Of a stretch of DNA of 64,000 bases, positions 1 through 64,000 are shown in pieces; the first letter of the stretch is position 1, and every line of letters begins with the position of its first letter. The stretch lies in NCBI RefSeq assembly GCF_000304355.2, contig NC_018227.2, positions 1,798,001-1,862,000 on the forward strand, in the 5' to 3' direction. The translations under genes and the position numbers were made by a program. A model generated the notes under the pieces. The model saw nothing but the letters and a program-made list of their open reading frames with translations, was not told the DNA's origin and did no database searches. The DNA comes from Methanoculleus bourgensis MS2. GTDB lineage: Archaea; Halobacteriota; Methanomicrobia; Methanomicrobiales; Methanoculleaceae.

Positions 1-186
1 CCGAATATGGCCCAGTCCGTCATCGGTGAACTGACGAAAGCCCGGACGCTTGAGGAGGTACGCCGCCGGGAAAGCCCATACTACAGCATCCGCGAGGAAG
101 AACCCCTCGTCCGGATGGTGAACGAGCGCATCGAGGGATTCCGCCGCGAGCTCCTGGATGAGGTGGAGCGGCGGCGACGTGGCTGA
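1..186 (+). CDS. C-terminal end of an unidentified protein (5' truncated by window)
   Basis: An open frame enters from the left edge and stops at a TGA at 184-186, giving 61 residues. It is rich in Arg and Glu and ends in a basic helix-like segment (EVERRRRG). Codon use is GC-rich like the neighbouring core genes. No family is recognised from this fragment. It is on the same strand as the mod operon but separated from it by about 225 nt that contain a promoter, so it is probably a separate unit. Confidence 0.5.
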   Translation, partial: PNMAQSVIGELTKARTLEEVRRRESPYYSIREEEPLVRMVNERIEGFRRELLDEVERRRRG

Positions 187-332
187 TCTGCGCACAACTG
201 TTCTCCCTCAAAATCCCTTCCTTTGTTCACTCCAAAAAGACCCTCCAGGTTGATACCCGGCACCCGATCTCTCCCCGTGCGGCAGAGCCTATGGCAATAC
301 CATGACCTTTAAATATCGTCGGCAAACGTAAA

Positions 333-352
333 CTCAAATCGGTTAATTTGAG
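333..352. promoter_or_regulatory. Inverted repeat, candidate operator of the mod operon
   Basis: CTCAAAT at 333-339 and ATTTGAG at 346-352 form a perfect 7-bp inverted repeat around a 6-nt spacer. It lies about 17 nt upstream of the modA TATA box. Its position suits a metal-oxyanion or sulfur-responsive regulator, but it does not match the bacterial ModE box and the regulator is unknown. Confidence 0.4.
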
Positions 353-368
353 CTTAAAACTCACTAGA

Positions 369-379
369 TTAAATATATT
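369..379 (+). promoter_or_regulatory. TATA box of modABC
   Basis: TTAAATATATT lies about 35-40 nt upstream of the modA ATG in an AT-rich stretch. This is the expected position for an archaeal promoter with a short leader. Confidence 0.5.
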
Positions 380-411
380 GAATCGCAATCCCTTATGAAT
401 AAGGTGTTTTT

Positions 412-1242
412 ATGAAACGATCGACCCCGGCAACTCTTGTTGCAGTAAGTCTTCTGATCATCGCCGGTCTCCTGGTTGCGGGATGCACAACCACCCAGCA
501 GGAGACTCCTGGAGAGACAACCCTGACCGTCTTTACGGCAGCATCGCTCACAGGAGCCTTCACTGATATCGGCAAAGCCTACGAGGCAAAGAACGAAAAC
601 GTCAAGGTCGAATTTGTCTTCGACGGTTCGCAGACCCTCCGCACCCAGATCGAGCAGGGAGCGACCCCTGATATCTTCGTCTCCGCGAGCACGAAGCACA
701 TGAAAGCGCTCCAGGGTGCTGGATTCATGGACAACGACACCGTGGCTCCGTTCCTCGGGAACAGCCTGGCCCTGGTTGTCCCGGCCGATAACCCGGCAAA
801 GATCACCGGCGTTGCGGACCTGAATAAATCGGGTGTGAAACTTGTCATCGGCACCAAGGATGTCCCCTTCGGCGACTATACCCGGCAGATGCTCGACAAG
901 ATGGCCGCCGATCCCAAATACGGTGAGGCCTACCGCGATGCTGTGATGAAGAACGTCATCTCCGAGGAGACCGCGGTGACGTCCGTGATGCCCAAACTGA
1001 TGCTCGGCGAAGCGGATGCATCGTTCGTCTACAAGTCGGATGTCTCCAAGGACGACCGGGACAAGCTGACGCGGCTCGACGTCCCATCGGAGTACAACGT
1101 CATGGCCACATACCCGCTCGGCATCCTTACGGAGTCGTCGCAGAAGACTGAAGCAGAGTCGTTCATAGCATTCGTCCGCGGTCCGGACGGCAGCGCCATT
1201 CTGACAGAATATGGATTTGACCCGATTCCGGCAGGAAAGTGA
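412..1242 (+). CDS. modA: Molybdate/tungstate ABC transporter, substrate-binding lipoprotein
   Basis: The 276-residue protein begins with a short basic segment, a hydrophobic stretch and a lipobox (LVAGC, Cys25), followed by a Thr-rich linker, so it is probably a membrane-anchored lipoprotein facing outward. The mature part starts TVFTAASLTGAF, the usual first strand of bacterial-type ModA, and continues with the typical SNTQ-like (DGSQTL) and DVPFGDYT ligand-loop regions. Function by family: captures molybdate or tungstate for the pterin enzymes such as formylmethanofuran dehydrogenase. It is the first gene of modABC and its 3' end overlaps modB by 32 nt. Which oxyanion is preferred cannot be read from sequence. 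Confidence 0.88.
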   Translation: MKRSTPATLVAVSLLIIAGLLVAGCTTTQQETPGETTLTVFTAASLTGAFTDIGKAYEAKNENVKVEFVFDGSQTLRTQIEQGATPDIFVSASTKHMKALQGAGFMDNDTVAPFLGNSLALVVPADNPAKITGVADLNKSGVKLVIGTKDVPFGDYTRQMLDKMAADPKYGEAYRDAVMKNVISEETAVTSVMPKLMLGEADASFVYKSDVSKDDRDKLTRLDVPSEYNVMATYPLGILTESSQKTEAESFIAFVRGPDGSAILTEYGFDPIPAGK

Positions 1243-2053
1243 GGTACTCCGGCACAGCAGCCGGACGCGACCGGGGAGGGCGGCACTCACCCTCCTCGTC
1301 GCCGCCCTTCTCGCTCTCTTCCTTCTCTTTGTCACGGTACCGGTAGCCTCGCTCTTTCTGCGCATATCGCCCGAGGCGTTCTTCCGCTCGCTTGCCGAGC
1401 CGGTGGTGCTCGATGCACTCTCGCTCTCCCTCGTCACCGCGACGATAAGTACGGTGATCGTCGTCGTCTTCGGGACGCCGCTTGCCCTGGTAAACGCCCG
1501 GCATGACTACCGCGGCAGGGATATCGTCGACACCCTCACCGATCTCCCAATCGTCCTGCCGCCGGCGGTGGCGGGCATCGCGCTTCTCATGGCCTTCGGC
1601 CGACGGGGCGTCGTCGGGCAGTACCTCGACGTCTTCGGTATTCATATCGCCTTCACCACAGTCGCGGTGGTCCTGGCCCAGGTCTTTGTGGCCTCGCCGT
1701 TCTATATCAGGCAGGCGAAGGCGAGTTTCGAGGCGGTCGACCGGCTCTACGAGGACGCGGCACGGACCCTTGGCGCATCCCCCTGGACCGTCGCCCTCCG
1801 GATCACCGTCCCGCTTGCGTGGGGCGGGCTCGTCTCAGGGGCGATACTCTCGTTCGCGCGGGCGCTCGGGGAGTTCGGCGCCACGATCATGTTCGCCGGG
1901 AACTTCCAGGGTAAGACCCAGACGATGCCGCTTGCGATCTATACAACCATGCAGGGGGACCTCGATGCTGCGATAAGCCTTGCAATCATCCTCGTCGTGA
2001 TATCGTTTGCCGTGATCGCCGCAGTGAAGGTCGTCACCCGGAGGAAATTCTGA
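1211..2053 (+). CDS. modB: Molybdate/tungstate ABC transporter permease
   Basis: The protein has 280 residues with about six hydrophobic segments. The cytoplasmic EAA loop is visible near residues 180-215 (EDAARTLGASPW followed by SFARALGEFGATIMFAG), which docks on the ATPase. The start at 1211 lies inside the end of modA, and the stop overlaps the modC ATG in TGATG, so the three genes are translationally coupled. The first 30 or so residues are charged and a slightly later start is possible. Confidence 0.87.
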   Translation: MDLTRFRQESEVLRHSSRTRPGRAALTLLVAALLALFLLFVTVPVASLFLRISPEAFFRSLAEPVVLDALSLSLVTATISTVIVVVFGTPLALVNARHDYRGRDIVDTLTDLPIVLPPAVAGIALLMAFGRRGVVGQYLDVFGIHIAFTTVAVVLAQVFVASPFYIRQAKASFEAVDRLYEDAARTLGASPWTVALRITVPLAWGGLVSGAILSFARALGEFGATIMFAGNFQGKTQTMPLAIYTTMQGDLDAAISLAIILVVISFAVIAAVKVVTRRKF

Positions 2054-2766
2054 TGCTCTCTCTCCATGCTGTGCGGCAACTGCGGGATTTTGCCCTCGAT
2101 GTCACGCTCTCGGTCGGGCGGGGGGAGACCCTTGTCCTTATCGGTGAGAACGGAGCGGGCAAGTCCACGGTGCTGAACCTGATCTCGGGCATCCTCACAC
2201 CTGACCGGGGCGAGATCACCCTCGGGGAGAGGACGCTCTTCTCAGATGAGAAAGGGATCGACGTCCCCGCAGAGGACCGGAACATCGGACACCTCTTCCA
2301 GTCCTACGCTCTCTTCCCGCACATGACCGTCGCCGAGAACGTGGCGTTCGGCCTCCGGTGCAGGCGGGTCCCAAAACCGGAGATAGCCAGGTCTGTGACG
2401 GAGCAACTCGCGGCAATGCGTCTTGCCGACCTCGCAAACGTCAACGTCGGCCGGCTCTCGGGGGGGCAGCGGCAGCGGGTGGCCCTTGCCCGGGCCCTGG
2501 TGCTCGAGCCGGAGCTCCTCCTCCTCGACGAGCCTCTCGCCGCAGTCGATATGCGGGCTAAAGGTGCGATGCGGAAGGAACTCCGTGAGCAGATCAGGGA
2601 CGCCGGTATCCCCTGCATCGTCGTCACCCACACCCTCCGCGACGTCCTCGAACTCGCGGACCGCATCTGCCTCCTCGATGAAGGAAGGGTTGCGGCCGAC
2701 GGGGCGCCGGAGGAGGTGCTCGGGATGCGGGAGAACGGGTTTATCGCGAGTTTCACCGAGAGATGA
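2053..2766 (+). CDS. modC: Molybdate/tungstate ABC transporter ATPase, short form without a C-terminal TOBE domain
   Basis: The 237-residue ABC ATPase shows Walker A GENGAGKST (31-39), signature LSGGQRQR, Walker B LLLLDEP and the switch His in VVTHTLRDV. Bacterial ModC is usually about 350 residues with a C-terminal molybdate-binding TOBE domain; that part is absent here and the frame stops at a clean TGA. A free TOBE/Mop protein is encoded 8 kb away at 10506-10715. Last gene of modABC, probably driving import of molybdate or tungstate. Confidence 0.87.
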   Translation: MLSLHAVRQLRDFALDVTLSVGRGETLVLIGENGAGKSTVLNLISGILTPDRGEITLGERTLFSDEKGIDVPAEDRNIGHLFQSYALFPHMTVAENVAFGLRCRRVPKPEIARSVTEQLAAMRLADLANVNVGRLSGGQRQRVALARALVLEPELLLLDEPLAAVDMRAKGAMRKELREQIRDAGIPCIVVTHTLRDVLELADRICLLDEGRVAADGAPEEVLGMRENGFIASFTER

Positions 2767-2794
2767 GGGGTTTTTGGGTACGGGACCTGCTATA

Positions 2795-2932
2795 CCATCA
2801 CATCTAAGATTCCAGACCCCTTCACCCTCTTCGCAAACTTCCGCGTGAGACTCTATCCTCTCCGTACCGAAAACTCTCGCGCGTTGAGCGCGAGGCAAGG
2901 GTGCGCCTGAAATGTCAGATGCACTTGTTCAC
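2795..2932. repeat. Small non-autonomous element with TA-flanked ends between modC and ogg
   Basis: A TA at 2793-2794 is followed by CCATCACATCTAAGATTCC. At the other end the reverse complement reads TA then GTGAACAAGTGCATCTGAC, with TA at 2933-2934. The two ends share a CATCT-A--ATT--CAG core. Similar ends recur elsewhere in the window. No coding capacity. Its right end supplies the last base of the ogg stop codon. Confidence 0.45.
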
Positions 2933-3798
2933 TACCGGCCGCCCCTCTTCTGCCCGGCTCGGTCCCGCACGCAGTAGAGGTACTCCTGCGCATACCCGGC
3001 GTACTCCCCAAAGTGGTCCCGTGCAAACCGCCGGATCCTCTCGTAATCTCGCGGGGTGCAACTCTTCCCGGTAAGGTCCGGCAGGTAGGTCTCCGCCATG
3101 ATCCGGTGTATCCAGACATCGACCGGGAACGCCTCGAAGAACCCGAACGCAAAGAGCAGCACACAGTCGGCCGCCTTCGGCCCGACACCCCGGAACTCCA
3201 TCAGCGCCTGCCGTGCATCCTCAAACGTGAGGGCCGCTATCCTCTCTGCCCAGTCTGGGTGTTCTGTTGCGAAGGCGGCGGTGCTGGAGACATAATCTGT
3301 CCGGTAGCCGAGCCTGCAGTCCCTGAGATCCGCGCGGGAGACCGATGCCAGCACCTCCGGCTCCGGGAACGTGTACGCCGTGCCGAAGGGCCCGTCCACC
3401 GGTCTCCCAAACCGTTCTGCCATGAGTGCGACCCGGCGCTTCACCGCCGGGATGTTTGTATTCGTGGCACAGATATACGAGACCAGGCACTCCCACGGTT
3501 GTTGTCTCGCGAGGCGCAGGCCCCGGCATTCCCGGATCGCCGCGGCGATCACCGGGTCGCGGTCGATGGACGAGAGGATGGCGGGAAGGTCCTGATCGAG
3601 CCTGAAGTAGTCGCGGACGAACCCCGTATCCACCCCGGAAAACGTGAGATGGCGTTCGTCCTGTCGGATCCGGATAGCCCGGCCGTCGACGATACCCTGC
3701 CACCATCCCTCCACCTTCTCCCAGCGGAAGGCCTGCCCGCAGGAGAGCGTCCGGTCGAGGTCAAACGGCTGGTCGGGCCGGAGCGTGATCGTTGTCAT
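2932..3798 (-). CDS. ogg: 8-oxoguanine DNA glycosylase / HhH-GPD N-glycosylase
   Basis: The 288-residue protein has an N-terminal TATA-binding-protein-like beta domain (1-90) and a helical HhH-GPD domain. The helix-hairpin-helix GVGPKAADC contains the expected catalytic Lys208, and PVDVW contains the catalytic Asp227, as in Ogg1-type bifunctional glycosylases. Role by family: excises oxidised guanine from DNA and nicks the strand. The start is the ATG at 3798 (MTTITL); the frame stays open 90 codons further upstream but that part overlaps nifB and has no homology-like composition. The TAG stop is made by the TA and first base of an adjoining mobile-element end. Confidence 0.8.
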   Translation of the reverse strand: MTTITLRPDQPFDLDRTLSCGQAFRWEKVEGWWQGIVDGRAIRIRQDERHLTFSGVDTGFVRDYFRLDQDLPAILSSIDRDPVIAAAIRECRGLRLARQQPWECLVSYICATNTNIPAVKRRVALMAERFGRPVDGPFGTAYTFPEPEVLASVSRADLRDCRLGYRTDYVSSTAAFATEHPDWAERIAALTFEDARQALMEFRGVGPKAADCVLLFAFGFFEAFPVDVWIHRIMAETYLPDLTGKSCTPRDYERIRRFARDHFGEYAGYAQEYLYCVRDRAGQKRGGR

Positions 3799-3853
3799 GG
3801 TCCTTTCGGTATCGGAACGTGGCGCTCGGCAAAAAAGTGTGGATATTCCGGGA

Positions 3854-4756
3854 TTACTTCCCCTGTTCACGGTAGACGCAGGACTGCACGTCCTGGCCGA
3901 GTTTCCCGATGGCGTCCGCCCGGCAGCGCGCACAGTGGCGCATCTGCTTGATGTAAGGGGCGCACCGGTCCTGCATCTCCCGCTTCTCCTTTGGCGTGGG
4001 CGGGGTGATCCCGGCGAACTTGTACTGCGGGATGAGCGGGATGACGTTGAAGGTGAACGCCCCCATCTCACCGACCTTCTTTGCGATCTCGGGGATATGC
4101 TCGTCGTTGACCCCGGGGATGTAGACGGTGTTTATCTTGACGAACATCTTCTTTGCAACCGCCATCTCGATCCCTTTCAACTGCTGGGAGAGGAGGAGTT
4201 CCGCCGCCTCGCGCCCATGGTACTTCTTCCCGTTGTACTCAACCCAGGAGTAGATCTTCTCCCCTATCGCAGGGTCGATAGCGTTGAGCGTGACCGTAAC
4301 GTTCCCGACATCGTACTTCGCCAGTTCTTCTATCGACTCAGGGAGCACGAGACCGTTTGTGCTGATGCACATGATCAGGTGCGGGAACTCCTCGTGGACC
4401 AGCCTGAGCGCCTCAAACGTCTCGGGGTTTGCAAGCGGCTCGCCCGGTCCTGCGATGCCGACCACCTTCACGTAGGGGTAGTCCTTAACGACCCTCCTGA
4501 CTAGGTCGAGGGATTCCTCCGGAGAGAGAACCTTGCTTGTCACACCCGGCCGGCTCTCGTTCACGCAGTCAAAGTCGCGTATGCAATAGTTGCATTGGAT
4601 GTTGCACTTCGGGGCGACGGGGATGTGGCACCGCCCGAAGGCATGGCATGCTTTGTCAGAGTAGCAGGGGTGCTCGCTGATCTTGCGTAATTGCTCAGGA
4701 TCGTAGGGGACTTCCTTGCCCTGGACCGTCGCGGTCCGATACGATTCGTCGGCCAT
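3854..4756 (-). CDS. nifB: NifB-type radical SAM protein (FeMo-cofactor core biosynthesis)
   Basis: The 300-residue protein carries the radical-SAM motif C51-x3-C55-x2-C58, further N-terminal cysteines (C31, C37, C43) expected to hold auxiliary clusters, the GIAGPGEPLAN motif and the C-terminal CARCRADAIG signature of NifB. It lacks the NifX-like domain of many bacterial NifB proteins, as usual for methanogens. By family it converts [4Fe-4S] units to NifB-co, the precursor of the nitrogenase cofactor. No nif structural genes are in this window, so nitrogen fixation cannot be concluded. The ogg ATG lies 55 nt past the stop and may be cotranscribed. Confidence 0.85.
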   Translation of the reverse strand: MADESYRTATVQGKEVPYDPEQLRKISEHPCYSDKACHAFGRCHIPVAPKCNIQCNYCIRDFDCVNESRPGVTSKVLSPEESLDLVRRVVKDYPYVKVVGIAGPGEPLANPETFEALRLVHEEFPHLIMCISTNGLVLPESIEELAKYDVGNVTVTLNAIDPAIGEKIYSWVEYNGKKYHGREAAELLLSQQLKGIEMAVAKKMFVKINTVYIPGVNDEHIPEIAKKVGEMGAFTFNVIPLIPQYKFAGITPPTPKEKREMQDRCAPYIKQMRHCARCRADAIGKLGQDVQSCVYREQGK

Positions 4757-4781
4757 ATCTTATAATCCATCTTTCTTGTGA

Positions 4782-4793
4782 CAATATATAGTG
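4782..4793 (-). promoter_or_regulatory. TATA box of nifB
   Basis: On the minus strand ACTATATATTGT is centred about 31 nt upstream of the nifB ATG. The distance implies a very short leader, and no convincing ribosome-binding site is seen in the intervening sequence. Confidence 0.5.
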
Positions 4794-4918
4794 ATGGGTG
4801 CCGGTCGGCGTGAGCAGGGAGGAGTGATTGCATCACTCTTTGGGTGTGATCCCGTCTCATTGCAAGCGCCTCCCCGCCCGCCGGTGCAGCTCCGCTCCGG
4901 CGAAAAAAGTGTGGTGGA

Positions 4919-6907
4919 TCAGGCGGTCTCCCGGGTGATGTCGAGCGGGAGAGACTCCTTCCCGGCCTCCCGCGCACCGGTCTCCTGTTCCATCCCGAAC
5001 CGCTCCTCCGCCGCCTTCAGGATCTGCCCGAGCATCCCGGAATATGAAATACCCGCATACTTCGCCATCTTTGCGAGGTGGCCGTCCCAGCACCAGCCCG
5101 GGTTCGGGTTGACCTCAAGGAGTTTTGGGTTGCCGTGCTCGTCCAGGCGCCAGTCAAACCGGCAGTAATCGCGGCACTCCAGACGCTCAAAGAGGGCGAG
5201 GCAGCACCGGACGACTACCTTCTCGGTCTCCTCAGGGAGGTTTGCGGGCCTCGATACAATCTTCCAGTACGGCGAATCCGGGAGCCACTTCGCTTCGTAG
5301 CCGCAGAGCCGGGGAAGTTCAGGGGGCAGCGCTGAGTAGTCCTCCTCAGTGATAGGAAGCACCGTGCAGTACCCTGAGGGGTTCCCGATGATGCCGACGC
5401 TGATATCTTTTCCGGTGAGGAACTCCTCGACGAGGAGCGAGTGATCATAGCCAACCGTTGCCCGGAGGGAGTTGATGACATCGGCGAGGTCTTCGAGGGT
5501 GTTGGCGACGCTCTTTTGCGTGATACCATACGAGGAGTCGCCGGTGTTGGGCTTGACGATGGCAGGGAGTTTCATCCCGGCGTCGTAGGTGCGGTCGCCG
5601 GGCGTGATGAAACAGGCGTCCGGCACCGGGATTCCCATCTCTTTCGCGACGCCGCGCACGAGCGATTTGTCGTAGCAGAACGCAAGCGACTGCGGCCCTG
5701 ACCCCGTGTACGGGATCCCGAGCATCTCCAGGAGCGCAGGCACGTGGAGTTCTCTCCTCGGGTCATTGTTGAACCCCTCGTCACAGAGGTTGAGGACGTA
5801 GTCCACCTTCCCTTTCAGTTTTGCGAGGTCCTGGATCATCGTGTCGTGCTTGCAGAGGTAGGTGAACCGGTAACCTTTCAGTTCCCGGAGCGCTGCCTTC
5901 ATCTGGTCGATGGTGTAGAAGTCGTCGTCATCAAAGACGCAGGACGGTTTCAGGGCGTCCGGCCTGGTCGGGTCGCCGAGCAGTACCGCGACGTGTTTTG
6001 CTCTCTCCCCGCCCCTTACCTTCGTTGTCGACCACTCCTTCCTGAGAACCGCGGTAACGATATGGCGGCGCTCCATCATACCGAGGTCCTGGTTCCGCCG
6101 TGACTCCGTGGCGATATCATGGAAGGTGATGCCGGAGAAACCTGCCCGTTCCAGGAGCTGCCGGAGGTTCTCGGCGGTGTAGAGGCGTTCAGCATAGAAC
6201 TGGTCGGCTACGACGCCCCTGTCGACATCCGTGATCACCTCCCTTGAGATCAGGCGCTGCCCATCGAGCGAGAGGGACCGCTCCCGGCAGACGAACATCG
6301 CCGGGTCGATCCACTCCCACGACCTTGGCTGGAAGTGGTCTTTCAGGTACTCGCCGTCGGCCACATCCAGGAGCACCCGCCCCCAGGGCTTGAGGACGCG
6401 CCTGAGTTCCATGAGGATCCGCAGGTCTTCCTCGACGGAATCAAAGTAGCCGAAACTGTTCCCGAGGACGAGGACGGCGTCGTAGGTGTCGGCGCGGTAC
6501 GGCAGCCGGCGTGCGTCCCCCTCCCGGAACCTGACCTGCATCCCCTCTTTCTTTGCGGTCGACCGGGCCCGCTGGATCAGGTAGTGCGACTGGTCGAGGC
6601 CTTCGGCGCTGTAGCCACGTCGAGCGAGTTCGAGTGTATGCCTCCCTTGGCCGCAGCAGAGGTCGAGTACCTTCTCATCAGGCTGGAGATGCAGGACCCG
6701 GGTAATCCGGTCGATCTCAGACCTGGTGATCTGCTGGTCGTCGACGACGTCGCCGTCTGTCTTGAGGTAGAGGCGGTTGAAGATACCCTTCCACCAGTCG
6801 GATTTCACATGCTCTTCAAGGTCGGGAACCGGACCAAGCGTCCGTTTCTGATGTTTTCCCTTCCGTCTGCTATCAGGGGGTTCGTCTGTGTGGGTCTCGT
6901 CGGTCAT
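4919..6907 (-). CDS. Fusion of a class I SAM methyltransferase and a D-Ala-D-Ala-ligase-like ATP-grasp enzyme
   Basis: One 662-residue frame holds two domains. Residues about 35-290 are a Rossmann methyltransferase with motif I VLDLCCGQGRHT, a GLDQS acidic loop and motif VLVLGNSFGYF. Residues about 305-640 resemble D-alanine-D-alanine ligase: an N-terminal lobe, the ATP-grasp phosphate loop PNTGDSSYGI, VEEF, and the metal site LLEVNPNPGW. Archaea such as this one lack murein, so the ligase half probably joins another amino acid or small acid pair. The start is ATG 6907, with GGTGAG 8 nt upstream; a GTG nine bases earlier is less well placed. Substrate unknown. Neighbouring nifB is on the same strand but has its own promoter. 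Confidence 0.75.
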   Translation of the reverse strand: MTDETHTDEPPDSRRKGKHQKRTLGPVPDLEEHVKSDWWKGIFNRLYLKTDGDVVDDQQITRSEIDRITRVLHLQPDEKVLDLCCGQGRHTLELARRGYSAEGLDQSHYLIQRARSTAKKEGMQVRFREGDARRLPYRADTYDAVLVLGNSFGYFDSVEEDLRILMELRRVLKPWGRVLLDVADGEYLKDHFQPRSWEWIDPAMFVCRERSLSLDGQRLISREVITDVDRGVVADQFYAERLYTAENLRQLLERAGFSGITFHDIATESRRNQDLGMMERRHIVTAVLRKEWSTTKVRGGERAKHVAVLLGDPTRPDALKPSCVFDDDDFYTIDQMKAALRELKGYRFTYLCKHDTMIQDLAKLKGKVDYVLNLCDEGFNNDPRRELHVPALLEMLGIPYTGSGPQSLAFCYDKSLVRGVAKEMGIPVPDACFITPGDRTYDAGMKLPAIVKPNTGDSSYGITQKSVANTLEDLADVINSLRATVGYDHSLLVEEFLTGKDISVGIIGNPSGYCTVLPITEEDYSALPPELPRLCGYEAKWLPDSPYWKIVSRPANLPEETEKVVVRCCLALFERLECRDYCRFDWRLDEHGNPKLLEVNPNPGWCWDGHLAKMAKYAGISYSGMLGQILKAAEERFGMEQETGAREAGKESLPLDITRETA

Positions 6908-7264
6908 CTGAGCCACTCACCATTGGTCCTGTCTCCGGGATAGAACCGGCATGTTGCCGGAGCGCAAAAGAGGTCGGTTGACGTGTGCCATTGTTGAATG
7001 TTATTCGGTAGGACGGCATTGATAAAAGCATTATGTCACAGTTCCCGCTGCCGCGGGAAACGGCAGGTTTCACGGGGACGTTTCTCCCCCTGAGATCCCT
7101 GCCGTCGCGCCGGGGAGATACGATCCAGCGCTCCTCCTGGTGATGGGAGCCGGGTGCGGCAAGGGCATACCGGGATGGCAGGGCCTGCCTGAGATCCGCG
7201 AGACACACTTATATATGCACGCAGGTGGTTGTATATGTGCAGACTATCTGCATGGTTGAAGTAT
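6908..7264. other. Intergenic region with divergent promoters
   Basis: There is no convincing gene. It separates the minus-strand fusion gene from the plus-strand mini-protein pair. CTTATATATG at 7208-7217 is a good TATA box for the plus-strand genes. Confidence 0.5.
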
Positions 7265-7441
7265 ATGGATGAGAGATATTCGAGCAGGGGTCCCCGCTCG
7301 TACCAGGACCGCCCCCGCGAGTTCCATAAGGCAGTCTGTTCCGACTGCGGCAAAGAATGCGAAGTTCCTTTCAAGCCTACGGAGGGCAGGCCTGTCTATT
7401 GCCGCGACTGCCTCCCGAAGCACAGGAAACCCCGCTATTGA
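7265..7441 (+). CDS. CxxC-x17-CxxC zinc-ribbon mini-protein, copy 1
   Basis: The 58-residue basic protein has a disordered Arg/Ser/Pro N-terminus (MDERYSSRGPRSY) and two CxxC knuckles (CSDC and CRDC) separated by exactly 17 residues, as in the small CxxC-x17-CxxC domain proteins found in archaea and some bacteria. The cysteines probably bind one zinc and the tail HRKPRY is basic, so nucleic-acid or ribosome contact is plausible but unproven. The start at ATG 7265 is chosen because the sister gene starts at the same point of the alignment. Upstream TATA at 7208-7217. Confidence 0.75.
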   Translation: MDERYSSRGPRSYQDRPREFHKAVCSDCGKECEVPFKPTEGRPVYCRDCLPKHRKPRY

Positions 7442-7482
7442 GTTGGTTGTGAATACGGTTTCTCAGCGTGAGTGAAATATCA

Positions 7483-7659
7483 ATGGAAGAGAGATATCCT
7501 AGCCGGGGTCCGCGGTCGTACCAGAATCGCCCCCGCGAGTTCCACAAGGCAGTCTGCTCCGACTGCGGCAAAGAATGCGAAGTTCCTTTCAAGCCTACGG
7601 AGGGCAGGCCTGTCTACTGCCGCGACTGCCTCCCGAAGCACAGGAAACCCCGATTCTAA
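7483..7659 (+). CDS. CxxC-x17-CxxC zinc-ribbon mini-protein, copy 2 (tandem duplicate)
   Basis: It has the same 58-residue length and architecture as the gene 42 nt upstream and is almost identical over the last 50 residues (from the FHKAV motif to the KHRKPR tail), including at the nucleotide level. The differences are concentrated in the first 15 residues and the final aromatic residue (F instead of Y). A GTG 15 nt earlier is in frame, but ATG 7483 matches copy 1 and has a GTGAG-type site upstream. It is followed by an oligo-T run. This is a recent tandem duplication, likely cotranscribed with copy 1. Confidence 0.75.
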   Translation: MEERYPSRGPRSYQNRPREFHKAVCSDCGKECEVPFKPTEGRPVYCRDCLPKHRKPRF

Positions 7660-7661
7660 CC

Positions 7662-7668
7662 TTTTTTT
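7662..7668 (+). terminator. Oligo-T terminator after the mini-protein pair
   Basis: Seven consecutive T residues begin three bases after the stop codon of copy 2, typical of archaeal intrinsic termination. Confidence 0.5.
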
Positions 7669-7748
7669 ATGCGCACCCGCGACGGTGTGCGCTTTCCCTG
7701 GATCTCCTTGCCCGGAGCACCGGCTGTACACGCCTCCTGCCCCGCCGT

Positions 7749-8516
7749 TCACACGATCAACCGCCTTCTCATCAGCCTGATAGCAAGAAGAAAGAAAAGC
7801 ACGGTTGCTACCGCTATCCAGGCGAGGCTGAGGAGGTTCATCGGCGAGAAGGCCGGGAGCGTGATCGCCCGGTTGATGCTGACGACGTGCGTGAGCGGAA
7901 GCGCGGCGAGTGCGAAGTACTGGATTGGTTCCGGGAGCAGGTCGAGGGGGAAGAACGTCCCCGAGAAGAGGAACATCGGGGTGATGAAGAGGAATGAGGG
8001 GTAGTTCAGCGCATCGATGCCCGGCGTGATCGCCGTGAAACACATCCCGATGGCTGCAAAGAGCAGGCCCGCGAGGAATGCGAACGGGATGAGGAGCAGG
8101 GACGACGGCATCGCCACGACGCCAAAGATAAGGAGCACGGGAAGCATCAGCGTCGCGTATATCATGCCGCGGGTGGCGCCCCAGAGCATCTCCCCGGCGA
8201 TCACCTCATCGATGCTGACCGGTGTCGCGATGATCGCGTCAAACGTCTTCTGGTAGTACATCCTGACAAACGACGAGTAGGTGCACTCGAAGAAGGATGA
8301 GTACATCACCGATATCGAGACGAGCGCCGGGGCGATGAAGACCGGGTAGGGTATTCCGTCGACCGTCTCGATATATGTCCCGAGGCCGAACCCCAATGCC
8401 AGGAGGTAGAGGACCGGTTCGATGAAGGGCGGGATGAAGTTCACCCGGTAGGTCCTGAGGAATGCGTCCAGGTTCCTCTGCCAGACACTCTGAACCCTGC
8501 CGGTGATCTCGATCAT
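7749..8516 (-). CDS. ABC-2 type exporter permease
   Basis: The 255-residue membrane protein has six hydrophobic segments and the ABC-2/NodJ-type conserved C-terminal part (FLFSGTFFPLDLLPEPIQYF). It follows its ATPase by 7 nt on the same strand with GGGAGTGA as ribosome site, so the two form one transporter. The substrate could be a drug, lipid or polysaccharide; nothing in the sequence decides it. Confidence 0.83.
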   Translation of the reverse strand: MIEITGRVQSVWQRNLDAFLRTYRVNFIPPFIEPVLYLLALGFGLGTYIETVDGIPYPVFIAPALVSISVMYSSFFECTYSSFVRMYYQKTFDAIIATPVSIDEVIAGEMLWGATRGMIYATLMLPVLLIFGVVAMPSSLLLIPFAFLAGLLFAAIGMCFTAITPGIDALNYPSFLFITPMFLFSGTFFPLDLLPEPIQYFALAALPLTHVVSINRAITLPAFSPMNLLSLAWIAVATVLFFLLAIRLMRRRLIV

Positions 8517-8523
8517 CGCTCGT

Positions 8524-9435
<912 letters not shown>

Positions 9436-9887
9436 CTCAACCTCCCTATGGTCCAGGGGAGTCGTGCGAATACAACATTCTTTCGCCTGACCGCCACAGC
9501 TCTCGCGACCTGGGGAATGGATCTCTCCGGGCGCCGCCCGGGCCCCGGAGATCCGGCCGGACGGGAAGAGATCCTCTGCGCATGGGCATTCACGTTTGCG
9601 GGCACGAAGGGGGTATGGGTGCTGGTAGAGTTATCTCCCTTCCGGTGTCTTATTGCACCTTAATAAGAGTGTTTTGGTGCGTGAGGCAACTCACGGTGTG
9701 TGAAATGTCAGATGCGATAGTGCTCTATATCCCGGCCCGTCCGCTCCATCCCGACCCCCTTCCGGTTCATTGGGCGATCGGGTGTATACCTGTCAACTTC
9801 CCACCACCATAACGCCGGGAGCCCTGACGGTTGTCTCTCCCCGCACCACGCAATCAAGGTTTGTCGCGGAGGAGGTGTGATGATCAC

Positions 9888-10200
9888 CTGGAGTGGGAAT
9901 GGCCGGGATGGGCAACGTTTCTCTCCCGGTGGGCCCCTACAGTGGGCTTACCCGAATCTCCAGTGGAAATGGGGGGGTTATGGAATTCTCCAGGTTTCAT
10001 CCGGAATCTCTGTATTCTCTATACTGCCTGCCGGCTTTCATGGTTGCCCCGGAGGCCGCTCGGGCTGTTCAGAAACGCTCTTTAATTCCGGGGTTTTTTA
10101 CGAATTCGGGGGCTATTTTGGGATATCGTACCCGGCTGACCGGGGTTGCAGGGGCGTGAGGGATTGAGTGTGGCCGGAATGCCCCGGGGTTTCCAGTATT
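9888..10200. other. Candidate replication-origin boxes (ORB-like)
   Basis: CTCCAGTGGAAATGGGGGGG at 9958-9977 closely resembles the archaeal ORB/mini-ORB core (CCAGTGGAAACnnAGGGG). A degenerate copy in the same orientation, GAGTGGGAATGGCCGGG, starts at 9891, and an inverted one, CCCCGGGGTTTCCAGTATT, is at 10182-10200. orc1/cdc6 is only about 2.6 kb away. This is inference from motif resemblance; the boxes are few and two are weak. Confidence 0.35.
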
Positions 10201-10483
10201 GACTGATCCGGCGGCAGAGCCTGGTTTTTTGTATTGGATACTGCCCTGGTCTGGATGATGGAGGCTCCCTGCTCTGTTCCATCGCGCCCCTGACCCGGCT
10301 TTGGCGGGGAGGGAGCGAGCCCTCTCCCCTGCCCCTCCCTTGGCGGCGAAGAGCTACCACGGTCCACTTGCCCCGGGGCGAGCCCGGCGGAAAAGACAGG
10401 CCTGGTCTACCCTGCAACCACCACAGCCGGGAGGTCGTTTTCATCCCTGTCGCATGGGGCTACGTCTCATGCGGGTTTCGTAC

Positions 10484-10489
10484 AAAAAA
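10484..10489 (-). terminator. Oligo-T terminator of the mop gene
   Basis: Six T on the minus strand, about 17 nt beyond the stop codon. Confidence 0.4.
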
Positions 10490-10505
10490 GAGTGAATCTG
10501 GCTGC

Positions 10506-10715
10506 TCAGTCGACGGCGACCATGACCTCTGTCGACTTGACCACGGCGTAGACTTTCTTGCCGACGGTAAGTCCGAGGTTCTCTACGGCCTTTTTGGTGA
10601 TGACCGAAGTGATCTCACCGCCGCCGTCCAGCGCGATGACAACCTCAGCGGTGACCATTCCAGTATCGATGTGTTTTACTTTTCCAGGGAGCTGGTTTCT
10701 TGCACTTAACTTCAT
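10506..10715 (-). CDS. mop: Mop-type molybdate/tungstate-binding protein (single TOBE domain)
   Basis: The protein has 69 residues from the ATG that begins MKLSARNQLPGKV, the classic start of Mop/TOBE domains; a GTG three codons earlier is also possible. The pattern ending VGKKVYAVVKSTEVMVAVD is typical of the oxyanion-binding beta barrel that assembles as a hexamer in clostridial MopII. By family it stores or senses molybdate or tungstate. It may compensate for the TOBE-less ModC at 2053-2766. Confidence 0.85.
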   Translation of the reverse strand: MKLSARNQLPGKVKHIDTGMVTAEVVIALDGGGEITSVITKKAVENLGLTVGKKVYAVVKSTEVMVAVD

Positions 10716-10864
10716 GGTGCTCACGACAGTGCTTCACCGTTTTGTTGCATATAGGTTTCGATGTTTGAGATCCCCCCCTTGCCGCAAAAGCAAGCTCTCC
10801 TGTGCAGGCAGGTGGCAGAGATGCAAGCCCGGTGTGTCGGCACCCCGTCTGTAGCGTTGAGCAC

Positions 10865-11050
10865 ATCCCAAAAGTACCCTGCGACCGGATATCCACATGG
10901 TTCAGAGCATTCCGAAGCACGTTCGCAAAGAATTGAGCACTATCCGGCGTCAAAAACGCTGACACGGCTTTCCCCCGGCTATCGCCTCGTGGGGGAGGGA
11001 CCGGGAGGGGGCGTCCCCCTCCAGGTAGAGGCGTTTTGGGACGACCTCGT
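10865..11050 (-). repeat. Dispersed repeat family, copy A
   Basis: Read on the minus strand it begins with CGTCCCAAAACGCCTCTACC, then a G-rich/C-rich hairpin (GGAGGGGG-A-CGCCCCCTCC), and ends with a GAACGTGC-----GTGCTCTGAACCATG-like block (here GGAATGCTCTGAACCATGTG) and GGTACTTTTGGG. Three other copies with the same order of blocks are at 38440-38715, 48640-48905 and 58800-59095. Confidence 0.55.
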
Positions 11051-11061
11051 TGTAAAATCGA

Positions 11062-11135
11062 TGGGCCTGACCGGATTCGAACCGGTGATCTTCGCCGTGT
11101 AAGGGCGACGTCATAACCAGCTAGACCACAAGCCC
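11062..11135 (-). tRNA. tRNA-Val (anticodon UAC)
   Basis: The reverse complement folds as a 74-nt cloverleaf: acceptor GGGCTTG pairs with CAGGCCC (one G-U), the anticodon stem TCGCC/GGCGA encloses the loop CTTACAC with anticodon TAC, and the T arm is CCGGTTCGAATCCGG with the GTTCGAATC loop. The discriminator is A. The 3' CCA is not encoded and no intron is seen. Confidence 0.93.
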
Positions 11136-11385
11136 GTGGATGCCTTATAGTGTTTCGCACCGTGAGGGATAAACATTGCCGCCCACAACTCCGGGTAGTG
11201 CCCAGGAACGTACCCCGGGATCCAGTTGAGAGGATCCGGCCTGATTTCGCTGAGCAGTGTTCTGCGTTGACGACGAACCCCCCACGAAGGGGTGCATCAG
11301 GCTGGACCCGGTTGTTCCCCCCGTCCTGTCCCTGTGCGGTCTTGCCGGGCGGTTCCATGTCCCTCTCGCAGCAGGGGATGCGGTT
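11136..11385. other. Intergenic stretch upstream of tRNA-Val
   Basis: I see no gene. Frames on both strands are low-complexity translations of GC-rich DNA with no neighbours in operon-like spacing. Confidence 0.4.
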
Positions 11386-11640
11386 TGGGACCGGGTCACA
11401 GTACTTCGCTAAAATGTTTGAGCCCGTCCTCAGGAGGGCAAACCATCGATTTCCCTTCGCGTTCTTCGCGGCTTCGCGTGAGATTTCAGCACGGGGGGAT
11501 AGAGCCTCACGCGAAGCCGCGAAGCCGCGAAATCCAGTTTCCGGGCGCTGAGAACTCACGTTGAGGCGTCACGTGAGGCCGCATCATTGTCGGCTGTCAG
11601 AATTAGCGAAGTACTGGGTCAGGGAGTACGCGGTCACGGA
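11386..11640. repeat. Palindromic element with 15-bp inverted ends
   Basis: The left part contains CACAGTACTTCGCTAAAATG and the right part, reverse complemented, CCCAGTACTTCGCTAATTC, so both ends carry CAGTACTTCGCTAA. Between them are inverted copies of the CTTCGCGTTCTTCGCGGCTT motif (11456-11485 and 11514-11545). The length is about 250 bp with no coding potential, which fits a MITE-like element. Confidence 0.5.
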
Positions 11641-11807
11641 GCGATACCCTGATGAGTGCCTGACCCCTCTCCGGTCTGTTCGCCGAAGGCGTTCTCCCTC
11701 CCGGCAGTCCGGGACGGGCTTGGGCACAGGAGGTCCAGACAGCAGCAACCCGGATGAAGGAGCGAAAAGACCTGCCGGGATTGGCCGGCAAAACGGGTCA
11801 ATGTAAG

Positions 11808-11814
11808 AAAAAAA
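11808..11814 (-). terminator. Oligo-T terminator of mch
   Basis: Seven T on the minus strand about 5 nt beyond the mch stop codon. Confidence 0.5.
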
Positions 11815-11818
11815 TAGT

Positions 11819-12766
11819 TTAAATGAATCCGAAGGACTTCAGCGTCACTTCGGGGTTGACGGCTCCCACGTGGTAGACAGCACCCTCGGAGAGCTCGTTG
11901 ATGACCACCTCGGCCGGAGAGAAGAGCGAGGTGTCGATCTGGTAGAAGTCGAAGTTGGCTTCCTTGAAGATATCGTAGAACGGTTTTCCGTATCCCCGGG
12001 ACGTGTTGCTCGGGATCCTGTCAAGGTAGTCCTTGATCTCCGGGGCGTTCATCGTCAGCATGATGCTGCCGTGGTAGATCGTGGCGTCGTTGGTGCTACC
12101 CATCGCCTTCGTGCCGTCCTTCTTGACGGGAGCGATCGGGGCGTGGCCGATACCGGCAGTGATCTTCTTTGTGTCAAACCCGAGTTCGTTCAGTTTGTAG
12201 ACCGCGGTCTCGACACAGCGGCCGGCGACCTGAACCGAACCGACGATCGATGCCGTGGGGGCGACGACCGCGCAGGTGTTCGCGACATCTACGTTGCAGG
12301 CGTCAGCGATCTTCTCCATAACGCCGGCGTTCGGAAGGTGGTCGCTCTCAAGCGCAATGACCGCATAATCAAACTCGTCTTCGTATTCGATGACCTCGTA
12401 GGTGTGCTTGGGCTTCAGGGAGAGCGCCCGTGCGGGGCCGCTACCCATGGCGAAATACTTGTTGACGTTGACCGTCCAGCCCGCTTTCTGGGCGCCGAGG
12501 CACGCGATGGCCGGGAAATCAGTGCTGACCTCGATGAACGGGATCGGAACGTCCTTGATCCGGCCCATGGTGATGTCGACCTCACCGAGCCCGCCCATGC
12601 AGATCTCGGTAAACTGTCTTCCTGCCCGGTACCCGCCAGTCGTGCTGACGCCGCAGTCAACGATGCGTGCGCCGTTGTCGAGCTCGTGCGGGACGGCATT
12701 AAACTCCTCGGCATATTCGAAGAGTTCCTCAAAAATATCCAGTGCCAGTTCGTTCACGCTGAGCAT
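11819..12766 (-). CDS. mch: Methenyltetrahydromethanopterin cyclohydrolase
   Basis: The 315-residue protein reads as a full-length Mch: MLSVNELALDIFEELFEYAE at the start, the conserved STTGGYRAGRQFTEICMGGLG region, and the conserved TAGIGHAPIAPV and TNDATIYHGS segments. It catalyses the reversible hydrolysis of methenyl-H4MPT to formyl-H4MPT in the cytoplasm, the third C1 step of CO2 reduction to methane. The frame is open 33 codons further upstream, but those overlap the end of orc1/cdc6; ATG 12766 gives the family's normal N-terminus. It begins about 50 nt after orc1/cdc6 on the same strand. Confidence 0.95.
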   Translation of the reverse strand: MLSVNELALDIFEELFEYAEEFNAVPHELDNGARIVDCGVSTTGGYRAGRQFTEICMGGLGEVDITMGRIKDVPIPFIEVSTDFPAIACLGAQKAGWTVNVNKYFAMGSGPARALSLKPKHTYEVIEYEDEFDYAVIALESDHLPNAGVMEKIADACNVDVANTCAVVAPTASIVGSVQVAGRCVETAVYKLNELGFDTKKITAGIGHAPIAPVKKDGTKAMGSTNDATIYHGSIMLTMNAPEIKDYLDRIPSNTSRGYGKPFYDIFKEANFDFYQIDTSLFSPAEVVINELSEGAVYHVGAVNPEVTLKSFGFI

Positions 12767-12815
12767 GTGGAAAACCTCATCAGAGTACAAGCGGCGGCGG
12801 AACAGATAAGGATTT

Positions 12816-13958
12816 TCAAATCGTTTGTTCCTGCTGAAGGTGCTCCAGCACCCGCTCAGGATCATAACGAAGGCTGATCAGCCGGGTTCTCCCCCTTCCC
12901 TGGCGGTAATGGAGGTTGAGGATCCGCATCGCGTCAAACTTCTTGATTATCTCGTAGTACTTGGTATAACTGACGCTCACCTGTTTTTTTGCGAACCGGT
13001 ATACCTCGCCTGCGTTCATCTCCCGGTCTGCGTGGGCCGACATCTCCGCGATCTGCCACAGTAACTGTTTCTCCTCGGTTTTGAGTGTCCGGAGCGAGAA
13101 CGCAAGGTGCAGGTACCGGGATATCTCGTATGCCTTGCAGATATCCTCCCGTTCGACGGAACGGCGGGCCTCTTTCTCGGCGTTCAGGGTCGCCCGCTTA
13201 ATGAGGTCGATGCCGACGCGGAGATCACCGTTCTTCATCGTCTGTTCCACCACGACATCCAGCATCCCGGGCCGGAGGACATTCGGGTAGAGTCCCTGGA
13301 ATATCCGCTCCTCGAGGATGCCACGGACCTCATCCTCTGAGTAGGGAGGGAAGTAGATCTCGGTGGGCCGGAAGACCGATGCCACCCGCGCGTCCACCTC
13401 GTTCTGCAGGCTGACTGACATATCGCTGACGATGGCGACCACGCCCGTCCGGAAACCTGGATAAGCTTCATGAGAACGAAGCAGGGGGTAGAGAACACGG
13501 TTGATCTCGTTCTCATAGAGGAGGTAGTTTGCGTCGTCCAGCGCCACCAGGAGCACCTGCTCCTCCCGCAGCACGGTCCGGGCTATGGCGTCGATGACCT
13601 GTTTGAACGATGTGCCTGACGCCGGCGGCAGGTGCCCGGTGACGCGCCGGTAGATCTGTGAGAAGATGGCGAACCTGGTGTTATCGATCTGGCAGTTGAC
13701 GTAGACGGGGACCAGTTTCTTTGTGACTTCCTCAACCTCGGCGAAGACCTTTTTGACGCTCGTCGTCTTTCCGGTCCCGGGAAGGCCGCGGCAGATGGTG
13801 TTGAGGGGTCTTCCTCCCCGCAGGCCTGGCCGGACCTGGAAGGCGAGCTCACGGATCTGGGCATCACGGTGGTTGAACTGCTCGGGGATGTAGTCGATCT
13901 CGAAGACTTCGGGGTCCCGAAAAAGCGTTTCATCCCACATGAGCAGGTTCTTCTTCAT
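12816..13958 (-). CDS. cdc6: Orc1/Cdc6 replication initiator ATPase
   Basis: The 380-residue AAA+ protein has Walker A GLPGTGKTTS (58-67), Walker B LLVALDDAN (near 140; the usual second acidic residue pattern LDEID is altered to LDDAN), and a C-terminal winged-helix domain (about 300-380, ending in LNLHYRQGRGRTRLISL). By family it binds origin boxes and loads MCM helicase. Its own promoter sits about 28 nt upstream of the ATG, implying a short or absent leader. Origin-like boxes are at 9.9-10.2 kb. Archaeal genomes often carry more than one paralog, so this may not be the only initiator. Confidence 0.92.
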   Translation of the reverse strand: MKKNLLMWDETLFRDPEVFEIDYIPEQFNHRDAQIRELAFQVRPGLRGGRPLNTICRGLPGTGKTTSVKKVFAEVEEVTKKLVPVYVNCQIDNTRFAIFSQIYRRVTGHLPPASGTSFKQVIDAIARTVLREEQVLLVALDDANYLLYENEINRVLYPLLRSHEAYPGFRTGVVAIVSDMSVSLQNEVDARVASVFRPTEIYFPPYSEDEVRGILEERIFQGLYPNVLRPGMLDVVVEQTMKNGDLRVGIDLIKRATLNAEKEARRSVEREDICKAYEISRYLHLAFSLRTLKTEEKQLLWQIAEMSAHADREMNAGEVYRFAKKQVSVSYTKYYEIIKKFDAMRILNLHYRQGRGRTRLISLRYDPERVLEHLQQEQTI

Positions 13959-13979
13959 TATACAATCCTCGGGTTTTAG

Positions 13980-13992
13980 TGGTATATATAAC
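13980..13992 (-). promoter_or_regulatory. TATA box of orc1/cdc6
   Basis: GTTATATATACCA on the minus strand is centred 28 nt from the ATG. Confidence 0.55.
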
Positions 13993-14033
13993 CTCCCGAT
14001 TGCTATTCCCTAATCGCGTCGGTTTAACAGACC

Positions 14034-14639
14034 TTACGGTTGTTCCATGCACTTCTTGCAGAGCGTTTTGTTCATAAAGAGCCTTGAGAGCTTTGCCTGG
14101 GATTTCGTAACCTCTGCTCCGCAGATCTCGCAGACATCCTCTGCCTGGGCTGCGGGCGACTTCACTCCGGCAGGTTCGGGACGTGGCGGTGCCTGCTCCG
14201 GGGTGGGTTCTGGCTGTTTGGGGATCTCAACCTCCGGTTTTGGGATCCGGGGCGGTTCTGGGTGCTCCGGTGCCGGCGGGATCGCCGTCTCGATGACGTC
14301 GGGCGGAGGACAGGCTTTCTCCTCTTCCTGTTGTGCCGGTTCTGCCCCGGCGAGCACCGGTTTCGTCGACCCGGCAGCCTTTGTCTCAGGTTCAGGCGTC
14401 ACGGTTTGAGCCTGCGGCTCTGCGGGCCGTAGTGCCAGGACGCGCCGCCGGTATGCATCCACCCGCTCGGCGGTCGCCGGATCGCCGCGCCCGAGCCGGG
14501 CAAGCATCCCGTCGAGGAACGTGATGAGGTCGTCCACATCCTCACGGGTCTCCACATCACCCTCAACCTCGAGGCGCAGGTTTTCGTAATTCTCGAGGTT
14601 GATGGTGATCCCGATGGTGACTTCCTTCTTTCTGAACAT
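14034..14639 (-). CDS. Proline-rich linker protein with C-terminal four-cysteine zinc finger
   Basis: The 201-residue protein has three parts. Residues 1-75 form a compact alpha/beta segment (VTIGITINLENYENLRLEVE) of the kind seen at the start of several uncharacterised methanogen proteins. Residues 76-165 are a low-complexity Pro/Glu linker. Residues 168-198 hold two CxxC pairs (CEIC and CKKC) 25-30 residues apart, a likely zinc finger. Function unknown. It is divergent from the beta-helix genes and upstream of orc1/cdc6 on the same strand, with its own TATA box. Confidence 0.65.
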   Translation of the reverse strand: MFRKKEVTIGITINLENYENLRLEVEGDVETREDVDDLITFLDGMLARLGRGDPATAERVDAYRRRVLALRPAEPQAQTVTPEPETKAAGSTKPVLAGAEPAQQEEEKACPPPDVIETAIPPAPEHPEPPRIPKPEVEIPKQPEPTPEQAPPRPEPAGVKSPAAQAEDVCEICGAEVTKSQAKLSRLFMNKTLCKKCMEQP

Positions 14640-15142
14640 ATATGGTAATAAATATTGTATTTCATATATACAATTCCACCGGCGGCTCGCATCGCCCCGC
14701 TATTCAGTCTGTCTGGCTCCATGTCCCTTCTTCGGGATTTCAGAAACGATCCAGGCCCTGAATCGTTGGTATAGGGGAAAACCGCGGATTCTCCCTGAGA
14801 TCTGTGACGCTTTCTGGTCAAACCTGCCGGGATGTGGGTGGCCGGATCGCCTGGGTTTGCAGGCAACCGATGCCGTTTAGTGCCGTGAGGTTTGAAACCA
14901 GGATCTCGGGGGGTAATATGGCAATCCCACACCCCATAGTTTTTATTGGTAATTAAATATATTAGACTAGTTTCGATCGCGCTGGAGATTCTGGCCGCAG
15001 CGGGAAGATCCTGGTTGATCCGGCCTTTCCGGAGACCATGCCTGGACGGTATGGTCAAGCCTGTGGCCTGACGGCGAAGCGCAGGGGATCGGAATATGAG
15101 CGTGCGAAAAACAGCCTTCACCAGGTACTTCGAGGAGTGGTA
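14640..15142. other. Divergent promoter region
   Basis: About 500 bp with no supported gene. It is AT-rich at both ends (14640-14680 and 14935-14970), giving divergent promoters for the zinc-finger gene and the first beta-helix gene. Confidence 0.4.
14664..14673 (-). promoter_or_regulatory. TATA box of the zinc-finger protein gene
   Basis: GTATATATGA-like sequence on the minus strand centred about 29 nt upstream of the ATG at 14639. Confidence 0.45.
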
Positions 15143-16705
15143 ATGACAGTACGCCCGTCTTCGGGGATGGCGAGCTCACGCAGGCTACCCGGTATCAGGA
15201 GGTGCTGGCCCTGCCCTCTCCTGGTCGTTGCAGTCCTCAGCCTCCTCCTCGTCCAGGGCGTCGCTGCAGCGTCGCTCGTTGTCGCGGCAGGCGACAGTAG
15301 CCCGGCATTTGCGGCACAGGCAGACTACACCTGCGACGGTATCGACGACCAGGTGGAGATCCAGGCAGCGCTCGCTGCACTGCCGGACGGCGGCACGGTC
15401 ATCCTCGCGGATGGCACGTTCAACTGTTCAGGAAACGTCAACCCGGCGGCGGGCACGATGCTCCTCGGCCAGGGCCCGGATGCAACATTCCTTGAGTTCA
15501 GCCGGAACGGGCGACTCAACGTCTCGGAGGAGCGTGTAACCCTTGACGGATTCCACATCCGGGGAACCGGTTACACGAATATGAGCACGAACACGACTCT
15601 CGACCTCGGCCAGTGGCTCGGCGTGCTCACCATCTACGCCAGCCACGCCCGGGTCCATAACGTCACCGGTACCGCGGATGCGAGCATCCAGGCAGTCTTC
15701 CTCCTGCTCCACAACCCGAACGTCTATGCCCCCGTCCTCGAAGACGTTGAGTTTGTCAACTGCCGGGCCGTGGACACCGGGACCTACGGGTTCCTCCACA
15801 ACGCCTGGGGGTCAGAGAATACCACCATCAGAAACGTCCGCTACGAGAACTGCGCCGCGATCAACTGTGGCAGGTTCGGGGCCTTCAACCCCTGGGTGAC
15901 CGGGTTTGACTTTGCGGAACAGAACGACATCGAGCGGCTTCGGGTGAGCAACTCTTCCGCCGAGGGGAGCCTCGAGTCCGGGTTCCACTTCGAGTGGGAC
16001 CCCGAGAAGCGGGACTGCGTCTTCACCAACTGCTCAAGCCTGAACAACGGACAGAAACCCTGCCCTGAGACCTACCTGGTGGGCGATCCGGACTTCTTCG
16101 GATCCGGCTTCTACCTCCCGGGAGGGCAGGTGTCCCTGGTAAACTGCCGGGCCGAGGGGAACAGTGTGTTTGGGTTCTTTATCAGCAATCCTGACGGGAT
16201 GCTCCTGTATAACTGTGCCGAGAGCGAAACGGGACGCGCTCAGGTCGCCGGCTCCTCTGCAAAACCTGTATCATACTGTATCCTCCAGTCCATGCCTGTC
16301 ACGAAGAACCCCTCCCTCGTGATGGACCATTGCAGGAGTCTCGACTCAAACGGCTGGGCCCTCTTTGTCTGCGGTGCGGAGAACATCGTCATCAGGAACT
16401 TCACCATGATCAATCCTGCCGGCATTGAAGGCAAAGGGGCGGTACTGGGGTGTTCCGGAGAGGAACTCCCGGTAAACTCAACGGTCAGGGCTGGCGTCTT
16501 CAACTCGACTATCGACCTTACCGCATCGGGAGACCGGCCAGGGACACTTCTGTATGCCCTGAACAATAGGAATGTCACATATTCAGGTCGGATCTACTCC
16601 AGTGCCGCTCTCCCGGTCCAGATTGAGGGGGTGGAAGCGGGAGATCCGGTCCTGGCCGACCTTGAGGTGCTGCCTGCCAAATCGCCCCTCCTCCCGGGCC
16701 CCTGA
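15143..16705 (+). CDS. Secreted right-handed beta-helix protein, paralog 1
   Basis: The start ATG 15143 follows GAGGAG and gives a 520-residue protein with a signal peptide (hydrophobic LLVVAVLSLLLVQGVAAAS, about 28-46). The core starts with LVVAAGDSS and CDGIDDQVEIQAALAALP, the usual entry of pectate-lyase-like beta helices, and has the family block VDTGTYGFLHNAW, ENCAAINCGRFGAFNPW, ESGFHFEWDPEKRDC. N-glycosylation sequons are frequent. No C-terminal anchor domain is present. By fold such proteins bind or cleave polysaccharides; catalytic residues cannot be assigned. First of three consecutive same-strand paralogs. Confidence 0.8.
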   Translation: MTVRPSSGMASSRRLPGIRRCWPCPLLVVAVLSLLLVQGVAAASLVVAAGDSSPAFAAQADYTCDGIDDQVEIQAALAALPDGGTVILADGTFNCSGNVNPAAGTMLLGQGPDATFLEFSRNGRLNVSEERVTLDGFHIRGTGYTNMSTNTTLDLGQWLGVLTIYASHARVHNVTGTADASIQAVFLLLHNPNVYAPVLEDVEFVNCRAVDTGTYGFLHNAWGSENTTIRNVRYENCAAINCGRFGAFNPWVTGFDFAEQNDIERLRVSNSSAEGSLESGFHFEWDPEKRDCVFTNCSSLNNGQKPCPETYLVGDPDFFGSGFYLPGGQVSLVNCRAEGNSVFGFFISNPDGMLLYNCAESETGRAQVAGSSAKPVSYCILQSMPVTKNPSLVMDHCRSLDSNGWALFVCGAENIVIRNFTMINPAGIEGKGAVLGCSGEELPVNSTVRAGVFNSTIDLTASGDRPGTLLYALNNRNVTYSGRIYSSAALPVQIEGVEAGDPVLADLEVLPAKSPLLPGP

Positions 16706-16887
16706 GCGCCACTCCCGGGTGGGAGAGGCCTGCTAACTCTTAAATGGTACCTCTGCCTCATAGGGGTATGAACCCGGCAGGGGGCAATCGCGGGCACCCG
16801 GAATCCCGCATCCGGGGTGGCGAACCCCCGGGCCGGCACACACGATATCGTATCCACCTGAAAGAATAACAGAATGGTCGGTAGCCC

Positions 16888-18546
16888 ATGTCAGCGAAAC
16901 CACAGCTGGGAGCCAGAGGCAGACGCATCCTCATCGCCATCGCCGTCCTGATTGCGGTGATCAGTGCAATTGTGCTGGTTGTATACTTCTATCCGCCCAG
17001 ACCAACTCTTCCCCCGCCACCTCCTCCCCCGCCGGTCACCCCGCTGCCCATAACGCCGGTGGTGCCCCCGGAGGTGCCCGGACCGACGGTCGTTGTCGCG
17101 GCAAGCGACAGCAGCGCTGCATCGAAGGCCCGGGCCGACATCGTGTGCGACGGCACCGATGATCAGCGTGACATCCAGGCTGCATTTGACTCCCTGCCGC
17201 CGTCAGGGGGGACGGTTTCCCTCTCGAGCGGCACATTCAATTGTGCTGGGAGCATCTACCCCCGTGCGAACACCATGCTCCGGGGCGAGGGGCCCGATGC
17301 AACGTCTCTTGAGTTCAGCAAGAACGGGCGGCTCAATGTCTCCCAGGAATCAGTCACGCTCTACAATTTCCATGTCAGGGGCACCGGCTACCCCGGGACC
17401 GGGACCGACCGCTGGCTCGGCGTGGTTACCCTCTATGCAAGCCACGCAAAGGTCCTGGCCGTCGAGGGGACTGCCGATGCGACCACCCAGGCGGTCTTCC
17501 TCCTGATCCATGACCCGGACGTCTACGCCCCCGTCCTCGAAGATGTTGAGTTCATCAACTGCCAGGCCGTGGACACCGGGACCTACGGGTTCCTCCACAA
17601 CGCCTGGGGGACGACGAACAAGGTGATCAAGGACGTCCGCTACGAGAACTGTGCCGCGATCAACTGCGGCAGGTTCGGGGCGTTCAACCCCTGGGTGACC
17701 GGGTTTGATTTTGCGGAGCAGAACGACATCGAGGGGCTCCGGGTGAAGAACTGTCTCGCTGAGGGCAACCTGGAGTCCGGGTTCCACTTCGAGTGGGACC
17801 CCGAGAAGCGGGATTGCATCCTCAAGAACTGTATCAGTAAGAGCAACGGGCAGAAATCCTACCCGGAAAAGGCCTACAAAGAGGGCGATATGTCCACGCA
17901 CTACTTCGGGTGCGGCTACTACGCCCCGCGGGGGGACATCACCTTCATCAGCTGCTACTCCGAGGGGAATAGCCGGCACGGGTTCTACGCCACCAACGGT
18001 GGTAAACTCTACAACTGCGTTGATCGGGACGTCGGCGCCGGGAAGACCGATTACCGTATCATCCAGCCGGCATCGTTCTACGCCGCTCCGACCCGGTCGG
18101 TAGCCCCGTCGCTCGTGCTCGAGAACTGCTCAAGCATCGATTCGAACGGCTACGGCCTCCAGATCGACTTTGCAAGCGATGTCTGCATCAGGAACTTCCA
18201 CCTGGAGAACCCGGCCGGGATCGACGGGAAGGCGACAAACCTGGGAGGTGCGCACGGGGGGCCCCTGGCGAACTCCGTGGTGAACATCTACGCGTCGGGC
18301 GACCGGGCGGAGACGCTGATCTGGGCGCGGAACAATGAGAATGTCGAGTACTCAGGCCAGATAATATCAAACGCCGCGAAGCCGTTCGTGATCGAGGGCG
18401 ACCGCACTAGGAAGGTCCGGGTCAAGAATATGGAGATCGTCTCCGCAAGCCTTGCGCCCTATACAAACGGTGTGGTCCTCACGAGTTCAGTTCCTGCCGG
18501 AGCTGTGACGTTTGAGAACGTGGCGGTCGTATCGGGAGTGCGGTGA
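16888..18546 (+). CDS. Membrane-anchored beta-helix protein, paralog 2
   Basis: The 552-residue protein has an uncleaved signal anchor (hydrophobic 13-34), a Pro-rich stalk (36-66, including eight prolines in a row) and then the same core as paralog 1, beginning [17 protein letters not shown]. The stalk would project the helix away from the membrane. Core blocks VDTGTYGFLHNAWGTTNK, FNPWVTGFDFAEQNDIEG and ESGFHFEWDPEKRDC are nearly identical to paralogs 1, 3 and 4. There is no C-terminal add-on. The gene lies 182 nt after paralog 1. Surface function is inferred. Confidence 0.8.
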   Translation: MSAKPQLGARGRRILIAIAVLIAVISAIVLVVYFYPPRPTLPPPPPPPPVTPLPITPVVPPEVPGPTVVVAASDSSAASKARADIVCDGTDDQRDIQAAFDSLPPSGGTVSLSSGTFNCAGSIYPRANTMLRGEGPDATSLEFSKNGRLNVSQESVTLYNFHVRGTGYPGTGTDRWLGVVTLYASHAKVLAVEGTADATTQAVFLLIHDPDVYAPVLEDVEFINCQAVDTGTYGFLHNAWGTTNKVIKDVRYENCAAINCGRFGAFNPWVTGFDFAEQNDIEGLRVKNCLAEGNLESGFHFEWDPEKRDCILKNCISKSNGQKSYPEKAYKEGDMSTHYFGCGYYAPRGDITFISCYSEGNSRHGFYATNGGKLYNCVDRDVGAGKTDYRIIQPASFYAAPTRSVAPSLVLENCSSIDSNGYGLQIDFASDVCIRNFHLENPAGIDGKATNLGGAHGGPLANSVVNIYASGDRAETLIWARNNENVEYSGQIISNAAKPFVIEGDRTRKVRVKNMEIVSASLAPYTNGVVLTSSVPAGAVTFENVAVVSGVR

Positions 18547-19024
18547 CGCCCGATGCGACCATCCAGGCTTTTTACTGGTACCCGGTCGAATCCGGTCCGG
18601 GTACCTGACTTTTCTTCGCCAGCGCACTATGAAGATCGGGTTTCCGCTCCTGCACCCCCAGGGGGGTGCGGCAGGGGGGGTGGCTGCCGTCCAGGTTCGG
18701 GTTGCCTGGACCTTTTTGAATTCCAGTCGTTCTCATAAATTTTGGGGTGTGTGTGGCATATCCGGCACCCGTTAACCCGTCTGGGATCCCTCCCTGAGCA
18801 TGCGGTCGAGGTGTGTATTCTCAGGGGGTATCTGCGCTAAAGTCTAAGGTCAAATATATGTTTTTCCGTTAAATCAAAAATTTCGGAAATTGTGGGATCA
18901 GGTAAAATATTGCAAAATATGCGGGTATTTTGGCTTTTAAAAGAAAATTAGGCGCTAGATTAATTTGAAAAACCTTTTAAATCACAGGCATCAGATAATG
19001 CAGTATCTCCCGAGAGGTGAGATA
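18547..19024. other. AT-rich promoter region of paralog 3
   Basis: The first 230 bp are GC-rich with a C/G hairpin near 18650-18680. From about 18835 the DNA is strongly AT-rich with several TATA-like tracts, such as AAATATATGTTTTT near 18854. No gene is seen. Confidence 0.45.
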
Positions 19025-21607
19025 GTGCGAGATAGACGGACAACGAAGCTTCTAATCGCAGTGTTCCTGATCATCGGGCTTGTCCCGATCGTCGGAGCAC
19101 TCGAGACGACCCCCACCACGATTGTCGTGGCTGCAAAGGACAGCAGTGCGGCCGATAAAGCATCGGCTGCCTATGTCTGTGACGGGGTCAATGATCATGT
19201 GGAGATTCAGGCAGCACTGAATGCCCTGCCATCATCCGGCGGTGTTGTCCTCCTTACCAGTGGCACATACAACTGTGCGGGGATCATTGCTCCCAAAGCA
19301 GGCTCGACTCTCAAGGGGGAAGGTGAATCGGAGACATACCTGAAATTCACCCACGATGGGCGTATCAACGTCGACCGTGAGTATGTGACCCTGGATGGCT
19401 TCAACATCCAGGGCAGTGGATACAGTAGTGGCGTCAAATGGCTCGGTGTGATGACCGTCCGTGCGAGCCACGCAAAGATCCACAACATCACGGGAACCGC
19501 GGATGCGAGCATTCAGGCAGTCTTCCTCCTGATTCACGATCCGACAGTATATGCTCCTACCCTCCAGGACATAGAGTTTACGAACTGTAAGGCTGTGGAC
19601 ACCGGGACGTATGGGTTCCTCCACAACGCCTGGGGGACGACGAACAAGGTGATCAAGGACGTTCGCTACGAGAACTGTGCCGCGATCAACTGCGGCAAGT
19701 TCGGAGTGTTCAACCCCTGGATCACCGGGTTTGACTTCGCGGAGCTCAACGACATCGAGGGGCTCCGGGTGAAGAACTGCCTCGCTGAAGGCAACCTGGA
19801 GTCCGGGTTCCACTTCGAGTTCGATCCCAAAAAGGTGGATTGCGTCCTCGAGAACTGTGTGAGCCGGAACAACGGGCAGAAACCCTACCCGACAAAGGCC
19901 TACAACCCGAACGACATGTCGACCCACTACTTCGGGTGTGGCTACTACGCTCCGAACGCCGACGTGACGTTCATCAACTGTGTCGCGGAGGGCAACTCCA
20001 TGAACGGGTTCTACACCACCAACGGCGGCAAACTCTACAACTGCGTCGAGAAGAGCACCGCCATCGGGAGGACTAACTTTGCATACCGGGCACCGGCCGG
20101 CTACTACAGCGTCCCGTGCCGCTCGGTCAACCCCTCCCTGGTGATGGAGAACTGCACGAGCATCGACTCACACGGCTACGGCCTTCAGGTCGATCTTGCC
20201 AATAACGTGAAGATCCGGAACTTCCACCTGGAGAACCCTGCCGGGATCAACGGCAAGGGTTCAAGCCTCGGCGGCACGAACGGCCAGTTCGACAATGCTG
20301 AGGTGAGCATCTACGCATCGGGCAACCGTGTGGAGACGCTGGTCTGGGCGAAGGAGAACGAGAACACCGTCTTCTCCGGCCAGATCGTCTCTGATGCCGC
20401 AAAGCCGTTCCTGATCGAGGGCTACGGCACCCGCAACGTCCTGGTCAAGGATATGGAGATCGTCTCAAAGACCCTCCCCGCCGGCTCCCCTGGTGTGACC
20501 ATCGCAGGCACGGTTCCGGCCGGTCAGGCGACCCTCCGGAACGTGAAGGTGACGTCCACCGGGTCGCCGGTATCGACGCCGACCCCGACCGTTCCCGGTC
20601 CTACACCTGAGCCCACCACCCCGGCTCCCTCCGGGAAGCCGGACCTTGTGGTGACGGACATCTCCTGGGACCCGGCTAGCCCGGCTCCCGGGAGTGCGGT
20701 GACGCTCTCGGCGACGATCAAGAACCAGGGGTCCGCCCCCACACCTGCAGGTGTGAAACACGGCGTCCTCTTCACGTTCGATGACGGCGCTGCCGGTCCC
20801 GGTGTCTGGTCAGACACCCACACCGGCTCGATCGCGCCAGGTGCCTGGGTTACGGTGACCGCGAACGGCGGTTCTGCCGGTGCGGCCTGGAAGGCAGTCG
20901 CGGGCACCCACACCGTGAAGGCTCACGTGGACGACGTCAACCGGATCGCCGAGAGCGACGAGGCAAACAACGTCCACACCGAGCAGATCACGGTCACGGA
21001 GGCCGCAACACCGACACCTACGCCCACCACCCCGGCCCCCTCCGGGAAGCCGGACCTTGTGGTGACGGACATCTCCTGGGACCCGGCTAGCCCGGCTCCC
21101 GGGAGTGCGGTGACGTTTTCGGCAACGATCAAGAATCAGGGGTCCGCCCCCACGCCTGCGGGTGTGAAACACGGCGTCCTCTTCACGTTCGATGACGGCG
21201 CTGCTGGTCCCGGTGTCTGGTCCGATACCCACACAGCATCGATTGCCCCGGGTGCATCGGTCACCCTGACCGCGAGCGGCGGTTCTGCCGGTGCGACCTG
21301 GAAGGCTGCCAGCGGCACCCACACCGTGAAGGCCCATGTGGATGATGTCAACCGGATTGCGGAGAGCGATGAGAACAACAACGTTCTGAGGAAGGAGATC
21401 GTCGTCGGAACCCGGCCGGCTCCCGTCAAGGGAGACCTCAACGGAGATGGCAGCGTTGACTGGGCCGACGTGACGATCGCCGCCGAGATGGCACAGGGAA
21501 AACTCAAACCCACCACGGCTGCTGATCTCGATGGAGACGGCACCGTGGGATGGAAGGATGTTGCCCTGCTTGCCGACTTCTTCTTCGGCAGGACAGCCTC
21601 TCTGTAA
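19025..21607 (+). CDS. Secreted beta-helix protein with two CARDB domains and a C-terminal dockerin, paralog 3
   Basis: I choose the GTG at 19025, preceded by GAGAGGTGAG, giving 860 residues that begin with a normal signal peptide (LLIAVFLIIGLVPIVGA); the frame is open from a TTG at 18965. Order of parts: beta-helix core (about 35-505), TP-rich linker, two CARDB adhesion modules (about 537-655 and 674-795) that are almost identical repeats, and a dockerin-like module (801-857) with two calcium loops, DLNGDGSVDWADV and DLDGDGTVGWKDV. Dockerins bind cohesins in known systems; no cohesin is in this window. It is the longest paralog and the likely scaffold-binding member. Confidence 0.82.
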   Translation: MRDRRTTKLLIAVFLIIGLVPIVGALETTPTTIVVAAKDSSAADKASAAYVCDGVNDHVEIQAALNALPSSGGVVLLTSGTYNCAGIIAPKAGSTLKGEGESETYLKFTHDGRINVDREYVTLDGFNIQGSGYSSGVKWLGVMTVRASHAKIHNITGTADASIQAVFLLIHDPTVYAPTLQDIEFTNCKAVDTGTYGFLHNAWGTTNKVIKDVRYENCAAINCGKFGVFNPWITGFDFAELNDIEGLRVKNCLAEGNLESGFHFEFDPKKVDCVLENCVSRNNGQKPYPTKAYNPNDMSTHYFGCGYYAPNADVTFINCVAEGNSMNGFYTTNGGKLYNCVEKSTAIGRTNFAYRAPAGYYSVPCRSVNPSLVMENCTSIDSHGYGLQVDLANNVKIRNFHLENPAGINGKGSSLGGTNGQFDNAEVSIYASGNRVETLVWAKENENTVFSGQIVSDAAKPFLIEGYGTRNVLVKDMEIVSKTLPAGSPGVTIAGTVPAGQATLRNVKVTSTGSPVSTPTPTVPGPTPEPTTPAPSGKPDLVVTDISWDPASPAPGSAVTLSATIKNQGSAPTPAGVKHGVLFTFDDGAAGPGVWSDTHTGSIAPGAWVTVTANGGSAGAAWKAVAGTHTVKAHVDDVNRIAESDEANNVHTEQITVTEAATPTPTPTTPAPSGKPDLVVTDISWDPASPAPGSAVTFSATIKNQGSAPTPAGVKHGVLFTFDDGAAGPGVWSDTHTASIAPGASVTLTASGGSAGATWKAASGTHTVKAHVDDVNRIAESDENNNVLRKEIVVGTRPAPVKGDLNGDGSVDWADVTIAAEMAQGKLKPTTAADLDGDGTVGWKDVALLADFFFGRTASL
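20611..21405 (+). repeat. Internal tandem duplication encoding the two CARDB modules
   Basis: Two copies of a roughly 400-bp unit lie 411 bp apart (starting near 20611 and 21022). They are almost identical in DNA, including long identical runs such as the GACATCTCCTGGGACCCGGC block. The offset is an exact multiple of three, so the frame is kept. Confidence 0.85.
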
Positions 21608-21914
21608 CGTCTGTACCGGGAGCGGGGGTATCCCCCTCTCTCCTGTCTTATTTTGCCCGGTTGCTACTGGACGAAGCCCCCTTATTCGCAGGCCCTTCTA
21701 CCCGGGGTCTCTTGCAAAAGGGCGCGAAGGAGAGCATAGTTATCACGTGGGCGTCAAGGCTTCGCGCGAGGGCGCGAGAGGCGGCGTTGCACCTGAAATG
21801 TTAGATCTAACGGCCCACTACCGTTGTGCCGGGCAGCACGGGCCGGAAGAGTGGCTGCCGGCAGCCTGGAGCCGTGGATACATCTATATAGAGGCCATCC
21901 GATAATGGCGGCCG
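21608..21914. repeat. Repeat-bearing gap before the flippase gene
   Basis: It contains the GCTTCGCGCGAGGGCGCGAG-type palindrome (about 21757-21780) and an element-like end, CACCTGAAATGTTAGATCTA, near 21790 that resembles the ends at 2910 and 9700. ACATCTATATAGAGG near 21880 may be the TATA box of the flippase gene. No gene. Confidence 0.4.
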
Positions 21915-23165
21915 ATGGCAGTAGCACTACCCAAAAACTTCAGCGAGGTCAGGCAGCACTTACAAGAGCCGCTTATCAGGAACTCGTTCTTCATCATGGC
22001 GTCATCCTTCGTCGCGGCGGGCTTCGGATTCTTCTTCTGGATGATTGCAGCCAGGCTCTACTCGCAGGCCGATGTGGGTATCGCAACTGCCCTGATGTCG
22101 TCCATGGGGCTCCTTATTCTCATATCCCGGCTTGGCCTGGACCAGGCGGTGATCCGGTTCTTCCCACAACGCGACAAGAGCAAGGTGCTCGGGACCGCCA
22201 TCATCGTGCCGACGGCGGTGGCGCTCGGTGCAGGCGTGATCTTTGTCGCCGCGGTGGATGTCATCGCCCCCGAGCTTGTGATTGTCAGGACGGTCGCCCC
22301 GCTCTACCTCGCCTTCCTCGGCGCCTACTCTATCACCTGGGTCCTTGAGGGTGCGCTCAACGCCATACGGAAGTCCGAGTACTACTTCGTCCTGAACCTG
22401 CTCTACGGGTTGAGGATCCTCTTCCTCTTTCCCCTGGTATTCCTTGGAGCGATGGGTATCTTCAGTTCGTTTGGTCTCTCGTTCGTCCTCGGGCTCATCC
22501 TCGCGCTCGCTCTTCTTTCTCGGTGCTCCATACGGCCGGCAGCAGGCGTGGACCGGGTCTTCATACGGGAGGCCTGGCAGTTCTCTGCCGGTGCCTACAT
22601 CGCCGGGATACTGATGTCCGCCCCGAACATGGTCATCCCGATCATGGTGCTCAACGTGCTCGGGGCGGAGAGTACCGCCAACTACTACATCACCTACGCG
22701 ATCGTCTCAATACTCTTCATGATCCCATACGCGTTCACGACCTCTCTCTTCGTCGAGGGCAGTCACGGCGGGGAGATGAAGAAGAGCGTGCTCAGGACGC
22801 TCGCGAGCATGTTCGCCCTGCTCATACCCGCGATCATCGGGCTCGCGCTCTTCGGGGAGCAGATCCTCAGCCTGATCGGCAAGGATTATGTCGAAGGGAT
22901 AACCCTGCTCAGGGTGCTTGCGCTGTCAGCGGTATTCGTCTCCATCTGCCAGACCTTCATATCCATTGCAAAGGTCAGGAACGACATCCGGAGCCTCATC
23001 ATCATAAGCGGCTTTGTCAGCGTCGCCCTGCTCGGGCTCGGCTACACCCTGATGCACCAGTTCGGTCTCATCGGCATGGGGTATGCCTGGTTTGCCACGT
23101 ATGCGGCGGGCACGCTCCTGACCGGCGTGATCCTCTGGAAGAAAGGGTGGATAACGTCATCCTAA
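21915..23165 (+). CDS. Polysaccharide/lipid-linked oligosaccharide flippase (Wzx/MATE-like)
   Basis: The 416-residue protein is almost entirely membrane helices (about 12). The N-terminal pattern RNSFFIMASSFVAAGFGFFF and AARLYSQADVGIATALMSS is typical of the polysaccharide-transporter branch of the MOP superfamily. It would flip lipid-linked glycans from the cytoplasmic to the outer face of the membrane. It lies directly after three beta-helix genes and before glycan genes, consistent with surface glycan export. A second flippase is at 50883. Confidence 0.8.
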   Translation: MAVALPKNFSEVRQHLQEPLIRNSFFIMASSFVAAGFGFFFWMIAARLYSQADVGIATALMSSMGLLILISRLGLDQAVIRFFPQRDKSKVLGTAIIVPTAVALGAGVIFVAAVDVIAPELVIVRTVAPLYLAFLGAYSITWVLEGALNAIRKSEYYFVLNLLYGLRILFLFPLVFLGAMGIFSSFGLSFVLGLILALALLSRCSIRPAAGVDRVFIREAWQFSAGAYIAGILMSAPNMVIPIMVLNVLGAESTANYYITYAIVSILFMIPYAFTTSLFVEGSHGGEMKKSVLRTLASMFALLIPAIIGLALFGEQILSLIGKDYVEGITLLRVLALSAVFVSICQTFISIAKVRNDIRSLIIISGFVSVALLGLGYTLMHQFGLIGMGYAWFATYAAGTLLTGVILWKKGWITSS

Positions 23166-23524
23166 TTTGATGATTTTGATACGTGGGGCGGATTGCCAAT
23201 ATCCCCACAAACTTCGCGAACCTCTGCGCCTTCGCGTGAAGCGACGATCGTAGCGGTGGTGGTGTGGTCTCACGCGAAGCCGCGAAGAGCGCGAAGGGGG
23301 TGTGAAATTTCACATAAAAATCCCCTCAATATTGGAAACGGAGCCCGGTTTGTCGTGCTCCCAAACGCCACGTACCCGCGGTTATCACCCTTCAGGATTT
23401 TTCATCAGTTGAGCCTGTGGCCGAACGCGGCCTCATAGCCGTTTTAGGTGCAATGGTCCACGAGACTGACCCGGGCTGGTATTGCCACCTCCGATACCGG
23501 CAGACCCCTACGTCCTCCTGTCCC
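23166..23524. repeat. Convergent intergenic region with palindromic repeats
   Basis: Between convergent genes are inverted copies of the CTTCGCG / CGCGAAG motif (about 23215-23240 and 23268-23300), followed by GGTGTGAAATTTCACAT, itself a palindrome. No gene is supported in the remaining DNA. Confidence 0.45.
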
Positions 23525-25735
23525 TCACCGGTAGTAGATGGCGGAACCGGCGTTGTCATAGACCTTATGCTGGTCCCCGGTGAATCTCCCGGCGCTGGTA
23601 TAGCCCGCCTCGGTGACCGCGTGCTCCTTCACCTCAATCCGGACGCTCTCCCGTACGACGTTGTACGTGCCGAAGTAGAGGTAGGAATTTGGCTCCATGA
23701 GTGACGCGTTCTCCGGGAGGTAGCGCTGATGGTCAGGGTCAAACCCCAGCAGGAGCCACCAGCGTGTTCCGTCGACGTAGATGGGACGTCTGTTTCCTTC
23801 GGAGAGGAGCCATTCTGCTCCTTTCACCTCTTTCCCGTTGAAGACCGGTTTATCCCCGGTGGTCTCGAGCGCCATCGAAGTCGGGCTGTCGTCTGCGATC
23901 TGGTAGATAAGGCCGGTGTTGAAGAGGAGGAATACGACGAAGAACGCCGACAGTGCCTGATAAGCGGTTCCCATACATGGAGCAGACCGTAATGCGTGTA
24001 TCCTCTCCACCGCGGCTTCGTAGAGTGCTATGCCGCCGATGATTGCGAACGGGGCAAGGAAGATCAGGGTGATGTGGTAGAGCCTGCTTGTATTGAGCGA
24101 ACTTGCAAAGAAGGGGACGACGATACCGGCCAGATTGATGAGGAGGAATACGAGTGAGACGGCGAGATACTCGGGTTCGATCCGCCACCGTTCGCGCTTG
24201 AGAAGGGTTGCCAGCAGCCCGACGGTGATGAGCCCCTGGGTGGCGATATGGACAATTTTTGCCAGGCTGTGCAGGGGTGTGACGGACCGGCTGGTGAGGA
24301 TGTGCATACCCTGAGCGGCCGTGGGGCTGAAGGCATCTGCAAAGAGGGCGCCTGTTATCTTATCCCCGATACCGGTGATGGTGGCAAACGCCGTGCCTTC
24401 GGCTACCGTCGAGTACCAGAGAACGGCGAGGACGGCGAGCACGAGGATGTAGGGAAGGATGAGCGTCCTGACTCGCGCCTCTGGGACGGTCCCCCACCCG
24501 GTGAGCGGGTCGTGCTTCGGGGTGCCTGCCGTCCCCTGAAGTTTCGTTCGTATTCCGGCCGGCAGGTGCTCCACGAAGACGAGCAGCAGCCATGCCGGGA
24601 TGAGCGAGAAGAGATAGATGTATGCGAGGCCATAGTGCGAGACGATTATGGCAAAGCCGAAGGTGACCAGGAGGAACGCCCGCCTGTCACGGTCCATGGA
24701 CTTATCGATCATCACAAGGATCGTCAGCGCCAGAAAGATCTCGGCGATCTGCTGACGGGCCAGAGATATCATCTCTGTGTAGAACGTAAAGAACGCGACG
24801 AAGAAGAAGGTCGAGAGGAACGCGATCCTCGCGTTCGTCTGTTTCTCGACCGCACGGTAGAGCCCGAGCGGCACGAGCGCGAAGAGGAGAGGGTAGATGA
24901 TCTTGAAGACCCAGACGGGGTCCAGGCCCGTGATGAGCGAGTAGATGGGAACGAGCGCAACGACCGAGAGCATCCCGTTCGTGTTATACGGGATGGTCAT
25001 ATCCCAGAGGCCCGGCCCGAGCACGCTGTTTACGAGGTGGAGCTCGTGGTGGATGTCGTAACCCCAGATGTACCCTGATATCAACGAGGTGTGGTAGAGG
25101 AGCGCGAGCGCGATCGAGTAGACCGCCAGCGGGTAACTGGATGCCGGGATAAACCGGTCGAACCCGACGGCGAGACCGATCAGGGCGATGAGGATGAGGA
25201 GCAGGAAGAGATACGTGACCATGTGATACTCGTTGCGCACGTATGTCCCGATGATTGCAAGGAACGGGAGCAGGATCAGGAACGGCACCGCGGGGGCGGG
25301 GGGAATGGCAGGAGCAACGGTGCCGGAACCGGCGTACCCCCGGTCCCTGGTGAGCGCGAGGTAGAGCAGGATCTGCACTATAGCGATGAGCGTGGGAAAG
25401 AGGGCTTCAAACGAGAACGGCCGCGTATACCCAAGCAGCGGGTAGACGAAGTTGGTCACAAGGCCGGTGAGCATAAGGACTACGAGGCTCAACCCTGCAG
25501 AGTAGAGCATCGTCTCGATCGCGCCGAGGTCGTGGAGCCTGAGCGCCTTCAGCACCAGGATCCCGGGCAGGAAGGTGATATAGAGGAAGGCCAGGACCTC
25601 TCTTGCAATCGGTATGTGGTAACCGACGAGGTCGAGGCAGACCATCCCGATGAAGGCGACCTGGAATGCCTGGAATACCCAGAAGAACCTCCTGTTATCC
25701 CAGTCATTCATCTGAAATGGATTGAGCAGGTGCAT
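23525..25735 (-). CDS. DUF2206-type multi-TM protein, probable membrane glycosyltransferase
   Basis: The 736-residue protein has many membrane helices and a soluble C-terminal part. The start (NPFQMNDWDNRRFF, then IPIAREVLAFLYITFLPG) is typical of methanogen DUF2206 proteins. Soluble segments such as GYDIHHELHLVNSVLGPG, with acidic and His residues in the first extracytoplasmic loop, recall GT-C enzymes that use lipid-phosphate sugars. Role in surface glycosylation is inferred. It ends close to the flippase, transcribed convergently. Confidence 0.7.
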   Translation of the reverse strand: MHLLNPFQMNDWDNRRFFWVFQAFQVAFIGMVCLDLVGYHIPIAREVLAFLYITFLPGILVLKALRLHDLGAIETMLYSAGLSLVVLMLTGLVTNFVYPLLGYTRPFSFEALFPTLIAIVQILLYLALTRDRGYAGSGTVAPAIPPAPAVPFLILLPFLAIIGTYVRNEYHMVTYLFLLLILIALIGLAVGFDRFIPASSYPLAVYSIALALLYHTSLISGYIWGYDIHHELHLVNSVLGPGLWDMTIPYNTNGMLSVVALVPIYSLITGLDPVWVFKIIYPLLFALVPLGLYRAVEKQTNARIAFLSTFFFVAFFTFYTEMISLARQQIAEIFLALTILVMIDKSMDRDRRAFLLVTFGFAIIVSHYGLAYIYLFSLIPAWLLLVFVEHLPAGIRTKLQGTAGTPKHDPLTGWGTVPEARVRTLILPYILVLAVLAVLWYSTVAEGTAFATITGIGDKITGALFADAFSPTAAQGMHILTSRSVTPLHSLAKIVHIATQGLITVGLLATLLKRERWRIEPEYLAVSLVFLLINLAGIVVPFFASSLNTSRLYHITLIFLAPFAIIGGIALYEAAVERIHALRSAPCMGTAYQALSAFFVVFLLFNTGLIYQIADDSPTSMALETTGDKPVFNGKEVKGAEWLLSEGNRRPIYVDGTRWWLLLGFDPDHQRYLPENASLMEPNSYLYFGTYNVVRESVRIEVKEHAVTEAGYTSAGRFTGDQHKVYDNAGSAIYYR

Positions 25736-26038
25736 GGTACCCCTGTGCCTCCGGCCGGATGTGCACGAAAAACCTCTATGAGGCGCGGCCCCGCAGAGAG
25801 AGCCGGCATATCAGTCTCCTGCATCCGATTTCGCTGTTCTTCACTGGTGAAGCATGATGCATCGCCTCATGGCAGTTCGTATGAAAATACATCCTCCCCC
25901 TCTGGTGGCATGTGACAGGCCCGCATGCCGCGCCGGTGCAGTTACTACCCGGTTTGCCTATTAAAGTGTTACTCTCCCCCGGCCTCTTGCGGGAGCGGCC
26001 GTCCCCGCATCTCAGTTCCGGTCGGGAGCTGTTGTTGG
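25736..26038. other. Intergenic gap
   Basis: About 300 bp with no convincing gene or repeat. The upstream part probably contains the promoter of the DUF2206 gene. Confidence 0.35.
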
Positions 26039-27214
26039 TCATTGTTCCCCATCAACGGCAGATCCTGTCCCTGAAAAACCCTCCCCTGCAGCAGGTTTCC
26101 CACTTCCCCGGGCCTGTGCCAGTTCGCTGTAGACCGCAAGAAGAGACTTCGCGATCGTAGACCAGGCCATGTCGGTCTTCAGTTTTGCGTAGCCCTGCTC
26201 TCCCATCCGCTGGCACGCCTCCGGGTCCCCAAGAAGGCTCACGATCGCACCGGCAAGCGCGGCCGGATCGCGAGGCGGCACGATATACCCGGTCTTCCCA
26301 TCATCCACAACCTCGGGCAGGCTCCCTACGTTCGTGACCACCACCGGTCTTTTGAACCCGTATGCGGTTGGTATGACGCCGCTCTGGGATGCCTCGATAT
26401 ACGGGAGCGCCACGACGCTTGCCCGCTGGAAGAGCCAGGCGCCCTCTTCGTAAGGTATCCTGTAGTTGTAGACCTCAAATGCGTCCCGGCCCGCCATCAT
26501 CTCCTCGTACCTCCCGAAGTCTTCGCCCGTGCCGGCGATGACAATCCGGGCGTCAGGGATCTCCCTGGTGATGAGCGGTTCTGCCTGGATCAGGCAGTCG
26601 AGCCCCTTGTAGCGGTGGATGCGCCCGAAGAAGAGCACCCGGGGGCCGTCCGGCTCCAGCCCCTCCTGCTCGAACTTTGTAAACGGCGTCACCTCGTGCT
26701 CGCCAATCGGGATGACATGCACCTTCCGGCCCGGGACGCGGTAGTTCTCTACCAGGACCTCTTTGAGCGCGTTTCCGTGCACGAAGATACGGTCGGTCAG
26801 GACCCTTGATGCAAACAGGGTGAGCCGGTAGAGCAGGGAGCCGATATCCATGATGTGGTCTTCGCCGGGGTGCGGTTCGATATCGTGGAACGTCGCCACC
26901 AGCGGATACCTCCGGAGCATGGCGATGAGCGGGCAGAGCATAGGATTGTTCACCTGGAAGTGGACGATATCGGGCGCAAAATCGTCGATCACGGTGACGA
27001 TATCCCGAATCATCGGGTAGCACGACGGACCGAACCTCTCGGCGTGCCGGGAGTAGTTGAAGATGTGGACCTTCACCCCCGGATCGATATTCTCCAGGTG
27101 CTCCTCAGACCTGTAATCAGGGAGCAGGAGCAGCACCTCGGTGTGCCGGGCAAGTTCGTTTGCCATCTGGATGGTGTAGTCGTAGAACCAGAAGGTCAGG
27201 CATGCCACTCGCAT
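26039..27214 (-). CDS. GT4-family glycosyltransferase
   Basis: The 391-residue GT-B protein has an N-terminal acceptor domain (MRVACLTFWFYDYTIQMANE) and a C-terminal Rossmann domain with VLFFGRIHRYKGLDCLI, then EASQSGVIPTAYGFKRPVV, the nucleotide-sugar EX7E-type region, and VTNVGSLPEVV. It is cytoplasmic and adds a sugar from a nucleotide donor to a lipid-linked or protein glycan. Donor unknown. The C-terminal 20 residues are Gly/Ser-rich and probably disordered. Confidence 0.82.
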   Translation of the reverse strand: MRVACLTFWFYDYTIQMANELARHTEVLLLLPDYRSEEHLENIDPGVKVHIFNYSRHAERFGPSCYPMIRDIVTVIDDFAPDIVHFQVNNPMLCPLIAMLRRYPLVATFHDIEPHPGEDHIMDIGSLLYRLTLFASRVLTDRIFVHGNALKEVLVENYRVPGRKVHVIPIGEHEVTPFTKFEQEGLEPDGPRVLFFGRIHRYKGLDCLIQAEPLITREIPDARIVIAGTGEDFGRYEEMMAGRDAFEVYNYRIPYEEGAWLFQRASVVALPYIEASQSGVIPTAYGFKRPVVVTNVGSLPEVVDDGKTGYIVPPRDPAALAGAIVSLLGDPEACQRMGEQGYAKLKTDMAWSTIAKSLLAVYSELAQARGSGKPAAGEGFSGTGSAVDGEQ

Positions 27215-27758
27215 GGGGGCACTCTCTGTGGGGATGCTCTATATAGATATTGCGTCCCCGGGCGTGGTTGGGCCGGGAGGCGTCGGACCGGCGGTGATGG
27301 GGCGGGCTGCGCTCACCCGGGAGTTCTCTCTTCTCTTGGTGGTATAACTCCCTGCCCCCGCAGTGTCCGGTCCTTGTGCCCCGGGATACCGGTCAGCCGG
27401 ACGATGCCCGCGTTTTGCCGGTTCGTTGCCTGACAGCGCCGGCCGGAGCCCCGGGATCCTGCCGACGCACGGAGCCGAATTTCCATCCACTCTGCGAGAA
27501 ATCGTCGTCTGGGTGGCCGATCCGGGTGATCGGTGGCGAAAGGCGCGAGTATTAATATTTTTTGATTTTAATTTTATTAATTATATAATATGCTTTTGCC
27601 AAAACTGATCCTGGATATAATGCACCTGTTTTGGAATAAACCCGTCGTCGTAAATTTATATTCCTAAATATTTATTCAGAGTGATTTTATTTTTTGGAAA
27701 AAATATATATGTGACAATCGAAAGACGATAGTTCTACCTCACAGAGAGGCTGAATGGC
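27215..27758. promoter_or_regulatory. Long AT-rich promoter region of beta-helix paralog 4
   Basis: The first 330 bp are GC-rich and contain no gene. From 27545 to 27720 the DNA is strongly AT-rich with AAATATATATGTG at about 27701-27713 as the best TATA box, some 50 nt before the ATG. The contrast with the coding DNA is striking and is seen again before paralogs 3 and 6. Confidence 0.45.
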
Positions 27759-29216
27759 ATGACAGACAGGCGAAATATACTAAGACTGGCTGCAGTACTT
27801 CTGGTGTTCTGCCTTATACCGGCATTCACTCCAGTAAGTGCAGCGGAGTCTGAAAACCCGGCCACGCTCACCGTGGCTGCAAGCGATAGCACCGAACTGT
27901 CGAAGACCCAGGCAGACTATGTCTGTGACGGGGTCAATGACCAGGCCGAGATCCAGGCAGCGCTCGCTGCGCTGCCGGAGGGTGGTAAGGTCATCCTGAC
28001 CGATGGCACCTTCAACTGTGCCGGGGTCATCGCGCCGGCGGCGGGCACAACGCTCTCAGGCCAGGGCCCGGATGCGACGATTCTATCGTTCACCCACGAT
28101 GGACGTATCAACGTCGACCAGGAGTACGTCACGCTGGACGGGTTCCACATCAAGGGGTCCGGTTACAGCAGCGGCGTCAAGTGGCTCGGTGTGATGACCA
28201 TTCGTGCGAGCCACGCGAAGATCCACAACATCACGGGAACCGCGGATGCGAGCATCCAGGCGGTCTATCTCCTGATCCACGACCCTGCGGTGTATGCACC
28301 GACGCTCGAAGACGTTGAGTTCGTCAACTGTAAGGCCGTGGACACCGGGACGTATGGGTTCCTCCACAACGCCTGGGGGTCTTCGAACAAGGTGATCAAG
28401 GATGTCCGCTACGAGAACTGCGCCGCGATCAACTGCGGCAAGTACGGGGCGTTCAACCCCTGGATCACCGGGTTTGACTTTGCGGAGCTCAACGACATCG
28501 AGGGGCTCCGGGTGAAGGACTGCCTCGCAGAGGGCAACCTGGAGTCCGGGTTCCACTTCGAGTTCGATCCCAAAAAGGTGGATTGTGTCCTTGAGAACTG
28601 CGTGAGCCGGAACAACGGGCAGAAACCCTACCCGACGAGGCCCTACCAGCAGAGCGACATGTCGACTCACTACTTCGGGTGCGGCTACTACGCCCCGAAC
28701 GCGGATGTGACATTCACGAACTGCCTATCTGAGGGCAACTCACTGTATGGGTTCTACACCACCAATGGCGGCAAACTCTACAACTGCGTTGACAAAGACG
28801 TCGGCGCCGGGAAGACCGACTATACCTACAGAAAGCCGGCCTCCTACTACAGCATCCCGTGCCGCTCGACCAACCCCTCGCTCGTCATGGAGAACTGCAC
28901 GAGCATCGACTCACACGGCTACGGCCTCCAGGTCGATCTTGCGAGCAACGTCCAGATCCAGAACTTCCACCTGGAGAACCCGGCCGGGATCGACGGCAAG
29001 GGTGCAAGCCTTGGCGGAACGAACGGCCAGTTCGGTGACTCATCAGTCGATATTACCGCCTCCGGCGACCGGGTTGATACGCTGGTCTTTGCAAAGAACA
29101 ACCAGAACGTCCAGTACACGGGGGAGATCACCTCAGACTCTGCCCGTGCGTTTCTGGTCGAAGGCGGCCAGAATGTCCAGACTGCAGGCATGAAGGTTGT
29201 GCCTACCGGCCAGTAA
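27759..29216 (+). CDS. Secreted beta-helix protein, paralog 4
   Basis: The 485-residue protein has a signal peptide (hydrophobic LRLAAVLLVFCLIPAFTPVSA), then the shared core starting LTVAASDSTELSKTQADYV. Over the middle (VDTGTYGFLHNAWGSSNK to ESGFHFEFDPKKVDC) it is closest to paralog 3, with long identical DNA runs. It stops soon after the core (VVPTGQ), so it lacks CARDB, dockerin or PEGA parts and should be released or held by other contacts. It is a single gene between minus-strand glycosyltransferases, with its own promoter. Confidence 0.8.
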   Translation: MTDRRNILRLAAVLLVFCLIPAFTPVSAAESENPATLTVAASDSTELSKTQADYVCDGVNDQAEIQAALAALPEGGKVILTDGTFNCAGVIAPAAGTTLSGQGPDATILSFTHDGRINVDQEYVTLDGFHIKGSGYSSGVKWLGVMTIRASHAKIHNITGTADASIQAVYLLIHDPAVYAPTLEDVEFVNCKAVDTGTYGFLHNAWGSSNKVIKDVRYENCAAINCGKYGAFNPWITGFDFAELNDIEGLRVKDCLAEGNLESGFHFEFDPKKVDCVLENCVSRNNGQKPYPTRPYQQSDMSTHYFGCGYYAPNADVTFTNCLSEGNSLYGFYTTNGGKLYNCVDKDVGAGKTDYTYRKPASYYSIPCRSTNPSLVMENCTSIDSHGYGLQVDLASNVQIQNFHLENPAGIDGKGASLGGTNGQFGDSSVDITASGDRVDTLVFAKNNQNVQYTGEITSDSARAFLVEGGQNVQTAGMKVVPTGQ

Positions 29217-30110
29217 CCAGCCAGCATACCCGTGACCCCCGGGAAGGGGTCCGGTTCCAATCTTTTTTGGTTTTTGCAGGGAGGTTTCGCTCCGGGAGCG
29301 TTCTTCCTCTGTTCAGGGCTTGCGGCCTGCGTTTCCGGTGAGTGGGCCCCTGATGAATGATCTCTCAACCTCCACCGATTTACCGCCGGTTGCACCTCAA
29401 AGCCTGACGGGGCATTTCATCTAATATTGTCCATGCAACACCGCCTCTCGCGCGGAAGTTCGCGAAGTTCGTGCAGCTCCTCCCAACCGGAACCCTTCGC
29501 GTTCTTCGCGTGAGGTGGCGATCTGCACCAGAACCCGCAAGATAAGGTAAAATGTTCCACTACTGGAGCATTTCACCTAAACTTTCCGTGAAGAGATCCC
29601 CGGTTTAGTGACCGGGAGGCTCCCCTGTTCTGTTCCATCGTGCCCGGGTCCGGCTTCTGCGGGGAGGGGGCGAGCCCCCAGGGTGATAGCCACCACGGTC
29701 CCCTGCCCGGGGCGAGCCCGGGGAATCGGTCGCGTTCCTGCGTGCAGCCTCTCGTTCTGCCCCATGAATGCTCCCGCGCGGCTTTCCGCGAGCGGCTGGC
29801 GATCCATATCAGGACCCGCAAAATAAGATGCAATGCTCTACTAGTGCTCGTTGTCATCTTAAACCCAAAAATCCAATGTCGCCTTCGCGTTCTTCGCGGC
29901 TTCGCGTGAGGTTGTATCCCCATCTTCATATGTGGCAATTAGCATTCCATCTAATGCATCGAAATCTTCAAAATAAAGTGCTCCGATGCACTAGTGGCTT
30001 TCTAGCCCCGCACCACTCTTCACCGATTCAGCCGGAGACAGAGCCTCCAGGGCGGTTCCTCTGTTCGGCGGGAGATGCGTTCCAGCATCCGGTATGGCGC
30101 CTAGAACCTG
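29217..30110. repeat. Gene-free region with three abutting MITE-like elements
   Basis: After an oligo-T tract (about 29264) there are no genes. Three small elements lie end to end, sharing TA dinucleotides: about 29408-29561, 29564-29841 and 29844-29991, with TA at 29562-29563, 29842-29843 and 29992-29993. Element 2 ends are CTGGAGCATTTCACCTAA and, inverted, GTAGAGCATTGCATCTTAT. Element 3 begins GTGCTCGTTGTCATCTTA, matching the IS630 end at 59285. The palindromic CTTCGCGTTCTTCGCGGCTT motif occurs at about 29885. Confidence 0.55.
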
Positions 30111-31334
30111 TCAGATTCCCGCCGGCGAGCGCTCACCCGCCCCGATGTCCGCGGCGCCCCGGCTTTTTCCCGCGACACCGGCATATAATGCCTCGATATC
30201 GCGAACAATCGCCTGCCAGTTGTATCTGGTCCGGACGAGATCCTTTGCCTGAGCGCCGAACCTGGCCCGCAAGGCATCGTCGGCAAGCAGCTTCCCGATG
30301 GCGTCGGCGAGCGCCTCCGGCGTGTATCCGGTATTGAACCCGACGGTCCCCTCGATCCACGCGAGCAGGTCTCCCTGTTCTGTTGTCACGATAGGCGTTC
30401 CACAGAGGCATGCCTCAAGGAACGTGATCGGGAACCCGGTGAAACTCGGCGTGACGAAGACATCAGCGTCGGTGAATGCCGCCATCTTGTCCTCCTTGCT
30501 CACAAATCCGGTGAAGATCACCCGGCCGTCGAGGTCCAGCGACCTGACCCGCTCCCTGAACTCCTCGTTGTGGCCCATATCCCCGCCGACCAGCATGAGG
30601 ACAGCGTCGTCAAACTCCCGGGTGACCCCTGCAAACGAGCGGATCAGGAGATCGATCCCCTTCGTCGGGTCGAGCCTTCCCAGGTAGAGCACGACCTTTG
30701 TAGCATCGTCAATGCCCCACTTTGCGCGGAACCGGCCGCGGGCCGGAAGGTCGGGGTACTCCGCAACATCGATGCCGTTTGGGATGATCGCGATCTTCCC
30801 CTCCTCAACGCCTAACTCACGGTAGCGTTCCGCCTCAGTCTCGTTGAGCGCGATCACTCCTGCAGCGCCGAGGATCACCTTCTTCGTCCAGAGCAGGTCA
30901 AACAACCGTTTCATCCGTGCAGAACCTGTATCCTGCGGGAGCGCCCCGTGTGCCTGGAGCACGTAAGGTACGCCATACTTCCTCGCGTAATGCGAGGCAA
31001 TGACGGTGAGCAGGGTGCGGTGGTCGTGGATGTGGACTACGTCAAACTGCGCAACCTCCCTCCTCGCGACCGCCGGCATGCGGTAGGGCATCACCGGCGG
31101 GGTCACACCCGGAACGTACTTCCGCAAATTCTCAAAGTAGTAGACGTTCATGCCGTCGACGCAGGTTGCACGGTTCGTGGGCAGATCGTTTGGATAAATA
31201 CTCCGGTTCGTTGTATAAACCGTGATATCGTGCCCGTTCTCGTGCAGGTTCCGGGAGACGTCGTATGCGACCCTGGCAACTCCTCCTGACTCCCAGAGCG
31301 GCTTGAAGAACGGGGTAACCTGTAAAATCTTCAT
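30111..31334 (-). CDS. GT4-family glycosyltransferase
   Basis: The 407-residue protein starts at ATG 31334 (MKILQVTPFFKPLWESGG), the usual GT4 N-terminus; the frame is open 31 codons further but overlaps the upstream gene. The C-terminal domain shows VVLYLGRLDPTKGIDLLIRS, FVTPSFTGFPITFLEACLCG (EX7E region) and TTEQG. It overlaps the CapA-like gene by 4 nt (ATGA), so the two are coupled. Similar in layout to the glycosyltransferase at 57569. Confidence 0.85.
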   Translation of the reverse strand: MKILQVTPFFKPLWESGGVARVAYDVSRNLHENGHDITVYTTNRSIYPNDLPTNRATCVDGMNVYYFENLRKYVPGVTPPVMPYRMPAVARREVAQFDVVHIHDHRTLLTVIASHYARKYGVPYVLQAHGALPQDTGSARMKRLFDLLWTKKVILGAAGVIALNETEAERYRELGVEEGKIAIIPNGIDVAEYPDLPARGRFRAKWGIDDATKVVLYLGRLDPTKGIDLLIRSFAGVTREFDDAVLMLVGGDMGHNEEFRERVRSLDLDGRVIFTGFVSKEDKMAAFTDADVFVTPSFTGFPITFLEACLCGTPIVTTEQGDLLAWIEGTVGFNTGYTPEALADAIGKLLADDALRARFGAQAKDLVRTRYNWQAIVRDIEALYAGVAGKSRGAADIGAGERSPAGI

Positions 31335-32410
31335 GCATTCCCCCCACTGTTCTGCTGTTTCAGCCTCTTCCTGATAACACCTGCATAGCAGTTCAGGCAG
31401 AACGGCGTCACCAGCCAGACCGCACACTCAACCAGGGGCGCGATCCCGTGTTGTCGTATCCGGTAGCGGTAACTCTCCAGGTTGTAGGCGAGGTACTCCT
31501 CTCCGATCTCCTCATACCACCATCGCCGGGTGACCTCCCCGTTCTGGACCCGCTCCGAGCACTCAGTGATCCAGCGCTCCACCGCCTCCCGGGTCCGCCC
31601 CTCAGCCACCTCTGGCTGGAAGTCGTCGTTGATGATACAGGGGATAACCGTGTAGTCCCGGATGCCGTGCTGGTCAAAGTCCACCGAGAGGATCATGGTG
31701 CTCTTGATCTTCTCCTTGAAGAGTTCGGTATCGAACTGGAAGTTCCCGAGGGAGTAGGCGATCAGGCCGTCGTTATACCGCTCCAGCCCCTGAATGCTGT
31801 GCGAGTGGTGCCCGAGGATCAGGCTCGCTCCGCTGTCGATGAACCTGTGGGCGAGCCTGACCTGATTGGGTGAGGGGTAGTAGATGTTCTCGATCCCCCA
31901 GTGCAGGGAGACGATGACAATGTCGCACCGGGCCTTCAGTGCCCTGATGTCGTCGATGACGGTCCTCTTCCTCAGTTTGGAGACCGTAACCCCCGGCGGC
32001 GACCGGAACATCCCGCTTGTATAGCCGAGGAATCCAAGCCTGATCCCGTTTCGCTCAACAACCAGCCCCTGTGGGGGGTGACCCCCCCGTGCTCCTCCAA
32101 CGTAGGCGATCCCGTGCGCTTCAAGCACGTCGAGAGTCTTTTCGAACCCTTCCCGCCCCAGGTCGAGCGTATGGTTGTTTGCCACGCTCAGGATGTCGAA
32201 TCCGGCGTCTTTGAGATATACACCCACCTCCGGAGGGTTCGTGTTGACCCAGCGTTTCCGGCTCGGGTCGCCGCTCTCGGAGAGGACCGTCTCCAGGTTC
32301 CCGAAGAGCAGATCTTTCTGCCGGAGTTCGTGCTGTATCAGGTCAAACGGTTTTTTGCCGTTCCTGGTCCAGAGCAGCACATCCCCGACAGCCTGCAGCC
32401 GCACCGACAC
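31331..32410 (-). CDS. CapA/PgsA-like metallophosphoesterase-fold protein
   Basis: The 359-residue protein begins RLQAVGDVLL and contains GNLETVLS, SVANNHTLDLG, and DIVIVSLHWGIE...LILGHHSHSIQG, the ordered metal-site motifs of the PGA_cap family (poly-gamma-glutamate or capsule synthesis). It has no clear signal peptide and a hydrophobic segment near the C-terminus (VECAVWLVTPFCLNCYAGV). Start is GTG 32410, after GGGGT. Role in capsule or glycan assembly is inferred. First gene of a two-gene operon with the downstream GT4. Confidence 0.78.
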   Translation of the reverse strand: MSVRLQAVGDVLLWTRNGKKPFDLIQHELRQKDLLFGNLETVLSESGDPSRKRWVNTNPPEVGVYLKDAGFDILSVANNHTLDLGREGFEKTLDVLEAHGIAYVGGARGGHPPQGLVVERNGIRLGFLGYTSGMFRSPPGVTVSKLRKRTVIDDIRALKARCDIVIVSLHWGIENIYYPSPNQVRLAHRFIDSGASLILGHHSHSIQGLERYNDGLIAYSLGNFQFDTELFKEKIKSTMILSVDFDQHGIRDYTVIPCIINDDFQPEVAEGRTREAVERWITECSERVQNGEVTRRWWYEEIGEEYLAYNLESYRYRIRQHGIAPLVECAVWLVTPFCLNCYAGVIRKRLKQQNSGGNA

Positions 32411-32752
32411 TTACCCCCTCCTCCTGTCGCAACTCCAGTCAGCGAGGGACCTGTTTCCGGGTCCGATGTTGGGCGTCATACCCCGGCCGCCCTGTTCGCT
32501 CATCCGAAGGAGGTCCCCTGCCGGGCTGCCGGTTGTAGTTGCTTCCATATATACGTATTCTAGAATACTGGCTTCCCTCCCTTGACGCGTTGAGGTCCAG
32601 ACTGGACCTCAGTCTATATATAGTTTTTCCCTGGTTGACGGCGCCGTTCCTAAAATGGGAGAGAATGTAGAGAGATCTGGAAGACCCGCCTCGTCAACGG
32701 ACTTTCTGCCGCGGAGTCTCTTACGGCCGGCGGAGGGGCGGGCCGTGAGCGC

Positions 32753-32815
32753 CGAACTATTAACATCCTGCACGTCAAGCAATACATAGCGTTATGCGGC
32801 AGATGATGAGAGTTA
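32753..32815 (+). repeat. Direct repeat, left copy
   Basis: This 63-bp sequence recurs in the same orientation at 38780-38842. The two start with CGAAC-ATTAAC-TCCTGCACG, differ in the middle, and share an identical GGCAGATGATGAGAGTTA at the right end. The pair brackets the epimerase/methyltransferase/GT cluster. Confidence 0.6.
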
Positions 32816-33418
32816 GCTCTGCCGATGGATTAGGCCGAGGCCTACACCACGCTGCTCGCTCCCGAAAAGATGGCCAAGCCCGGAAATGGCAGATATTCAA
32901 AGAGAAAAAGCTATTTCTGTCTCGTCATGAGCCTTCCATGAGGCGCAGTTTGGTAGAGGATTTCCCGGTCGGACTGAAGTATTAAAGCAGACTGTTCGGC
33001 AATAAGAACGATATAAGCGCTCATGCCTGGGGCTGACCATTAGACATGTGGCATCATGATCGGAGAGTGTCAAGGTGATTTCCCTGAATAAAGATGTTAG
33101 CGCCTCCGGATAGTCAGCATGCAAAATGGACAAAAGAGACCTCTTCTTCGCACCCCTTCAATGGTCACTGCGAGGGGCATCTCCGAATTCGTCCCAAAAA
33201 CGGTGCTTGACGGGAGAAGAGAGACATTCGCAGCCTTGCGGTACTCACGCTCACTGCGTTCACGAGCGTTGAGTAAAACCTGTGTTCATATTCTGGTGTT
33301 TTTCATGGTCTGATGCCACCCCATGCGTGCTACTCTAGGTCAAGGTGTACTACGGGTTATAATGAGTTTTGGGGTCTCTCTGTAGTTCACCAATGTTTAT
33401 ATGCTATAGGGGATATGG

Positions 33419-33616
33419 GTGGAGCGCATAGTGCGTGACAGGGTTGAGATCATCCTGCCAGTCAGCCCCCTCGCCGAACCTGCACGGCTACCCACCGTAT
33501 TCAGCGATATATTGCTCTGTCTCGCATTGCAACGCGTCGAGGAGCGACCAGCATGTATCGACCAAGTGGCGGGATCTCTCTGCACAGCGAGGCGGGACAG
33601 AGGATTGGGACAATAG
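33419..33616 (+). CDS. Possible small protein of unknown function
   Basis: A 65-codon frame starts at GTG 33419 about 22-27 nt after the TATA-like TTTATATGCTATAGG, a spacing that would fit a leaderless archaeal transcript. The translation is moderately balanced (IILPVSPLAEPARLPTVFSD) but no family is recognised, and it sits in a region of gene remnants. It could equally be the start of a broken gene. Confidence 0.25.
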   Translation: MERIVRDRVEIILPVSPLAEPARLPTVFSDILLCLALQRVEERPACIDQVAGSLCTARRDRGLGQ

Positions 33617-33859
33617 TCCCTATCTACGGATACACCTACTGTTCACATACTCCAAGCATCATCATAGCGGCCCGGATCCCTGGTGTCCAGTGCGTAACCT
33701 GTGCCGGCCGGGGTTCTCTGGTCGCACATTTTCTTGACAGGGACAGCGATAGCATCAGAGCGGATAATCCTCTAATGGTAACACCTGCTGACTCACGGCG
33801 GGATCGGTGGGGGATTTGTAGAAGTACTGTCGTTTTGACTGCCCCATGGGTGGTATCTG

Positions 33860-34140
33860 ATATCCTCTCATTCTTATACCGTTTTTGGCATTGCAAGGGT
33901 GGAGTTGCAGTCCTGACCGGCTCCCGCAGTATGGCAAGAGGGGACCTGCACTCTGAGCGTGCCATGCGTCACCCTCCAGGCAGATACCGAGCGGCCGGGG
34001 ACGATCGAGGTGGGGTCAAACGTTCTGGCCGGGGAAGAGGCCGACGGGATCCTGGCATCTGCCCGCCAGATGCTCCTCCGGCCCAGAACATGGGAGAATC
34101 CCTATGGCGACGGTATGGCAAGCAGGATGATCATCACGAT
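33860..34140 (+). pseudogene. Remnant of UDP-N-acetylglucosamine 2-epimerase (WecB type), C-terminal part
   Basis: In frame from about 33950, PCVTLQADTERPGTIEVGSN followed by VLAG and WENPYGDGMAS matches the conserved C-terminus of WecB epimerases. Just upstream, in another frame, VLTGSRSMARG is a shifted form of the family's VLTDSGGMQEEG. So the tail is frameshifted near 33930 and the first two thirds of the gene are missing. A dead copy of the enzyme that makes UDP-ManNAc. Confidence 0.65.
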
Positions 34141-34191
34141 ATGCAACGGCCTGTCGTCGCGAAACAATTGTCATTGAGTCGGTGAGATTGT

Positions 34192-35130
34192 ATGGAAACA
34201 CAAAGAATTCTTGTTACAGGCGGTGCCGGCTTCATCGGCACCAATCTTGTCAACGAACTGCGCAGCCGAGGTCACGAGGTCGTCGCACTCGACCTCCTGA
34301 ACAACGACCGGGAGAACTACATCCGTGCGGATACGAAGAATTTCCGGCAGCTGGAGCGGGTATTCGACCGCTCAACGTTCGATTACGTATACCACCTCGC
34401 CGCAGAGTACGGCCGCTGGAACGGTGAGGACTACTACGAGAACCTCTGGCAGACCAACGTGATCGGGACCAAGCACATGCTCCACCTCCAGGAGAAACTG
34501 AAGTTCCGGATGATATTCTTCTCCAGCGCCGAGGTCTATGGGGACTATCACGGCACAATGTCCGAGGACGTGATGGTGAACAATCCCATCAAGGATACCT
34601 ACCAGATGAACGATTACGCCATCTCCAAATGGGCAGGCGAACTCATGTGCCTGAATTCGGCGGCGATGTTTGGGACTGAGACGGTCCGTGTCCGGCCGGT
34701 GAACTGTTATGGGCCTCATGAACACTACAACCCCTACCGCGGATTTATCCCCAAATTCATCTACCACGCGCTCTTCAACAAACCTTATACGGTCTTCAAG
34801 GGTCACAAGCGGATCATCGATTTCGTTGAAGATTCCTGCAGGACCTGGGCGAACATCGTGGACAATTTCATTCCCGGAGAAGTCTACAACGTCGGCGGCC
34901 GCCCCGAGTGGGAGCGGGAGATCAAGGATTATTCCGACCTTATTCTCAAGGCCGTCGGCAGGGATGACTTGCTCGTCACCTACGAGGAGGCTGAGCCATT
35001 TACGACGAAAGTGAAGACCATGGACTTCACGAAGGCTGTTCGCGACCTCAGGCACGCCCCCAAAGTCTCGCCTGACGAGGGCATCAAGCGGACAGTCGAG
35101 TGGATGAGGGCATACTATCACCAATCATAA
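34192..35130 (+). CDS. NAD-dependent sugar epimerase/dehydratase (extended SDR)
   Basis: The 312-residue protein has the NAD loop GGAGFIGTN, the catalytic YAISK motif (Tyr and Lys) with FFSSAEVYGD before it, and the RPVNCYGP substrate region. It acts in the cytoplasm on a nucleotide-activated sugar. The start ATG follows GGTGAG. The methyltransferase at 35143 follows after 12 nt. A degraded tail of a second copy lies at 36102-36226, beyond that gene. Confidence 0.85.
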   Translation: METQRILVTGGAGFIGTNLVNELRSRGHEVVALDLLNNDRENYIRADTKNFRQLERVFDRSTFDYVYHLAAEYGRWNGEDYYENLWQTNVIGTKHMLHLQEKLKFRMIFFSSAEVYGDYHGTMSEDVMVNNPIKDTYQMNDYAISKWAGELMCLNSAAMFGTETVRVRPVNCYGPHEHYNPYRGFIPKFIYHALFNKPYTVFKGHKRIIDFVEDSCRTWANIVDNFIPGEVYNVGGRPEWEREIKDYSDLILKAVGRDDLLVTYEEAEPFTTKVKTMDFTKAVRDLRHAPKVSPDEGIKRTVEWMRAYYHQS

Positions 35131-35142
35131 TGAGGAGATAAT

Positions 35143-36078
35143 ATGCGTGTAAAAAATAAACGGATCTATGAAAGTTTTTTAGAGGTTTCGTCGGCTTTCC
35201 CCTTTAAAGACTACATGGAGAACAATTACTCCAAGTACGAAACAATTATCTCAAAAATTATTACAAATTATCCCACAGAATCAAAGATTCTTTCCATTGG
35301 TTCAGGCCCATGTGATTTGGAAGCGATTATCTCAAGGTTAAACTATGATGTTACTGCAGTTGACGATCTATCAGATCAATGGCATTTAATTGGGAAAAAC
35401 CAATCGAGAATTCAAAAGTTCGCTAGAGAGATGGATATCAATTTCAAAATGCAATCTCTTGAAGATGCGCAATTGAATAATAATTACTATGACGTGGTTT
35501 TATTAATTGATATCATAGAACATTTGCACGGAAGCCCAAGAGATCTTATTAATAGTGCAGTCTCAGCTTTAAAGCAAGGCGGTCTACTGATAATAGAAAC
35601 CCCAAACTCTCTAAACCTCAAAAATCGAATTAACGTCCTTCTTGGGAAAAGTAATCAAGTGGATGCAAATTTTATTTTTTGGAATGTCGGGGACTATCGT
35701 TCACACTTTAGAGAATACACAAATTCAGAATTATTTAATATCCTCAATAACTATAAATTGGTTGATTTAAATATCGAAACGGTAAATATGCAAACGGAAA
35801 TCGCGTATTTATCGATAGATAAAATGATGGATAAAATAGTTATTTTGCTCTATATGACCCTGTCTGGAATCTACCCCTCCTTTAAAGACACACTGATTGC
35901 GTCCGGAAAAAAACCAAAAGACTGGAAACCTGTAATTACCTCAGTAAAGAAATTTCAGAATTATTACAGACTCGTAAAATTGTATGACCTTGACAAAATA
36001 CCAGAGGACAATTTGAACCTCCCAAGTATTACGTCAAAAGAGTTGAGTAGCGATGAACGGGTATACGGCAGAATATAA
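35143..36078 (+). CDS. AT-rich class I SAM-dependent methyltransferase
   Basis: The 311-residue protein shows motif I ILSIGSGPCDLE, an acidic residue in VTAVDD, and VVLLIDIIEHLHGSPRDLI with GGLLIIETPN, as in methyltransferases that modify sugars or lipids. Base and codon use are strikingly different from neighbours (many AAT, ATT, TTA and AAA codons), pointing to horizontal transfer. It has a GGAG site 5-8 nt before the ATG. It is wedged between an intact epimerase and the broken tail of a related one. Confidence 0.8.
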   Translation: MRVKNKRIYESFLEVSSAFPFKDYMENNYSKYETIISKIITNYPTESKILSIGSGPCDLEAIISRLNYDVTAVDDLSDQWHLIGKNQSRIQKFAREMDINFKMQSLEDAQLNNNYYDVVLLIDIIEHLHGSPRDLINSAVSALKQGGLLIIETPNSLNLKNRINVLLGKSNQVDANFIFWNVGDYRSHFREYTNSELFNILNNYKLVDLNIETVNMQTEIAYLSIDKMMDKIVILLYMTLSGIYPSFKDTLIASGKKPKDWKPVITSVKKFQNYYRLVKLYDLDKIPEDNLNLPSITSKELSSDERVYGRI

Positions 36079-36101
36079 GTACGCAACCATCCGAATCCAC
36101 A

Positions 36102-36226
36102 CAGATCAAGGTCATGAACTTTACGAAAGCGGTCGCGACCTGAAACACAACCCGCAGGTTCCTCCTGAAGAGGGTATCAAGCGGACGGTTGAGTGGATGA
36201 AGTGGTTCTACCGGCTCGAGGAGTGA
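36102..36226 (+). pseudogene. Frameshifted C-terminal remnant of a sugar epimerase
   Basis: The DNA reads KVMNFTKAV, then after restoring one lost base RDLKHNP-V-PEEGIKRTVEWM, closely matching the end of the epimerase at 34192 (KTMDFTKAVRDLRHAP and EGIKRTVEWM). A single-base deletion near 36133 breaks the frame, and everything upstream is gone. The TGA at 36224-36226 is 2 nt before the next gene's ATG. Confidence 0.8.
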
Positions 36227-36228
36227 GC

Positions 36229-37230
36229 ATGATGAAGAACGAAGAAGCATTCTTTGAAGGAAAGACGGTGCTGGTCACCGGCGGCGCCGGCGCCATCGGC
36301 GGGAACCTGGTCCGGAGGCTCTCCGACCTTGATGCGGAGATGATTATCATCCTCGATAATCTCTCCTCATCATATGAGTGGAATACTGTCCAGGCGGAGA
36401 ACGTTCAGTTCATCCACGGCGACATCCTGGACGAGGAAAAACTGAAGTGGGCGTTTAAGTCGAAACCCGATATTGTCTATCACCTCGCCGCCCACTTTGC
36501 CAACCAGAACTCGGTCGACAACCCTGAGAAGGACCTGATGGTCAACGGCATGGGGATCCTTAAGGTCCTGCAGTATGCTCACCTCGTGGACGTCGAACGG
36601 TTCATCTATGCCTCATCCGGTTGCGGCATCTACGGCCTCGACTCCAAGATGCCGTTTGAGGAGCATGATATCTCCATCAAGCTCTACACTCCCTACCAGG
36701 TCACCAAGATGGTCGGTGAGCTCTACACCAACTACTTCTACAACCTCTACGGGCTTCCGATCGTCAACGCCCGGTTCTTCAACTCCTACGGACCGGGGGA
36801 GGTCCCCGGCAAGTACCGGAACGTCATCCCGAACTTCTTCTACTGGTCGATGAACGGCCTCGCCCTCCCGATCACTGGCACCGGGGAGGAGACCCGGGAC
36901 TTCACCTACGTCGGGGACCTGATCAACGGTCTCGTGAAGATGGCCACCCACGAGGAGGCGGTCGGGGAGGCGATCAACCTCGGTGCCGGCAGGGAGATCC
37001 GGATCATCGATCTTGCGAACTGGATCAACGAGCTGACCGGGAACGAGGCAGGGATTCTCTACAAAGAGCGGCGGGACTGGGACAAGAAGAACCGGCTGCT
37101 CTCCTGCATCGATAAAGCGAGCGATATCCTGGGGTACACTCCCCAGACTGAGTTCCGGAAGGGACTTGAGCAGACGTACCAGTGGTTTGTGGAGAACTGG
37201 GAGAATATCCGCGCTACTGCAGAGTTTTAA
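36229..37230 (+). CDS. NAD-dependent sugar epimerase/dehydratase (extended SDR)
   Basis: The 333-residue protein has GGAGAIGGN for NAD binding, YASSGCGIYG, the catalytic YQVTK, and NARFFNSYGPGE. The start ATG 36229 (MMKNEEAFFEGKTVLVTGG) has GGAG upstream within the old epimerase tail. It resembles the UDP-glucose 4-epimerase/dTDP-glucose dehydratase group; exact substrate unknown. It is followed after 9 nt by the GT4 gene, probably as one unit. Confidence 0.85.
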   Translation: MMKNEEAFFEGKTVLVTGGAGAIGGNLVRRLSDLDAEMIIILDNLSSSYEWNTVQAENVQFIHGDILDEEKLKWAFKSKPDIVYHLAAHFANQNSVDNPEKDLMVNGMGILKVLQYAHLVDVERFIYASSGCGIYGLDSKMPFEEHDISIKLYTPYQVTKMVGELYTNYFYNLYGLPIVNARFFNSYGPGEVPGKYRNVIPNFFYWSMNGLALPITGTGEETRDFTYVGDLINGLVKMATHEEAVGEAINLGAGREIRIIDLANWINELTGNEAGILYKERRDWDKKNRLLSCIDKASDILGYTPQTEFRKGLEQTYQWFVENWENIRATAEF

Positions 37231-37239
37231 GGGGGAATT

Positions 37240-38415
37240 ATGAGAATACTGGTAGTTCAGGAGTCGGATTGGATGGAGGTCGGTCCGCACCAGAGCCACC
37301 ACCTCATGGAGAGGCTCTCTCAGCGGGGCCATGAGATCCATGTCATTGATTTTGAGATCCGGTGGAGGTCCCATAAAAGTGCCTTCTTCTCACGGCGGAA
37401 GGTGATTCGGAACTACTATAAGGCTGTGGAAGGCGGGAATGTTACTGTCATCCGCCCGCCCTTCATCCGTGCCCCCATCCTCGACTACGCGTCCCTTGTA
37501 TTCTCGCACAGGGGCGAGATCGAGAAGCAGGTCAAGGAGTTCCAGCCCGACGCTATTGTGGGGTTTGGCATCCTGAACGCTAATATGGCCATCCGCCTTG
37601 CCAAGAAGCATGGTATCCCTTTTTTCTACTACATCATCGACGAACTTCATCGACTCGTCCCAGAGAAGCCTCTCCGGGTGGTTGCTCGGATTGTGGAGTC
37701 CTGGAATATGGAGGCGGCCGATGTGGTGATCTCGATCAATGAGGGTCTAAGGGAGTATACCATCCGGATGGGCGCCGACCCTGACAAGACAGAGGTCATC
37801 CGTGCTGGTGTGGACCTTGAAGCCTTCAATCTGGATGACCGGAAGGCGATCCGAGCAAAGTATGGCATCCAGGATGACGAGACCGTCCTCTTCTTCATGG
37901 GATGGCTCTACGAATTCTCGGGCCTTAAGGAGGTTGCTATGGCTCTCGCAAAGGACGGGAACCCAAAGATAAAACTCCTGATCCTCGGGAGAGGCGATCT
38001 CTGGGACGCGCTCCAGGAGATCCGCCGCGATCACGGGCTGAAAGATAAATTGATTATGGAGACCTGGGTGCCCTACCCGGAGGTCCCGAAGTACATCATG
38101 GCCGCTGATATCTGTATTCTTCCTGCCTACAAGAACGAGATCATGATGAACATCGTTCCGATAAAGATATATGAGTATATGGCAGCGGGAAAACCGGTCC
38201 TTGCTACGAGTCTCCCTGGCCTCGTGAAGGAATTTGGCGAGACAAACGGGGTTCTCTATGCTGGGTCGTCCGAGACAGTTCTCGACAAAGCAATAGAACT
38301 CATTGAGATGGGAAATATCGGGTCTGAAGGGGAGAAAGCAAGAAATTTTGTGAAGCCACTGCGCTGGGACAAGTTGACGGATATCTTCCAGCAGACGCTG
38401 AGCAGGGGATGCTGA
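37240..38415 (+). CDS. GT4-family glycosyltransferase
   Basis: The 391-residue GT-B protein starts MRILVVQESDWMEVGPHQSH after GGGGG. The C-terminal domain shows LFFMGWLYEFSGLKEVAMAL, then ILPAYKNEIMMNIVPIKIYEYMAAGKPV (the sugar-nucleotide region) and TSLPGLV. It is the last gene of the 34.2-38.4 kb cluster, bracketed by direct repeats. Confidence 0.84.
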   Translation: MRILVVQESDWMEVGPHQSHHLMERLSQRGHEIHVIDFEIRWRSHKSAFFSRRKVIRNYYKAVEGGNVTVIRPPFIRAPILDYASLVFSHRGEIEKQVKEFQPDAIVGFGILNANMAIRLAKKHGIPFFYYIIDELHRLVPEKPLRVVARIVESWNMEAADVVISINEGLREYTIRMGADPDKTEVIRAGVDLEAFNLDDRKAIRAKYGIQDDETVLFFMGWLYEFSGLKEVAMALAKDGNPKIKLLILGRGDLWDALQEIRRDHGLKDKLIMETWVPYPEVPKYIMAADICILPAYKNEIMMNIVPIKIYEYMAAGKPVLATSLPGLVKEFGETNGVLYAGSSETVLDKAIELIEMGNIGSEGEKARNFVKPLRWDKLTDIFQQTLSRGC

Positions 38416-39025
38416 GTGGGTGAACTCAGGGTTGTTCTGGGTGAAAGTACGTTCCAAAAGTATCCGGCAGCGAGGATTCATACGGATCGGAGCGCTCTTA
38501 CGCAAATTATCGGAGAGTTGAGTCATAATGAACGTTTTACCGCGGTCATCGCCTCCCTCCAGGATTCCTAGAAACGATTGTCCGTAGGGGAAGTTCGAGG
38601 AAGTCGGAGATCGTTGCATGCGAGGTTGGGGGTGTGTGACAGGAGGAACTTGAGGAAGACCGAAGATCTTCGAGGGGTGCCCCTCCTGGCAGAGGTATTT
38701 GGGAACGACTTCCTTGATGTGAGAGGCTCGTAAGCATTTTGGGAATCTCACAGTAACGGTACGAGTTCCCCGGAGTGCCGCGAACCATTAACGTCCTGCA
38801 CGCCAAACATAATGTATCAATTACGGCAGATGATGAGAGTTACCCCCACTGATCAGTGATGAAGCAGGGGGCTGATGCCGTATTGTATCATCCGTTTTGG
38901 CCTGTATCCCTGCATGGAGGACAGCAACTATTATACCCCTGGGAGATCTGCCCTTTTTCCCGTTCTTCGCCTGAGGGCAGGATGAGGCATACTCGGCTCG
39001 ACTCGAAACATAGTGATGGAACCTA
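38416..39025. repeat. Repeat-rich gap with dispersed repeat copy B and right direct repeat
   Basis: Dispersed repeat copy B runs on the minus strand at about 38440-38715 (blocks TCCCAAATACCTCTGCC, GGAGGGG-CACCCCTC, TTGCGTAAGAGCGCTC, ATACTTTTGGAACG). The right direct repeat is at 38780-38842. No gene is supported. Confidence 0.5.
38780..38842 (+). repeat. Direct repeat, right copy
   Basis: Partner of 32753-32815 in the same orientation; shares GGCAGATGATGAGAGTTA and the ATTAAC-TCCTGCACG block. About 6 kb separate the two. Confidence 0.6.
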
Positions 39026-39252
39026 GTGCATCGTGTCATCTTATTTTAGAAATTTTTGTCGCGTGTTGGGACGGGCACTCCGGTCTCACGCGGGAGTGCG
39101 CGAAGGTTGGTATAATCCCCCTGCAACGCCCCTTCGCGCCCTCCCGCGTGCTTCCGCGTGAGGGGTAATCGAGAGTACCGATGTCTCACGCGAAGCCGCG
39201 AAGGTCGCGAAGAGGGACGGGAGATCTCTCAATGTAAGATGACAACAAGCAC
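39026..39252. mobile_element. MITE-like element with IS630-type ends
   Basis: The left end reads TA then GTGCATCGTGTCATCTTATT. The right end, inverted, reads TA then GTGCTTGTTGTCATCTTACA. Both resemble the ends of the IS630 element at 59285-60483 and the elements at 29.4-30.0 kb. It is 227 bp long, without an ORF, and carries inverted CGCGAAG / CTTCGCG motifs inside. It lies immediately after the stop of beta-helix paralog 5. Confidence 0.65.
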
Positions 39253-39255
39253 TAG

Positions 39256-40752
39256 TTATTGTGTTGTTGATTGGGAATCGATGCACAGAGTCCCGGATAA
39301 GCGTGAGGAGGGGAGTATCACACGGAGGAGCATGGGTGCAACAGGAGTCGGTTCTGGTTCGCCCAGAACATCACAATTGATGAATTCTACGACGGCTCCA
39401 GAGACTTCTACACCTTTGACCCGCACAGCATCCGTTGCGGTGTTATTTATGCCGTACTGATACCCCTGAATGCGTGAATCCTGTACGAGGATCTCCGGCG
39501 CATTCAGGACATCGTGTGTTACGGTAATGCCTGCTTTCTCGCCCGATGCATTACCTGATGAGATTGTAAGATTCTCGAGTACCACACCGGCCATATCCCC
39601 TCTGCCGAAGAAGATCGGATACAACTCCCCTGTAGCGCTACAGGATGTCAGGCGTATGCCCTCTGGATCAGCCAGATTACTGAGCGCATATCCAAACAGT
39701 GAGGCTCGATCGGTGCAATCGACTATTTCAAAACCGCCGCCGCTACAGTAGAAACCAATATAGTTCCCTTCTGACGTACAGTTTATCAGGCGCATATCTC
39801 CGTTCACCAGGTATCCTGCACCGAAGAAGGTCTGAGCAACACCGGTTTTCTCTTTCTGCGCATTCTCTCTGCTGATACAGTCTATCATCACAACGTTAGT
39901 CTTATTCCGAGGGGACTCAACGTGAAATCCCGACTCCCAGTTCCCCTCCGCACGACACCGGATCACCTGCAGGTTTTCTATGTCGTTCTGCTCGGCAAAG
40001 TCAAATCCTGTCACCCAGGGGTCGAACCGACTGTATCGCCCACAGTTGATCGCATCGCAATCGGTGAATGTGACGTTTCGTATCAGTTTGTTCGTCGCAT
40101 TCTGCGATGCGCTGAGCATGAAGCCGAATGTCCCAGGGTCGAGCGCCCTGCATCCCGAAAACTCAATGTTCTCGATGATCTTGCCGTCATCAGTCGCGTC
40201 CATACTCGCCACAAAGAAGACTGCATGCACGGTGTTATCTGCGGTTCCGGTGACGTCACGAATAGAGACATTACTCGCCGTGATAAACACGGGGGCATCC
40301 CACTGGTGTTTCCAGTCGTACCGGTATCCTGAGATGCTGAGATCCTGCAGGGATGCATTCTCATGCTGTAGGTATATTATCGCATTCTCGAGTTCGATGG
40401 CCGTCTCCCCGGCGCCCTGACCGAGCAGGGCGGCATTTGATGGCATGACGATGGTCTCCGTACACCGAAACATCCCCCTGCTCAGAACGACCTCCCCGCC
40501 GGTGGCGGGAAGGGCGTTGAGGGCCGCCTGAATCTCCTGCTGGTCGTTCACCCCGTCGCAGAGGTAGTCGGCCGATGCTCTGGCAGCGGCGCTGCTGTCG
40601 CTTGCGGCCACTGTGACCCTCGGCGTCTGCGCGGCACTACCATCAGGTGTAATCTCCGGTGCGGCCTGGTTGCCGAGATGGAAGGCGGTTATGGCAATGA
40701 TAACCGCCAGTATCATGATTATGGATAGATATACGCGGTTCAGTTCCCTCAC
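39256..40752 (-). CDS. Secreted/anchored beta-helix protein, paralog 5
   Basis: The 498-residue protein begins with an N-terminal hydrophobic segment (VYLSIIMILAVIIAITAF) and the core entry [19 protein letters not shown] and [18 protein letters not shown]. The middle block is diverged from paralogs 1-4 ([29 protein letters not shown]) and is closest to paralog 6. After a short EPEPTP linker, the last 25 residues (from MLLRVILPSSRLSG) look like unrelated out-of-frame sequence, and the stop codon is 1 nt from the TA of a MITE. The original C-terminal module has probably been lost. Confidence 0.75.
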   Translation of the reverse strand: MRELNRVYLSIIMILAVIIAITAFHLGNQAAPEITPDGSAAQTPRVTVAASDSSAAARASADYLCDGVNDQQEIQAALNALPATGGEVVLSRGMFRCTETIVMPSNAALLGQGAGETAIELENAIIYLQHENASLQDLSISGYRYDWKHQWDAPVFITASNVSIRDVTGTADNTVHAVFFVASMDATDDGKIIENIEFSGCRALDPGTFGFMLSASQNATNKLIRNVTFTDCDAINCGRYSRFDPWVTGFDFAEQNDIENLQVIRCRAEGNWESGFHVESPRNKTNVVMIDCISRENAQKEKTGVAQTFFGAGYLVNGDMRLINCTSEGNYIGFYCSGGGFEIVDCTDRASLFGYALSNLADPEGIRLTSCSATGELYPIFFGRGDMAGVVLENLTISSGNASGEKAGITVTHDVLNAPEILVQDSRIQGYQYGINNTATDAVRVKGVEVSGAVVEFINCDVLGEPEPTPVAPMLLRVILPSSRLSGTLCIDSQSTTQ

Positions 40753-40818
40753 CTAGGTGACCCCTGTGAAGATATTTCTGCAGTCTGTCGCAACGTGGTG
40801 TTCTCCATGTTTTCTCCA

Positions 40819-41964
40819 CTATATATGTTTGCTCCCGGAGTGTACCAGCGGCTGAGGCGAACCTATTTGCCTCGCCATGAGCGACAACTCTCCCTGAGGA
40901 GAGGAGTTAGTGCCCTGCTTCTGCCACCACGAGCAGATCTCCTCTCCGCTCGTTATCCATGCCCCGCGTTCCGAGCAGCACTGTAGAATCTTCTCGTACA
41001 CTCCGGCAAGCGCCCCATCCAAGGTGGTGTTGTGCCAGAGGATAGTCAGTACACCGTGGCATGTCACTACGGTGTCGATCAGTCGGGATGCAAGTTCATA
41101 AGTAGCGCGAGCGTCAAGTTGCAGATACGTGAGGCATGTCCGGTCCATGATCGCGAGGGGCAGCTCCACAATGTCGACAAATCGGCCGGTGTTCAGGTTG
41201 AACGGCTGAAACGGATGACACATGCCGTTCCGGAAACCAGCACGACCTGCATGTCCGTAGGTGGTGTCATACCTGAATCCCGCCTTTGCGAGCAGTTCCC
41301 AGGTTTCCGGCACCTTGAACCTGAGGTTATGGGCTCTGTAGCCGAGGACCGGTTTTCCGAGGATCTTCTCAAGCCTCTCTTTATCTTTTATGAGCCCTTC
41401 GAGGCTGGTCGATGCTAGGTATCCTCCATGCAGTCCGATTCCCCACCCCTTATCTGCGATCTCTCCTAGGTCGCTCTCCAGATCCAAAGCGTCGTAGGTA
41501 TAATCCTGGTCGCTGGGATCCAGCGCCAAGATGAAGAAACTCGACCTAGCCCCGTAACGCTCCTCGATCTCGGTGATAGTACGGAGGTTGCACCATGGAT
41601 GGCGTTTGTTGTGAATCTGGCGGATCGTCTGTAGAGCGCTCCGGAATCTCCCGTCCCGGATTGCCGCGGCAGCGGTCAGTCCTTTCCCAAGAATCGGTTG
41701 GTATATGTGGTCGATGTCGTGGGTAAGGCAGACTGCAAAGGGTTGCCCGTCAGGATACTCAAACTCACATCCGCGCTCGATGAGATACTGAGAGACGAGA
41801 GGTTCAAAGAAGTCCTTTTTTCCGCAGGTGTTGGGTAGTACGCGCCCGAACAGGTCGACGACCTCCGGGTCATACTCGTCTTTTCCAGTAAATAGGTCCC
41901 ATAATTCGGGATTTTCCTGTGCTATATCGGGGGTGAGTATCTCCTCACTCGCAACCATCCGCAT
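40819..41964 (-). CDS. Polysaccharide deacetylase-like protein
   Basis: The 381-residue protein contains FAVCLTHDIDH, the metal/active-site motif of NodB-type deacetylases, GIGLHGGYLAST supplying further His ligands, GYRAHNLRF, and a late YDTTYGHAGRAGF segment. No signal peptide is seen, so it is probably cytoplasmic. It may remove acetyl groups from glycan precursors. It sits between a beta-helix gene and the aminotransferase in a glycan locus. Confidence 0.75.
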   Translation of the reverse strand: MRMVASEEILTPDIAQENPELWDLFTGKDEYDPEVVDLFGRVLPNTCGKKDFFEPLVSQYLIERGCEFEYPDGQPFAVCLTHDIDHIYQPILGKGLTAAAAIRDGRFRSALQTIRQIHNKRHPWCNLRTITEIEERYGARSSFFILALDPSDQDYTYDALDLESDLGEIADKGWGIGLHGGYLASTSLEGLIKDKERLEKILGKPVLGYRAHNLRFKVPETWELLAKAGFRYDTTYGHAGRAGFRNGMCHPFQPFNLNTGRFVDIVELPLAIMDRTCLTYLQLDARATYELASRLIDTVVTCHGVLTILWHNTTLDGALAGVYEKILQCCSERGAWITSGEEICSWWQKQGTNSSPQGELSLMARQIGSPQPLVHSGSKHI

Positions 41965-42078
41965 CCCCCCATGTTGCTCTCCCGTGGGGGTAGCGGGGGA
42001 TATGACCTGTCGCCTCTGCGCCTGCCCGGGTGCCGTGTCCGGTCTTTGGGAGGCGCAGTAGTATTAACAGAGCCATCC

Positions 42079-43206
42079 TCAATCTCCCAGGTTCCGCAAC
42101 ACATGCGCAATGTAAGCGATCTCAGGGCGCTGCAGGGCAGGGTACATCGGCAGGCTGAGTATTTTCCCGGCGATCTCCTCGGTGACGGGCAGTTCCCCTC
42201 CGGTATACCCGAATGTATCTCGGTAGTAGCGTGTCAGGTGGACCGGGGAGAAGTACACCTTTGATGCTATGTTGAAGTCCTGTAACTGTTTAATGACATC
42301 CTCCCTAGCCATGCCGGCATCGTCGGTCAGGACCGAGAAAAGTTGATATACGTTGAAATCCCCCGGAGGTGTCTCTAGAACCTTGATCCAACTGATTCCC
42401 GATAGTTCCTGCCTGTAGCACTCGGCACAGCGGCGTCTCATCGCAATGATCTTGTCGACATTCTCCAATTGGCCCAACCCGAGACTCGCTAGGATATCCG
42501 GCATCCTGAAGTTGAATCCTAAACCGACATAATCCGGACATTCCGGTGAGGAGAAATAGTTGCCGTGCTCTTGCCGCCCGTGAGACCGGATCAGCCTCAA
42601 CCGTTCATCGAGCTCCTTTGAGTCTGTGACGATGGCACCTCCCTCTCCGGTCGTGATGATCTTATTCTGACAGAAACTGAACATGGCTAGATCCCCAAAG
42701 GTTCCGACCTTTGTGTCCTGCACCTCAGCTCCGAATGCCTCTGCCGCATCTTCGAAGAGGAGGAGGTTGTGATCTGCGGCGATCTCGCGTAACGCCTCCA
42801 CCGAGCATGGGCATCCGCCGTAATGAACCGGGATGATGGCTTTTGTCCTTTTGGTGATCTTCTCCTGCACGTCTTCCGGATCCAACCCCAGATTCTCTCT
42901 TTTTATATCGGCGAAGACCGGTTTTGCACCCACCATAAGCGGTGCGTTCGCGGTCGCGATAAAGGTGAACGAGGGGACGATGACTTCGTCCCCTGCATGG
43001 ATTCCATGGGCCAGGAGCCCGGCGTGAAGTGCGGAAGTGCCGGAATTGAACGTCGTACAGTACCTAGCGCCGATATAATCACAGATCGCTCTCTCGAATC
43101 TCTCAACATCAGGGCCGGTCGTCCAGAACATGCCCCGTTTGATCACGTCTCCAATCTTTTCGATATCGCCATCGTTCCAGAATATCTGAAAAAGTGGTAC
43201 CTGCAT
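42079..43206 (-). CDS. DegT/DnrJ/EryC1/StrS family sugar aminotransferase
   Basis: The 375-residue PLP enzyme has NSGTSALHAGLLAHGI, SFTFIATANAP, LFEDAAEAFGAEV and the PLP-lysine motif SFCQNKIITTGEGG. These enzymes add an amino group to a keto-sugar nucleotide, or more rarely dehydrate it. With the adjacent epimerases it would supply an amino sugar for the surface glycan. Complete length for the family. Confidence 0.88.
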   Translation of the reverse strand: MQVPLFQIFWNDGDIEKIGDVIKRGMFWTTGPDVERFERAICDYIGARYCTTFNSGTSALHAGLLAHGIHAGDEVIVPSFTFIATANAPLMVGAKPVFADIKRENLGLDPEDVQEKITKRTKAIIPVHYGGCPCSVEALREIAADHNLLLFEDAAEAFGAEVQDTKVGTFGDLAMFSFCQNKIITTGEGGAIVTDSKELDERLRLIRSHGRQEHGNYFSSPECPDYVGLGFNFRMPDILASLGLGQLENVDKIIAMRRRCAECYRQELSGISWIKVLETPPGDFNVYQLFSVLTDDAGMAREDVIKQLQDFNIASKVYFSPVHLTRYYRDTFGYTGGELPVTEEIAGKILSLPMYPALQRPEIAYIAHVLRNLGD

Positions 43207-43385
43207 GTTATGCCTCTTTATACTATCTTAGAGTTTCTGTCATTACGAGTCCAGACGGACAGGTGTCCTGCCTGGGAGTATAAGATACTTTCGTGAGCAT
43301 TCAAGACGTCGAGCGTGCCGGATGTTGTGCAAACCGGTTGGAGGCGGTTGCTTTGGCATGACAGGGAGGGCTGATGGGATCCTTG

Positions 43386-44342
43386 CTAGCGTGGCTTTGT
43401 CCATTCTTCAGACCGGTAGTTCCTATACCAGTCGACGAGTTCTTCGAGGCCCCGGCTGATCGAGTACTCGGGTTTCCAGCCTAGCTTCCTTGCCTTCGAG
43501 ATGTCGGCGATGAGCCGCTGCACTTCTCCGGGTCTCGGATCCACATGGACCGGTTCGATCTCTTTCCCACAGAGATCGATGATCGTATTTGCGAGATCGA
43601 CGATCTTAATCTCAGTGCCCGTCCCGAAGTTAATAGGCTCCGCCAACATTCCCTCATAGTTGAGGAGGAGGTCGTATGCCCGCACAATGTCGTATATGTA
43701 GGTGTAATCTCTGGTCTGGCTACCGTCACCGTAGATAATCGGTGGGTTCCCGTTGAGCACTCTTCGGATGAAAATGGAGATGGCCCCTCCGTACCCGGAG
43801 TCTTTCTGGTGCGGACCGTAGATATTGAACGGCCGGACGACGATGATGTTCATCCCATAGGTGTTGATGTACGCGTAGCACATCCGGTCTGCCGCGATTT
43901 TGCTTGCGCCATAGGGATGCGGTGCGTTTAGTGGGTGCGCTTCGTCCATCGGGGAGTACTGGGCTGAGCCGTAGACTTCGCTTGTGGAGGCATGGAGCAC
44001 CTTCCCTACATCATACATCCGGGCAACCTCAAGCACGTTCTGCGTCCCGAGCACGTTTGTTTCGTAGGTTAGTTTTGGTTCAATGATGGAGCGGTCGACA
44101 TGAATCTGCGCTGCCAGATGAATGACGGCATCCACATCCCGCATCAGTTTCTCCAAGAGATCAAAATTCTTGATATCTCCGTTAATCAGTTTGAAGTTCC
44201 GGTACTTGAGTAAGTGCCGGATGTTGGTCAGATTGCCGTTCAGGAAATTGTCCAGGCACAGGACGGTATCCCCTCGTTTTGTGTACGTATCGCAGAGATG
44301 CGACCCGACAAAACCTGCGCCGCCGGTGATCAGTAACTTCAT
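43386..44342 (-). CDS. NAD-dependent sugar epimerase/dehydratase
   Basis: The 318-residue protein has GGAGFVGSHLC, HLAAQIHVDRS, the catalytic YGASK and VVRPFNIYGPHQKDSG, a pattern seen in UDP-sugar 4-epimerases and 4,6-dehydratases. Its ATG overlaps the stop of the upstream glycosyltransferase by 4 nt (ATGA). The substrate could be UDP-Glc, UDP-GlcNAc or a GDP sugar. It is followed about 180 nt later by the aminotransferase, likely in the same pathway. Confidence 0.86.
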   Translation of the reverse strand: MKLLITGGAGFVGSHLCDTYTKRGDTVLCLDNFLNGNLTNIRHLLKYRNFKLINGDIKNFDLLEKLMRDVDAVIHLAAQIHVDRSIIEPKLTYETNVLGTQNVLEVARMYDVGKVLHASTSEVYGSAQYSPMDEAHPLNAPHPYGASKIAADRMCYAYINTYGMNIIVVRPFNIYGPHQKDSGYGGAISIFIRRVLNGNPPIIYGDGSQTRDYTYIYDIVRAYDLLLNYEGMLAEPINFGTGTEIKIVDLANTIIDLCGKEIEPVHVDPRPGEVQRLIADISKARKLGWKPEYSISRGLEELVDWYRNYRSEEWTKPR

Positions 44343-45448
44343 TTTCCCCCTCCATTCATCAAATACGAGTATACAACAGCGATTTTTTTCATTTCTCTGT
44401 AGTAGTTGTACTCTTCCGATATCTTGAGCCAGTTATTCATCCCGATCTGCTCTCGCTCCAGCGGATGCTTGCAGAGGTAGACGATCTTTTCCGCCAATGC
44501 CTGGGGGGAGCGAGCCGGTATGACAAATCCGTTTTTATTCTCCTCTCCCCAGTTCGCATTATCACCGAAGTCTGTGATGATCACAGGCAGGCCGCATGCC
44601 ATTGCCTCTGCGGTGCTGATGGCGAGGCCCGAGTCAGAGAGCGACGTCGAGACGTAGATGTCTGCAGCGTTGAGCAGGTGGGGCAGGTGGCTGTTGGGAA
44701 CAATACCGGGGAAATCAGTAACCTCATCGATTCCTGTCTTCTTTGCGGTTTCCATGAAGGTTTCCCTCAGGGGGCCACCTCCCACAATGGTAAACCGTGC
44801 ATCCGGGTAATCCTTGAGAACGAGTGGAATGGCCTCAATAAGCGTACCGACATCAAAAATTGGGCGGTGCATCCTGGTGCTGATGATCCGCTTTACGGGG
44901 CCTGCCTCCTCCCCCAACCGTCCTTCATCGGGGGGGTCTGGCCTGAATATTCCCGTATCCACCCCGAAGTAGATGAGTGACACCTTCGGTGGACGGATGC
45001 CCTGCTCGATCACCGCTTGGTACGTGTTTCTCCCGTCGCAGTGGACATGGTCTGCGGCCCTGAGGGCTTGAAGGATAAGGGGGCCCATCCGACCTTTGAG
45101 GTCGATCAGGATATCCGAACCCCATACCGACAGGACGAATGGGTGCCTCCTCAAGAACAAACCGATGATGCCGTACTCTGTAACGTAATGTGAATGGATG
45201 ATGTCTGGCTGAATCCTGTTAATCTCTTGCCGGGCTCTGATTGTCCGGTAGAGGATCGAGTTGAGCAGCTTACGATGTATCGGCGATCCTCCGGACCTGT
45301 GTAGATCGTGCACCACAACCTCTTCGGGGTCGTAGTCGTATATCGGAGCGTCGAATGTTATAAAGTGGACCTCATTTCCTCTCTTCGCAAAATATTTTGC
45401 CATTTTCTCGGTGCTTGCAGTCCACGTAGCGAGATAGCAGATCCTCAT
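44339..45448 (-). CDS. GT4-family glycosyltransferase
   Basis: The 369-residue protein starts at ATG 45448 (MRICYLATWTASTEKMAKYF), preceded by GGGAGGGAGGGG, rather than at the longer open frame. The C-terminal domain has GVDTGIFRPDPPDEG, FTIVGGGPL and TSLSDSGLAISTAEAMACGLPVI. A TATA-like CTTATATATA lies about 30 nt upstream on this strand, so it heads a unit with the epimerase and possibly the aminotransferase. Confidence 0.84.
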   Translation of the reverse strand: MRICYLATWTASTEKMAKYFAKRGNEVHFITFDAPIYDYDPEEVVVHDLHRSGGSPIHRKLLNSILYRTIRARQEINRIQPDIIHSHYVTEYGIIGLFLRRHPFVLSVWGSDILIDLKGRMGPLILQALRAADHVHCDGRNTYQAVIEQGIRPPKVSLIYFGVDTGIFRPDPPDEGRLGEEAGPVKRIISTRMHRPIFDVGTLIEAIPLVLKDYPDARFTIVGGGPLRETFMETAKKTGIDEVTDFPGIVPNSHLPHLLNAADIYVSTSLSDSGLAISTAEAMACGLPVIITDFGDNANWGEENKNGFVIPARSPQALAEKIVYLCKHPLEREQIGMNNWLKISEEYNYYREMKKIAVVYSYLMNGGGK

Positions 45449-45632
45449 CCCGTCCCCTCCCTCCCCCATTATCGTATATATAAGTTGCGGTTGCGCGTCC
45501 CGGTGACTCTGGAGCGACAACTTGCTTGTCCAAACGATATCAAAAGAGCACGGGAGCTTTTAGACCGACCGCTCTGAGTACCGGATCGAGGACTAAAAAC
45601 TTCGGCTTGGGGCGTGGATTCAATGCAAACTC

Positions 45633-46427
45633 CCACTAGTGGACTATTTTAGCTAACATTTCCCATGAAAACCGCCCCGGTGTGACCCTACGGGCCACAG
45701 AAGATCTTCGATTTTCCTAATCAGAGGACGTCTCTGCGTCCTTCATGTGTTCAATGGCATCTGTATGTCCTGACTATCGGGCGCACCTGGAAGACTGTCC
45801 CGGCAAAATATAGTACCAAGTCTACGGTATACCGACACTGTCTTGAGTTATGCAAGAAGAGATGGTTACAGGCGATCTTCCTTGACCTCCTCCGCTCCGG
45901 TACGGGTCCGAAAGTCGATCTCTCACACTGTGCGACTGATACCAAGGCTATGATGGCTACGAAAAGGGAATGGCAGTAAGCTGAGTACTCCGATCGATCA
46001 GAACGGTCTCCCCTCGCTTACACTGTTTCTGCGACAAATACCCACGATCCCCCGCTCTACTTGCTAATCATCGAAGTGTTCAGGATTCTCTGAAGGGAGA
46101 GCAGCCGACGATTATCCCAGCAGATGTGGCCTACAATGTCAAGGAGATTCGTCAGTACAACCGGGAATGAGGGATCAAGAGCAATATCCCTGTTAACCGG
46201 AGATATGGAGAACCTTTGGATCAAGAAGGACAAAAGCAGTTTGATCTAGAGGTGTATCTGAAGTACAGCGTCATAGAACGATCCATCAGCGGTATTGAGA
46301 CCTTTAAAAGATCGTTCCATGGTATGAGCGGTACGAGCACTCATTCATGAGACTGATTCAGCTGGCATGCATCGCCACGAACCCAGGAGTATTGGGGGTG
46401 ACTCCATGTTAGCTAATCCGTCCTGTG
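45633..46427. pseudogene. Decayed IS5/IS4-like insertion sequence
   Basis: The ends are inverted: the left contains ATTTTAGCTAACATTTCCCATG and the right, inverted, GGATTAGCTAACATGG. Between them the plus strand reads transposase pieces in shifting frames, best in ADVAYNVKEIRQYNRE, then a TGA, then GIKSNIPVNRRYGEP and YLKYSVIERSISGIETFKR, matching the DDE C-terminal part of IS5-type transposases. Multiple stops and frame changes make it inactive. Confidence 0.65.
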
Positions 46428-46723
46428 GCGTATATTGAAAATATCCGGGCTCGGAGGCATCGAGTTGCAGAACTTCTCTTCGGCCTCAGGGTTTTAGAGC
46501 TTGCCCTTTTAGTCATATAGCGATTGGTTTAGCTATCGACTTTTAGGATAATGTTATTAGAATATTAAGCCTAATTTTAATCTATTAATTTATTAGATGC
46601 ATCTTTTGAGATAATTCCGATTTCGAAATGTATATATATGATTCAGATAAACTAATTTTGTCCAATCCATCCCACGCGTATGGACGATTCCTCGCGGATT
46701 GGGCTAAACATTGGGGTTTGCAT
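46428..46723 (+). promoter_or_regulatory. AT-rich promoter region of beta-helix paralog 6
   Basis: From 46500 the DNA is strongly AT-rich. ATGTATATATATG at about 46627-46639 is the best TATA box. No gene is seen. Confidence 0.45.
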
Positions 46724-48406
46724 ATGGAAAGCAATATTCTAATGAAACTATTACTGGGAGCTGTGCTCATCGTCAGCTTGGCCCACGTTGCCGGGGCGGC
46801 CACCATGACCGTGGCCGCAAGCGACAGCAGCGCCGCTGCCAGAGCATCGGCTGACTACCTCTGCGACGGGGTGAACGACCAGCAGGAGATTCAGGCGGCC
46901 CTCAACGCCCTTCCTGCCACCGGCGGGGAGGTTGTTTTGACCGAAGGAACCTTCCGGTGCACGGGGAACCTTGCACCCAAAGCTCATTCGACGCTGCGGG
47001 GGCAGGGCGACTCGAAGACATCGCTTGTCTTTACAAACAGTGCCCGTATCCTGGTCGACAAGGAGTATGTAACGCTGGAAGACTTTTCAGTCTCCGGTAA
47101 AGACTGCACTGTCAATCCCTGGGGTGGCGTTATCACCGTCAGGGCGAGCCATGCTGCAGTGCGCGATATCACTGGAACCGCTGACGATTCAATTCAGGGT
47201 GTGTTCTATGTGGTAAGCGAAGTCGACAGCGGCTATCACCAGCCGATTACTGATCTTGAGTTCACCAGATGCAAAGCGATCGATCCCGGCACATATGGGT
47301 GGCTCATGAGCGCCTCAGAATACAAGACGATCAAGGATGTTGTCTTCACTGATTGTGAGGCGATCAATTGTGGTCGGTATAGTCGGAATGACAACTGGAT
47401 CACCGGGTTTAACTTTGCCGAACTCAATAATCTTGAGAACGTCGAGGTCATCCGATGCCGTGCAGAAGGCAGTTGGTGCTCAGGGTTCCACTTCGAGACC
47501 ATGCCCAGTAAAGTCAACGTCCGGCTTATCGACTGCGTCAGCAACAACAACGCACAGAAGCAGAAGATCACCGGTGTTGAGCCGTACTTCGGGGCTGGTT
47601 ACCTAGTAAGCAAGGACATCTCGTGCATTAACTGTACTTCTGAAGACAACTTCATCGGATTCCTCTGTTCTTCGGGTGGAAACACAATTGAGAGGTGTTC
47701 AGACAGAGGTTCTGACTTCGGTTTCAGCATTGTATCCACGTCAGGGCTGAAGATCACCTCGACTTCGCTCACTGGAGAGGCACGGCCGGTTCAGATCCGG
47801 AGCGGTACCACCAATCTTCTCCTGGACGGCCTGAAGATCACCTCGGGCGGCAGCACCGGGTCCAACCCCGGAATCAACGTCGAGTCGAGCGTTGCACGAG
47901 CGGACTCGATCTTGGTGAAGGACTCAAGCATCCAGGGATACCGCTGCGGCGTGTACAACGGTGCACCGGCTAAAGTGCAGGTCCAGAATGTCGCTGTCAG
48001 CGGGGCCTCGACCCCATTTGTCAACTGCGCGATTCTCTCCTCACCGACACCCACACCAACGCCAACGCCAACACCAACGCCAACGCCAACACCAACGCCA
48101 ACACCAACGCCAACACCAACGCCAACACCAACACCAACGCCAACACCAACGCCAACACCGACACAGCCGCCCATATCCGAACCGACCGCATCAGTCCGGT
48201 TCACATCCTTCCCATCGGGGGCTGCAATCTACCTTGACGGCAAGTATGTGGGCACCACCCCCGCTACAATCCCGGGGATCACCATGGGCACACATGCCGT
48301 GGAGATGAAGAAGGACGGCTACCAGCCCTGGACCTGGACACTCAGGGTAACCGAGGCCTGGACGGCACAGACGTTCAGCTTCAACCCGATACTGAAGCAC
48401 ATCTAA
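46724..48406 (+). CDS. Secreted beta-helix protein with TP-repeat linker and PEGA domain, paralog 6
   Basis: I choose ATG 46724 because the longer frame (from 46628) begins inside the TATA box; this gives 560 residues. Parts: signal peptide ([20 protein letters not shown]), core starting [19 protein letters not shown] and [20 protein letters not shown] (closest to paralog 5), a TP dipeptide linker (about 441-483) and a C-terminal PEGA domain (about 487-555; [20 protein letters not shown]). PEGA domains are surface-layer-associated modules in methanogens, so the protein is likely tethered to the envelope. Confidence 0.82.
48045..48168 (+). repeat. Hexanucleotide (ACACCA/ACGCCA) repeat encoding the TP linker
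   Basis: More than twenty near-perfect 6-bp units of the pattern CCAACACCAACG encode repeated Thr-Pro. The unit length is a multiple of three, so copy-number changes alter linker length but not frame. Confidence 0.85.
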
Positions 48407-48912
48407 AGGATATTGGAGGACACCCCTCCGGCATCCTTTATCGAGCAGCCCAGGTCGGCCCACGGAAATATTATCTCCGGTGCATACCCCTCACTTTCAT
48501 TCCTGACCGGCAGGACGATTCGACTTCTTTTCATCAGGATACACGCAAAAGTTTCACCCTGTTTTGTGGCCCTTGGTGCGTGAGGGGAACCACCACCTCA
48601 CAGGGGTGTAAAATCTTAGATGCGATGGGCCACGAGTGCTATGTCAAAAGCACAGAGGTCATCCCAAAATACCTCTGCCGGGGAGGGGGTGCCCCTCCCG
48701 GTCCCCGCTCGTACCTTCGGTGCTCAAACTCCGCTTCCTTGGAGCGTCGTTGCTCGAAACACTTCGAGTTTCTCACACCGGTCGCATGGACTGGCAGTCG
48801 TTCCCAGAGACATGCTACCCAGTGAGAAGAGATGTCATGCGATTTGACGCAACATATTGATCAGTTTCCCTATAACGTGCGTAAAAGTGCTCTGAATCAT
48901 GAAGGCTTGCTG
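48407..48912. repeat. Repeat-rich gap with dispersed repeat copy C
   Basis: It contains a hairpin repeat at about 48555-48645 (shared with 9652-9733) and dispersed repeat copy C on the plus strand at about 48640-48905, with blocks TCCCAAAATACCTCTGCC, GGGAGGGGGTGCCCCTCCC and GTGCGTAAAAGTGCTCTGAA. No gene. Confidence 0.5.
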
Positions 48913-50596
48913 TTACCGGGTACCTTCGCAAAATATTGGGTAAAGAAGTTCAGGGTGCTCGTTGAGAATATGTATATGCTTTCGGAGGTAGGTCTCAAAT
49001 ACTTCTCTCAGTTCTGGGTTAGTGTTATACCAACAATCCACCGGGTTCATTGATGTTTGGGGTTTGTCTCCGAATATATCTCTTCTGACTTTTTCTACTA
49101 TCCCGGCCGCGACCTTTTCAGGCGACCTTTTCAGCATACCCTGCGTTATCTTCACTCCTGTCTTCTTCCATGGGTAATTTGAGGCAATAGAGACGTAGTT
49201 TTCTATCCATTCACTATAGAGAGCATGATCAAACCTGTACTTCGGTTTGATCCTCATCACATAATCAAGGAAATCCACGTATAGAGAAGGAGATGCAAAT
49301 TCAGAGTATTTTCGTATCATTCGATCACCATTGGTATCCCGTTGACACCCCTCTCATAAAATGTAAACAATTCATCTGTTTCATAGGCCTGGGTTAGTCC
49401 CTCAAAAAATGAGGCAGGAATACAGTTAATTAACTTCGTTGAATATGCTGGCTCACTTAAAATCCTGCCGGAAGCCGCCCGAGAATGTTTCCGACCAAGC
49501 AGATATGTATCCATGGCCCCACCCACAAGTTGCCCAGTGTGTACCAATCCTAAAGAGTTCTAATCAAGCAACCGTATCATTGCCAGCAGATGGGCAGCCC
49601 CCGAAAAAAGAACCTGACCATCATTTGCTACTACAGGATCCTCAATATCTTTCAGGTAGTTCACGTTGTCCAACGAGAAAAACAGAAAGTCAAAGCCAAA
49701 GTCCGCTGCAATTCGCTTCGCAATGCGCCCATCTAAGTAGCCGCTTTGCGAGAAGGTAACCGCGAGAATCCCATCACACCCAAGCACCTTACCTTTCGCA
49801 ACATTCATTCGTGAATCACGACCGCCGCTGAGTGTGGCAACATGGCGGTAACCGTACTCGATGTCTTTATCATATTCTTTTTTATTGCCTCCTCAAACCG
49901 TCTATCCGTCTCCTTGAGAATGTCTTCCTTTGTACCCTCGATATACGGGGTATTCCTCAACTCATAGTATCTCTCGGTTGAGATCAACCCGTTTCCCGTG
50001 TCGAAAGTCAGTATTGTCCCGGGAAGTAACTTTTTGACGCTACTACAGAGCGTATTATCTCTCAGCATGTAACCGAAAGTCAAAAGGAAGTATGCGCTGA
50101 GCTCCGAGAGTTTCGTTTCGTAGCTACACTCACGCATTATATTTAAGACAGCCTGCAACCCTGATCCATAAATAAAGATCTTGTTTTTCACATCCTGAAA
50201 ATAGTACAACGTTTTTGAGCCTATATGGTTCGTGAAAACATGCACTTTATCTTCAGACTTATCGTATATAACGCCTGAGTAGTCACCCCTCAGTGCGGAG
50301 ACGAATCCGATGCCCTTCTTCCCGTACATTGCTTTTATTAGAGCACCATACTCGTGGGTATTGAATTTCGAGCAGAGATCTTTTGCGTTTAATATCGTTC
50401 CATCCGTACAGATGAAGACCTCAGCGTCGTCAAAAAACAATTTATCGTTCATAAATTTCTGGGTGACATATTGCTGAACGTAATGTTCTTTGAACCGTAT
50501 TTCGCGTTTTACGGTAGGACAGAGTTCATCTCCCACGGACATCGGCCAATCAAGGTGAGGGGATAGATTCCCGCAAATCCCACAGAATCCCGGCAT
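48913..50596 (-). pseudogene. Broken asparagine synthase (glutamine-hydrolysing type)
   Basis: Four frame pieces line up as one AsnB-like protein. Residues 1-250 (MPGFCGICGNLSPH; then FTNHIGSKTLYYFQD) are the glutaminase-like domain; the nucleophile is usually Cys2, but here residue 2 is Pro. A frameshift at about 49820 separates it from SGGRDSRMNVAKG, the PP-loop of the synthetase domain. A TAG at 49560-49562 interrupts the same frame (RLLD*NSLGLVHTGQLVG), and a second frameshift near 49320 precedes RKYSEFASPSLYVDFLDY. In glycan loci such enzymes often amidate sugars. Not functional as read. Confidence 0.75.
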
Positions 50597-50882
50597 ATCG
50601 CCCTCATGCCCCCTTTTTTATATATGCATACCATCGAGGGTCCCTCATAGACGCGTAAAAATCGTTACCCCTCTCCCTCCTCACGGTGCCAGACTCGCCT
50701 TCCTTACCTCATCATACCCACCGTACGTTTCTGTCAGCAGGGTCTTGGTCTTCCTCACCCACTTCATCCACATGCAGTTCCAGAGATACATCGTCGCCGT
50801 CCTGGTTGAAAAGAGTCCGAGAGATCGAGATCATGGCGAAGCCTCTTGTCTGATATAATTTCCAATGTACCTGGCAAACGCA
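50597..50882. other. Intergenic gap with a possible gene fragment
   Basis: On the minus strand at about 50700-50830 a short open stretch reads MYLWNCMWMKWVRKTK, then ETYGGYDEVRKASLAP. It has no start context and I cannot name a family; it may be a relic. No other feature. Confidence 0.3.
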
Positions 50883-52358
50883 TTACCTACCAGACACGAA
50901 AGAATAGATTAGATCTTTAAGAATGTTTTTATCCTCGTTTGATAGCAGCAGACCATAGATTGCTATGGCAAACCCGAGCAGAATAAAAACCCCAAGAAGA
51001 GTCGCATCGGCAATTCTGGCGCCCGCAACATACAGGATAACTCCCATAAACGCGAGGCCGTAGATCCTGCCGTACCACCCGTAGTCCACTTTAAAAGAGA
51101 GATACTTGACCAGTAACCTCACGTAGAGGGCCGAACCCCCCACAAGAGAGACAAAGGTCGCAAGGGCCGCACCCAGAATGCCGTATTGAGGGATGAGTAT
51201 CAGATTCAGGCTGCCGTTGACGACCAGCATAACTGCGCTCACTCCCATGACTAGGTCGGGCCGGCCTATCGCCGCAATCGACCCCCCGACAGAGGTCTCA
51301 ACTCCTCCCCGTATCACCATGCCGGTGAGCAGGATCTGCATGGGAAGGATCGCGGCTTGGAACTCGTCACCAAAGAGACCGCAAACAATTGGGTGTGCAA
51401 AGAACGCGACGCATAGGCCGCCGAGAATGAGAATCATCGAACAGTACTTCATGCTCTTGTCGATCATCGTATGAAGTGCGGCGTGGTTGTTCTCCTGCCA
51501 GTGCGAGGATGTCGCCGCATACGTTATCTTCTGAACAGAGAGAGGTATCAGCCCAAAGAACCTGCTGACCATGATCGCGACCGCATACAGCCCGACATCC
51601 GTCGACGTCAGGAAGAACCCGATGAGGAGCGTATCCAGTTCATTGTTAATGTCATTTATGGCCCCTGCCGTGAGCATCTGAAAGCCGAAGCGCATAAGGT
51701 TCTTTGCGGCGGGAACAAAGCACTCTAAAGTAAAAGAAAAGAACTGCCTGCTCATCAGGAGAAGATATAGGGAACTTGCAACCCATGATGAGGCGATGCC
51801 GATCACGGCGCCGGCGACACCTGCCCCGGCCACAATGAGCCCTAGGGTTACAACGACCATAGTCCCGCTCTGGATCATCACCGACAGCGCGTAGTACTTC
51901 ATCTTCCGTATGCCGTTAAAGAGACCGAGCAGAACCCCCCCCACCAGTGCAAATGGATAGATTGGTGAGAGGAGCCGGAGAAGACCGGCAAGTCCGGGCA
52001 TATTAAACGGGCTGCTCACCAGTTCGGGGAAGACCGCCATCAGGAGCGTGAGGCATATGCCGACAGCAAGCGAGAGCAGGATGCCTGCAGAGACCGATCG
52101 GCTCATTGCCCCCCTGTCCGCCCCCTGCTCGGCAGTATACTTGGTAACCGCCGCCGGGAGGCCCATCGACGCACCGAGCATTATGATGCCGTAGACCGTT
52201 GATGTCATGCGGTACAGCCCGAGATCATCGGGCCCGAGGTACCTGCCCATGACGACGACGATGACGAACCCCACCAGCATGCTGGCGATAGATGCTATGA
52301 AGAGCATACTTACGTCAAGAGCAAACCTCCGGGACTCCGGTACACCTGCACCTACCAT
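50883..52358 (-). CDS. Polysaccharide flippase (Wzx/MATE-like)
   Basis: The 491-residue protein with about 14 hydrophobic segments starts at ATG 52358 (MVGAGVPESRRFALDVSMLF); the longer frame adds 38 hydrophilic residues without support. Motifs GRYLGPDDLGLYRMTSTVYG and DINNELDTLLIGFFLTSTDVG are typical of archaeal and bacterial polysaccharide exporters of the MOP superfamily. It would flip lipid-linked glycan outward. It is downstream of three glycan genes on the same strand. Confidence 0.82.
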   Translation of the reverse strand: MVGAGVPESRRFALDVSMLFIASIASMLVGFVIVVVMGRYLGPDDLGLYRMTSTVYGIIMLGASMGLPAAVTKYTAEQGADRGAMSRSVSAGILLSLAVGICLTLLMAVFPELVSSPFNMPGLAGLLRLLSPIYPFALVGGVLLGLFNGIRKMKYYALSVMIQSGTMVVVTLGLIVAGAGVAGAVIGIASSWVASSLYLLLMSRQFFSFTLECFVPAAKNLMRFGFQMLTAGAINDINNELDTLLIGFFLTSTDVGLYAVAIMVSRFFGLIPLSVQKITYAATSSHWQENNHAALHTMIDKSMKYCSMILILGGLCVAFFAHPIVCGLFGDEFQAAILPMQILLTGMVIRGGVETSVGGSIAAIGRPDLVMGVSAVMLVVNGSLNLILIPQYGILGAALATFVSLVGGSALYVRLLVKYLSFKVDYGWYGRIYGLAFMGVILYVAGARIADATLLGVFILLGFAIAIYGLLLSNEDKNILKDLIYSFVSGR

Positions 52359-52500
52359 ACGGAAAGCACCGTCCTGTGATACACAGCAGCCATTTAATGT
52401 GAAGATCGAGTTAACATGGCGGGCGGGTTCATATATATTTCTCACACAGTGGCCTCTACCAGTGACTGGCAAGGGTGCTCCCGAAGGAAGGTGAATCGAA

Positions 52501-54384
52501 TCATCGCTGGAGGAGATAACCCCTCACTGTCGGGGAGTCGTACACCTGTGAAAATCCCGCACTCGAGAGGTCCGAGTCCAGACTGTAGTCAAGTCTATAG
52601 GGCACAGAGTACAGGGTAAATGGTCCATCTTCAACGATGCCCCGGACCAGAACCAGATATCCAGAGAGTCGTTCGTAGTCGCGCGGATAGATCTCATCAT
52701 CGAACGGAATAGTGACATTACGTACCCACTTCTGGCTCATTGCGTAGTATCTGTCGGTCTTTATCGGAGACTGGCTGAAACCTGCAACCGTATGAAATGC
52801 ATCGATCTCAGACTCAAAGAGAGCGGTACGGGTACTGTTGGGGGAGATGAGTGGATCCCAGTGGTCTGCTATTGGGTTTGTGATGGCCAGGAACGCAAAG
52901 ACGGTAACGATGAGCACAGGAATCACGAGCGATATGATTTTCCGCCGGGTTATCCATGGTCCACCCACCAAGAGTATCGCAAGGGCCAGCGGGCCGCCTA
53001 GGAGGAGACCCGAGAAGTAGAACCACCGGTCAGGAATGATGGCAATCCCGATAACGAATGCTGAGATAGTTATCCCAAACGGAGCCAGGCCGATGAAGGC
53101 AGCAACAAACTGGCGGGACGTGCCTTTCTCCATGATCATAGAGAAGATGCCTATCAGCGAGAAGAAGAGCGGCAGGAACAGCCCCAAGTTGTTATAAGCC
53201 ACCTCGACCGGTGCGAGGACATAGTCCATAAGCCTGGCCGGAGCCCCAGTTACTTGGAAGTAATGGAAATTAAACGATTCTGCCAGGAGCCCGGAAAGGG
53301 TTCCCATTGTGGTTGTATCCCAGAACCACCAGGCCAGCATCGTTGCCGTGAAGATGATAGGGAGGAAGAACGGAACGCAGTTTTTGCCGCCCCCTACATA
53401 GAATCTCCGGTGGAATGTGGATGCCCCCCAGGCGACAAAGAGGACAATCGCCATACAGAGGGCAGAAATTGTGTGAGTGAGGATTAGGGTGCCGAGGAAT
53501 AGGCCGAGAAGCATAGCAAACACCGGAGATCCCTCTCTGCGATGAAAAATGAGGTAGAGCGCGATCATGATGAAGATCGCTGCAAATCCATTTGGAATGG
53601 ACCAGTAACTCATGTATATATGATAGGGAGAGAGAATCACCATCAGTGCTGCAAGCACCCCCACTACCTGGTTTCGGAAGATTGTGACAGCAAAGAGGTA
53701 GACAAAGAGCACGTTACAGACGATCTGCACCAGACTCACGGAGAAGAGGGTAGCTACCTTATAGTCGAGCCCCGTTAGGATCGCGGTCTGACCGATGAGC
53801 AGATGGAAGATGGGAAAGTGGGCGTAGTAGTAATCCTCTGCAAGGTGATGGTTCTCGATTAGGTGGTTTGTGAACATCTGATGAAACCAGGGATCCATAC
53901 CTACCATCCCAGAGTAGTTCACGACCTGTGACCACGAGATTAATATGCCAAGCAGAATGATCTGTAGTAGGATGGGCCAGGATGTCCGTCGGGCAGAGCA
54001 GAGCGCCTCGCAGGCCAATACGCCGGCCATAAGCGCAACGGCGACAAGGTAACTTGGGGGCCGCAGATAGGGATCCAGCCGCTGATAGAGCACCAGGAGA
54101 CTGGCGATAAAAAGTACCCAGAACCCGATAGTGAAGAGGAAGAAGAGCCTCCTGGAGGAGTTGCGGAGGCCCGGAACCGGCTGTTCGGGCGCTCTCATGA
54201 GAAGCCAGAACGCGCAGGGAACGAGAGAGAATACCCCAAAGAGGAGAGAGATGATACTCCCGTTGGCGATACCTCGGGCCAGCTGGATGGCAGCGGCACC
54301 GATTCCTGCACTGGCGAGGATCAAGTCCAGCCGCCGAAAAAGACCTAATACAACAACTTGGAGCTCAGGGAGGATATTATTCAT
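52501..54384 (-). CDS. Multi-TM protein, probable GT-C type glycosyltransferase
   Basis: The 627-residue protein has a long series of membrane helices (at least 12) and a C-terminal soluble part of about 110 residues. The first large loop contains VGMDPWFHQMFTNHLIENHH with acidic and His residues, and YYAHFPIFHLLIGQ follows, as in GT-C enzymes that use polyprenyl-phosphate sugars. ATG 54384 lies 7 nt after GGAGG and is preferred to the ATG six bases upstream. It overlaps the upstream glycosyltransferase's end by 8 nt, so they are coupled. Function inferred. Confidence 0.68.
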   Translation of the reverse strand: MNNILPELQVVVLGLFRRLDLILASAGIGAAAIQLARGIANGSIISLLFGVFSLVPCAFWLLMRAPEQPVPGLRNSSRRLFFLFTIGFWVLFIASLLVLYQRLDPYLRPPSYLVAVALMAGVLACEALCSARRTSWPILLQIILLGILISWSQVVNYSGMVGMDPWFHQMFTNHLIENHHLAEDYYYAHFPIFHLLIGQTAILTGLDYKVATLFSVSLVQIVCNVLFVYLFAVTIFRNQVVGVLAALMVILSPYHIYMSYWSIPNGFAAIFIMIALYLIFHRREGSPVFAMLLGLFLGTLILTHTISALCMAIVLFVAWGASTFHRRFYVGGGKNCVPFFLPIIFTATMLAWWFWDTTTMGTLSGLLAESFNFHYFQVTGAPARLMDYVLAPVEVAYNNLGLFLPLFFSLIGIFSMIMEKGTSRQFVAAFIGLAPFGITISAFVIGIAIIPDRWFYFSGLLLGGPLALAILLVGGPWITRRKIISLVIPVLIVTVFAFLAITNPIADHWDPLISPNSTRTALFESEIDAFHTVAGFSQSPIKTDRYYAMSQKWVRNVTIPFDDEIYPRDYERLSGYLVLVRGIVEDGPFTLYSVPYRLDYSLDSDLSSAGFSQVYDSPTVRGYLLQR

Positions 54385-55639
54385 TACCATGCCTCCCCTC
54401 TAGCACATCTCCCACACCAGGCGGAGAAGGGGCCTCTCCGGCCCCGGCCGCCAAGATGCCAGCTACATCCGCAGCCACCTTTGCCCAGGTATGGTTCTCC
54501 GTAACATATGCACATCCACTGCCCCCCATCTCCTCCCGGAGGTCGTCATCCTGAAGCAGGTGGAGAATCGCTTCTGCCAGATCGTGAGGATTCTCGGGCG
54601 TCACGGCAATGCCGCCCCGAGAACACACCAGCAGTTCAGATATTCCGCTAATGCTGCTCGCCACGACAGGCCTCTCGCACGCAAGGTACTCGTAGATCTT
54701 CAGAGGGGATAGACCGATCCGCTCATTTCTCCGAGAGATGAACGGGGCAACACAGATATCGCTGGCGCCGATGTAAAGCACAACGTCCTTGTAGGGGACT
54801 ACTCCAGTAAAGTAGATATGCTTGAGGACACCAAGCGAATCTGCTAGGGCCGTCCATGCTCCTCTCATTGCGCCATCACCCACAAGAAGAATACGGGCAC
54901 GGGGAAATCGAGAGATAATCTCGGGTGTGGCCTGGATGAGGTATTCAACACCTTGCCACGGTGCAAAGTTACCGACAAAACAGATGTATCGATTCCCGTC
55001 CGGGATGCTGAGGAGACGGCAAGCCTCATGTTGGTCCATGGGAGTAAAGATATCGATGTTGACACCGTTTGGTACGACCGTTACCCGTGTCTCGGGCAGA
55101 TCATACCGGTTGATGAGGTAGACCTTAATCCCCTCGGTGACGGCAATAACGGCGTCGGCTTTGCTGACGATGTAGCGTTCAGAGAATTTAGCAAGCCAGC
55201 AGTTCATACGATCCCGGATCGAAGGTATTAAATTCTTCCAAGATACGGTTTCGCGATTTTGGTCACTTACGAGGTCAAATTCATCTTCAGATATTCCATT
55301 GACCTCGCAGACCAGTCTAGTCCCCAAGAGGGTCTGGAAGAAGAACGCTCCCAGTATCCCAAACGGCGTGTTCCTGGTATAGACGGCATCAAACCGTTTA
55401 GCAAACGAGAGGTAGAGAATCATCCCAAGATAATACAGATACAAGAGAGGAGTGCTCCGTACCGGTATACGCGAACAGGTGGTTCCCGGGACAGACAGGT
55501 TACCCTCTGTCAATGTGGAAAAGATATGCACCTGATGCCCCTGTCGGGCAAGATTCTGGACCAGCTCATATACGTGAATAGACCTGCCATTGGCGGCATC
55601 CAGGGAGTAGACCGGCTCTAATGATAGTATTCTCACCAT
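54377..55639 (-). CDS. GT4-family glycosyltransferase
   Basis: The 420-residue GT-B enzyme begins MVRILSLEPVYSLDAANGRS. It has VVPNGVNIDIFTP, YICFVGNFAPWQGVEYLIQA, ARILLVGDGAM, and ERIGLSPLKIYEYLACERPVVAS, the EX7E-type sugar-binding region. Cytoplasmic. Upstream coupled neighbour of the GT-C-like protein. Confidence 0.86.
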   Translation of the reverse strand: MVRILSLEPVYSLDAANGRSIHVYELVQNLARQGHQVHIFSTLTEGNLSVPGTTCSRIPVRSTPLLYLYYLGMILYLSFAKRFDAVYTRNTPFGILGAFFFQTLLGTRLVCEVNGISEDEFDLVSDQNRETVSWKNLIPSIRDRMNCWLAKFSERYIVSKADAVIAVTEGIKVYLINRYDLPETRVTVVPNGVNIDIFTPMDQHEACRLLSIPDGNRYICFVGNFAPWQGVEYLIQATPEIISRFPRARILLVGDGAMRGAWTALADSLGVLKHIYFTGVVPYKDVVLYIGASDICVAPFISRRNERIGLSPLKIYEYLACERPVVASSISGISELLVCSRGGIAVTPENPHDLAEAILHLLQDDDLREEMGGSGCAYVTENHTWAKVAADVAGILAAGAGEAPSPPGVGDVLEGRHGNE

Positions 55640-55780
55640 CTTGCCACGGGGCTGTGTGGTGCGCTTTTATTTTAAACCTTTCGTCTGTCGGGAGGCCAGG
55701 ACATTTATAATCCTTCAACGGGTCTCCTTGCCGGCCCGAGCGGGCGCTACCCAAAATCTTTCAAAGCTGGATACGACCTA

Positions 55781-56920
55781 TCATTTGGCAGGATGGGGGA
55801 TCCCGAGGACCCGCCCATACCGTTCGACGGCGGCAGGAAATGTATACTGCTGCTCGATTAGGTGACGTGCGTTCTCCGTGATTCCCGCGAGGTCGTAGTG
55901 GCTATAGGCACGGGAGATGCCCCTAGCAATTGCCTCAGGGGATTGATCGTCGAGAAGGAACCCCGTAACGCCGTCATGGACGAGGTCGGGTATGCCCCCA
56001 ACTGGTGTAGCAAGCACAGCGCAACCGCAGGCCATCGCCTCCAGCACAACGTTTGGAAGACCTTCAAATGCAGAGGGCAACACGACCATCTGAATCTCGT
56101 TGAGGTACCGTGGGAGATCCCTGTTCTCTATTCGCCCGGTGCAGAGGACCTGATGCTGGATCCCCCCATCCGATAGTATCCGGGCAACCACAGGTGCAAG
56201 GTGTCCGTAACCAATAATCATCGCCTCTTCACCAGGGTCGGAAAGGATGGTAGAGAGGGATTCAGCAAACGCGAGCACCCCTTTCTCTTCAGAGAGGCGT
56301 CCGACATACCCGACCCGGAACCTCCTTTTCTCTACCTCCTTGATGCTTATAAAAAGGCCGGTATCAACGTATAGGCCACCTGTCTCAATCTTATGCTGAT
56401 ACCGCTCAAGATGGTAGCGCGACACCATCACCGGGCTCTCCGGGACAAGCCTGCTTGCTGTGGCATATGTGATTCGCTCAATCAACCAAAACATTCGTTC
56501 TATGATGGGTGCCGCTTGGTCCTTGCCCATCCCGTACACCTTAGAGGGTCGGCCGTCGGATCTCAGGATGACCTCTTTTCCTGCTAACCTTCCGAAAATA
56601 ATGGGAAGCAAACAAAGGTCTGAGCCAAAAGCAAAGACCACTGTATCCCCTCTGGTCCTGACGAGCAGTGAGAGTACCCGGAGTTGGTGCAGGATATGGT
56701 AGAAGAGGTTCAAATAAAAGGGCTCTTCTACCAGCCGATCCGGGACCTCTATGAGATGTACACAGTCATCGTGATAATCGAGGCCGCCTTCTTTAGTTGC
56801 GATCCAGGTGATGGAGTCGGCATAGGCCTTTAAGATCGTGATTAACTTCTCAGCCGGGTAAAGGGAACTGTCCTTTCTCCATCGCCCAGTTATCAGTACA
56901 AGATCTCGTTGAGATCTCAT
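55781..56920 (-). CDS. GT4-family glycosyltransferase
   Basis: The 379-residue protein starts best at ATG 56920 (MRSQRDLVLITGRWRKDSSL); a GTG nine bases earlier is alternative. It has FRVGYVGRLSEEKGVLAFAE, VVLPSAFEGLPNVVLEAMACGCAVL (the conserved EX7E) and ATPVGGIPDLV. It lies upstream of the 54377 gene with a gap of about 140 nt. Confidence 0.84.
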   Translation of the reverse strand: MRSQRDLVLITGRWRKDSSLYPAEKLITILKAYADSITWIATKEGGLDYHDDCVHLIEVPDRLVEEPFYLNLFYHILHQLRVLSLLVRTRGDTVVFAFGSDLCLLPIIFGRLAGKEVILRSDGRPSKVYGMGKDQAAPIIERMFWLIERITYATASRLVPESPVMVSRYHLERYQHKIETGGLYVDTGLFISIKEVEKRRFRVGYVGRLSEEKGVLAFAESLSTILSDPGEEAMIIGYGHLAPVVARILSDGGIQHQVLCTGRIENRDLPRYLNEIQMVVLPSAFEGLPNVVLEAMACGCAVLATPVGGIPDLVHDGVTGFLLDDQSPEAIARGISRAYSHYDLAGITENARHLIEQQYTFPAAVERYGRVLGIPHPAK

Positions 56921-57219
56921 CGTCTCCACCCCGCGGTCAAGAAGCCATTTTTAACGTCTGTGCCAGGCACGGCATGCTGCCCAGGAACCGCCCTACAGAT
57001 CTGTCTTATCAAGGGCAGGTTTAGCCCCGATGGGCGTCCAAATCCTCCAAGCAATGGTTTTAATAGAATTAGGAAGCCCGAGCACAGCATCAGGTTATCT
57101 TTGTCCTCATACCCGGCACGCAGGGCTGCTATGACACAGCCCATCACCGAGAGGGTCCGAAAATGAGGGATTGTTGATCTAGACGCCCTTTCACTACTAT
57201 CCATATGAACTCTCTCCAC
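56917..57219 (-). CDS. Possible small protein upstream of a glycosyltransferase
   Basis: A 100-codon frame on the same strand ends by overlapping the start of the 55781 gene. It contains a plausible hydrophobic stretch (LMLCSGFLILLKPLLGG) and TATA-like TTTAAATAG about 110 nt upstream. No family is recognised and the composition is ambiguous. It may be a relic. Confidence 0.25.
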   Translation of the reverse strand: MERVHMDSSERASRSTIPHFRTLSVMGCVIAALRAGYEDKDNLMLCSGFLILLKPLLGGFGRPSGLNLPLIRQICRAVPGQHAVPGTDVKNGFLTAGWRR

Positions 57220-57568
57220 ACGAGGTTATCACCAGAGGCAGAACCAATACCGTCACAACGTCAGATAAGAGCATACGCCGCATGCAAGGACCCTCCCTGT
57301 CACATGGGAGTTGCGCATTCTAGTAATATCGTCTATTTAAACATTCTCATGCCCTTATGCAGGTAGATGGGAGCCCATCGAAGATATCTTTAAATAGGCA
57401 AAAGAAGCGTTCTCGTTACGAAAATTACACTGGTATTCACGACAATCGGTCGCAAAGATCGTCGCGGTGAATGTACTTCCGGTAGAGGCGACAATTGCAG
57501 CGGGCGTTGAGGAAAAGAGGAGATTACAACGGGTGGCTGAGTGGTGAGAGGGGGGCTAATACTATACC
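57220..57568. other. Intergenic gap
   Basis: TATA-like TTTAAATAG occurs on both strands (about 57333 and 57389), suggesting promoters, but I cannot assign a gene to the plus-strand one. Confidence 0.35.
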
Positions 57569-58720
57569 TCAGGGGGTACTACATACGCGAGCATAGAGAC
57601 TTTCGAAGAGATCGGTCACAGTGTTGTACGAAAAGTGCTTCTCCACCTCATGTTTCAGCCTCCTTGTACAGTCCCTCCTTTCAGGCGTCACATTCATCTC
57701 CCTCTGTAACACAGCTGCAAGAGCAGCTCTGTCGTACGGCACCACGCAACCACCATTCCGTCTTAAGAAAGGCGAAAGACCGCAACGGTCTGTGACGATA
57801 ACGGGTGTTTCACAGAGACAGGCCTCCAGTGTGGTGAGAGAAAATATCTCGTAGATAGATGGGAGAACATAGACACTGGCATCGACATATGCTTCCAGTT
57901 TGTATACTCCATAGAGTGGCCCAGTGAACAAGACCCTATCGACGAGATCTGCCTTCTTCACCTGCTGTTGCAACAACCGCTGGTATCCTTGATCTGGCCC
58001 GGCCAAAATCAGGAGGCAGTCTTCTACTTCTCTGGCTAGATCGGAAAATGCTTCAACCAGAAGGTCCAGCCCCTTGATCTCATGTATTCTGCCCAAGGAT
58101 AGAATTATCTTCGCATTTTCGGGGATCCCAAATCTTTCCCTGAACATTCCATGTGCCGGTAGTGTCTGGTACTCTTCGATATCCAGAGCGTTCGGAATAA
58201 TAGTTATCTGTTCCGGGTTAGCCCCCATCTCAAGATACTGCCGCACTTCCATCTCGTTGACTGCAATCAGACCAGAGGCGTCTCTCAGAACCGAGCGCCC
58301 CCAGACGAAGTCGTATGCCTTCTTCAATAGATGTTTTTGGAAGAAGGGCAGAACAGAGCCGTGTGCCTGTAGCACGTACGGAACCCCGCATTTCTTGGCA
58401 TACTGGTGCGCCACAACGCACTGGTAGGAACGAAACGCATGAATGTGAACGACATCGAAATCACGAATAGCAGTGTCGAACCATCGCCCTATTTGCGGAG
58501 ATATCAGAAAATCTTTTATGTTAACTCTGCAGCGGAATGGTAGTATCGTTACGCCCATTTCTTCAAGCGATTCGAAGTAAGGCCCATCGTATCCATTGTC
58601 TGTTGTCGCTATTGTTATCGCATGGCCCCGACGAAGGCATTGCTCTGCCAGGCTCGTACACATCGCTACCTCACCACCCCGCTTCGGATTAAGATACTGG
58701 ATCACATGGAGAATATTCAT
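57569..58720 (-). CDS. GT4-family glycosyltransferase
   Basis: The 383-residue protein begins MNILHVIQYLNPKRGGEVAM and shows HIHAFRSYQCVVAHQYAKKC, YVLQAHGSVLPF, IIPNALDIEEY, ILSLGRIHEIKGLDLLVEAF and VLPSIYEIFSLTTLEACLCETPVI. It is clearly related to the glycosyltransferase at 30111 (YVLQAHGALPQD; FLEACLCGTPIV), so the two may act at equivalent steps. Last gene of the glycan block before the IS630 element. Confidence 0.86.
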   Translation of the reverse strand: MNILHVIQYLNPKRGGEVAMCTSLAEQCLRRGHAITIATTDNGYDGPYFESLEEMGVTILPFRCRVNIKDFLISPQIGRWFDTAIRDFDVVHIHAFRSYQCVVAHQYAKKCGVPYVLQAHGSVLPFFQKHLLKKAYDFVWGRSVLRDASGLIAVNEMEVRQYLEMGANPEQITIIPNALDIEEYQTLPAHGMFRERFGIPENAKIILSLGRIHEIKGLDLLVEAFSDLAREVEDCLLILAGPDQGYQRLLQQQVKKADLVDRVLFTGPLYGVYKLEAYVDASVYVLPSIYEIFSLTTLEACLCETPVIVTDRCGLSPFLRRNGGCVVPYDRAALAAVLQREMNVTPERRDCTRRLKHEVEKHFSYNTVTDLFESLYARVCSTP

Positions 58721-59284
58721 ATGACTCCTTCACACGTGTGATGCTCAATCTGCCATTTACAAATGCGGCGTATGCCGATCAAGTCGGGCGCCCACGAATG
58801 GTCGGCAGCACGTCACAAAACACCCCCGCTAGGAGGGGCACCCCTTGGAGATCTTCTCACGTTCTCTTCGGTCGGCGGCTCGCACCATTGGTGCTCACGC
58901 TCCGGGCGTTCCGTCCGTCGCGGCTTGAAGCCCGATGGCTTCTCAAATTCCTGCCGCACGGGCAGTCGTTCCCCGCGAGGCAATATCCAGAGGGAAGCTG
59001 TGCCCGCCTTCTGGCCTTCTGGCGTTAGGTCCGGCTCAACTCTCCGCGAACGTGCGTAAGAGTGCTCTGAACTATGTGGATCTTCACTCATTGGCTACTT
59101 TTTGGGCGACTTAATTATCTTTCGGCGTTTTAGAGGTTGCATGCTCTTCTGGGATTTCCCAGGAAGAGAGGCATTCCAGCAGGCCAAACATCGTTACGTT
59201 TCTTCTGAAACTCCGAGCACCAAGTATGGACATGTCTATATAATTCTTTCCCGGTCATACGGACATCGGACTTTCTGCAAGCTA
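58721..59284. repeat. Repeat-rich gap with dispersed repeat copy D
   Basis: Copy D of the dispersed repeat lies on the plus strand at about 58800-59095, with blocks GTCACAAAACACCCCCGCTA, GGAGGGGCACCCCTTGG, GAACGTGCGTAAGAGTGCTC and GGCTACTTTTTGG. The rest up to the IS end has no gene. Confidence 0.5.
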
Positions 59285-60483
59285 GTGCTCGTTGTCACCT
59301 AATTTTCTAAGATCACTGGGTAGAGGCGCTTGAGTCTTACCCTCGCATCCTCCGTGGTGAACTGCCAGTCAACGCCCTTCTGTGCTTGGTTGCGTTTCCG
59401 GTTCCAGGCGCTTGTTTCCGCCCTGAGCGCTTCGATGGTTGAGATTCTCCGCTTCAGGCATTGGCGGGTCAGGGCGCTGAGTTCAATCTCGGCAATATTT
59501 AGCCAGCTCCCGTGTTTTGGGGTGGGATGGAACTCCAGCCGGCTTAGCAGGGCGTGCGCTATTGTGGGAGGGAATGTCTCGTAGAATGCTCCTGGTACAT
59601 GCGTATTGAGATTGTCGCAGACAAGGAGTACTTTCTCTGCATCGGGATAGTCCACCTCAGGAAGGTGTTGCACCTGATACGCCCAATCCTTCTTGGTTCG
59701 GGTTTCGGTGACGGTGACCCGCCGCCACTGCCCCAGCGGCTCGGTGAACATGAACCCGTTGACAACCCCGTTTCGTTTGTATTCGGAATCGTATTTTTCT
59801 GGGCGGCCAGGGTGTGCTGGAATTGGCTCGCGCACTTCGTCATGCAGATGTATCGGTTGTTCGTCCATGCAGATGACCGGGCGTGTCGGATCAAACGGAC
59901 GTTGGGAGACCTCCAGCACATCCTCCATCGCGGCGACAAAGTTCCCGTTTTCTTGGGGCGGGATGACCCACTGCTTTTTGGTGTGCGGCTGGAGCGCGTT
60001 TTTTTAGCGTCCGCTCGACGGTCTTGATCGAGATGCTCTCGACGATCTGCAGTTCCACGAGACGATCGGCGAGTAACTGCAGCGTCCACCGGCCATACCC
60101 TTCCGGCGGTTCGCTGCAGGCGATCTGGAGAAGGCGGGCTTCTCCCTCGCCATCCAATTTTCGCGGTCGAGGAGGTGCATCACGGATCTTCCGGTGCAAC
60201 GCCGCATCGAGACCCCGGGTAACGAATGTTTTCCGAATATTGAAAACAGACTGCGGATGACACCGGACGATCGCGGCAACTTCGGGATCAGGTTTATCGG
60301 CATGAAGCAGGATATAGGCGTGCCGGATTGAGGAGGCAGCGGACTTCCCACGGTGGGTGAGCCCTTCAAGGAACGATCGCTGGTCGTCGGTAAGGTGAAC
60401 GGCGTACTTGCTCTTCCCCATGATCATTATATTCGGATAATTTTGATATAAATATTATTATAAAAATGAGGGGCAACAAGCAC
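59285..60483 (-). mobile_element. IS630-family insertion sequence, 1199 bp
   Basis: The element is bounded by TA dinucleotides (59283-59284 and 60484-60485). The left end is GTGCTCGTTGTCACCTAATT and the inverted right end GTGCTTGTTGCCCCTCATTT. It encodes one transposase in two overlapping frames. The TA target duplication, the length and the transposase agree with IS630/Tc1-mariner relatives. Confidence 0.85.
59299..60427 (-). CDS. IS630 transposase in two frames (frameshift at A7)
   Basis: The first frame (60427 to about 60005) holds the helix-turn-helix DNA-binding part (SVFNIRKTFVTRGLDAALH). The second (from about 60003 to 59299) holds the catalytic part, with ICMDEQPIHLHDEV, VLLVCDNLNTH and FHPTPKHGSWLNIAEIELS, giving the three acidic residues of the DDE site. 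The frames are joined at a run of seven A on the coding strand (CTAAAAAAACG, 59999-60005); a +1 shift, or six A, would give one protein of about 375 residues. This may be programmed frameshifting or a single-base mutation. Confidence 0.8.
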
Positions 60484-60546
60484 TAGTTCAGTGAGGGACG
60501 TTCGCCTCACTTGCAAAAAATATCCCGAAGCGGGGGTATACTCTCT

Positions 60547-62094
60547 TCACCCCACCCGCACGCCCGCCCCGCAGTTCCTCGCCCGCGTCAGGAGCACCGA
60601 CCCCCCGCAGTCGCCGAGGACCTCCTTCGCCGCCCGGGCCACATCCTCCATGCCCGAATCCCCGATCGCATAGACCGTCGGCCCGAACGAGCTCAGGCCC
60701 GCCCCGGCGGCGCCGGCCTGCACTGTTCCCTCGAGGAGCGCCGGGATGATGGGGTGCTGCATGGCCACCTCGACCTTCTTGAACCCCAGGTGCTGGACCC
60801 GGTTGACAGCCGAACCGAAGAGGTCGAGGTCGTGCTCGACCAGCCCCGGGATCATCCGCATGAGCACCTCGTGGCAGAGTTCCCGCACCTCATCTAAGGG
60901 CACCGGGCAGTGTGTGCGGAAGATATCGACTTCCCTTCCCCCGTGCGCCCCTGCCTCAACATCCGGCGTAACGAGCAGGATGCGCCAGTCCTCCGGGAAC
61001 CGGTGCCGGGCGAGGACCGGCGGCGGTGCGATGCCCCGTGATGCCGCCGAGGGGCGGAAGTCCTGTTTACCCCCGGGAGAGCCGAACCGGTGCCCGCCGT
61101 CCAGGATAAACCCGCCCTGCTCGAACGCCGCCGTGCCGATGCCCGACGTCCCGCCACGGCCGACGATCCGCGCGAGATCAGGCACAGGAAGATCCCGGTC
61201 GTAGAGCCGGCAGAGGGCGGCGGCTGTGGCGAGCGCAACCTGCGTCCCGCTCCCGAGCCCTGCATGCTGTCGGGCGGCGGCATGCAGGGTGATCTCAGCG
61301 CCGCCCGGCAGGCGGAGTCCCTCTACCACCGCCCGGGCTGCCCCAAGAACCCTGTGCCGGCCCCCCTCGTCGCCGCCATGCACGCTGATATCCGCGCTCT
61401 TCCGCGCATCCAGGACACACCCGGGCTCGTCGAGGGTGACCCCGACCCCGCCGTCCACCCTGCCCGAGGCACCGTTCATGTCAAGCAGGGTGATGTGGAT
61501 CCGGGACGGGGCGTCGACCAGCACCCTGACTTCGTCTGCAAACGACGTGCAGGGGAAGACCTCCTCGATGGCGATCAGCGGCTCTTCGCGGTGGATGATC
61601 CGGTATTTCCGGGAGAGCATCGACTCAAACCGGTGGACGTTGAACGTCCGTGCGAGGTCCGTCCCGGCCTGGATGACGCGGGCATCGGTGATCTCCCGGC
61701 GCGACTCTATCCGGTGGCGGGAGAGGATCCTGCCGATGGGGATATCGGCCCGCATGAGGTCCTGCCTGAACTCGGGGGCAAGCCGCCGGAGCGGGGTGCG
61801 GGAGACCGCGTAGATGAGGACCTCTCCCGTCACGCTGTCCTTCAACTCCACAACGCGGTAGTTGACCTCGTCACCAGGTTCAATCTCAAGCGCGGCCGCT
61901 GTCCCGGGGTCGGCGGCGACGACCTCCTGCACCCGGGTGGTGATGGTGACGGGGTGCCCGGTCGCCATCTCGAGGAGGTTCGTTACCGATCCGTCGGTCC
62001 CGATGAGAACCTTCTGCATCGGGGAAAGCCGGCCGACGCGTTGCTCGATCTCGTGGACTTTCTCGCTGATCTTCTCTGCAGTCAGGGGTTCCAT
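60547..62094 (-). CDS. Fusion of chorismate pyruvate-lyase-like (DUF98) domain and beta-RFAP synthase
   Basis: One 515-residue frame has two parts. Residues 1-180 match the DUF98 chorismate-lyase-like family (SPMQKVLIGTDGSVTNLLEM, then ILSRHRIESRREI), which in methanogens is linked to 4-hydroxybenzoate formation. Residues 185-515 are a GHMP-kinase-fold beta-ribofuranosylaminobenzene 5'-phosphate synthase (VDAPSRIHITLLDMNG, HAGLGSGTQVALATAAAL, GRGGTSGIGTAAFEQGGF). This enzyme condenses a benzoate with PRPP and releases CO2, the first committed step to methanopterin. The fusion joins consecutive steps of one pathway. Confidence 0.85.
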   Translation of the reverse strand: MEPLTAEKISEKVHEIEQRVGRLSPMQKVLIGTDGSVTNLLEMATGHPVTITTRVQEVVAADPGTAAALEIEPGDEVNYRVVELKDSVTGEVLIYAVSRTPLRRLAPEFRQDLMRADIPIGRILSRHRIESRREITDARVIQAGTDLARTFNVHRFESMLSRKYRIIHREEPLIAIEEVFPCTSFADEVRVLVDAPSRIHITLLDMNGASGRVDGGVGVTLDEPGCVLDARKSADISVHGGDEGGRHRVLGAARAVVEGLRLPGGAEITLHAAARQHAGLGSGTQVALATAAALCRLYDRDLPVPDLARIVGRGGTSGIGTAAFEQGGFILDGGHRFGSPGGKQDFRPSAASRGIAPPPVLARHRFPEDWRILLVTPDVEAGAHGGREVDIFRTHCPVPLDEVRELCHEVLMRMIPGLVEHDLDLFGSAVNRVQHLGFKKVEVAMQHPIIPALLEGTVQAGAAGAGLSSFGPTVYAIGDSGMEDVARAAKEVLGDCGGSVLLTRARNCGAGVRVG

Positions 62095-62166
62095 ACCTGA
62101 ATAGAGTAAGTGTACGCGGAGACTACAAAAAGGTGGTGCAGGGGGGTATTCTGCCCACCGGTTCGC

Positions 62167-63318
62167 TTATGAGAAGAGGAGCGAGAGGAAGTCAGGAGCC
62201 TGGACGAGCCCGAACGATCCCTTCGCCGCCTCGCACTCGGAGAATGCCTGTACATCATCTCTCCCCTTCCCGAGCAGGGCAAACGGCACCGGGTTCATGG
62301 TGTGGGTCTTATACCGTATCGGCGTCGGGTGGTCGGGGAGGACCGCGACGGTGGTGTCCGGCCGGTCCAGGACGATCCCGATAGCCTCGTCGAGCCGCTC
62401 GATTGCCCGCACCTTCTCTTCCACGCTTCCCATGTGCCCGGCCTCGTCGGGGGCCTCGACATGGACGTAGACGAAGTCGAGCCGGTCGAGGGCGTTGACC
62501 GCGTACCGGGCCTTCGCTTCGTAGTCGGTGTCCAGGAACCCGGTGGCACCCGGGACGTGGATCACTTCCATCCCGGCGAGGCAGGCGATGCCGCGCAGCA
62601 GGTCAACTGCAGAGATCATCCCGCCGGAAAGACCATACTTCTCCTGGAAGGGTGCAAGCGACGGCTTCTTCCCGCCGCTCCATGGCCAGATGCCGGTTGC
62701 GGGGGTTTTTCCCTCCTGCAGGCGACGCCGGTTGACCGGGTGGTCGGCAAAGACCTCCTCCGACCGCTCGATACAGTTGAGGAGGATCTCGGCATCGCCG
62801 CCGCGTGGGAGGTAGTCTTCGATGGGCTGGCCGACGATGTCGTGGGGCGCGGTGGTCTCAGCCCCAAGCGCCCGGGAAACGACCATCAGGTTCCGGTAGC
62901 CGACCCCCGGGTAGACCCTGACGTCCCCGAGCGCGGCGTCCAGGTCGCGGAGGAGTTCGGCGCCCTCGGTGCTGGATATGTGCCCGGCGTTGAAGTCCTC
63001 CATCATCCCGTCCCGGACCGTGACCAGGTTGCACCGGTAGGCGATCTCCCCGTCCTGGAGGCTGACCCCCATGCTGGCAGCCTCCAGGGGGCCCCTCCCG
63101 GTATAGGTGGTGCGGGGGTCATATCCCAGGATGGAGAGGTTTGCGATATCGCTCCCGGGCTCGAACTCGTCCGGAACGGTCCGGAGCATTCCGCACCGCC
63201 CCTCCCGGGCGATCCTGTCCATGTTTGGTATCTCTGCGTACTCGAGGGGTGTTCTACCCCCCAGTTCGGCAAGCGGCTCATCAGCCATGCCGTCTCCGAG
63301 GATGATGACGTATTTCAT
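62167..63318 (-). CDS. apgM: Cofactor-independent phosphoglycerate mutase, archaeal ApgM type
   Basis: The 383-residue protein starts at ATG 63318 (MKYVIILGDGMADEPLAELG), with the metal-binding Asp in GDGMAD, and continues with DIANLSILGYDP (Ser of the alkaline-phosphatase-superfamily active site), RCNLVTV, VHVEAPDEAGH and VAVLPDHPTPI. It interconverts 3- and 2-phosphoglycerate in glycolysis and gluconeogenesis. It lies 73 nt before the RFAP fusion on the same strand, so cotranscription is possible. Confidence 0.9.
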   Translation of the reverse strand: MKYVIILGDGMADEPLAELGGRTPLEYAEIPNMDRIAREGRCGMLRTVPDEFEPGSDIANLSILGYDPRTTYTGRGPLEAASMGVSLQDGEIAYRCNLVTVRDGMMEDFNAGHISSTEGAELLRDLDAALGDVRVYPGVGYRNLMVVSRALGAETTAPHDIVGQPIEDYLPRGGDAEILLNCIERSEEVFADHPVNRRRLQEGKTPATGIWPWSGGKKPSLAPFQEKYGLSGGMISAVDLLRGIACLAGMEVIHVPGATGFLDTDYEAKARYAVNALDRLDFVYVHVEAPDEAGHMGSVEEKVRAIERLDEAIGIVLDRPDTTVAVLPDHPTPIRYKTHTMNPVPFALLGKGRDDVQAFSECEAAKGSFGLVQAPDFLSLLFS

Positions 63319-63441
63319 GTGAATCTCTGAGTAGTCTGACTGTCTGGTATCTCTGGTCAGGTTTACCGGGCTCCGGTGCCGGCGGGGTGACATACGCCGG
63401 CCCGCCGGGCCGGAATCTTCCGGTACGACTCGATAGTACCT

Positions 63442-64000
63442 CTACTCGAGCATGGCGCGGACCGCCGTGCGCACGCTCGCCTGGGAGGTGGTCCCGCACC
63501 GCCAGCCGAGACTCTTGAGTTTCTCGACCGAGAGCTGCATCTTCGGGACGTCGCCGACCCAGCCGCGTGCGCCGCCGGTGAACCGGTAGCGGACGCCGGA
63601 GAGGTCCATCTCCTCTGCGACGATATCGGCGATCGTGACAACGTCGATCCAGTCCTCGGACCCGATATTGAAGGTGTTCACCGGGTCGCGCGAGTGGTCG
63701 ATCCCGAACTGCACGGCACGGACGCACTCCCCTACCTCAAGATATGATTTTGTCTGTCTGCCATCGCCGAGGATCTCGAGTTCCCGCGGGTTCTCGCGGA
63801 GTTTCCTGATGAAATCCCAGATGACGCCGTGGTTGCTCCGTTCGCCGATGATGTTTGCGAACCGGTAGACCCATGCCCGCATATCGAACGAGTGACAGTA
63901 GGACGATATGAGCGCCTCACAGGCAAGTTTCGTCGCGCCGTAGACCGATATCGGCTCAAGCGGCGTGTAGGTCTCCGGTGTCGGGATGACCGAGGCCTCG
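63442..64000 (-). CDS. NAD-dependent sugar epimerase, C-terminal part (cut by window edge)
   Basis: The frame enters from the right edge at base 63999 and runs 185 codons to the stop. It includes the catalytic YGATK motif, YRFANIIGERSNHG, FNIGSEDWIDVVTIADIV and KMQLSVEKLKSLGW, as in the UDP-glucose 4-epimerase/GDP-mannose dehydratase families. The NAD-binding N-terminus lies outside the window. Substrate unknown. Confidence 0.85.
   Translation of the reverse strand, partial: EASVIPTPETYTPLEPISVYGATKLACEALISSYCHSFDMRAWVYRFANIIGERSNHGVIWDFIRKLRENPRELEILGDGRQTKSYLEVGECVRAVQFGIDHSRDPVNTFNIGSEDWIDVVTIADIVAEEMDLSGVRYRFTGGARGWVGDVPKMQLSVEKLKSLGWRCGTTSQASVRTAVRAMLE

Follow-up and report, generated by a model that had tools for sequence, protein, structure and literature searches.

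A conserved fusion of a SAM methyltransferase and a D-Ala-D-Ala-ligase-type ATP-grasp domain in Methanoculleus bourgensis MS2 and in diverse archaea and bacteria

The closest described relatives of the gene analysed here concern its two halves separately. For the ligase half these are the D-Ala-D-Ala ligases of the DdlB/VanA type and a group of archaeal Ddl-like ATP-grasp proteins, and ATP-grasp enzymes also act on proteins. For the methyltransferase half they are the glycine and sarcosine N-methyltransferases (GNMT/GSMT) and NmbA of Chlorobaculum tepidum, whose solved structure (9ri2) is titled a bacillithiol methyltransferase and whose target is the cysteine nitrogen of bacillithiol (PMC12719100, PMC6282198). 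A fusion of the two kinds of domain was not found described in the open-licence papers searched, and a search for a curated family covering it returned none.

Gene and domain architecture

The window, that is the whole stretch of 64,000 nucleotides analysed (M. bourgensis MS2, NC_018227.2, positions 1,798,001 to 1,862,000), carries the fusion gene on its minus strand, and the genome (2,789,774 bases, one contig) has one copy. The stop lies at 4919, and the frame may start at the ATG at 6907 (662 aa) or at an alternative GTG at 6916 (665 aa), of which the ATG is favoured because alignments to many close relatives begin at residue 3 or 4; residue numbers are counted from the ATG unless marked as GTG numbering. 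The features, in window positions, are as follows.

4919..6907, minus strand: methyltransferase-ATP-grasp fusion CDS, 662 aa from the ATG (open reading frame, Pfam, relatives)
6038..6844, minus strand: class I SAM methyltransferase domain with a beta-strand cap, residues 22-290 (Pfam, model, match to NmbA 9ri2)
6641..6667, minus strand: SAM-binding motif I LDLCCGQGR, residues 81-89 (D82, C85, G86, G88 and R89 invariant in 54 sequences)
6443..6460, minus strand: NSFGYF motif, residues 150-155 (N150, S151, G153, Y154 and F155 invariant in 54 sequences)
4988..6004, minus strand: Ddl-type ATP-grasp fold with both lobes, residues 302-640 (fold search, PF07478)
5666..5671, minus strand: D413-K414, predicted ATP-binding lysine equivalent to DdlB K97 (conservation and alignment)
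5552..5554, minus strand: K452, predicted ATP-binding lysine equivalent to DdlB K144 (conservation and alignment)
5078..5110, minus strand: NPNPGWCWDGH, residues 600-610 (all 11 residues invariant in 54 sequences)

Both Pfam matches, to Methyltransf_25 (E 2.7e-20, residues 83-179, GTG numbering) and to Dala_Dala_lig_C (PF07478, E 4.8e-25, residues 425-633, GTG numbering), are well over the curated cut-offs. An AlphaFold2 model of the entire protein has a mean pLDDT of 83 with both domains well modelled, although their relative placement is unreliable (pTM 0.54), and the methyltransferase domain by itself was modelled with a pLDDT of 89 and a pTM of 0.87. A fold search gave a Z of 30 to Ddl structures over residues 302-642, so that the Ddl fold is complete in the C-terminal half, N-lobe included. 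Pfam, AlphaFold2 and the fold search thus agree with the original prediction of two complete domains in one intact frame, a SAM methyltransferase, here of class I, and an ATP-grasp of the D-Ala-D-Ala ligase type. A misassembly of two genes is ruled out, as relatives hold both domains in a single open frame with no internal stops.

Distribution and gene neighbourhood

The fusion was matched in 37 of 40 genomes of the family, nearly always as one continuous frame, in 54 of 199 genomes of the order, and in 82 of the 393 genomes sampled across the phylum, where some matches are ligase-only relatives or fragments. At least 585 relatives are present in the GTDB contig collection, while in samples of two bacterial phyla matches were limited to 7 of 297 genomes in one and 6 of 246 in the other; 697 plasmid records match the query, none of them reaching 80% query coverage. 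Carriers are scattered across bacteria and archaea of many phyla with 60-70% identity, are largely anaerobic, judged by lineage, and include many murein-bearing bacteria, which leaves unsupported the idea that the fusion is peculiar to organisms without murein. Every full-length homologue at 50% identity or above has both domains; no functional split form was found among these homologues, and those with a single domain seem to be cut off at the end of a contig or to be broken genes (e.g., G011 and G155). Over both domains approximately 128 columns are invariant in an alignment of 54 diverse sequences (61-73% identity to the window protein). Most Methanoculleus genomes sampled have the gene, which is thus near-universal in some cultivable methanogens, but some near-complete genomes of the genus (G008, G011) lack it or have it broken, so that it is dispensable.

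The tree of 67 proteins from a quick maximum-likelihood analysis is close to a star, with many forks weakly supported; in it Methanosarcina-type sequences cluster with one Desulfobacteraceae sequence and Methanophagales sequences fall among bacteria, with the qualification that metagenomic bins may hold foreign contigs. This mixing of archaea and bacteria suggests, for the family as a whole rather than for single events, that horizontal transfer is likely. One order-level relative has two full copies with equal scores, separated by approximately 19 kb, plus a partial one (G394:C1:2246921-2267456 and 9091-10638), which reflects either a recent duplication or an assembly effect.

Regarding gene neighbourhood, no conserved partner gene was found in 77 loci outside Methanoculleus, where the commonest neighbour clusters are found at 5, the exception being a DNA polymerase IV-type gene beside the fusion in 8 near-relatives. 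Pfam analysis of the 108 nearest neighbours revealed no common theme, and only approximately 24 of 122 flanking genes share the strand of the fusion at a distance of up to 100 bases. In the window, a NifB-type radical SAM gene (3854-4756; TIGR01290, over cut-off) follows on the same strand 162 bases downstream. This gene and an ABC transporter upstream are regarded as synteny, because they recur mainly in Methanoculleus and near relatives, and the neighbourhood was dropped as a functional clue since any conservation of partners is confined to close relatives. The lack of a conserved partner implies that one gene suffices for the trait; the fusion enzyme works alone or alongside housekeeping enzymes.

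The two halves compared with characterised enzymes

Alignment of the ligase half with E. coli DdlB and unfused relatives places DdlB K97, K144, E180, R255, D257, E270 and N272 at K414, K452, E494, R583, D585, E598 and N600, which rules out a ligase domain lacking its ATP-site residues; K215 is also conserved, E187 is replaced by Asp, and the residue equivalent to E270 is Asp in a few homologues. The D-Ala-binding residues, in contrast, are replaced (H63 by E377, Y216 by W541, S281 by G609 and L282 by H610) and the replacements are invariant within the family, while E15 has no reliable counterpart, the N-lobe being too divergent for this site to be aligned. The NPNPGWCWDGH segment, where Ddl has NTSPGMTSHSL, comprises the predicted Mg-binding N600 followed by what appears to be a family-specific acceptor-pocket signature. 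The description of the domain as fully Ddl-like therefore stands for the fold and fails for the substrate pocket.

Automated models label this domain Ddl, which would fit a D-Ala-D-Ala ligase of the host, either intact or degenerate. However, the D-Ala pocket is lost, and against the Ddl model TIGR01205 the window protein reaches 121 bits and its homologues 101-133 bits, far below the cut-off of 245.65 bits. A separate true Ddl is kept by 17 of the 19 bacterial carriers tested, so the fusion is not a murein enzyme, and none was found in the seven archaeal carriers tested. Decay is in addition unlikely because conservation is strong. The pocket, the model score and the separate-Ddl test refute this explanation, which is extremely improbable, and the Ddl annotation wrongly implies a wall function in wall-less archaea. 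The C-terminal half is thus, as predicted from its residues, a Ddl-fold ligase for another substrate and not Ddl, and the loss of the pocket together with the separate bacterial Ddl bears out the earlier expectation that it serves neither murein nor pseudomurein and probably makes a different amino-acid conjugate.

Some relatives of the ligase half lie in gene sets of their own. An archaeal Ddl-like ATP-grasp gene, approximately 30-35% identical to the ligase half, adjoins a lysine-2,3-aminomutase-like (KamA) gene at four loci (L136:7318-10989, L135:6059-9730, L138:7956-11457 and L141:7176-10465), with an acetyltransferase gene in the L138 set and the ATP-grasp fused to a peptidase-like domain in L141; these loci are apparently operons for beta-amino-acid conjugates. 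On a plasmid of Thioflavicoccus mobilis (L134:2596-8077) a ligase relative lies by genes for SbnA-type 2,3-diaminopropionate synthesis, with a KamA family gene in convergent orientation. In a Methanophagales-like bin (L138:6978-11893) the KamA, acetyltransferase and ATP-grasp set lies between N-terminal and C-terminal pieces of the fusion gene, a split that reflects either an insertion or an assembly effect.

Regarding the methyltransferase half, the best solved match of its profile is NmbA (9ri2, E 1.3e-28, profile positions 15-241), which is the only strong match through the cap, whereas GSMT aligns in the core alone (positions 32-163, E 2.7e-12), leaving betaine synthesis unsupported. Within the NSFGYF motif the SFGYF portion is common to NmbA in the alignment, and NSF occurs in GNMT-type enzymes. 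In the structure search several small-molecule and peptide methyltransferases tie, among them C-methyltransferases, and the structural neighbours include glycine sarcosine N-methyltransferase and the peptide methyltransferases CypM, CgnL and LahSB. Inferences on the pocket from the fusion model are unsafe, as AlphaFold misordered the cap strands of NmbA itself (PMC12719100). Stand-alone methyltransferases from this broad family, whose gene contexts are uninformative, also have NmbA as best match; NmbA may thus simply be the one member with a solved structure and a poor guide to the acceptor, so that confidence in an N-directed activity is moderate and in a cysteine-directed one weak. The gene encoding BshC was detected in 5 of 26 fusion carriers and in none of the 7 archaea, and since 21 of 26 carriers are without it bacillithiol is not a general acceptor and was rejected as the substrate.

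Proposed function and relation to known systems

The fusion is best read, with a probability of roughly 0.55, as a bifunctional and self-contained small-molecule enzyme with two activities, ligation of a carboxylate to an amine and N-methylation of an amine in its substrate or product. The ATP-grasp domain would spend ATP on converting a carboxylate, probably that of an amino acid, into an acyl phosphate, which would then be joined to an amine as in Ddl but with different substrates. The N-terminal domain would use SAM to methylate, most likely, an amino nitrogen in either the substrate or the product of ligation, in the way that NmbA acts on the cysteine amine of bacillithiol. Use of SAM and ATP is predicted from the conserved fold and residues, the ligation chemistry by analogy with the Ddl fold, and the coupling of ligation and methylation from the fixed fusion, while N- rather than O- or C-methylation is suggested with moderate confidence by the nearest characterised relative. 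A methylated product, as originally proposed, is plausible.

The product could be a low-molecular-weight thiol or cysteine conjugate, in which cysteine would be ligated to an amine and methylated on its nitrogen, as BshC and NmbA do for N-methyl-bacillithiol. NmbA is the nearest solved sequence, cap included, carriers without BshC would need another cysteine-joining step that the ATP-grasp domain could supply, and a largely anaerobic range of carriers is compatible with it; however, the resemblance to NmbA is at family level only, no cysteine-specific residue was identified in the fusion, and the available part of a Methanosarcina thiol study reports cysteine, CoM and CoB and no further thiol (PMC12713407), so this remains an unlikely option. 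Equally tentative is the more specific proposal that methanogens and many uncultured anaerobic bacteria use an unrecognised N-methylated aminoacyl amide, perhaps a low-molecular-weight thiol built on cysteine, whose synthesis would need just one horizontally spread gene.

A compatible solute, such as a methylated dipeptide or amino acid amide formed against salt or ammonia stress, would suit an accessory trait with patchy distribution and a single stand-alone gene, as well as the structural kinship with glycine sarcosine N-methyltransferase and the KamA-like genes, once with an acetyltransferase, that adjoin archaeal ligase-only relatives as in beta-lysine osmolyte synthesis. HR-MAS NMR on intact M. 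bourgensis, however, revealed in strain MS2T glycine betaine only, thought to be imported (PMC12776343), which weakens the osmolyte suggestion of the original prediction and argues against a major solute, not against a minor or conditional one; this explanation is rather improbable. Some ATP-grasp families modify proteins or peptides, and amino-acid tagging combined with methylation of a protein or peptide would agree with CypM, CgnL and LahSB as structural neighbours, but the Ddl-type fold is typical of free amino acids and neither a precursor peptide gene nor another partner is conserved nearby, making such an activity likewise improbable. The preferred reading remains a small-molecule ligase and N-methyltransferase. 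If it makes an N-methylated aminoacyl amide, this would constitute a new small-molecule pathway of one polypeptide, and if the product is a redox or stress metabolite, current views of which small molecules matter in anoxic sediments and digesters would have to be revised. Genetic systems exist for some genera that carry the fusion (Methanosarcina type), so that its product can be identified.

Compared with known systems, the fusion shares both fold lobes and the ATP and Mg residues with the DdlB/VanA-type ligases and differs from them in the replaced D-Ala residues, the fused methyltransferase and other N-lobe motifs (CVFDDDDFYT and NLCDEG). The closest unfused ligase relatives in the phylum, the Ddl-like ATP-grasps by KamA-like genes (approximately 30-37% identity), likewise have an EG motif in place of DdlB His63, but are without a methyltransferase and have other partner genes. 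GNMT and GSMT share the class I fold and the N-S-F motif, with a sequence match that is limited to the SAM-binding core and weaker than that of NmbA. NmbA has the LYLK, SFGYF, PR and ERxLS motifs in common with the fusion, cap region included, but is only about a quarter identical, stands alone and acts with BshABC, which most fusion carriers are without, judged by BshC. The fusion, strongly conserved and spanning the archaea-bacteria divide, is thus apparently an undescribed enzyme family that combines known parts in a new way and does not represent new chemistry.
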